Source: a virus. Taken from it: a stretch of 25,463 nucleotides of DNA. The translations under genes were made by a program, and so were the position numbers. The first letter of the stretch is position 1, and every line of letters starts with the position of its first letter. Shown piece by piece: positions 1 to 25,463 of this stretch. The stretch covers positions 1-25,463 of the IMG/VR virus record IMGVR_UViG_3300025128_000298; one strand, 5' to 3'. The notes beneath the pieces were generated by a model, which worked only from the letters and a program-made list of their open reading frames with translations, had not been told where the DNA came from and made no database searches.

Positions 1-28
1 TTTTTCCTTATTCCTTTTATAAAATCTT

Positions 29-62
29 AAAAATGGTCGGGGCCAAATTAATGACCCCAACC
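29..62 (-). terminator. Rho-independent terminator after the tail tube gene
   Basis: Read on the minus strand, GGTTGGGGTC (53-62) pairs with GGCCCCGACC (35-44) across an 8-nt loop. This gives a 10-bp stem with two G-T wobbles, followed by ATTTTT (34-29) and further T-rich sequence. It lies about 20 nt past the stop codon of the 82-1419 gene and would end the left-hand virion transcript. Confidence 0.85.
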
Positions 63-81
63 TTAATCCAAATAAAAATAT

Positions 82-1419
82 TTAGAGGTTTGCGTGTGCA
101 ACTCTACCTATTTTCGAACCTGCCACACCGACACCTTGACCGTCTCTTGGCGTAAACGAACTGCTTACATAATCAGTACCGTCTTTACCTTTCTTGAAGT
201 TCGGGTCTTCTGGGTGATAAACGGTGAAATCATTAAAGTTAGTATAACTGTAAGTAATTTCTTCGTTTCCACCACCGGCGTCACCACCAGTAACACTGAC
301 AGAAGAAAGCTTGTTCTTCTTGCCAAGGTCAACAACCAAACCTTCTCTGAGATGCAATCGAATAGTCTCATGCTGCAGGTTTGCACCGTTGGACGTATCA
401 TAAACGCCCTCTTCCGTTGCAGAAATCAAGTCACCAGAAGTCGAGATAATTGTGATTTCGCAAGTAGCTTCCGTTGGGAAGTTTGCAAATCTGTGATAAC
501 GACCTCTACGACCCAATTCAAAGATATCTTCGCGGCCAAAGTCAGTAGAACAGCTAAAGCTTTGAACGTGACAATTAAAGTCACCATTGCTGTCTTTGTC
601 ATTTGTTCCGCTTGCGCTAATGCCAGGAATCTGGATGGGCAGGACAGTTCCAAATCCGGAAACTGAACCATTCGCATCTCGATTACCGTCGGCAGCAGCA
701 TTATTGCCAGGATATTCAAAGAGAACGTCCTCTCTTCGGTTCACACCACCAGAACCTTGGGTTAGCGACTTTGGTTCATCCAAAGAGCTAAGTAGGTCGG
801 TTGCGTGCCAAATGGCCCTCTTGAAATTCGGAGTAGCCTCAAGGCTAAACCAAACTTTGTCTTGTCCAACCATGCTGACAGATTCAGTAGCATATCCATC
901 AATTCCGACGTTGTAAGAAACAGAGCTTACAAAAACGCCAGACATCATGACATGAGATTCTGCATGCGTTGTACGCCCATCACCATGAACCGTCGCTTCG
1001 GTTTCAGCAGTAGCCGTATTAACTGCAATTTCATCACTGTCTTTATAGATAGCTAAACAAAAATCGCATTGTGCTTTGGAACGACCAATCAAAGTAGCTG
1101 CTGTTGCTTTTCCAGACGCATTGCTGGATGAGCCGTCGCCATTAACTGATGTTGCCAAAATATAAACTGGAGCATATCCGTCAAGAACTTTTTCTACATC
1201 TATAGAAACGTCGGGAATACCCTCAATGTTTTCATAGATAGCGAGTTGTCCAAGCTCAAAGGTTTGTTCCAGGTTAAAAGTAGTCGTGATGCCGACCGAT
1301 TGAAGACCGTGAAGCTGGCGAAATTTACCAGCCGTTACGCCTCTCGCGTGGCCCCCAGCAGAGCCAACAGGCCCAACACCTGCCTTCTTTGCGGCATAAA
1401 ATACTCTTTTATTTGCCAT
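82..1419 (-). CDS. Probable major tail tube protein
   Basis: 445-aa protein starting MANKRVFYAAKK, with an AGGAG Shine-Dalgarno 8 nt before the ATG. The region around residues 43-75 (LEQTFELGQLAIYENIEG followed by PDVSIDVEKVLDGY) and the block SVSYNVGIDGYATESVSMVG near 165-185 resemble tail-tube-type virion proteins, which share a G-x-x-T/A-E-S pattern before the tube strands. No membrane segment or enzymatic motif is visible. It has its own late-type promoter upstream and a strong terminator downstream, and its codons look more optimised than those of most neighbours, as expected for an abundant structural protein. The length is greater than for a minimal tube protein, so an added domain is possible. 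A different abundant tail or decoration protein cannot be excluded. Confidence 0.5.
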   Translation of the reverse strand: MANKRVFYAAKKAGVGPVGSAGGHARGVTAGKFRQLHGLQSVGITTTFNLEQTFELGQLAIYENIEGIPDVSIDVEKVLDGYAPVYILATSVNGDGSSSNASGKATAATLIGRSKAQCDFCLAIYKDSDEIAVNTATAETEATVHGDGRTTHAESHVMMSGVFVSSVSYNVGIDGYATESVSMVGQDKVWFSLEATPNFKRAIWHATDLLSSLDEPKSLTQGSGGVNRREDVLFEYPGNNAAADGNRDANGSVSGFGTVLPIQIPGISASGTNDKDSNGDFNCHVQSFSCSTDFGREDIFELGRRGRYHRFANFPTEATCEITIISTSGDLISATEEGVYDTSNGANLQHETIRLHLREGLVVDLGKKNKLSSVSVTGGDAGGGNEEITYSYTNFNDFTVYHPEDPNFKKGKDGTDYVSSSFTPRDGQGVGVAGSKIGRVAHANL

Positions 1420-1480
1420 ACTTTACTCTCCTGTAAATTTTATAGAATTCTATATTTAAACCGTGAGGCTTGAGCTAGTT

Positions 1481-1496
1481 ACAGTAATATACACCA
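1481..1496 (-). promoter_or_regulatory. Late-type promoter motif (tail tube gene)
   Basis: The minus strand reads TGGTGTATATTACTGT in the gap between two genes, about 60 nt before the ATG at 1419. It shares TGGTGTATA with four other intergenic copies in this window. The role as a late promoter is inferred from position and from similarity to the T4 late box TATAAATA. Confidence 0.6.
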
Positions 1497-1499
1497 AAA

Positions 1500-2510
1500 T
1501 CAAATATTGCCTATGTTTGTGCCTGCCTCTAGTATGGTCGAAAAAGTTCCCCTAATTGTACATCTGTGTAGCCAAGAATTTACAGGCTCCATATCCGTAG
1601 ACGTCATTGACTCAAATCTGGTCTGTTTCCACCTAAAACCGCCATCCCCGCTAGGGAGTGTCAGTGCGGGGAAATTTTTAGCATTTTTGACAGGAGTGCC
1701 ATTTCTGTCTATTTGAAGTGGGTATTTTTTGCTCTGCTTCATAAGTCCTCTATTGACTAAATATATTACTTTTTCATTTTGATTTAACAAAACGTCTCTG
1801 ATGTTATTTTTTTCAAATTCGTTATCTGCAAAAACATGAAAAAGAACGTCATTATAAGCTATTCTTCCTCCACCAAGTTGGTATGGCTCAGACTTGGATG
1901 ACTTGACAAGTTCTAGGGCTACAACAGGAAGCTGCAGCCTTCTTTGGCCCATTTGGTTTCTGGTTCCAGACGAAGCCATTAAATAGCTGCTTAGGTCTTC
2001 TATGTCATAAGAGTCATACATAAGCTCTTGAATAAATTTTTCAGAAGATAAGGTTATTCCGACAGTTCTGTGTGAAAAATTTGCTTCGACTCGTTTTGTT
2101 GTTGGTATTCCATAGTCAAAAACAACTCTTCCGTTTGGATAGTCTACAAAATGAGAATAAGTTGTGTCTCCAGAGCCGTAAAAAAATCCATCAATCCATA
2201 TTCCGCTAACATGTATGGGTTTTGAGTCATTATATTTAAAGCCAGACTCCCAAACCCAATCGTTTCTAAAGCCTTCCCACACTTGTCCAATATCATAGCT
2301 TGGGTCGTCAGAGTTTCTGAGCCTTGCCCTTGAGTGACTGTCATCGTAAGAGCCAGAGATTGCTGGGTCTTTGGTTATATTTTGAAATGCCCCTATTTGA
2401 AGGAGGCCCCAGGAAAGGAAATCCTGAAGTCCTAAAAGCAGGTTGTTGCTTAGGTTTTCTTGGTGTATTGATGTTACACCCTTGAACGTGTTTGGGTTAT
2501 TTAGAGCCAT
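1500..2510 (-). CDS. Virion-associated protein of unknown role (neck/tail region)
   Basis: 336-aa soluble protein beginning MALNNPNTFKGVTSIH. It follows the preceding gene by 5 nt, with a GAAGGA sequence directly before the ATG and AGGAG further upstream. It is rich in aromatic residues; notable blocks are IGQVWEGFRNDWVWESG (near 74-90) and VDYPNGRVVFDYGIP (near 122-136). I see no catalytic motif, signal peptide or transmembrane helix. Its place between a probable neck/tail-completion protein and the tail tube suggests a connector or tail component. I cannot name the family. Confidence 0.55.
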   Translation of the reverse strand: MALNNPNTFKGVTSIHQENLSNNLLLGLQDFLSWGLLQIGAFQNITKDPAISGSYDDSHSRARLRNSDDPSYDIGQVWEGFRNDWVWESGFKYNDSKPIHVSGIWIDGFFYGSGDTTYSHFVDYPNGRVVFDYGIPTTKRVEANFSHRTVGITLSSEKFIQELMYDSYDIEDLSSYLMASSGTRNQMGQRRLQLPVVALELVKSSKSEPYQLGGGRIAYNDVLFHVFADNEFEKNNIRDVLLNQNEKVIYLVNRGLMKQSKKYPLQIDRNGTPVKNAKNFPALTLPSGDGGFRWKQTRFESMTSTDMEPVNSWLHRCTIRGTFSTILEAGTNIGNI

Positions 2511-2515
2511 TCCTT

Positions 2516-3166
2516 CTATTCTCCTATTTTCCTACTAATCATTTTTATTATATACTTTTCTAAATCTGGCAAAATTTTATCTGTTGCTCTGGTAACAAAA
2601 TTGTCCTGAGCGGTTCCAGCAAATTCTGGGGGAACCCTCCACCCCTTGCCTTTTATCATAATTTTATCACCAGTTCTAGATTTTGAGGGGAACTCTGCGC
2701 TAGACTCATGCTTTCTAACAATAACAGCGTCACCAAGTTCTGTAAGCCATTTAAACCAATCTATCTCTGTTCCTTTTTCTGTGGTGTACTTTCCATTTGC
2801 TCCAGTAATAGAGCTCAAGTCAAATGGAACTGCTGTAACTATAATGCTCATCGCAAGTTTTGTCCCTCTAATTTTGGGTTTTTCAAACTTTACTTTTGTA
2901 GCGTGTACAATAGCTGTAAAAATTTGACTTAACTGCTCGTCAGCGTCAACAATACCAAGCTCTGACCTTAATTGTCCAGCCACAATGCTTTGAGTTTCTT
3001 GAGAACCGGTTAACGCTTGGAAAAGCATGTTCGTTAAGCTGGCTTGAATGTCTCCTTCAACACGGGTAAGATTTTGAGACAAGTGCTTGCCGATTGTATC
3101 TAGAATTCTTCTTTCTATTTCTTTGGGAGGCGTAATAAGTTTTATTTTGGCTTTTATGGTGCTCAT
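2516..3166 (-). CDS. Probable neck or tail-completion protein
   Basis: 216 aa from the ATG at 3166 (MSTIKAKIKLITPP). This start is preferred over an upstream in-frame one because a strong GGGGGAGGA lies 4-5 nt before it and the upstream gene stops 1 nt earlier (TAG-T-ATG). The N-terminal half is predicted helical (PPKEIERRILDTIGKHLSQ). The C-terminal half contains TEIDWFKWLTELGDAVIV and a basic stretch, then ends in an amphipathic helix. Helical N-terminus, size and place just before the tail gene fit a tail-completion or neck protein. That assignment rests mainly on context. Confidence 0.5.
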   Translation of the reverse strand: MSTIKAKIKLITPPKEIERRILDTIGKHLSQNLTRVEGDIQASLTNMLFQALTGSQETQSIVAGQLRSELGIVDADEQLSQIFTAIVHATKVKFEKPKIRGTKLAMSIIVTAVPFDLSSITGANGKYTTEKGTEIDWFKWLTELGDAVIVRKHESSAEFPSKSRTGDKIMIKGKGWRVPPEFAGTAQDNFVTRATDKILPDLEKYIIKMISRKIGE

Positions 3167-3167
3167 A

Positions 3168-4700
3168 CTATCCTCCCCCAACTCTATTTAACATTTGAGC
3201 AAAATATCTGTCCTGAGATAAGCCCCAGGGAACTGCCTCTCCTGCCCTTTCGCATATCCATTTTCTGTATGGCTGAACATCTTTGTTCAATAGAATTTTA
3301 TCGCATTTTTCTAGTTTTGGTAAATTATACATATACCCAATAATCATAACGGAAGAATCTGGATTTTCAACGGGAGAGGATATAATCCAGTCTTTTTGTG
3401 ACCAATAAACTCTCAGCCTCATTTCTTCTCTTATTGCCCTGTTGCTTTTTCCTGTTCCTCCACACCAAGGACAAATCGTATGGTCTTTGAAAGGCACTGG
3501 TCCGCCGTCTTTGTATATATTAGAAGACCTTTTTTGTCTAGGGTTATATTTGCAGTTAGGGCAAACCGAGTTTTTGTTGACAGGATATATTAATTGGCAC
3601 GGCTGTCCAGTCGGCCCCTCTATCAATGCGTCTGTTATATATTCGTGAGAAGATATGATTGAGCTTGGTATTGAAAATGTTGGCGTTACTCCATATGTTA
3701 TTTCGGGCTTTACAAAATACTCTAAAGCCCCCATGTCATAGGCTCCGCCTTCTGGTTGTGGGCGGGAAACACCAATTATATCTGTTGTTATATCACCAAT
3801 AGTTTTTCCAAAGTCTCTTGCAACAGAGTTTTTTTTCAGTTTATAGTTATAGTTTTCGGCATCCTGCCATATGTTTTTAGCTCTTTCATTAAGTTGATTA
3901 TTAGTTCCACCAAAATCGTCTGCCGTTCCGTCACTGCTTATGTTGTAGTTAAAAGTTTTAGTTCCAGTGTGGAAAGCGAGTTGGTCGTAAGCGTATGTTA
4001 TAGAATCGCCTCCGCTAGTTACGGCACCTATAATTATGTTATTCTCTACTATTAAGTTTAATGTGCAAGAAGCTACGTTTATAAACCTAAGTCCATAGCT
4101 ATTTAAGCTTCCCTGGTTTCTGACATAAATCGTGTTATTATATACATAAATAGTTGTTACTCCGCTAGAGCCGTCGGCTCCATACAAATACAAGCCAACC
4201 GGCGTTGTGCTTACTGTTCCGTCAATAATAATTATGTTATTTGTTATATAATTAACGCTAGTTGTTCCAGAAGAAGACTGACCCATATAAACAGCATATT
4301 TGAATCTTCCATGTATATAGCAATTATCAATCCTTGCGTCTTTTGCATTGTTAGACGGCAGAAAGTCTATGGCTTTTTGAGAATTATCTGTACCGGATAT
4401 GCGTATGCTATCTATTTGTAGGTAATCCATAGAGCTTTTTATTGGGATTGAAGCGCTTATGTATGCTCCGGAATATCTGTCTGCCCCATGCTTATTGCCT
4501 TCTGCGGCATATATTTTTGGATAGTTGTCAGCGGTTGGAGTTGCAGTCCAGCCAGAAAATTCAACAGCGCCTAAGTTTCCACCAGCATAGCATTCAGCCC
4601 ATTGGTCAGCGCTAGCCTCTCCATCTACAGCGTCTTCCCACAAGGCGAGATTTGTGTAGTCGCCTCCTCCGGCAGGTTTAATTGTTTTTATTGTGGGCAT
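3168..4700 (-). CDS. Beta-helix protein fused to a zinc-ribbon virion domain
   Basis: 510 aa in two parts. Residues 1 to about 330 look like a right-handed beta-helix: repeated short N/D/G-rich strands such as IDNCYIHGRF, VYNNTIYVRN and VENNIIIGAV, plus a C-terminal GAYDMGALEYF that often closes such repeat proteins. Residues 338-510 are a different domain with CPNC (380-383) and CPWC (410-413), a plausible four-Cys zinc ribbon, followed by LRVYWSQKDW and RYFAQMLNRV blocks. The second domain resembles small stand-alone virion proteins found near head-tail genes, so the adhesin-like helix appears fused to it. The gene starts 3 nt after the LamG gene and stops 1 nt before the next ATG. Likely role: surface or tail-associated glycan contact, by inference. 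Confidence 0.6.
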   Translation of the reverse strand: MPTIKTIKPAGGGDYTNLALWEDAVDGEASADQWAECYAGGNLGAVEFSGWTATPTADNYPKIYAAEGNKHGADRYSGAYISASIPIKSSMDYLQIDSIRISGTDNSQKAIDFLPSNNAKDARIDNCYIHGRFKYAVYMGQSSSGTTSVNYITNNIIIIDGTVSTTPVGLYLYGADGSSGVTTIYVYNNTIYVRNQGSLNSYGLRFINVASCTLNLIVENNIIIGAVTSGGDSITYAYDQLAFHTGTKTFNYNISSDGTADDFGGTNNQLNERAKNIWQDAENYNYKLKKNSVARDFGKTIGDITTDIIGVSRPQPEGGAYDMGALEYFVKPEITYGVTPTFSIPSSIISSHEYITDALIEGPTGQPCQLIYPVNKNSVCPNCKYNPRQKRSSNIYKDGGPVPFKDHTICPWCGGTGKSNRAIREEMRLRVYWSQKDWIISSPVENPDSSVMIIGYMYNLPKLEKCDKILLNKDVQPYRKWICERAGEAVPWGLSQDRYFAQMLNRVGGG

Positions 4701-4703
4701 GTT

Positions 4704-5726
4704 TTATCCATGGGTGTCTTGGTTTTGTTTTCTGGATTCAACAAATCTGTCGTTTAATTCGTCAACCTGTACTTGAGCATCAACAGTATCCGTATTATCT
4801 TTTTTCTGAAAATTAATTCCTCCAGCATTAACTGTGATTCCAGCTTGGGTTCTACGATTAGCGGTAATGATTTCATGTAAAACGTCATCTCCTGTAATCG
4901 CGGCTTCGTCTGCCGCTTCTTCTTCACCGCCGCCACCGCCGCCACCGCCGCCTTCTTCTCCAGAAGAGGTAAACGGAATAGTATCAGTTGCCATATAGGT
5001 ATTGGGATAAAAGAAATTAGTTAATCCTGCCGCACCTGCTTGAAACTGATTTGGCGCATAAGTTGGGCTGCTAGTTTCATCTAAGTCATAAGTGTTCATA
5101 ACGTCTCTGTACGCACCCGCCGCTGCAGCGGTGCTTCCAACGTAAGGTCCTCCCATAGGAAAATACGCTCGCATGTTTCCAGGACGAACAAAAAGAGGAG
5201 AAGCTCCGTTATAAAGACTTGTTCTTTCTCCAGCGGTAAGAACTGCATCCCAGGCCGCCCACTCAGCTATCTCTCCATCAAAGTAGTAGGCGCTTCCTGG
5301 ACTTGAAGCAAATGCTTTTCCAATCTTAAAATCAAGACCAGAGGTGCTATGGTCAGAGCTTTTGTTTGAAGTGTGTGATTTTGCTGTGGAGTTATCTACA
5401 TAAAGATTTCTTGAGCCATATTGAAAATCAGCAACAATATGATACCAAGTTATACTATTGGCAGCTATAACTGCGCTTGTACTTGTTTGATAAGAATTAT
5501 GAAATCTAATGCGAAGTTTACCAGAAGATACAGAATAAACACCTAGCCTTCCTGCGCCATTAGAGCCGTCATACTGCTCCCAAATACCGCCGTTTTGCCT
5601 GCCATGTGGCTTAATCCAGCAGGATACAGTGAAACTATAGTCAGTTGCGCTGAACCCGCTAGAGTTTAATATACTTATATTGTCTTTGCCAATACAGTCA
5701 TCTGTGCCGTCAAATATAATACTCAT
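4704..5726 (-). CDS. LamG/concanavalin-like protein with C-terminal module Y
   Basis: 340 aa. Residues about 1-200 have the pattern of a LamG/concanavalin-like jelly roll: FDGTDDCI at the start, FTVSCWIKP, ITWYHIVADFQYGSRNLYVD and FDGEIAEWAAWDAVLTAGER are all typical of that fold. A nine-glycine linker (259-267) flanked by acidic residues leads to a C-terminal segment (about 277-330) that closely matches the separate 68-aa protein encoded at 7376-7582. Such lectin-like domains in phage virions usually bind cell-surface glycans, so a fibre or receptor-contact role is likely. The start codon overlaps the upstream stop (TAATG), which implies coupled translation. Confidence 0.65.
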   Translation of the reverse strand: MSIIFDGTDDCIGKDNISILNSSGFSATDYSFTVSCWIKPHGRQNGGIWEQYDGSNGAGRLGVYSVSSGKLRIRFHNSYQTSTSAVIAANSITWYHIVADFQYGSRNLYVDNSTAKSHTSNKSSDHSTSGLDFKIGKAFASSPGSAYYFDGEIAEWAAWDAVLTAGERTSLYNGASPLFVRPGNMRAYFPMGGPYVGSTAAAAGAYRDVMNTYDLDETSSPTYAPNQFQAGAAGLTNFFYPNTYMATDTIPFTSSGEEGGGGGGGGGEEEAADEAAITGDDVLHEIITANRRTQAGITVNAGGINFQKKDNTDTVDAQVQVDELNDRFVESRKQNQDTHG

Positions 5727-6235
5727 TACGTCTCCTCATATAAAGATATGGACGCAACGTAAACGTCTCCACTGACTCCATCTTCGCTAACATCTCTCAT
5801 GACATTTAGTCTGACTATATCTCCCGCAGCCACACTGTCTTTTGCGGACATAGTAAATGTTAAAATGTCTGGGTGTCCGGCTGTTCCTGGAACGGTTTTA
5901 GTTTGGGCGGTTACGCTTACGTCAAAACCTTGGGCGGCCTCCATGTCTATAGAGTCTCCGTCGGTAATAGCTTCGACCCCAATAATCATTGCTAAGTCGC
6001 CAGATGTTGCGCTAGCAGTATAATAAGCTATATCGCATTTCAACGTTCCGCTGCCAGTGTATTCACTGGGCATAAGAAACATACCAGTTGAAGAGGCTTC
6101 GTCAACAGAATCATCAAAAGCAAGTCCAATTCTACCAAAAGGAGTCGTCCCATGATTAACATAACTTGGACCCGTAGTGGTAAATGATGGACCAAGCGCC
6201 GTAGATGGGAAATTTAATGTAAAGTTTCTAGCCAT
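5726..6235 (-). CDS. Beta-sandwich structural protein (probable fibre or adhesin component)
   Basis: 169 aa starting MARNFTLNFPSTALGP. It is almost all predicted beta strand. The order 'FDDSVDEASSTGMFLMPSEY' (about 40-59), 'TLKCDIAYYTASATSGDLAM', 'DSIDMEAAQGFDV', then 'AAGDIVRLNVMRDVSED' matches a type of domain common in tail-fibre and surface proteins of aquatic phages, where a solvent-exposed sandwich ends in a D-V-Y-V-A strand. No signal peptide is present. The start overlaps the upstream stop as TAATG. Placement in the adhesin cassette supports a host-contact or decoration role, but the exact position in the virion is unknown. Confidence 0.5.
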   Translation of the reverse strand: MARNFTLNFPSTALGPSFTTTGPSYVNHGTTPFGRIGLAFDDSVDEASSTGMFLMPSEYTGSGTLKCDIAYYTASATSGDLAMIIGVEAITDGDSIDMEAAQGFDVSVTAQTKTVPGTAGHPDILTFTMSAKDSVAAGDIVRLNVMRDVSEDGVSGDVYVASISLYEET

Positions 6236-6744
6236 TATCCAATCCCCTTTGCTGTTCGAATTACTACTTGTGGGTCAGCGTCTAGCCACGCGTCAAGATT
6301 TAGCTCCATCGCAGAAACCTCATCTTCCGTAGTCGCGGCGTCAACATTGTCTTGTGCGGCGTAAAGTAAGTCTTGTCCTTGGTCAATCCAAGCGGCGAGC
6401 TGAGAGATATAAGTCACCCTTGCCGTAGTTCCGGCTGCGACTGCCAGTTGAAGAATGAGCAGAAGACTGAGCTTCTCGTCATCCGTATACTTGCTTCTAA
6501 GCGCTTCACCAAGGTCTTCTTTGAATTGGTCTTTTTTATCAGACTTAACTTGAGATAGCCACTCAGCGTCTGCAGAAGCTCTCTCAGTGGGATTTTTAAT
6601 AATAATTGTATTCCCATACACTTTCCAGTGTCGTTTAGGAGAGTCAGGAATAGTTGGATTTATAAGCCATTCGTCAAGGTTATATTCTGGAGTATTTACA
6701 CTCTCAATAACCTCAAGCGTTATTTTATTTACTACTGTTGCCAT
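6235..6744 (-). CDS. Hypothetical virion or tail-fibre accessory protein
   Basis: 169 aa starting MATVVNKITLEVIES. The N-terminal 50 residues look beta-rich with a K-Y/W-K-V-x-G-N pattern (HWKVYGNTIII). The C-terminal part is helical: WLSQVKSDKKDQFKEDLGEAL, then LAAWIDQGQDLLYAAQDNVDAATT and a closing AWLDADP segment. This layout is reminiscent of small tail-fibre accessory or assembly proteins, but I cannot assign a family. It abuts the preceding gene exactly (TAA followed by its ATG) and overlaps the next by one base, so it is part of the coupled cassette. Confidence 0.4.
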   Translation of the reverse strand: MATVVNKITLEVIESVNTPEYNLDEWLINPTIPDSPKRHWKVYGNTIIIKNPTERASADAEWLSQVKSDKKDQFKEDLGEALRSKYTDDEKLSLLLILQLAVAAGTTARVTYISQLAAWIDQGQDLLYAAQDNVDAATTEDEVSAMELNLDAWLDADPQVVIRTAKGIG

Positions 6745-7383
6745 TTATGTACTCCAGCTTTTTAATGGTTCAACTGTTTGTGAAAGGTACTCTTGTATGT
6801 CTGTGGTTTGGTCTCTTCTAAGTGCTGTAGCTGCATGCAAAACAGGATTAGGGGTAAGTATATCCCTATGCTCCTTTATTCCTCTCTCATGTGGCTCTCT
6901 CTTATCTATGCCCCTCTCTTCGATATAAATAACTAAATCATCTGCGGCTAAAAAATTAGCCTCTACTTCTGGGTCAAAAACGTCGTCTGTCTCGCTTTGG
7001 GGTAAATTGTCAAAATCAAAATGAAGAACGCTTCTGTTTGTCATCGAAGTTTGGAAAATAAGCTCGCCTTCTGGAGAAATAGACTGAACACCATTATCGT
7101 CTTCAACAGGCTCTGTAACAATCTCGCAAAAAGGAAAGTCTACAGTTGGGTTGGGCTCGCCCCACTCTTTTTTCTTATTCAAGATGGCAAGAGCAAGAGC
7201 AGCGGATTGAAGCTCTACAACTGAAGCGTTATTTCCTGGCCAAGTTACAACTTGATGCACTTTTAACTCTTGGCTTCCCCACTTGCCTCCAGCAAGCCTA
7301 CAAGTAATAACGTCGCCTCTTCTTTTGATGCCTTTTTCTCCTTGGCGTCTAACAGAAACCATAAGCTCTATTTCATTAGACAT
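6745..7383 (-). CDS. Virion protein with module X, copy 2
   Basis: 212 aa from the ATG at 7383 (MSNEIELMVSVRRQGEKG), chosen because GGAG lies about 9 nt upstream and the gene then overlaps the previous stop by only 8 nt. Residues 20-48 (KRRGDVITC ... WGSQEL ... VHQVVTW) repeat the N-terminal domain of the protein at 7582-8187, with about 16 of 30 aligned positions identical. The rest is unrelated: an acidic middle (NLPQSETDDVFDPEVEANF) and a C-terminus with HAATALRRDQTTD. No enzymatic motif is seen. It is probably a structural protein of the head-tail junction or fibre base, judged only from its neighbours. Confidence 0.5.
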   Translation of the reverse strand: MSNEIELMVSVRRQGEKGIKRRGDVITCRLAGGKWGSQELKVHQVVTWPGNNASVVELQSAALALAILNKKKEWGEPNPTVDFPFCEIVTEPVEDDNGVQSISPEGELIFQTSMTNRSVLHFDFDNLPQSETDDVFDPEVEANFLAADDLVIYIEERGIDKREPHERGIKEHRDILTPNPVLHAATALRRDQTTDIQEYLSQTVEPLKSWST

Positions 7384-7582
7384 TATATCGGTCTCCATGA
7401 GTTTTGACAAACTTATTGTCTAATTCATCTATAGCGTTTTGAGACTCCGGAATCTCCTGCCCTCTTCTGCCGCTAAAGCTTATTCCTCCAGCATTCATTT
7501 TCATTCCAGCTTCAATTCTTCTGTTTGCAGGAATAATTTCTGTAATTACATCGCTACCGCTAAGTGCGTTTTCTCCAGCCAT
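7376..7582 (-). CDS. Small virion-cassette protein, stand-alone module Y
   Basis: 68 aa starting MAGENALSGSDVITEI, with GGAGG about 11 nt before the ATG and a TAATG overlap with the upstream stop. Residues 6-36 match the C-terminal module of the LamG protein at 19 of 31 positions, including ANRR, AG and NAGGI. A second short match, DELDNKFV, aligns with DELNDRFV. The protein is therefore a conserved module used alone here and as a fusion tail elsewhere. It could be an assembly tag, trimerisation segment or docking domain. I do not recognise a named family. Confidence 0.55.
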   Translation of the reverse strand: MAGENALSGSDVITEIIPANRRIEAGMKMNAGGISFSGRRGQEIPESQNAIDELDNKFVKTHGDRYNV

Positions 7583-8187
7583 TATTCTTCAACCTCCAAA
7601 AATTTGCCATCAATAATTTCTATTGAAACCCCATCTAACTCAAGCTGTTTTTTTATTTTGTTCAACGCTTTTATTATTTCTTGGGTGTCTGTAATATTAT
7701 CTTTGTCTGACATTCTTTTTTCTAGTAATTTTCTAGTCTCAGACTTGTTTGATTCAAACTCTTCTAATATTTGCTCTTCAGTTTTATTTTTTATTAATGA
7801 TTCAAAACCATTTATCTCAACCGCAGCTCCATTTCCTATCACTTGGTTTTTAATGTTAATATCTTGAATAGCGTCTATATCCAAATACTTTCTAGACCTA
7901 GTTTTAGCAACATCAACTTTAGCTAAACGATATCCGGAAGTATTAATGAACTCGACCTCTTCCGACTCTGAATACGGCGTTATTCTTACAGGCGCAGAAC
8001 CAGTGTTGGAATATTCTAGTCTCATTTCTGATTCTAGTTCCTCGTCAATCCAATCAACGGGCTGATGTACTCTAATTTCGAGAGCACCCCAATATGCGAA
8101 CTCTTTAAGTTTAACACATATAACGTCGCCTCTTCTTTTCCCATCGTAAGACGACGAGTCTTTAGTTCTAATAAGCGCTTGTAACAT
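7582..8187 (-). CDS. Virion protein with module X, copy 1
   Basis: 201 aa starting MLQALIRTKDSSSYDG. Residues 17-46 carry the KRRGDVICVKL ... YWGALEIRVHQPVDW block that recurs in the protein encoded at 6745-7383. A central beta-rich part is followed by a charged helical C-terminus (about 125-185, KNKTEEQILEEFESNKSETR and TQEIIKALNKIKKQLE) likely to form a coiled coil. It is translationally coupled to both neighbours by TAATG junctions. The family resembles small structural proteins found between capsid and tail genes in aquatic phages. Function is unknown. Confidence 0.5.
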   Translation of the reverse strand: MLQALIRTKDSSSYDGKRRGDVICVKLKEFAYWGALEIRVHQPVDWIDEELESEMRLEYSNTGSAPVRITPYSESEEVEFINTSGYRLAKVDVAKTRSRKYLDIDAIQDINIKNQVIGNGAAVEINGFESLIKNKTEEQILEEFESNKSETRKLLEKRMSDKDNITDTQEIIKALNKIKKQLELDGVSIEIIDGKFLEVEE

Positions 8188-8687
8188 TATTCATACCAAA
8201 TGGTTACCCAGCCTCTGTTGTAGCTGGTTGAGTCAAAATCAGAAGAATCAAAGCTTCCGCTAGTTTTTCTAACAAGCACAACTTTTTTATTTGTAATTCC
8301 AGAAACAGCAATGGAAACATTTGTCATCTCTGCTGCGCCAGTGTTTGTTTTAGTGTCGTTATAGTATATTGTGTCTGCGTCATTTCTGATTACAATACCT
8401 ACATCTCTAGTTCCCTTCCATGTGTCTGAATATTCTAGACCATGGTCTACTTTAACAGAACCGCTGGTATCCATATTCCAATCACCAATGTTGACCGTTG
8501 TTCTTCTAAGTCCGTAGTCGTCAAACTTTGTTTGAAGCTGACCAGAAGCCCTGGTTGCAAAATCAAGTTCTGCAACTTTTGAGTTAACATTTACGTCAAT
8601 TCGTTGCGTGTCTCCAAATTTATTTAGGGAAACAATGCCGTCTCTGTTGTTGTATCCATCTCCTGTATTTATTTTTTCTATTGGCAT
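8187..8687 (-). CDS. Beta-rich structural protein (fibre-like domain)
   Basis: 166 aa starting MPIEKINTGDGYNNRDG, with GGAG about 11 nt before the ATG. The N-terminus (about 1-60) is a short collar containing RIDVNVNSKVAELDF. From about 67 onward a compact domain begins with IGDWNMDTSGSVKVDHGL, continues with DVGIVIRNDADTIYYN, and ends FDSTSYNRGWVTIWYE. That ordered set of blocks is a pattern I associate with small virion or fibre proteins in diverse phages, where the terminal G-W-V/I-T-I strand closes a beta-sandwich. It is likely a head-tail-proximal fibre or decoration component. Confidence 0.5.
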   Translation of the reverse strand: MPIEKINTGDGYNNRDGIVSLNKFGDTQRIDVNVNSKVAELDFATRASGQLQTKFDDYGLRRTTVNIGDWNMDTSGSVKVDHGLEYSDTWKGTRDVGIVIRNDADTIYYNDTKTNTGAAEMTNVSIAVSGITNKKVVLVRKTSGSFDSSDFDSTSYNRGWVTIWYE

Positions 8688-8704
8688 AGTATTTTATCTC
8701 CAAA

Positions 8705-9217
8705 TTAAATGCTTCGATAGCCGCCACCGCCGCTTCCGAAATAGTTTGTTCTGTGGGGGCCAATAATGGCCTCTCCCGCATTGCTGTTTCCAACTCTATA
8801 CTCAAATTCAGCCTGTTGATATTTTTTGCACGCAGAATCCATCATCTCTTTTTTGGCAGAAACGAGTCCTCTAGGGTCAACAGAAGACGGTCCGTCTCTA
8901 ACGACTATGCCTTTATTTGTAGCTACTCTAAATTCACCTTCAGCTAACAAACAAGCCGCTTTAAGTATGACAAGGTTCATGAATGAGCTGTCTTTAACGC
9001 TCGTTGGGTCAGGAGAAAGCCCAGAATTGGGTATGTCAACTGTATAGTCGCTGGGAAAATCTACAACCCCAAGAGTCAGGTGGGCTGATGTTACCAGAAG
9101 ATTGCAAAGCCTCTCGTCAGTAAATTCTCTACTTGTTTCGTCGGCGTCATTAATAACATACCTTAAAAGGCTTGTCATTTCTTTTTTCCAAGAAGCAACG
9201 TTTTTACCGTAAGCCAT
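8705..9217 (-). CDS. Putative head-tail adaptor (connector) protein
   Basis: 170 aa starting MAYGKNVASWKKEMTSLL, with AGGAG 8 nt before the ATG. It is mainly helical: an N-terminal helix with FTDERLCNLLVTSAHLTLG, a helix SSFMNLVILKAACLLAEGEF in the middle, and LVSAKKEMMDSACKKYQQA before a Gly-rich tail (GSGGGGYRSI). Helical content, size and position right after the capsid gene fit the adaptor that sits under the portal. The Gly/Ser tail is low complexity. It is the first gene of the block driven from the promoter motif at 9255-9270. Confidence 0.5.
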   Translation of the reverse strand: MAYGKNVASWKKEMTSLLRYVINDADETSREFTDERLCNLLVTSAHLTLGVVDFPSDYTVDIPNSGLSPDPTSVKDSSFMNLVILKAACLLAEGEFRVATNKGIVVRDGPSSVDPRGLVSAKKEMMDSACKKYQQAEFEYRVGNSNAGEAIIGPHRTNYFGSGGGGYRSI

Positions 9218-9254
9218 ATTATTTCTCCTGATATGTATAAATTGCTATTAGGCT

Positions 9255-9270
9255 ATATATTTATACACCA
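9255..9270 (-). promoter_or_regulatory. Late-type promoter motif (head-tail/adhesin block)
   Basis: The minus strand reads TGGTGTATAAATATAT, an exact TATAAATA with the TGGTG extension. It lies just past the capsid terminator and about 40 nt before the adaptor ATG at 9217, so it would restart transcription for the left-hand block. Confidence 0.7.
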
Positions 9271-9279
9271 AATCATAAT

Positions 9280-9309
9280 AAAAAAGCTGACCCCAAAAAT
9301 GGGGCCAGC
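9280..9309 (-). terminator. Rho-independent terminator after the capsid gene
   Basis: The minus strand reads GCTGGCCCC, loop ATTTTT, GGGGTCAGC, then TTTTTT. The 9-bp stem has one G-T wobble and a clean T-run, about 30 nt past the capsid stop. It separates the abundant head genes from the next block. Confidence 0.9.
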
Positions 9310-9338
9310 CCTTTGTTTTACCGTAAAAGCTAGGCTTT

Positions 9339-10355
9339 TTACAGCGAGCCAAGAATAACGCGACGGTTATCCAAAACAGCAAAGCCATGCTCTGCAAAGC
9401 CATAAAAACCAGCTCTACGCTGACGGTGAAGATTATCATCTTCAAAGACCTGAACGTTCTCTCGTACCGGACGCACAAACGAATCGTTTGAGCTGAGGTC
9501 GAGGCCAACAACAAGCTCAACGTCAGAAGCCTGAAGGCTTCCGCTGAGTTCGCTCTTGTAGAAGTTCTGGTACTCTTGACCAACACCAAGCTCATCAATG
9601 TCATGGAGGTTGACCGAGAAGATGCGAGTTACAGAAGCAGCTCCGTCATCAGCCGTATAAATTTCACGGCGAGTAACCTCATCGACTTGGTCTACACCCC
9701 AGTTACGAATATCTTCGATAGCTTCGGGCGACACATAAAGGTCGGTGAGTTTACCACGGTTAATGCTGCTGGAGTTTCCTCCACCATTACGTCTCATAAC
9801 GGTCTTCAAAAGCGAAACAAGTCGCTTCGTGAACTGACCGGCTGCGGCGTCAGCGTCGTAAACCAAAATATTTCGGTCAACGCCAGCGGCCAACAGCGTA
9901 TGCCAAGCATCATCATTCGTCTTCTTGACAAAACTCGACTGAAGAACCTGAAGGGCTCTGCTCACGATATCCCAGCGGGCGTCGCGTGCATAGCGAAGGG
10001 TCCAGTCAATACTCGAGCCAATCTCGAAAGTCGGAATCATGACATAATCGCCTTCCACGTAACGCTCGGGAATTCGACCATGATTAGGAATGCTATAAGC
10101 AACAAAATCTTTTTCAGTGCCAGGAGCAAGAAAATCCAAAGGAAATTCAGGCGTAGCACCGGGCTCCAACGAAATAGTTTCGTAGATGTTGCCCGTAATA
10201 TCTCCGCTCATAACGCCTTGACGCAGAGGCTCTTGAAGTGCAACAGCAAGCTGATGCGTAGCCTCGAGCGACTCGGCTCGATTTGCGGAACCGCTTTGCT
10301 TAAGCAGAGCAGTCATTTCAGGCGAGGGAGCGCTAATAACGTCTTTTTTACTCAT
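9339..10355 (-). CDS. Major capsid protein (HK97-fold, probable)
   Basis: 338 aa starting MSKKDVISAPSPEMTALLKQ, with AAGGAG 10 nt before the ATG. The order of genes (protease/scaffold, decoration protein, this one, terminator, adaptor) is the usual place of the major capsid protein. An N-terminal helical arm is followed by an E-loop-like beta region (PEFPLDFLAPGTEKDF, then IPTFEIGSSIDWTLRYARDA). A long central helix (DIVSRALQVLQSSFVKKTND) looks like a spine helix, and a C-terminal beta segment contains QVFEDDNLHRQRRAGFYGF. Codons are strongly optimised: the stretches I translated use ATT/ATC for Ile and mostly CGN for Arg, unlike the AT-rich neighbours. The HK97 fold is inferred rather than proven. 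Confidence 0.8.
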   Translation of the reverse strand: MSKKDVISAPSPEMTALLKQSGSANRAESLEATHQLAVALQEPLRQGVMSGDITGNIYETISLEPGATPEFPLDFLAPGTEKDFVAYSIPNHGRIPERYVEGDYVMIPTFEIGSSIDWTLRYARDARWDIVSRALQVLQSSFVKKTNDDAWHTLLAAGVDRNILVYDADAAAGQFTKRLVSLLKTVMRRNGGGNSSSINRGKLTDLYVSPEAIEDIRNWGVDQVDEVTRREIYTADDGAASVTRIFSVNLHDIDELGVGQEYQNFYKSELSGSLQASDVELVVGLDLSSNDSFVRPVRENVQVFEDDNLHRQRRAGFYGFAEHGFAVLDNRRVILGSL

Positions 10356-10369
10356 AATATTAGTTCTCC

Positions 10370-10885
10370 TTATCTACTTGATTTATAGTTGGAATCTGCT
10401 TGTGGCAGATTGATGGAAACCTTGGCGTAGCCGTCTTCATCCTTGAGGCTATCAAACTGACCAATAGCCATACCACCAGTTCGATTCTGACGATTGAACT
10501 GAGGAGACTTATTCGTGTTAGTAAGATATCCACTAGGACCAACGTAGGCCACATCGCCCTTTGCGATGGTAGCGCCTGGGTCAATTAAGTTAGTCACAAC
10601 CCAGCCCTTTTTGAGCAAGGTTACTTTACCGCCTTTTTGCATCTCATTCTTGTGGAAGTTGATGTGCTGACGGGTTTGGTCAATATTGACCATATCGTTT
10701 AGCAACAAGCCAATTGGTACTAGACCAGACTGCGCAGCCGCATAAGTAACCAATGCGGCAGATTGGTCGAGCGCCGCACCGGAACCAGCCGTGCTAAGAG
10801 TCACGACACCACCTCGCTCTGCAACTTCATTTAAGAAGAAGTCGATGGTAGTCTCGAACTCATATCGGTCGCCTTTAAGTGCCAT
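10370..10885 (-). CDS. Probable capsid decoration/head-stabilisation protein
   Basis: 171 aa starting MALKGDRYEFETTIDFFL, with AAAGGAG about 8 nt before the ATG. After an N-terminal segment, the protein is beta-rich with GWVVTNLIDPGATIAKGDVA and YVGPSGYLTNTN, ending AIGQFDSLKDEDGYAKVSINLP. This 'start-value, G-D-x-A/V, L-G/Q-x-F/A, D-G-Y-V/A-x-V' arrangement is common in small capsid-stabilising proteins encoded beside the major capsid gene. It lies 14 nt from the capsid start and 12 nt from the scaffold stop and shares their codon usage, so stoichiometric expression with the capsid is likely. Confidence 0.6.
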   Translation of the reverse strand: MALKGDRYEFETTIDFFLNEVAERGGVVTLSTAGSGAALDQSAALVTYAAAQSGLVPIGLLLNDMVNIDQTRQHINFHKNEMQKGGKVTLLKKGWVVTNLIDPGATIAKGDVAYVGPSGYLTNTNKSPQFNRQNRTGGMAIGQFDSLKDEDGYAKVSINLPQADSNYKSSR

Positions 10886-10897
10886 ATTTATTCTCCT

Positions 10898-11626
10898 TTA
10901 CGACTCTTTGTTATCGTTGCCTAAAACCTCATTAAAATACGTGTTGAGGCTAGCCACAACCGCATCACTCTCATCTTCGCTTTGTGCGGCAAGCGCGGGG
11001 GCTTCTTCAGCCTCAGCATTTTGCAGCGCCTCAGCAACTTCAGCATCTTCGGTAGCTTCAGCTTCGGCTTCCTCAGAAGTTTCTGCTTTTTCAGCATACT
11101 TCTTCTTCATTCCGCCACCAGCTTTAGCGTCTTTCTCTTCGTCCTTTTTGCCATTCTTCTTCTTCTTCTCATCGTCCTCGTCTTTATGACCGGGCCAATG
11201 AGGAGCTTCAGTAAGCTTCACGACGAGGGTATCAAACTGTTCGTCGGAAAGACCGGCGAAAGTTTCAACCAAAGATTCTGCTTCAGCCTTATCAACACCC
11301 TTGTCAACAAGAGCGCTAACACGGCTAGTCTTGAGGTTTTCGGCCTCAATGGCGTTAAGTTTTTCTTGCAATTCAGCAATAGTCTTATCGCCTTCAGCTT
11401 TAGCTGTCTCCAGCTCTTCGGCACTCTTAATAGAGGCTTCAGAAGCTTCGTTAGCAGCGTCAAGCTTTGATTTAAGTTCAGTAATTTCCGCGTCTTTGTC
11501 AGCGCAAGCCTTCTCAAACGTAAAAATCTGAGCCTGAATCTTCTCTTCATCCAACTCCTTAAGTCTGGCTTCAAGCGATTCCACTTGTGCCTGCAAAGAG
11601 CGGACCTGCTCATTGTTATCTGACAT
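10898..11626 (-). CDS. Nested scaffold protein from an internal start
   Basis: An in-frame ATG at 11626 (MSDNNEQVRSLQAQVES) is preceded by AAGGAG (11635-11640) with an 8-nt gap, as good as the site of any gene here. It would give a 242-aa scaffold made separately from the protease fusion, as known for lambda Nu3 within C. The product is coiled coil plus an acidic, lysine-rich region plus a capsid-binding-like C-terminal helix. Lys codons appear to shift toward AAG after this ATG, resembling the decoration and capsid genes. Production of the shorter form is inferred from the ribosome site. Confidence 0.7.
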   Translation of the reverse strand: MSDNNEQVRSLQAQVESLEARLKELDEEKIQAQIFTFEKACADKDAEITELKSKLDAANEASEASIKSAEELETAKAEGDKTIAELQEKLNAIEAENLKTSRVSALVDKGVDKAEAESLVETFAGLSDEQFDTLVVKLTEAPHWPGHKDEDDEKKKKNGKKDEEKDAKAGGGMKKKYAEKAETSEEAEAEATEDAEVAEALQNAEAEEAPALAAQSEDESDAVVASLNTYFNEVLGNDNKES

Positions 11627-12490
11627 TGAGCTTTCTCCTTTGCTACTACTAGTTACTAGTAAATTAATTTTAGGTGCAGAATTAGCTACACCTTGAAAAA
11701 TCACATTATCTTCTTGCTTAAAAATAATTGACTCTGGGTTTCCTGGATTTTCAACTAAACCTTTTCCACTGAAGGTTAGGTTCCTCATTATTCTTCCAAC
11801 ACGAGCTCCTTCAAATTCTCCAGCCCCACCATATGCACGTAGATGCTTGCTTAAAAAAGCAGTATCTTCGTTTCGTGAGACAACTGATTGTTCGCCTTGG
11901 GCGGACATTAATGCATAGTCGAAATCAGAAAACAGCGCCTCCATTGAGACAAACCACTTTCCTGTAGAAATTTCTTCCAAAAGAGCTTTCGTTTCTTCTG
12001 TTAGATTTTTATCTCTACTGGATATGTGCTTGTATATAACAGCACTAGTCAAAACGTGGAATTTTTGTGGTAGTGAATCAACTTCGGAATCATTTTTAAC
12101 TAGCTCATAGTTTTCGTCAACGACAGCGTTACCAGTTATATGTCCAATTATATTGTTAGGGTCATGACCTTTGTTGAAGGGTTTATCTTCAGCAGTATTT
12201 CTTGCAGACCACATCTCGTAAGAATCAAAAACATCGTCGTTTCTGTTCCATCCGGTTGTGGCTAAAATAGCATAAATGTATTGTAGGTCAAACTGCTCTG
12301 TGTTGAGAGCGAGGCTTTGTTGTAAAGAACTCTTATCTTTAACCCTAACCTCTTCTTTTACGCGTTCGCAAATTTTGTCATTCGTAATTATTGGGCAAAA
12401 CGAAGCTATAGAACGGTTCTCTTCAGCCTGAATGGCGTCATATAGACCGGCTTCTGCTTCAGCCTTAAATACTGGAATTTCTCTATACAT
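10898..12490 (-). CDS. Prohead protease with C-terminal scaffold
   Basis: 530 aa starting MYREIPVFKAEAEAGLY. Residues about 60-250 look like a capsid maturation protease: NRNDDVFDSYEMW, then KPFNKGHDPNNIIG with candidate catalytic His109, and GKWFVSMEALFSD with candidate Ser182. Residues from 289 are scaffold: a long coiled coil (about 295-385), an acidic/lysine-rich low-complexity stretch (EDDEKKKKNGKKDEEKDAK) and a final amphipathic helix (VVASLNTYFNEVLG), the type of tail that binds capsid protein. A second strong start lies inside (see the scaffold entry). The assignment of His and Ser as catalytic is from spacing and context. The protein would cleave itself and the capsid inside the prohead. 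Confidence 0.75.
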   Translation of the reverse strand: MYREIPVFKAEAEAGLYDAIQAEENRSIASFCPIITNDKICERVKEEVRVKDKSSLQQSLALNTEQFDLQYIYAILATTGWNRNDDVFDSYEMWSARNTAEDKPFNKGHDPNNIIGHITGNAVVDENYELVKNDSEVDSLPQKFHVLTSAVIYKHISSRDKNLTEETKALLEEISTGKWFVSMEALFSDFDYALMSAQGEQSVVSRNEDTAFLSKHLRAYGGAGEFEGARVGRIMRNLTFSGKGLVENPGNPESIIFKQEDNVIFQGVANSAPKINLLVTSSSKGESSMSDNNEQVRSLQAQVESLEARLKELDEEKIQAQIFTFEKACADKDAEITELKSKLDAANEASEASIKSAEELETAKAEGDKTIAELQEKLNAIEAENLKTSRVSALVDKGVDKAEAESLVETFAGLSDEQFDTLVVKLTEAPHWPGHKDEDDEKKKKNGKKDEEKDAKAGGGMKKKYAEKAETSEEAEAEATEDAEVAEALQNAEAEEAPALAAQSEDESDAVVASLNTYFNEVLGNDNKES

Positions 12491-12517
12491 ATAAAAATTA
12501 CTCCCGCTTAAAGTGTC

Positions 12518-12533
12518 TCATAGCTATACACCA
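12518..12533 (-). promoter_or_regulatory. Late-type promoter motif (protease/scaffold-capsid block)
   Basis: The minus strand reads TGGTGTATAGCTATGA in the 57-nt gap between portal and protease genes, about 28-40 nt before the protease ATG. It shares TGGTGTATA with the other intergenic copies, but the second half departs from TATAAATA. Confidence 0.55.
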
Positions 12534-12547
12534 TATTTTAAAATTGC

Positions 12548-14776
12548 CTACGATTTGCCGCATAGACAATATGTTGCTGCCTGGATATTTCTCAGCTCTT
12601 CTATGGTAGGTTCACGGTTTACGTTTCTCATATGAGACGATATTAAGCTTGAGTAACAATTCTTGAAAACAACAGGTATTTTGGGGTTAGAGCTAAGTAT
12701 TGAAGATACTGTTTTTTCGTTTATTATTGAATTTTTTGGTATGTTTGAAAGTATTCTGAATTTCGTATACTCGACTTCCATGCACTCTGCGTGGGAAAGA
12801 CTTCTCATATTTTTCTTATTATAGTGTTTGAGTATGGGCTTGGATATGATGTTAGAAATAGATTGCTGGGCCTGCTTGCTCCAAGCCATGTCGTTTAGAA
12901 ATATCCCTATGTCGTCTGCAATTTGCGCAGATGTTCTAGGTTTAAATTGCCTATCTCTGTTTACGGAGGGGTCGTCTTTTGTGTTTGTTGGCCTTCCTTC
13001 TCCTGGCTTCCCTTTTTCTTCAGAGTCTTTAGGACCCTCTATCATTAAGGGTTTTTTATTTTCTAACTGTTTGTCGAATGGGGTCTCGGCTTCAGAGTCA
13101 TCCATTTGAATGCCAGCCTGTTCAGGGGTAATATAACCTCTAGCCAACGCAACCTTAACCAAGTCATGAATTTTATCTTTGGAGTATGGCCCTTCTTTGT
13201 CCGGTCTTTTGCCAGACGTTCTTTCTTTCTGCTCTCTTTTCTTTCTTGAGGCTTCAAGCTCTGGTATTCCACCAAACATCTGAACAACCATTTCTTCGCT
13301 AATTAGATTTCTGTCATAAAGCTGAATAAGCAAAGCTTTTTCCGCCGCTTCGTCTTTTAAAATCATGTGGTCAAAAACAATCGAAGGGGCTTTATTCCAT
13401 CCCATGGCTTGTGTTAACAGGTCTACTTCTTGCTGCCAAAACTTAGTTACTTGCTGTCGTCCGTATTCAAGTCTTTGCACCAGAGTCTGAAGAGAAACAA
13501 AGTTATTGGTTGCGCCTGAAGTTCTGGCTGAACCTGTGAGTGTGGGAGGCACTCCTAGTCCGCTGTGTATACTGTCCAGTATTGGCTCGTATTTTGTTCC
13601 GCCTAAAAAGTTATGGACTGAGGTTGTAACTTCTTCAAAACTTAGTTCTGGGCCCCATATTAAGTCAAACGCGCCTCCTCCTGGATTGCTTAATAATATG
13701 TCTGCCAATTTTTGTATCGCGGCGTCTGTCGGAAGTATTCCTTTATCTAAGTCTCCAAGCCTCCAAACACGTATTTGCGATATTGCCCCGTCTAAAGCAG
13801 CTAGGTCTGCGAGTTTCATTTTTTCCAACAGTCTGAGGTCATCCAGTATACACTCTAGCATTGGAGACGCCCAAGTATCCCAATCGTCTTTTTTATAACT
13901 GTAGGCAGAAATTTTATTATTGTCTAAAGGAAGTAGGTTGACTCCTTTTTTTACTGCGTCTACCAGCTCTTTGGGAAGTTTATCAATTAAAGCTTTTTCC
14001 ATTTCATTTTTCGGAGAATTAATTTTGCTTCTAAGCGTTCCGGTGATTTTTAAACCAAACGCAACGTCTCCTGCAAACTGAGCTAACTCTCCTCCGGCGA
14101 CTTCAAGAGTAAGAGGATTCAAGAAAGTGTAACCGCAAGGTATAACTCTTTTTTTAGTCTTTAGACCCTCCTTCATTTCGTGTGTTGGCTCTAGAACATT
14201 CCCTTGCTCGGCTACAGACATTTTTTTTTCTTCTTTCAAAGAAATTTTACACATATGCCGTTGAGAAACAACAGTACCAATTCTGTACAGATAATTTAGA
14301 AATCTTTCTGTTATTTCTTCGCCATTAATTTTATGGGTAAACCATCTGTTGCAAAATCTTTCTATTTTTTTATTTTCGTGTACTAATTTTACTCCTTGAG
14401 AACCAAAATCAGACATTAAATCAATTACATTTCTTACGATGCCCACTCTCTTGTAAGCTTTGTCGCACCTTGACATGTTTGCTTTTGTTTGAGCTTGCCT
14501 TGCTCCGCTAGGACGAAAAGAGTCATAATCGTCTCTGGTAAACTCATTTCTTACTGAGATATTCGTACTTATATCTTCGTACTTATCTCTGGCACCACCA
14601 GCCGCATGAGCGCTATGGTGTGAAACCGCTTGATAGCTTTCTAGGGCTTTTGAATTCTGTAGAGCGTTTGCCGCCTCTTCTGAATTTTCCGGATTGAAGG
14701 TAACAAAAGCAATGCCTTTTTGGTCATTAGATTCGCCTATTACGTTTGTTTTAAGCGGTGTTTTTCTTTGTGCCAT
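12548..14776 (-). CDS. Portal protein
   Basis: 742 aa starting MAQRKTPLKTNVIGES, with GGAAA before the ATG. It follows TerL in the standard packaging order. Blocks typical of portals are CDKAYKRVGIVRNVIDLMSD (about 104-123), a central wing (ACSYKKDDW-like segment KISAYSYKKDDWDTWASPML), and a stem/crown region with ILDSIHSGLGVPPTLTGSA and LVQRLEYGRQQVTKFWQQEV (about 405-455). The last 200 residues are an added basic/acidic linker (SKRPDKEGPYSKD; KPGEGRPTNTKDDPS) plus a helical domain ending EELRNIQAATYCLCGKS. The C-terminal extension is larger than in minimal portals. The portal forms the dodecameric DNA channel at one capsid vertex. Confidence 0.85.
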   Translation of the reverse strand: MAQRKTPLKTNVIGESNDQKGIAFVTFNPENSEEAANALQNSKALESYQAVSHHSAHAAGGARDKYEDISTNISVRNEFTRDDYDSFRPSGARQAQTKANMSRCDKAYKRVGIVRNVIDLMSDFGSQGVKLVHENKKIERFCNRWFTHKINGEEITERFLNYLYRIGTVVSQRHMCKISLKEEKKMSVAEQGNVLEPTHEMKEGLKTKKRVIPCGYTFLNPLTLEVAGGELAQFAGDVAFGLKITGTLRSKINSPKNEMEKALIDKLPKELVDAVKKGVNLLPLDNNKISAYSYKKDDWDTWASPMLECILDDLRLLEKMKLADLAALDGAISQIRVWRLGDLDKGILPTDAAIQKLADILLSNPGGGAFDLIWGPELSFEEVTTSVHNFLGGTKYEPILDSIHSGLGVPPTLTGSARTSGATNNFVSLQTLVQRLEYGRQQVTKFWQQEVDLLTQAMGWNKAPSIVFDHMILKDEAAEKALLIQLYDRNLISEEMVVQMFGGIPELEASRKKREQKERTSGKRPDKEGPYSKDKIHDLVKVALARGYITPEQAGIQMDDSEAETPFDKQLENKKPLMIEGPKDSEEKGKPGEGRPTNTKDDPSVNRDRQFKPRTSAQIADDIGIFLNDMAWSKQAQQSISNIISKPILKHYNKKNMRSLSHAECMEVEYTKFRILSNIPKNSIINEKTVSSILSSNPKIPVVFKNCYSSLISSHMRNVNREPTIEELRNIQAATYCLCGKS

Positions 14777-14822
14777 TTTTGTTTCCGTGTATTAGTATTA
14801 TGAATTGATTGATAATGCCAAT

Positions 14823-14838
14823 GTAAATATTTACACCA
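14823..14838 (-). promoter_or_regulatory. Late-type promoter motif (portal gene)
   Basis: The minus strand reads TGGTGTAAATATTTAC directly past the TerL stop and about 50 nt before the portal ATG. It keeps TGGTGTA and an AAATA box, shifted by two bases relative to TATAAATA. Confidence 0.55.
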
Positions 14839-16890
14839 TTATCTACGTCTTACCCCAATACCATAAACCCCATTCATTTTTTTAACTAAGTGGTCTGGTC
14901 CGGTGTAAAGTTGCCCCCCTCGTTTTTCTTTATTTTGTTGCGCATAACCGCCTGTAAATTTATGTTCTTGACCCTCAAGCTGGTTAGATAATGTGTGGCA
15001 CACTTCGTTCGCCATCAAAAGTGCTGAGTACCTGTCTTTTCTGAGCCTGCCCTTTTTTCCTCCAGCCTCAACAGTCTGTGGCGTATCCCATTTGTCTCGT
15101 CCGCTAGAGGTTTGACTGTGTTCTATTGTAGCTAACTCGTCCTTTAAAGACTCTATTTCCATTACGCAATCCTCTAGGGTGTCGTAATGTCTTTCCGATA
15201 ATTTGTCGTCTGTTATTGCTTCTGATAGCAGAACGGTATCAAATTTAGGGAATAATAAACTTTGAGTTTCGAGGTCTTTTCTTAGATTGTGGTTTGCTTT
15301 AAATGTAAACTCGGATTTTGCAAATTGAATCATATGAAGTATATGCAAACCAGCTTCGCCGTCTGTTGGTTTATCTTTTGACTCCCAATAAAAAGGGTCT
15401 TTGTCGTCATGTTTTACATAGGGCCATACTGGTTTTTCTCCATCTCTAAGTGTGTTTTTATCGTGTAGAGCTTCCATTATTGCTATTCCGCCGCCCTGAG
15501 CATCGATGGCTATATTATTTGTTGGGAATATTTTCATAAGGTCTAATATTTTTCTGGCGCAATAAGTATAAAAACTTTCTAGGTTTGACTCTTTCTTTGT
15601 TTTTATCCTCTCTCTCATAACTTGTCTGCTGCAAGTCCATACATAAACAACTCTGCTGTGGTCGTCGTTTTTTTCTAAAACAACTATAGAAAAATTATCG
15701 TTTTCAGAAGCTGGGTCAATTCCGTAGACATATTTTTTATTAGGATTTCCAACAATCATAGAATCAAAAGAAACCTCTTCTCCAGAGGTAGAGGTTACAG
15801 GATTGTTAGTAACGCATCTTTCAACCAAACTTCTTCTAAAAAATCCCTCCGAGTCTTTTGCAAAACAGGCCTCGTACTCCATGTCATATCTAGAAGAATG
15901 CAACATAGCTTTAGCTTGTGCTAGCTGCGACTTATCCATAAATCCTTCCGGCAACAAACCTTCAGGTATTCTCATTACAGAGTATTGCGTCCAATCAAAA
16001 CCGTCTGGTATCTGGCCCTTAAATACGTGTTCCTCTAAATACTTTTCATCTCCTTTACTACGCACAATCTCCCTTTGTCTTACAAAATATTCATAAAAAT
16101 GATTAAAGGCGTAGTAAGCTGTTCCAGCTATAATTGTTTGGTTTCCAAATCCAAGCTCTCCTTCAATTTCTTGAGCCTCTTGATACATGCCAAGTTCTTT
16201 AAGTTTTTGTATCTGAGCGTATTCTTTGACCTTATCTGCGGGGTTTGCGGAGACCGCACCAAAACCTTTAATAACGACTTCGAATATTTCTTGAGGAATA
16301 GATGCGAATTCGTCAGCAATAATATAGTTCGCACGTAGACCACGGATTTTAGAGCCGTCGCCAAGAGGAATTGCTATGATTTCACTTTTGCCAACATAAA
16401 AAGTGCATCTATCAATATCTCGTTTTGGCCCTTGACCTTTCGATGCCCCAACCATATTTGCAAAAACTGGAGAGTTCTTGTAAAATGTTTCCATGTACTC
16501 AAATAGAAGCTTAGACTGTCTAAAGGCTGCGCCAATGACGATAATTTTGCATCCCTGCATAAAGAAAGCTCTAAGTAAAGAATACAATGCTAGAATCCAT
16601 GTTTTACCAGCTCCACGAGTTGCAATAAGCATTGGAAATTTTCTGGTCCAAAGTTCTTGGAGTATGCATAGCTGAAATGGTAATAGGTCTACATTTAAAA
16701 GGTATTTGCATGTAAACCAGAAGTTTTCTGGCTTAGACATGAAGTCTAAGAATTCCATTACAGGATTATCGTAGTCTTTGCTCTTTGATATTAATTCATT
16801 GCCTACATTGATTTTTTCTATATCACCTATATTGAGGTGAGCGTGCCTGAGTAGGCTTTCAATGTGGTCTTTGTTATTTTTTTGAGTCAT
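14839..16890 (-). CDS. terL: Terminase large subunit (ATPase and nuclease)
   Basis: 683 aa from the ATG at 16890 (MTQKNNKDHIESLLRH). An upstream in-frame start at 16956 would overlap the nuclease gene by 83 nt, so the nearer ATG (17-nt overlap) is preferred. The ATPase half has Walker A TRGAGKTW (91-98), Walker B with YIIADEF (189-195) and a coupling motif IIAGTA (253-258). The RNase H-like nuclease half has three acidic positions expected for metal binding: GIDPAS (Asp392), IAIDAQGGG (Asp463) and KDRYSALL (Asp619). All motifs are intact. The enzyme docks on the portal, pumps DNA into the prohead and cuts concatemers. The layout is T4 gp17-like. Confidence 0.95.
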   Translation of the reverse strand: MTQKNNKDHIESLLRHAHLNIGDIEKINVGNELISKSKDYDNPVMEFLDFMSKPENFWFTCKYLLNVDLLPFQLCILQELWTRKFPMLIATRGAGKTWILALYSLLRAFFMQGCKIIVIGAAFRQSKLLFEYMETFYKNSPVFANMVGASKGQGPKRDIDRCTFYVGKSEIIAIPLGDGSKIRGLRANYIIADEFASIPQEIFEVVIKGFGAVSANPADKVKEYAQIQKLKELGMYQEAQEIEGELGFGNQTIIAGTAYYAFNHFYEYFVRQREIVRSKGDEKYLEEHVFKGQIPDGFDWTQYSVMRIPEGLLPEGFMDKSQLAQAKAMLHSSRYDMEYEACFAKDSEGFFRRSLVERCVTNNPVTSTSGEEVSFDSMIVGNPNKKYVYGIDPASENDNFSIVVLEKNDDHSRVVYVWTCSRQVMRERIKTKKESNLESFYTYCARKILDLMKIFPTNNIAIDAQGGGIAIMEALHDKNTLRDGEKPVWPYVKHDDKDPFYWESKDKPTDGEAGLHILHMIQFAKSEFTFKANHNLRKDLETQSLLFPKFDTVLLSEAITDDKLSERHYDTLEDCVMEIESLKDELATIEHSQTSSGRDKWDTPQTVEAGGKKGRLRKDRYSALLMANEVCHTLSNQLEGQEHKFTGGYAQQNKEKRGGQLYTGPDHLVKKMNGVYGIGVRRR

Positions 16891-17365
16891 GTTTAGACTG
16901 AGACTCCATGAATCTTTTGAAGATGCTTGAACAAACTTCTTTTGCGTATTTTCCACAAAAAATGAATGGAACGTCGTATTTCTTTTGTAGCTCTAGTATT
17001 CTCTTTAAAAAAAACGGACCTCTTACTTTCATGTATTTTCTTTTGTACGCCGGTATTTTGCTTCCTTTTGGAAACTCTACGACATCTTTCATTTCAAACT
17101 CTAGTAAAACGTATCTCCATGGAAAGTCAAGCATTCTCTCAAGCTCCCTTTCGAATCTTGGCTGTGTTATGTTTGTGGCTAATTCTGACACGTTTCCTTT
17201 TCTTTCTATGCATATGTGATTTTCATACCCATACAAAGTATAGTCTCCAGTCTTTATTGTCTGTTCTTCTGTGCCAGCGCAATAACCAGACTGAGTAAAT
17301 TCCCATCCGTCTTTTTCTCTAGTGTCTCTGTATACTAGATAAGGGTCGTATTTTTCTTTGGACAT
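16874..17365 (-). CDS. ERCC4-type nuclease
   Basis: 163 aa starting MSKEKYDPYLVYRDTREKDG. It contains the XPF/ERCC4 nuclease signature: DTRE (Asp14, Arg16, Glu17), GDYTL (40-44) and IERKGNVSEL (53-62, the ERKxxxD-type core with a Ser in place of the last acidic residue), followed by RFERELERM. Such small phage nucleases are structure-specific or restriction-like enzymes acting on branched or damaged DNA. Here it sits directly before TerL, overlapping its start by 17 nt, and overlaps the dehydratase stop by 31 nt. A role in resolving branched concatemers before packaging is a reasonable inference. No helicase or HhH domain is fused. Confidence 0.8.
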   Translation of the reverse strand: MSKEKYDPYLVYRDTREKDGWEFTQSGYCAGTEEQTIKTGDYTLYGYENHICIERKGNVSELATNITQPRFERELERMLDFPWRYVLLEFEMKDVVEFPKGSKIPAYKRKYMKVRGPFFLKRILELQKKYDVPFIFCGKYAKEVCSSIFKRFMESQSKHDSKK

Positions 17366-18402
17366 GATTTGCTTATGTCGTGCTCTACCATTCTTTTAAC
17401 CATTTCATTGAAGGGTGTTTCTACGGTCCATCCAATCTCATTCTTTGCTTTGTTGGCGTCTCCGTGTAAAAACTCTACCTCCGCAGGCCTATAAAATTTA
17501 GGGTCAACAACAACTAGGTTTTCCCATTCTTTTATGCCTATAAAGTCAAAAGCTATTCTAACAAAATCCCTAACGGTTCTGCTAGTTCCGGTAGCTATAA
17601 CATAATCCTCTGCTTGTTCTTGTTGTAACATCATCCACATCGCCTTGACATAATCTGGAGCATAACCCCAATCTCTGGCCGCGTCCAAATTTCCTAGCCG
17701 CAGTTTTGGAAAACTTTCCTCTGGATTCATTACAGAAAGTATATTGTCTGGGTCAGAAACTGCGTCGAATGGTTTGTTTTCACCGGTCATCCAGCTTCTA
17801 AATTCAGCCACCCATTTCGTAATCTTTCTGCTTACAAACTTCTCGCCTCGTCTTTCACTCTCATGATTAAACAAAATACCGCTACAAGCGTACATACCAT
17901 ATGCTTCTCTGTATATTCTAACCTTATGGTGGGACGCAAGCTTTGCTATAGCGTATGGAGATTGCGGTTCAAAGGGAGTCGTTTCTCTTTGATACCCGTC
18001 AGGGTCAACAGAGCTTCCAAACATTTCAGACGTACTAGCTTGATAAAATTTAGCATTAAAAGAATGCCTTCTAACTGATTCAATAATGTTCAACGGACCT
18101 TCTGCATCAACCCTCCATGTATGCAGCGGTTCGTTAAAAGACGTAGCTACATGAGACTGAGCCGCAAGGTTATAAACTTCGTCTGGCTGAAAGTCGTTAA
18201 TAATCGAAGACACACTGATGAAATCAGTTACGTCTCCTTCGATTAGAGTAAAGTCTTTATTCTCTACTAGGTGCTTTAATCTTTCTGTGTTGTTTGTGCT
18301 TGCCCTGCGATTAACCCCAAGAACCTTGTATCCTTTTTCTAAAAGAAGTTCAGACAGATAAGAGCCGTCTTGTCCTGTAACCCCAAATATAATAGCTTTC
18401 AT
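17335..18402 (-). CDS. gmd: GDP-mannose 4,6-dehydratase
   Basis: 355 aa, full length for the family. The NAD(P)-binding motif is GVTGQDGSYL (7-16). The active-site set is STSEMFG (123-129) and Tyr150/Lys154 of YAIAK, and the family hallmark GILFNHESERRGEKFV lies at 175-190. The enzyme converts GDP-mannose to GDP-4-keto-6-deoxymannose, precursor of GDP-fucose, GDP-rhamnose or aminosugars. The ATG abuts the sulfotransferase stop (TAAATG) with AAGGA upstream. The gene stands between candidate small and large terminase genes, an unusual place for sugar metabolism. It may remodel host surface polysaccharide or supply sugar for virion glycans. No epimerase-reductase gene is visible here to complete the path. 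Confidence 0.95.
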   Translation of the reverse strand: MKAIIFGVTGQDGSYLSELLLEKGYKVLGVNRRASTNNTERLKHLVENKDFTLIEGDVTDFISVSSIINDFQPDEVYNLAAQSHVATSFNEPLHTWRVDAEGPLNIIESVRRHSFNAKFYQASTSEMFGSSVDPDGYQRETTPFEPQSPYAIAKLASHHKVRIYREAYGMYACSGILFNHESERRGEKFVSRKITKWVAEFRSWMTGENKPFDAVSDPDNILSVMNPEESFPKLRLGNLDAARDWGYAPDYVKAMWMMLQQEQAEDYVIATGTSRTVRDFVRIAFDFIGIKEWENLVVVDPKFYRPAEVEFLHGDANKAKNEIGWTVETPFNEMVKRMVEHDISKSCPKKNTTLI

Positions 18403-19122
18403 TTAGTCCATATCCTTATGTAGTTCGATTTCTTCACCGTATATTTCATGTATGAGTTTTAAGTCTTCTTCGTCATAATAATCAAAATAATTAAAATTTT
18501 CGCTTGTGTTTTGCATTAAAATAGAGAGTGAGTTTGTAGGATTTCTAGGGTCTTGATTGTCTTTCATAAATCCTGGAGGTCCGATAGTCTTTTTGAACTT
18601 ATCCCACTCTTTGTTAATTTTGTCAAAATTTAAAATTTTACAAGATGCTTCCGCCCCATCTATTGTTTTAGTCCACCAGTCAAGTTTTTCAATGCTGTGT
18701 ACGTCAAGGATTATCTTTTCATTTTCATCATAAACCTTATTATCTTTAATATTGGTAAAATCTTCATTGAAATATTTTTTTATGTTTTTCAAATAAGTTT
18801 TAAAATCTGTTGGTAGTATATCTTTGTTGGAAATCGACTGTTGATGAAGACTATAGTGGGTGCTTGCTATTCTTTCTATCGGGTTTCTTAGTACGAAGAA
18901 TATAGTATACTTTTTTGCTTCCCACGATGAAATTTGCATTTCTCTTAAATTTTGAAAAATAGGAAAAGAATACTTTTCATAGTGATACTCAAATCCTCTA
19001 TACCCTTTCTTTGCAAATTTTTGCCAAGACCTGAAATACAATTTTAGCAAAACCTGTTGTATGCTAGCTCCCGCTGCTCTGGGTATGTGTAAGAAAATTA
19101 AATCAAGCTCTTTACTAATCAT
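18403..19122 (-). CDS. Sulfotransferase (carbohydrate-type, PAPS-dependent)
   Basis: 239 aa from the ATG at 19122 (MISKELDLIFLHIPRAAG), which overlaps the previous stop by 8 nt. The 5'-phosphosulfate loop is HIPRAAGAS (12-20), with Arg where many relatives have Lys; Arg also occurs in bacterial members. The 3'-phosphate motif is VLRNPIERIAS (77-87). The remainder is lysine- and aromatic-rich (KKYFNEDF, NYFDYYDEEDL). No signal peptide or membrane helix is present, so it acts in the cytoplasm, probably moving sulfate from PAPS to a sugar. The next gene makes a deoxyhexose precursor, so sulfation of a fucose- or rhamnose-containing glycan is a possible joint product. This gene is more AT-rich than its neighbours, which suggests separate acquisition. 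Confidence 0.75.
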   Translation of the reverse strand: MISKELDLIFLHIPRAAGASIQQVLLKLYFRSWQKFAKKGYRGFEYHYEKYSFPIFQNLREMQISSWEAKKYTIFFVLRNPIERIASTHYSLHQQSISNKDILPTDFKTYLKNIKKYFNEDFTNIKDNKVYDENEKIILDVHSIEKLDWWTKTIDGAEASCKILNFDKINKEWDKFKKTIGPPGFMKDNQDPRNPTNSLSILMQNTSENFNYFDYYDEEDLKLIHEIYGEEIELHKDMD

Positions 19123-19924
19123 TTTCTTCTTGCTCCCCTTCAAGCTCTGCTTCTGGCGTAAGCCATACTTTATCAACCTCACCATCAGCAAAAACCATCT
19201 CCTGCTTCATTTGCCCCTGTTTCGTTTTTGCTGCCTCATACACTAATCCGGTCATTCTTCCCTCAGTTTCACGCATCTTCTGCTCATCAAGAAGCTTAAT
19301 AAGTGCAAATATATTCTTACCTGATTCTTCCACAGTTTTAAGCCGCTCATTTCTCGTTGCCTTGAGGTCTTTGAATTTTCCGTCTTTTGTTTTCTTAATT
19401 TCATTTATCTCTTTTGTGTAAGCCTCGGATGTCCCTCGAAGCTGGACTATCGTACGCAAAGCATTGGTCATGAAGTCGGTGTCACGGTCATCCATGTCCT
19501 TCTCCCTCTCTTCTGCTAGAAGCTTCTCGTTCTCTCTTATTTCCTCTAATATGTTCTTTTTCTGCTCCAAAGCTCGATGCAGCAATATGTCTTCAATTAT
19601 AACATCCTTCATCATTATCTCGTCAGTCGCAGTAACGCCCTGATGAAAGAATTGGGAATAGAGAGAAGCCCAACTGTTTTCAAACGTTTCTATTTCGTCA
19701 TTTAACAAGCTTTTTTTAACGGTTGACCAGAAATGCTTTGAATGAAGCTGGGATATGTATGTTTGCAGCTCTATATTAGCGTTCTCTTGAGGCGCAACGC
19801 TTCTTCTTTGCGTAATTGCTTCAACGCTTCTGTCGAGCTTTACCGCTATTTGAGAGTCTGTCATGCTTGACAAATTGGCGTCTATGTAAGCTATTTCTTC
19901 TTTGCTAAGTCGACCAGTCTTCAT
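19115..19924 (-). CDS. HTH and coiled-coil protein, candidate small terminase subunit
   Basis: 269 aa starting MKTGRLSKEEIAYIDANL, with its ATG inside the end of the sigma gene (20-nt overlap) and a GGTGGAAG just before it. Residues about 5-40 form a Myb/SANT- or TerS-like helix-turn-helix (LSKEEIAYIDANLSSMTDSQ, then IAVKLDRSVEAITQRR). The rest is almost wholly helical with strong charged heptads (KKNILEEIRENEKLLAEERE; about 180-225) and an acidic C-terminus. The DNA-binding N-terminus, oligomerising coiled coil and position in the packaging operon upstream of TerL fit a small terminase. The three intervening genes (sulfotransferase, dehydratase, nuclease) make the pairing less direct. A transcription factor is the alternative. 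Confidence 0.5.
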   Translation of the reverse strand: MKTGRLSKEEIAYIDANLSSMTDSQIAVKLDRSVEAITQRRSVAPQENANIELQTYISQLHSKHFWSTVKKSLLNDEIETFENSWASLYSQFFHQGVTATDEIMMKDVIIEDILLHRALEQKKNILEEIRENEKLLAEEREKDMDDRDTDFMTNALRTIVQLRGTSEAYTKEINEIKKTKDGKFKDLKATRNERLKTVEESGKNIFALIKLLDEQKMRETEGRMTGLVYEAAKTKQGQMKQEMVFADGEVDKVWLTPEAELEGEQEEND

Positions 19925-20540
19925 CTTCCACCATTTTTTTGCTGTAGTGTTCTGCGATGATAATTTTTATTTGTTGTATTAACTTTTCTCGCCTTGCCTT
20001 CGGAACGCTAACGCCCTCCATAAATCTTCTGTAGTCAGAGCGGATTGACGCAGGGACATGTTCATTTAAAATCTCTATTACATCAGATGACAGTATATTC
20101 ATTTCTATATCAAAAGTAAAAGATGCGTCAACCGTATGAATTTCGGTAACGTCAAATGGCTCCATCAAGCTTTTTTTAGCAACGTTCCTTTTGACCCAGT
20201 TTGAGTATTTTTTACAATCCAATCTATTGGCAGAATCATTTTTACACAACTTACACTCGCATATGGGGGGCTCTAGCCTTGTTAGTTGTTTTCTCCGCAT
20301 ATTTAAAAAACGCCATCTAACGTGAGTCTTGAGGAAGGTCAGTAATGCATCTCCGACCTCCTCTTGGCAAGACTTGTCAAAATTAAAAGAGTCAAGGGCT
20401 TCCAAACAAAAGATGGTGCCTTCTTGCTTCATATCCTCTGTATCAAAGTATCCAAATTTAAAGCTAGGCGCAAGGTACACAACCGTCTTTTGTATAATCT
20501 GAAGAACCTCCTGCTCTGTCAGACCTTTTGGCACTTTCAT
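19905..20540 (-). CDS. Phage sigma factor, candidate late sigma
   Basis: 211 aa from the ATG at 20540 (MKVPKGLTEQEVLQ); an in-frame TTG 24 nt upstream overlaps the previous gene. Residues 33-84 match sigma70 region 2: DTEDMKQEGTIFCLEALDSF, then LLTFLKTHVRWRFLNMRRKQ, which carry core-binding and -10 recognition. An insert follows with CECKLC and a fourth Cys (Cys94, 96, 99, 109), a possible metal site. The C-terminus (about 160-200, IRSDYRRFMEGVSVPKARRE) is compatible with a reduced region 4. It is the second gene after a host-type promoter, while virion genes downstream carry a different motif. That arrangement fits a phage-encoded late sigma comparable in role to T4 gp55. No sequence-level match to gp55 is claimed. 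Confidence 0.7.
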   Translation of the reverse strand: MKVPKGLTEQEVLQIIQKTVVYLAPSFKFGYFDTEDMKQEGTIFCLEALDSFNFDKSCQEEVGDALLTFLKTHVRWRFLNMRRKQLTRLEPPICECKLCKNDSANRLDCKKYSNWVKRNVAKKSLMEPFDVTEIHTVDASFTFDIEMNILSSDVIEILNEHVPASIRSDYRRFMEGVSVPKARREKLIQQIKIIIAEHYSKKMVEDEDWST

Positions 20541-20544
20541 ACGC

Positions 20545-20751
20545 TTAGTCTTTTTTATCTTCAATAGTATTTGCCTTAATTATCTCCTCGGCCTCACTTT
20601 TCTCAGGGTCGGGAACGTCAAGCTCGTCATCAGTTTTTTTCTTGCTTTCTTCCGCCTCTGTAGTGTATAATAATGAAGGGGTAAGTTTTCCATCGTCAGT
20701 GGAATTAATTTTGCCATCTTGGTTGAGACGTAAGTTAAAGTTCAAATTCAT
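20545..20751 (-). CDS. Small acidic protein of unknown function
   Basis: 68 aa from the ATG at 20751 (MNLNFNLRLNQDGKINST), chosen because GGAG lies about 8 nt upstream and the transcript from the 20785-20814 promoter would begin just before it. The C-terminal two thirds are highly charged and probably disordered (ESKKKTDDELDVPDPEKSEA). It is the first gene of the leftward operon and stops 4 nt before the sigma ATG. A co-activator or anti-sigma partner for the next gene would fit this place, but nothing in the sequence proves it. Confidence 0.5.
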   Translation of the reverse strand: MNLNFNLRLNQDGKINSTDDGKLTPSLLYTTEAEESKKKTDDELDVPDPEKSEAEEIIKANTIEDKKD

Positions 20752-20784
20752 GCTATTTCTCCGAAGAATAAAAGTGGACATTAT

Positions 20785-20814
20785 ATTATACCCTAAAAAA
20801 TGAAAAAAAGTCAA
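20785..20814 (-). promoter_or_regulatory. Sigma70-type promoter of the leftward operon
   Basis: The minus strand reads TTGACT (809-814 of the 20-kb block), an 18-nt T-rich spacer, then TATAAT (20785-20790). It lies about 35 nt before the ATG at 20751. It differs clearly from the TGGTGTATAAATA motif, so it should be read by the host polymerase and would start expression of the phage sigma gene. Confidence 0.8.
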
Positions 20815-20829
20815 TAAGTGAGGAAAATT

Positions 20830-21051
20830 ATGAATAAGGTTTGGAGTGAAGCGGAAAAGCAGTTTATCAGAGATTCAGCGGGAAAGTTGACAGATGAGGC
20901 TGGAGCGATAGAATTAAGTAAGGTTTGTGGAAGAATCATCACTGTTAATGCTTGGAGAAAGCAGAGACAGAAGATGGGTATAAAAAAGAACCCTGGTAGA
21001 GGAATTTGTTCCGTAAAGAAAGAGGAAGACGTATGCGAAGGTTCACCATAG
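20830..21051 (+). CDS. Small HTH-like DNA-binding protein
   Basis: 73 aa from the ATG at 20830 (MNKVWSEAEKQFIRDSAG); GTGAGG lies about 7 nt before it. Residues 5-50 look like a Myb/SANT-type or TerS-like helix-turn-helix: W-S-E-A-E-K-x-F-I, KLTDEAGAIELSKVCGR, then ITVNAWRKQRQKMGI, which would be the recognition helix. The layout resembles the N-terminus of the protein at 19115-19924. The tail is basic then acidic. It is divergent from the leftward operon, close to its promoter, so it could regulate that region. No clear promoter for this gene itself is visible. Confidence 0.55.
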   Translation: MNKVWSEAEKQFIRDSAGKLTDEAGAIELSKVCGRIITVNAWRKQRQKMGIKKNPGRGICSVKKEEDVCEGSP

Positions 21052-21692
21052 AGGTAATTATATTCACACTGATATCTATGTTATGTTTCAGTGCATTTGG
21101 TCAGGATTGGCAAGATGAGGAACATGTGTGGAATGAGGAAAAGGGAGAGTGGGAAGTAAAGAATAAGGCCGGTGGTAGAATCACTAACACTGATACTCAA
21201 ATACAGTCAAATATAACATCTAGACCTTTTGAGGGGCAGCCTTGGGAAAAATACCTGTCTAAGAACGTAAAGTATGGTAGAAGGGCTCCTACCGAATGGG
21301 AACTTAATGAGGCTCAAAGAAAGCTGTGGGCAAATCAAGTTATAAAGCAAAGAGGGGCTCAGAAGGCTCAAGAAAGGCGAAACATTATAGCTCATAGAAG
21401 AGCCACAGGCTGGTATGCAGACAGAAGAAATGCGGGCCTTCAGCAAGGAGCCGGTGCGTATAATATGCACATGCAAACATTGAATAATGTAAATTATGGC
21501 TCGTATCAGCACAATGATGGGTGCGCCCCCAGAAGAGGGGCTCAGTACGCTATACCCAGAATGCCTACTTACAATAATTATCCAAAGCGTCCATCATATC
21601 AGGTACGAACATATACTAAGATGACATATACTAATCAGTATGTTGGCGATACCAAAGTAAGAGACAACGCTTACCCTAATTCAAATAGATAA
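21033..21692 (+). CDS. Secreted basic protein of unknown function
   Basis: 219 aa from the ATG at 21033 (MRRFTIEVIIFTLISMLC), with AGAGGA about 6 nt before it and a 19-nt overlap with the upstream gene. Residues 1-23 are a typical Sec signal peptide with likely cleavage after AFG. The mature part has a Trp/Glu-rich start (DWQDEEHVWNEEKGEWEVKN), a helical basic centre (NEAQRKLWANQVIKQRG, RRNIIAHRR) and a Tyr/Asn/Pro/Arg-rich C-terminus. I do not recognise a family. It would act in the periplasm, envelope or outside the cell. The row of exported neighbours suggests a joint envelope-directed function. Confidence 0.65.
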   Translation: MRRFTIEVIIFTLISMLCFSAFGQDWQDEEHVWNEEKGEWEVKNKAGGRITNTDTQIQSNITSRPFEGQPWEKYLSKNVKYGRRAPTEWELNEAQRKLWANQVIKQRGAQKAQERRNIIAHRRATGWYADRRNAGLQQGAGAYNMHMQTLNNVNYGSYQHNDGCAPRRGAQYAIPRMPTYNNYPKRPSYQVRTYTKMTYTNQYVGDTKVRDNAYPNSNR

Positions 21693-21693
21693 T

Positions 21694-21709
21694 TGGTGTA
21701 TAAATAGTA
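21694..21709 (+). promoter_or_regulatory. Late-type promoter motif on the plus strand
   Basis: The plus strand reads TGGTGTATAAATAGTA, the same TGGTG-TATAAATA as at 9255-9270 but in the opposite orientation. The ATG at 21712 lies only about 6 nt past the box, so a T4-like start site would give a leaderless or nearly leaderless message. Confidence 0.65.
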
Positions 21710-21711
21710 TC

Positions 21712-22665
21712 ATGCCAATACCAAAAAGAGAAAAGGGCGAAGAAGCCCAAAAGTTCATGGGTCGATGTATGACCTCTGAAACAATGCAACAAGAGTACCC
21801 CGAACAGAAGCAGCGGGTTGCTGTGTGTACGGCTCAATCTAGAGCTGCTGCAGATAAACTTAATTTTGCAGAAATGTTCGGCGATGAGTTTGTGTACGCC
21901 GAATACGAAAAAGACTGTGAATGTGGAGAAGTAGAAGAACTCACCGAATCTAACTTCGTTGTTCCAGAAGAATCAGACTATGAGGATTTTGGAGAAGAGG
22001 TTGAGGAGGTTTCCGCAGACGGTCTTTGGGATAACATCCGTAAGAAGAAAGAGCGAGAGGGTAAGAATTATAAGCCCGCAAAGAAGGGCGATAAAGACCG
22101 ACCAGACCCCAAAGCTTGGAAGAAAGCTCAACAAGCAAAAGGAGAGTCCGTCGATTTGCTTGTAAAGCCCGGCGAGGATTACGTGATAAAACAAGACGTA
22201 AAAGAATACCTCAGAGGTTTGCTTATAGCCATCAACGAAGACAGTAGTTATGAAATTGCTTACTGGTATGATAAATTAGAGCCATATCCAATAGAGGTGA
22301 TAATTGACGGTAAATCAATAGCAAAAGACGCAAAAACGATTAAATTAAACTTTCATCCTGAGATAGATAAGGCAGATGCTTTGCAGAAGGATGAATTAGT
22401 GCGATATGAACTAAATTTCGCAGCAAAATATCAGGGTAGAACCGTCAAGCTAAATAAGCCGTTCAGAACTCCTGGCGGGCCAAAGAAGCGTTCGGTTTAT
22501 GTAAAGAATCAAAAGGGTAACGTCGTAAAGGTTAATTTTGGCGACCCTAACATGAAGATTAAAAAAAGCGACCCTGCACGGAGAAGGAATTTTAGAGCGA
22601 GACACAATTGTGATAACCCAGGACCTAAATGGAAGGCACGATATTGGTCGTGTAAAGCATGGTAA
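21712..22665 (+). CDS. Conserved multi-module phage protein (late gene)
   Basis: 317 aa starting MPIPKREKGEEAQKFMGRCM. Residues 1-45 hold a small module (FMGRCMTSETMQQEYPEQKQ, then RVAVC) seen at the front of many phage proteins. Residues about 100-140 have the motif GLWDNIRKKKEREG followed by PDPKAWKKAQ, another widespread phage segment. The C-terminal 45 residues (FGDPNMKIKKSDPARRRNF, then RARHNCDNPGPK and ARYWSCKAW) form a conserved Cys/Arg-rich domain. In between is an acidic region and a beta-rich stretch. Such module sets recur in phage virion or DNA-associated proteins of unknown role. No Shine-Dalgarno is present upstream, in contrast to most neighbours. Confidence 0.6.
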   Translation: MPIPKREKGEEAQKFMGRCMTSETMQQEYPEQKQRVAVCTAQSRAAADKLNFAEMFGDEFVYAEYEKDCECGEVEELTESNFVVPEESDYEDFGEEVEEVSADGLWDNIRKKKEREGKNYKPAKKGDKDRPDPKAWKKAQQAKGESVDLLVKPGEDYVIKQDVKEYLRGLLIAINEDSSYEIAYWYDKLEPYPIEVIIDGKSIAKDAKTIKLNFHPEIDKADALQKDELVRYELNFAAKYQGRTVKLNKPFRTPGGPKKRSVYVKNQKGNVVKVNFGDPNMKIKKSDPARRRNFRARHNCDNPGPKWKARYWSCKAW

Positions 22666-22668
22666 AAT

Positions 22669-22986
22669 ATGAATAAGATTATTTTGTTTTTAGTGGTATT
22701 TTTTATTGCTTCTATTGCTTCGGCTCAAGGAGTAAATTTGCGTCAGCAAAAGCAGATTGATGCGTATTACAAAAGCGTTTTGCCAGGATATGTCGGAGGT
22801 CCTACCTTTGCGGTTCCTGGTTATGGTGGAAAATTCACTGGAGACATGCGGGTGAGCCGAGTTGGGCCAGCCGTGACTATTAATCGTTATCCTAGAAGAA
22901 GAAGGGTATATTATCGACCCCAGGTTATGCAGCAACCCAACCCGTATTGGTTTGGAACTCCTGGGTATTTTGTTCCGTTTAGATAA
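22669..22986 (+). CDS. Small secreted basic protein
   Basis: 105 aa starting MNKIILFLVVFFIASIAS, 3 nt after the previous stop. Residues 1-19 are a signal peptide with likely cleavage after ASA (SAQG). The mature chain is Tyr-, Pro- and Arg-rich with little predicted regular structure (NRYPRRRRVYYRPQVMQQPN, then PYWFGTPGYFVPF). Size and composition resemble small exported, possibly envelope-bound peptides. No known lysis or toxin motif is visible. It probably shares transcripts with the upstream gene, since no separate ribosome site is evident. Confidence 0.6.
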   Translation: MNKIILFLVVFFIASIASAQGVNLRQQKQIDAYYKSVLPGYVGGPTFAVPGYGGKFTGDMRVSRVGPAVTINRYPRRRRVYYRPQVMQQPNPYWFGTPGYFVPFR

Positions 22987-23006
22987 ATTTATCATGAGGG
23001 GGGGAG

Positions 23007-23168
23007 ATGAATTTAAATATACGATGGACACCAGCACCGTCTGGTGACAGTCGCTTTGTAAGAAAAATGCAAATAAATGTAAGCGAAAGCGGCATTATTA
23101 AGCCTGGCTCTTACGAGATTGAAACAAAAGGTAATGTTATATACTGGGATTTAAGAGATAATAAATGA
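23007..23168 (+). CDS. Small hypothetical protein (53 aa)
   Basis: An open frame begins MNLNIRWTPAPSGDSRFV and ends EIETKGNVIYWDLRDNK. It fills the gap between two larger genes. The run GAGGGGGGGAG directly before the ATG is a strong ribosome site, and the stop overlaps the next ATG (ATGA), the classic coupled junction. The product is short and beta-rich without a signal peptide. I do not recognise it. Position, spacing and ribosome site support it as real. Confidence 0.6.
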   Translation: MNLNIRWTPAPSGDSRFVRKMQINVSESGIIKPGSYEIETKGNVIYWDLRDNK

Positions 23169-23431
23169 AAAAATTATATGGATTGCATATTGGTATAGTT
23201 TTAGCAATAATAATTGCGCTAATTAGCCTGATAATGCTTTGGGCTCCGCCAGCAGATGCGGCCGACAGAAGAAGTAATCCGTATAAATCAGAAGAAATAT
23301 ATAAGAGAAGGCAAAGAATACAACAAAAAGGAAACATTAATAACTTTTACCAGCGGCCTGTAAGGGTTGAGTGGGCTCTAATAAACGGGCGTGCTAGAAT
23401 GGTTATTTTTTTTAACAGAAACAGGGGTTAG
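23165..23431 (+). CDS. Small membrane-anchored or secreted basic protein
   Basis: 88 aa starting MKKLYGLHIGIVLAIIIA. A hydrophobic segment (about 7-27, GIVLAIIIALISLIMLWAPP) is followed by ADAAD, a plausible signal-peptidase site, then an Arg/Lys/Tyr-rich chain (DRRSNPYKSEEIYKRRQRIQ). It ends VEWALINGRARMVIFFNR. Whether it stays anchored or is cleaved is open. It is translationally coupled to the 53-aa protein through ATGA. Confidence 0.6.
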   Translation: MKKLYGLHIGIVLAIIIALISLIMLWAPPADAADRRSNPYKSEEIYKRRQRIQQKGNINNFYQRPVRVEWALINGRARMVIFFNRNRG

Positions 23432-23435
23432 GTAA

Positions 23436-23897
23436 ATGGCGTCTACAGTATCCGCTTCTACGTTGACCGTAACTGTAACAGAGCAGATTACATTAAACAA
23501 CGCTTCTTATAATCAGAATGTAGTAAAGACAATAAGCGGAATTAGAAACTATTCAAAAAGAGTGTACACTGTCGCTGGCAGTGGTATTAATAAATCTCAC
23601 GCTATAGCTGAATTTGTGCCTCTCGAAAGCGGGCAGAAGTATTCGATAGAAGACCTGCGATATTTCAGGCTTACAAATTTAGATGACAGAAATAATATAA
23701 CTATAGCTCTTTCTTCGGCTAGCTCGGCGGCTGGAATAGAATGCACGCCCAAGTCTTCTGTGGTTTTGTTTGACAAGAGGGTTGGTTCGTCTTCCAGTAA
23801 GTCGCCTATAGCTACAACGAAAAGTCTAGATACAGTTTATGTTGTAAACCCACAGATAAGTGGAGTGGATGTAGAGGTCGTAGTTGCAACTAAGTAG
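23436..23897 (+). CDS. Small beta-rich virion protein, probable
   Basis: 153 aa starting MASTVSASTLTVTVTEQI, with AGGGGTTAGG before the ATG. It is alternating beta strands throughout with LTNLDDRNNITIAL near residues 80-93 and a C-terminal VDVEVVVATK. The N-terminal S-T-L-T-V-T-V-T-E pattern followed by 'Y-F-R-L-T-N-L-D' is one I associate with small structural proteins of aquatic phages; their exact place in the virion is not established. No signal peptide or enzymatic residues are seen. It stands apart from the leftward structural block. Confidence 0.5.
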   Translation: MASTVSASTLTVTVTEQITLNNASYNQNVVKTISGIRNYSKRVYTVAGSGINKSHAIAEFVPLESGQKYSIEDLRYFRLTNLDDRNNITIALSSASSAAGIECTPKSSVVLFDKRVGSSSSKSPIATTKSLDTVYVVNPQISGVDVEVVVATK

Positions 23898-23931
23898 GAT
23901 TTTTAGATAGGGACATTTGGAAGCTTATATA

Positions 23932-24267
23932 ATGTCTCCTGAAGAAATTTCGGCAAAATACCATAACCTATGTTACGCCGTTTTAACAATCTGTGATTGT
24001 ATAGAAGCCTGTTCTGTTAAAAAGGTGGTGGAAGAGAAGTATCTTCCTCTTCTGGATGAATATCACAAAAAGCTGTTAGAAATTAAAGAAGAGCTTGCCA
24101 AAGAGATGTCTAAGAAAAATGAGCAAAAGGAGAGGTGGGCTAAAAGGATACAGAAGCTTTCTGTAGATGCAGCGTGCGACGAAACTATTTCTGAAGAACT
24201 ACGCGAGAGGATTATAGGGCGGTTAAAAGAGCTAGCAGAAGGTGTTAGGACACATGAAGATTCATAA
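23932..24267 (+). CDS. Helical hypothetical protein
   Basis: 111 aa from the ATG at 23932 (MSPEEISAKYHNLCYAVL); GGAAG lies about 8 nt before it, while a further-upstream TTG start (23917) would remove that site from the leader. The chain is almost entirely helical and charged, with a coiled-coil-like centre (LPLLDEYHKKLLEIKEELAK). It has Cys residues near the N-terminus (LCYAVLTICDCIEAC). I do not recognise a family. Its end overlaps the next gene by about 14 nt, so they are co-expressed. Confidence 0.5.
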   Translation: MSPEEISAKYHNLCYAVLTICDCIEACSVKKVVEEKYLPLLDEYHKKLLEIKEELAKEMSKKNEQKERWAKRIQKLSVDAACDETISEELRERIIGRLKELAEGVRTHEDS

Positions 24268-24517
24268 ATTTCTTTTAATGGTTGTTGTGCTGTTTCACTC
24301 TATTATAATATTCTTTAACATTGCGGCCTTTCTCATAGCGCCGCTTGAAACCCCCTGGTACGTTTGGATTCCTCTATGTACTGTAATAGCTAGGATAATA
24401 TATGGTGCAGGAACATGCCCCTTGACTGTTCTAGAGAACAGGATTAGGGCAAAGCTGGGTATGCCAAGCATAAGAGGTTTTGTCTATCATTACTTCTATC
24501 CACACTTTCTTAAATAA
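24254..24517 (+). CDS. DUF2784-like membrane protein
   Basis: 87 aa from the ATG at 24254 (MKIHKFLLMVVVLFHSII), with TAGGA just before it; an in-frame GTG at 24242 is an alternative. Two to three hydrophobic segments (about 5-29 and 38-54) are followed by GTCPLTVLENRIRAKLGMPS and FVYHYFYPHFL. The C-P-L-T-x-L-E-N-x-x-R core with a later H-Y-x-x-P is the hallmark of DUF2784, a bacterial inner-membrane family of unknown function. The protein is shorter than the usual family size and probably a reduced phage version. It overlaps the preceding gene. Confidence 0.65.
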   Translation: MKIHKFLLMVVVLFHSIIIFFNIAAFLIAPLETPWYVWIPLCTVIARIIYGAGTCPLTVLENRIRAKLGMPSIRGFVYHYFYPHFLK

Positions 24518-24786
24518 AAGTTGTCGTTTCGTTTCTAGGGATGCTTGCTTTTTTTGTACCACCTGGGCTTTTCTGCGCATCAACATGCAATTGTTTTCTT
24601 TACAATAAACACCCCCTCCGTATGCTTATCGCATAATGTGCTTCAACCGGTTCGAAGGTATTATCCTAAACCCTTATACGGTAATGACTTACGGCAACGC
24701 AACCCGCCCCTGCGTGACGTAACCTCTTTGGTAATAAGCACTTACAACTATTATGACTTTTTTTCTGTTTTTTCTTTAGAATGGGG
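24518..24786 (+). other. Non-coding structured region A
   Basis: No convincing gene is seen here. It holds a hairpin TATGC-ttatc-GCATA (24621-24635), an ACC/GGT stem around a GGTTCGA sequence (24646-24659) that does not extend to a tRNA, a TAAGCACTTA inverted repeat near 24735, and the structured repeat at 24668-24757. T-rich sequence (24758-24780) precedes the next promoter. Confidence 0.55.
24668..24757 (+). repeat. Structured repeat, copy A
   Basis: About 88 nt that align with the element at 25312-25400 through shared blocks ACCC-TTA, GTAA-ACTTA-GGC, CCCGCCC, GACGTAAC-TCT and ACTATT. A hairpin TTACG ... ACGCA-loop-TGCGT ... CGTAA (about 24690-24722) is supported by complementary arms. The outer stem of copy B is not closed here. 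Confidence 0.6.
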
Positions 24787-24815
24787 TTGATTTTTGCCGA
24801 TAATTATATTAGAAT
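24787..24815 (+). promoter_or_regulatory. Sigma70-type early promoter A
   Basis: TTGATT (24787-24792), 17-nt spacer, TAGAAT (24810-24815). The spacer and the following leader (ACATGACAAACAACAA) are nearly identical to those at 25030, marking a repeated promoter-leader cassette. Transcription should start near 24822. Confidence 0.7.
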
Positions 24816-24861
24816 GATAAACATGACAAACAACAACAATACTCAAGAGGATACAAAAATT

Positions 24862-25005
24862 ATGTTTCAAGTAATTCAAACAGTGGTACGTGGTGGGGAA
24901 TGGCAGCAGGATATCGTAGCGGAGTTTGCTACGGAAGGTGAAGCGGTAGCCTTCGCCAAGCGTTGCCATAATGGCAATCCTACCACTAGGGTTATTAAAA
25001 AATAA
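24862..25005 (+). CDS. Small hypothetical protein A (47 aa)
   Basis: From the ATG at 24862 (MFQVIQTVVRGGEWQQDI), preceded by AAGAGG with an 11-nt gap. An in-frame ATG at 24823 falls at the predicted transcription start and would add MTNNNNTQEDTKI; because the same bases recur in the leader of the next gene, I treat them as untranslated leader. The chain looks like a small soluble alpha-beta protein (VIQTVV, FATEGEAVAFAKRCHN). The coding region contains a perfect inverted repeat TTGCCAT-A-ATGGCAA. Function unknown. Confidence 0.55.
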   Translation: MFQVIQTVVRGGEWQQDIVAEFATEGEAVAFAKRCHNGNPTTRVIKK

Positions 25006-25029
25006 TTTCAGAATTATTCAAGATTACCC

Positions 25030-25058
25030 TTGACAATAGCCGATAAATATATTATAAT
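25030..25058 (+). promoter_or_regulatory. Sigma70-type consensus promoter B
   Basis: TTGACA (25030-25035), 17-nt spacer, TATAAT (25053-25058): a full consensus host promoter. Together with the leader ACATGACAAACAACAA it repeats the cassette at 24787, with both boxes improved to consensus. It is likely a strong early promoter. Confidence 0.9.
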
Positions 25059-25104
25059 CGCAAACATGACAAACAACAATAAACAATGTTTTAAGAGGTT
25101 ACAA

Positions 25105-25239
25105 ATGAATAAGCGAAGTAAGTTAATGCGTGTTGTGGTTTTCTTTGGTGCGTTGGCTCAGGTGTTCATCGGTACGATGGCAATGAGCTTGCCCATCTGG
25201 TCAACTATCCTGCTGTGCAAGATGGCTTCACAACAATAG
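25105..25239 (+). CDS. Small membrane protein B (44 aa)
   Basis: From the ATG at 25105 (MNKRSKLMRVVVFFGALA), with AAGAGG about 6 nt before it. An upstream in-frame ATG at 25066 lies at the predicted transcription start and belongs to the shared leader. The chain has a basic N-terminus and one long hydrophobic stretch (about 8-38, VVVFFGALAQVFIGTMAM and on), so it is probably a single-span inner-membrane peptide. Strong promoter, tiny size and membrane location fit an early host-takeover factor; this is inference. Confidence 0.6.
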   Translation: MNKRSKLMRVVVFFGALAQVFIGTMAMSLPIWSTILLCKMASQQ

Positions 25240-25463
25240 GGTGTAACCCGCAAGCCTAGCCCAAGATGCTAGCATAGGTGGCCCGCCTATTCAAGAATGG
25301 GCAATTGATACAACCCCTTACGCTGTAAGCACTTAGGGCGGCTCGGCCCCGCCCGGCTCGACGTAACTCTATACTACATAAGGGGTTATAACTATTTTAT
25401 TTATTTTGGATTATTTTGGCCTTATTTGCTCAAGTGGGCTTGTAATTCCCAAACCATTCGATT
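25240..25463 (+). other. Non-coding structured region B
   Basis: No gene is seen. It starts with GGGT-gta-ACCC (25239-25249) over the stop, continues with further inverted repeats (CCTAGC ... GCTAG; ATAGG ... CCTAT; GCCC ... ATTcaagAATGGGC), then holds the structured repeat at 25312-25400. The last 60 nt are AT-rich with no feature I can name. No tRNA could be folded. Confidence 0.55.
25312..25400 (+). repeat. Structured repeat, copy B
   Basis: An outer 9-bp perfect stem AACCCCTTA (25312-25320) / TAAGGGGTT (25379-25387) encloses CTTAC/GTAAG-like and GGGCGG-ctcggcc-CCGCCC hairpins. The interior aligns with copy A at 24668-24757. A closed multi-branch fold of this kind could be a structured RNA or a DNA element such as a terminator or origin. 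Confidence 0.65.

Follow-up and report, generated by a model that had tools for sequence, protein, structure and literature searches.

An uncultivated tailed phage encodes, between its major capsid gene and its tail genes, two small protein modules, here called X and Y, that are each present twice and probably help to attach interchangeable adhesins to the virion. At the sequence level, this reading draws on the evident duplication of both modules, a change of partner by Y and the position of X beside adhesin genes in two otherwise dissimilar phage groups. The more specific proposal, in which the block forms part of a modular adhesion apparatus with X as its adapter and Y as a mounting module for exchangeable adhesins, is plausible and held with middling confidence.

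The window, that is, the whole 25.5-kb virus record analyzed here, covers the head-neck-tail region of the phage. Its minus strand encodes a large terminase, recognized by a weak Terminase_6N match and by matches to annotated terminases of Bacillus phages, and, judged by position, a likely portal, protease/scaffold and decoration protein. The major capsid protein (MCP; 9339..10355, minus strand) is distantly related to gp27 of phage G (E=2e-6) and is the upstream anchor of a variable region. After it, the minus strand reads g170, g166, X1, Y1, X2, g169a, g169b, LamG-Y2, a beta-helix+four-Cys protein, g216, g336 and a tube-like protein with weak similarity to Phage_tube_2. The protein g166 (8187..8687) combines a C-terminal domain with an N-terminal part of ~58 aa, whose relative in other lineages is a free protein of ~60 aa. 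X1 (7582..8187, 201 aa) consists of an X domain of about 130 aa and a variable C-terminal tail, Y1 (7376..7582, 68 aa) is the Y module standing alone, and X2 (6745..7383, 212 aa), whose ATG at 7383 lies within the end of Y1 in an 8-nt overlap, joins the X domain to a conserved C-terminal part. The coordinates of the X and Y genes agree with those in the preliminary description of this DNA. Next, g169a (6235..6744) is a conserved protein of unknown function that occurs only in LamG-type cassettes, and g169b (5726..6235) resembles the C-terminus of a large fibre discussed below. LamG-Y2 (4704..5726, 340 aa) comprises a Laminin_G_3 domain (aa 25-167), a Gly/Glu-rich linker and the C-terminal Y2 (about aa 270-332); its match to PF13385, at 62.8 bits against a Pfam gathering cut-off of 27.6, assigns this domain to the Laminin_G_3/ConA-like lectin type. 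The following protein (3168..4700) carries a beta-helix-type N-terminal region, recognized by a weak Pfam match, and continues into a fused four-Cys core protein, which other lineages encode unfused (164-179 aa); attempts at naming this core protein gave no identity. Outside the block, a GDP-mannose 4,6-dehydratase-type gene and a Sulfotransfer_2 gene are located near the terminase (17335-19191), and a relative, L112, has an apparent larger sugar-nucleotide cluster past its tail genes; possibly, these sugar genes serve glycan modification by the phage. A protein with an ERCC4-type nuclease domain (16874-17365) overlaps the start of the terminase gene.

The preliminary description had proposed that Y1 recurs at the C-terminus of the LamG protein and that X1 and X2 share a module. 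Profile comparison bears out both proposals, with the X copies and the Y copies significantly similar and far above shuffled sequences. Y1 and the LamG C-terminus are identical at 27/60 positions (45%, E=6e-17) and reach a Smith-Waterman score of 141, against a mean of 29 (sd 4.6, maximum 52) in 2000 shuffles. For X1 and X2, 16/30 residues are identical (E=1e-7) and the score is 77, compared with a shuffled mean of 32 (sd 5.0, maximum 64). These were the only clear pairs when the 17 window proteins were compared all-against-all; a similarity between Y1 and g336 (E=0.001) was taken as chance, and g336 was not found by the Y profile. Profile and cross-species comparisons extend the X homology beyond the 30-residue motif to about 130 residues: hhalign aligned 91 columns (E=5e-7), and the X1 proteins of the relatives L007 and L013 matched residues 20-157 (E=2.6e-6) and 1-151 (E=5e-9) of the window's X2, respectively. 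The most constant parts of X are an A-L-I-R start in X1-type copies, GD(V/I)I, WG..E...H...W and, later, P-Y/P-F and R-S. Searches of PHROGs, Pfam, PDB sequences and a phage collection returned no usable match for X or Y, and relatives were found in metagenome records only, with none among isolated phages. In plasmids no X was found, and a narrow pattern filter applied to bacterial genome contigs confirmed no relative of MCP or X. A structure model of X2 with moderate confidence (pLDDT 65) gave nothing credible in a fold search, and the model of Y was poor (pLDDT 53, pTM 0.22). A relationship between Y and the ~60-aa core protein of other lineages was considered and rejected.

The complete order X1-Y1-X2-g169a-g169b-LamG+Y, first described for the window, also occurs in five IMG/VR relatives (L001, L002, L006, L007 and L008), of which L007 and L008 are nearly identical and both counted. 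Their records (47-149 kb) each contain exactly two X and two Y, all inside the cassette. Identity to the window is 85-90% for X2, 80-96% for g169a (up to 97% by tblastn), 80-83% for g169b and 78-81% for LamG-Y2, and drops to only 47-51% for X1, one of the most variable genes of the cassette block, and to 38-41% for g216. The suggestion that X-Y pairs bracket variable genes therefore fails in the close clade: the genes from X2 to LamG are 78-97% identical in all five relatives, and at this distance the modules enclose no variable genes. Genes previously read as inserted variable adhesins are stable here, and X1 is the part that changes. Separately, the record of L001 encodes a further beta-helix-like protein (L111:9874-12798, 975 aa, start MARPKIRTIRASTHPLGTGDFTTIQAWEDF), located past a very long tape-measure-like ORF.

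Among deeper relatives, Y is found on a second kind of adhesin. In L022, X1 and X2 are followed by a 453-aa beta-helix protein ending in Y and then by the beta-helix+four-Cys protein, and the cassette has no Y1, g169a, g169b or LamG gene. In L020, the closest to the window by head genes, X1 is followed by a beta-helix gene whose start is present and which is similar to the beta-helix-Y gene of L022. Y is attached to LamG in five relatives and to a beta-helix in L022, and it also stands alone as Y1; on adhesins it is always C-terminal, after a linker that differs in length and composition. A terminal module is thereby shared by different adhesin bodies, and, judged from these contexts, Y appears to be a detachable, linker-tethered C-terminal module able to change partners. 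That the block is a docking scheme for exchangeable adhesins, as originally suggested, is the best reading of a Y that changes partner between LamG and beta-helix. Alternatively, Y could be an oligomerization or folding module at the adhesin C-terminus rather than a virion-docking module. Its placement at the C-terminal end of LamG and beta-helix proteins alike would agree with this, as would the poor prediction of the lone chain, which is expected of an obligate oligomer. However, standalone Y1, without any adhesin body, is kept in the five close relatives at 64-74% identity to the window, and we consider the oligomerization role unlikely.

These relatives also bear on how the cassette arose. 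The preliminary description had explained its layout by a single tandem X-Y duplication, into which receptor-binding genes were inserted and in which a lectin was fused to the second Y. The X-Y-X-...-Y order of six genomes, window included, is compatible with such a history, and loss of Y1 in L013 and L022 is conceivable. Yet in both of these genomes X1 and X2 adjoin without a Y between them (in L013 the LamG gene is cut at the contig end, before the expected start of Y), the Y of L022 sits on a beta-helix and not on LamG, and an unrelated phage, L106, carries two X-adhesin pairs with no Y found. In the X tree, X1s and X2s form separate groups and L013 and L022 are represented in each, so the duplication of X is older than the split between L022 and the window. 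In the head-gene tree L022 groups with L013/L019, though head genes may have a history other than that of the cassette. In the Y tree, the copy of L022 is a long branch that falls between the Y1 and Y2 groups; this tree gives no date for the duplication of Y, and Y1 may have been either gained or lost. A single tandem event of this kind is very improbable.

The association of X with adhesins extends beyond the MCP family. L106, a 68-kb contig found with the X1 profile, has two X genes, each located directly before a gene for a beta-helix adhesin starting IKPAGGGDYT, the first of which (1074 aa) also includes a Laminin_G_3 domain. The record shows no match to the window's MCP family, and nothing in the 38 kb compared matches the clade except X, the beta-helix and a sugar-epimerase-type gene. 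The finding of X with a beta-helix in a phage that shares so little else suggests that X moves together with its adhesin, and the two appear to form a recurring pair, at another place in another phage group. X likewise lies directly 5' of an adhesin in L020, before the beta-helix start, and in L022, where X2 precedes the beta-helix-Y gene; in LamG-type cassettes, two genes separate X2 from LamG, and X1 is followed by Y1, not by an adhesin. Judged by gene order, X goes with adhesin genes, one of which it usually precedes immediately. The view of X and Y as a pair holds for the five close relatives, in which they co-occur, but not for L106, with X and no detectable Y, or for L022, with two X and one Y.

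X might instead be an assembly chaperone of the adjoining adhesin that does not stay in the virion, with Y still tethering the adhesin. Fibre chaperones are usually small proteins encoded beside fibre or adhesin genes, and X is a small protein encoded beside different adhesins. The known Tfa-type genes, however, lie 3' of the adhesin, unlike X, which lies 5' of it. In addition, X has no Tfa family match, no Pfam family and no convincing PHROG, and X2 is conserved as strongly as the structural genes. A chaperone role is possible but doubtful, and an adapter that remains in the particle is the preferred reading of X.

The surrounding region was compared across the wider MCP family, for which 576 matched stretches of viral contigs encoding MCP relatives were obtained and 80 loci kept. 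The order MCP, g170, four-Cys protein, g216, g336 and tube is conserved, while the content of the interval from MCP to the four-Cys protein ranges from next to nothing (L062, L063) up to several large fibre-like ORFs. Within this family, no lineage outside the window's clade showed X, Y or full-length g166; the clade itself is small, comprising seven to nine lineages, of which several come from related samples. Other lineages (L034-L092) encode adjacent fibres with a common N-terminal 50-125 residues and differing bodies, e.g. L053:11771-13165 and L053:13241-17059; in those tested, the common N-terminus is Mtd_N (PF18454), which is present in fibres of L037, L092 and L053 and absent from the window's cassette. 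Additionally, 66/365 variable-region ORFs end exactly in (G/C)G(S/T)P compared with 0/1279 other ORFs, with near-identical loci counted more than once. This C-terminal tag occurs on a protein of 70-125 aa and, in about 25 loci (several near-identical), on an adjoining large fibre as well; tagged loci range from L029 to L093, as in L092:13300-13527 and L092:13552-15177. Fusions are found too: g166 joins a ~60-aa protein known alone elsewhere to a further domain, and in L053 a 1272-aa fibre with a g169b-like C-terminus is followed by a LamG gene, as g169b is in the window. Taken together, the fibre N-termini, the (G/C)G(S/T)P tags and the g166, four-Cys and g169b fusions indicate that sharing and swapping of terminal modules is habitual between MCP and the four-Cys protein.

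This background also bears on another explanation, which takes X and Y for common structural paralogs of the neck or tail and the fusion of Y to LamG for an incidental decoration, with nothing exchangeable. The location between capsid and tail genes and the fixed gene order in the close clade would fit. Against it stand the attachment of Y to another type of adhesin in L022, the X genes beside adhesins in an unrelated phage and the lack of X and Y in the rest of the MCP family, which make this explanation quite unlikely.

In the mounting scheme that we prefer, the stretch from the major capsid gene to the tail genes would encode a modular adhesion apparatus. X would most likely be a small adapter, encoded directly 5' of the adhesin gene, that joins the adhesin to the virion. 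Y, as a short linker-tethered C-terminal module, would hold the adhesin (LamG, or the beta-helix in L022) in the virion; we infer this tethering because Y is C-terminal, joined by a linker and also kept as a bare protein. Standalone Y1 probably fills or forms the same kind of site as Y2, and the resulting assemblies would be mixtures in which Y2 carries an adhesin and Y1 does not. Virion location, docking, the adapter role of X and the co-assembly of Y1 with Y2 are all put forward here as readings of sequence. A broader generalization is more speculative: this widespread uncultivated phage group may mount interchangeable adhesins near the capsid-tail junction via short terminal tags, free tag proteins (Y1 and the 70-125 aa (G/C)G(S/T)P proteins) may tune the number of adhesin-bearing sites, and X-adhesin pairs may move between unrelated phages as units. 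If the mounting scheme is right, a simple sequence rule would follow, namely a free small protein together with an adhesin bearing the same terminal tag, and X just 5' of an adhesin. Applied to abundant uncultivated phages, in which hardly any structural genes are annotated, such a rule would locate adhesins together with the parts that mount them; the virion-docking tag would also be testable using small recombinant proteins.

Comparable designs are known. Phages K1-5, G7C, KP32 and phiK64-1 mount exchangeable adhesins by shared short modules or an adapter protein (PMC6872550), and the X/Y cassette resembles these anchor/adapter systems in its shared short modules or adapter and in its divergent adhesin genes within a conserved structural background. 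There, however, the shared module is N-terminal with a T4 gp10-like branch point, whereas Y is C-terminal and also exists as a free protein; no T4 gp10-like branching domain was found by Pfam or PHROGs in X, Y or the cassette proteins, a comparison that remote folds could escape. The 936 lactococcal phages carry carbohydrate-binding decorations on Dit, the tail-protein extension TpeX and the neck passage structure (PMC6669499). As in the cassette, a structural module occurs there in a bare form and in one with an added carbohydrate-binding domain, and adhesins sit on neck and tail. In those phages, however, programmed frameshifting within a single gene yields the long form of the tail protein, whereas here each form has a gene of its own, and no sequence relation to their decorations was found. 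Within the wider MCP family, the adjacent Mtd_N fibres (PF18454), which share an N-terminus, offer a parallel for a shared terminal module, although X and Y are not Mtd_N. The X/Y cassette, while not a member of the anchor/adapter or 936 systems by sequence, appears to work like them and is likely a variant of this known modular receptor-binding design.
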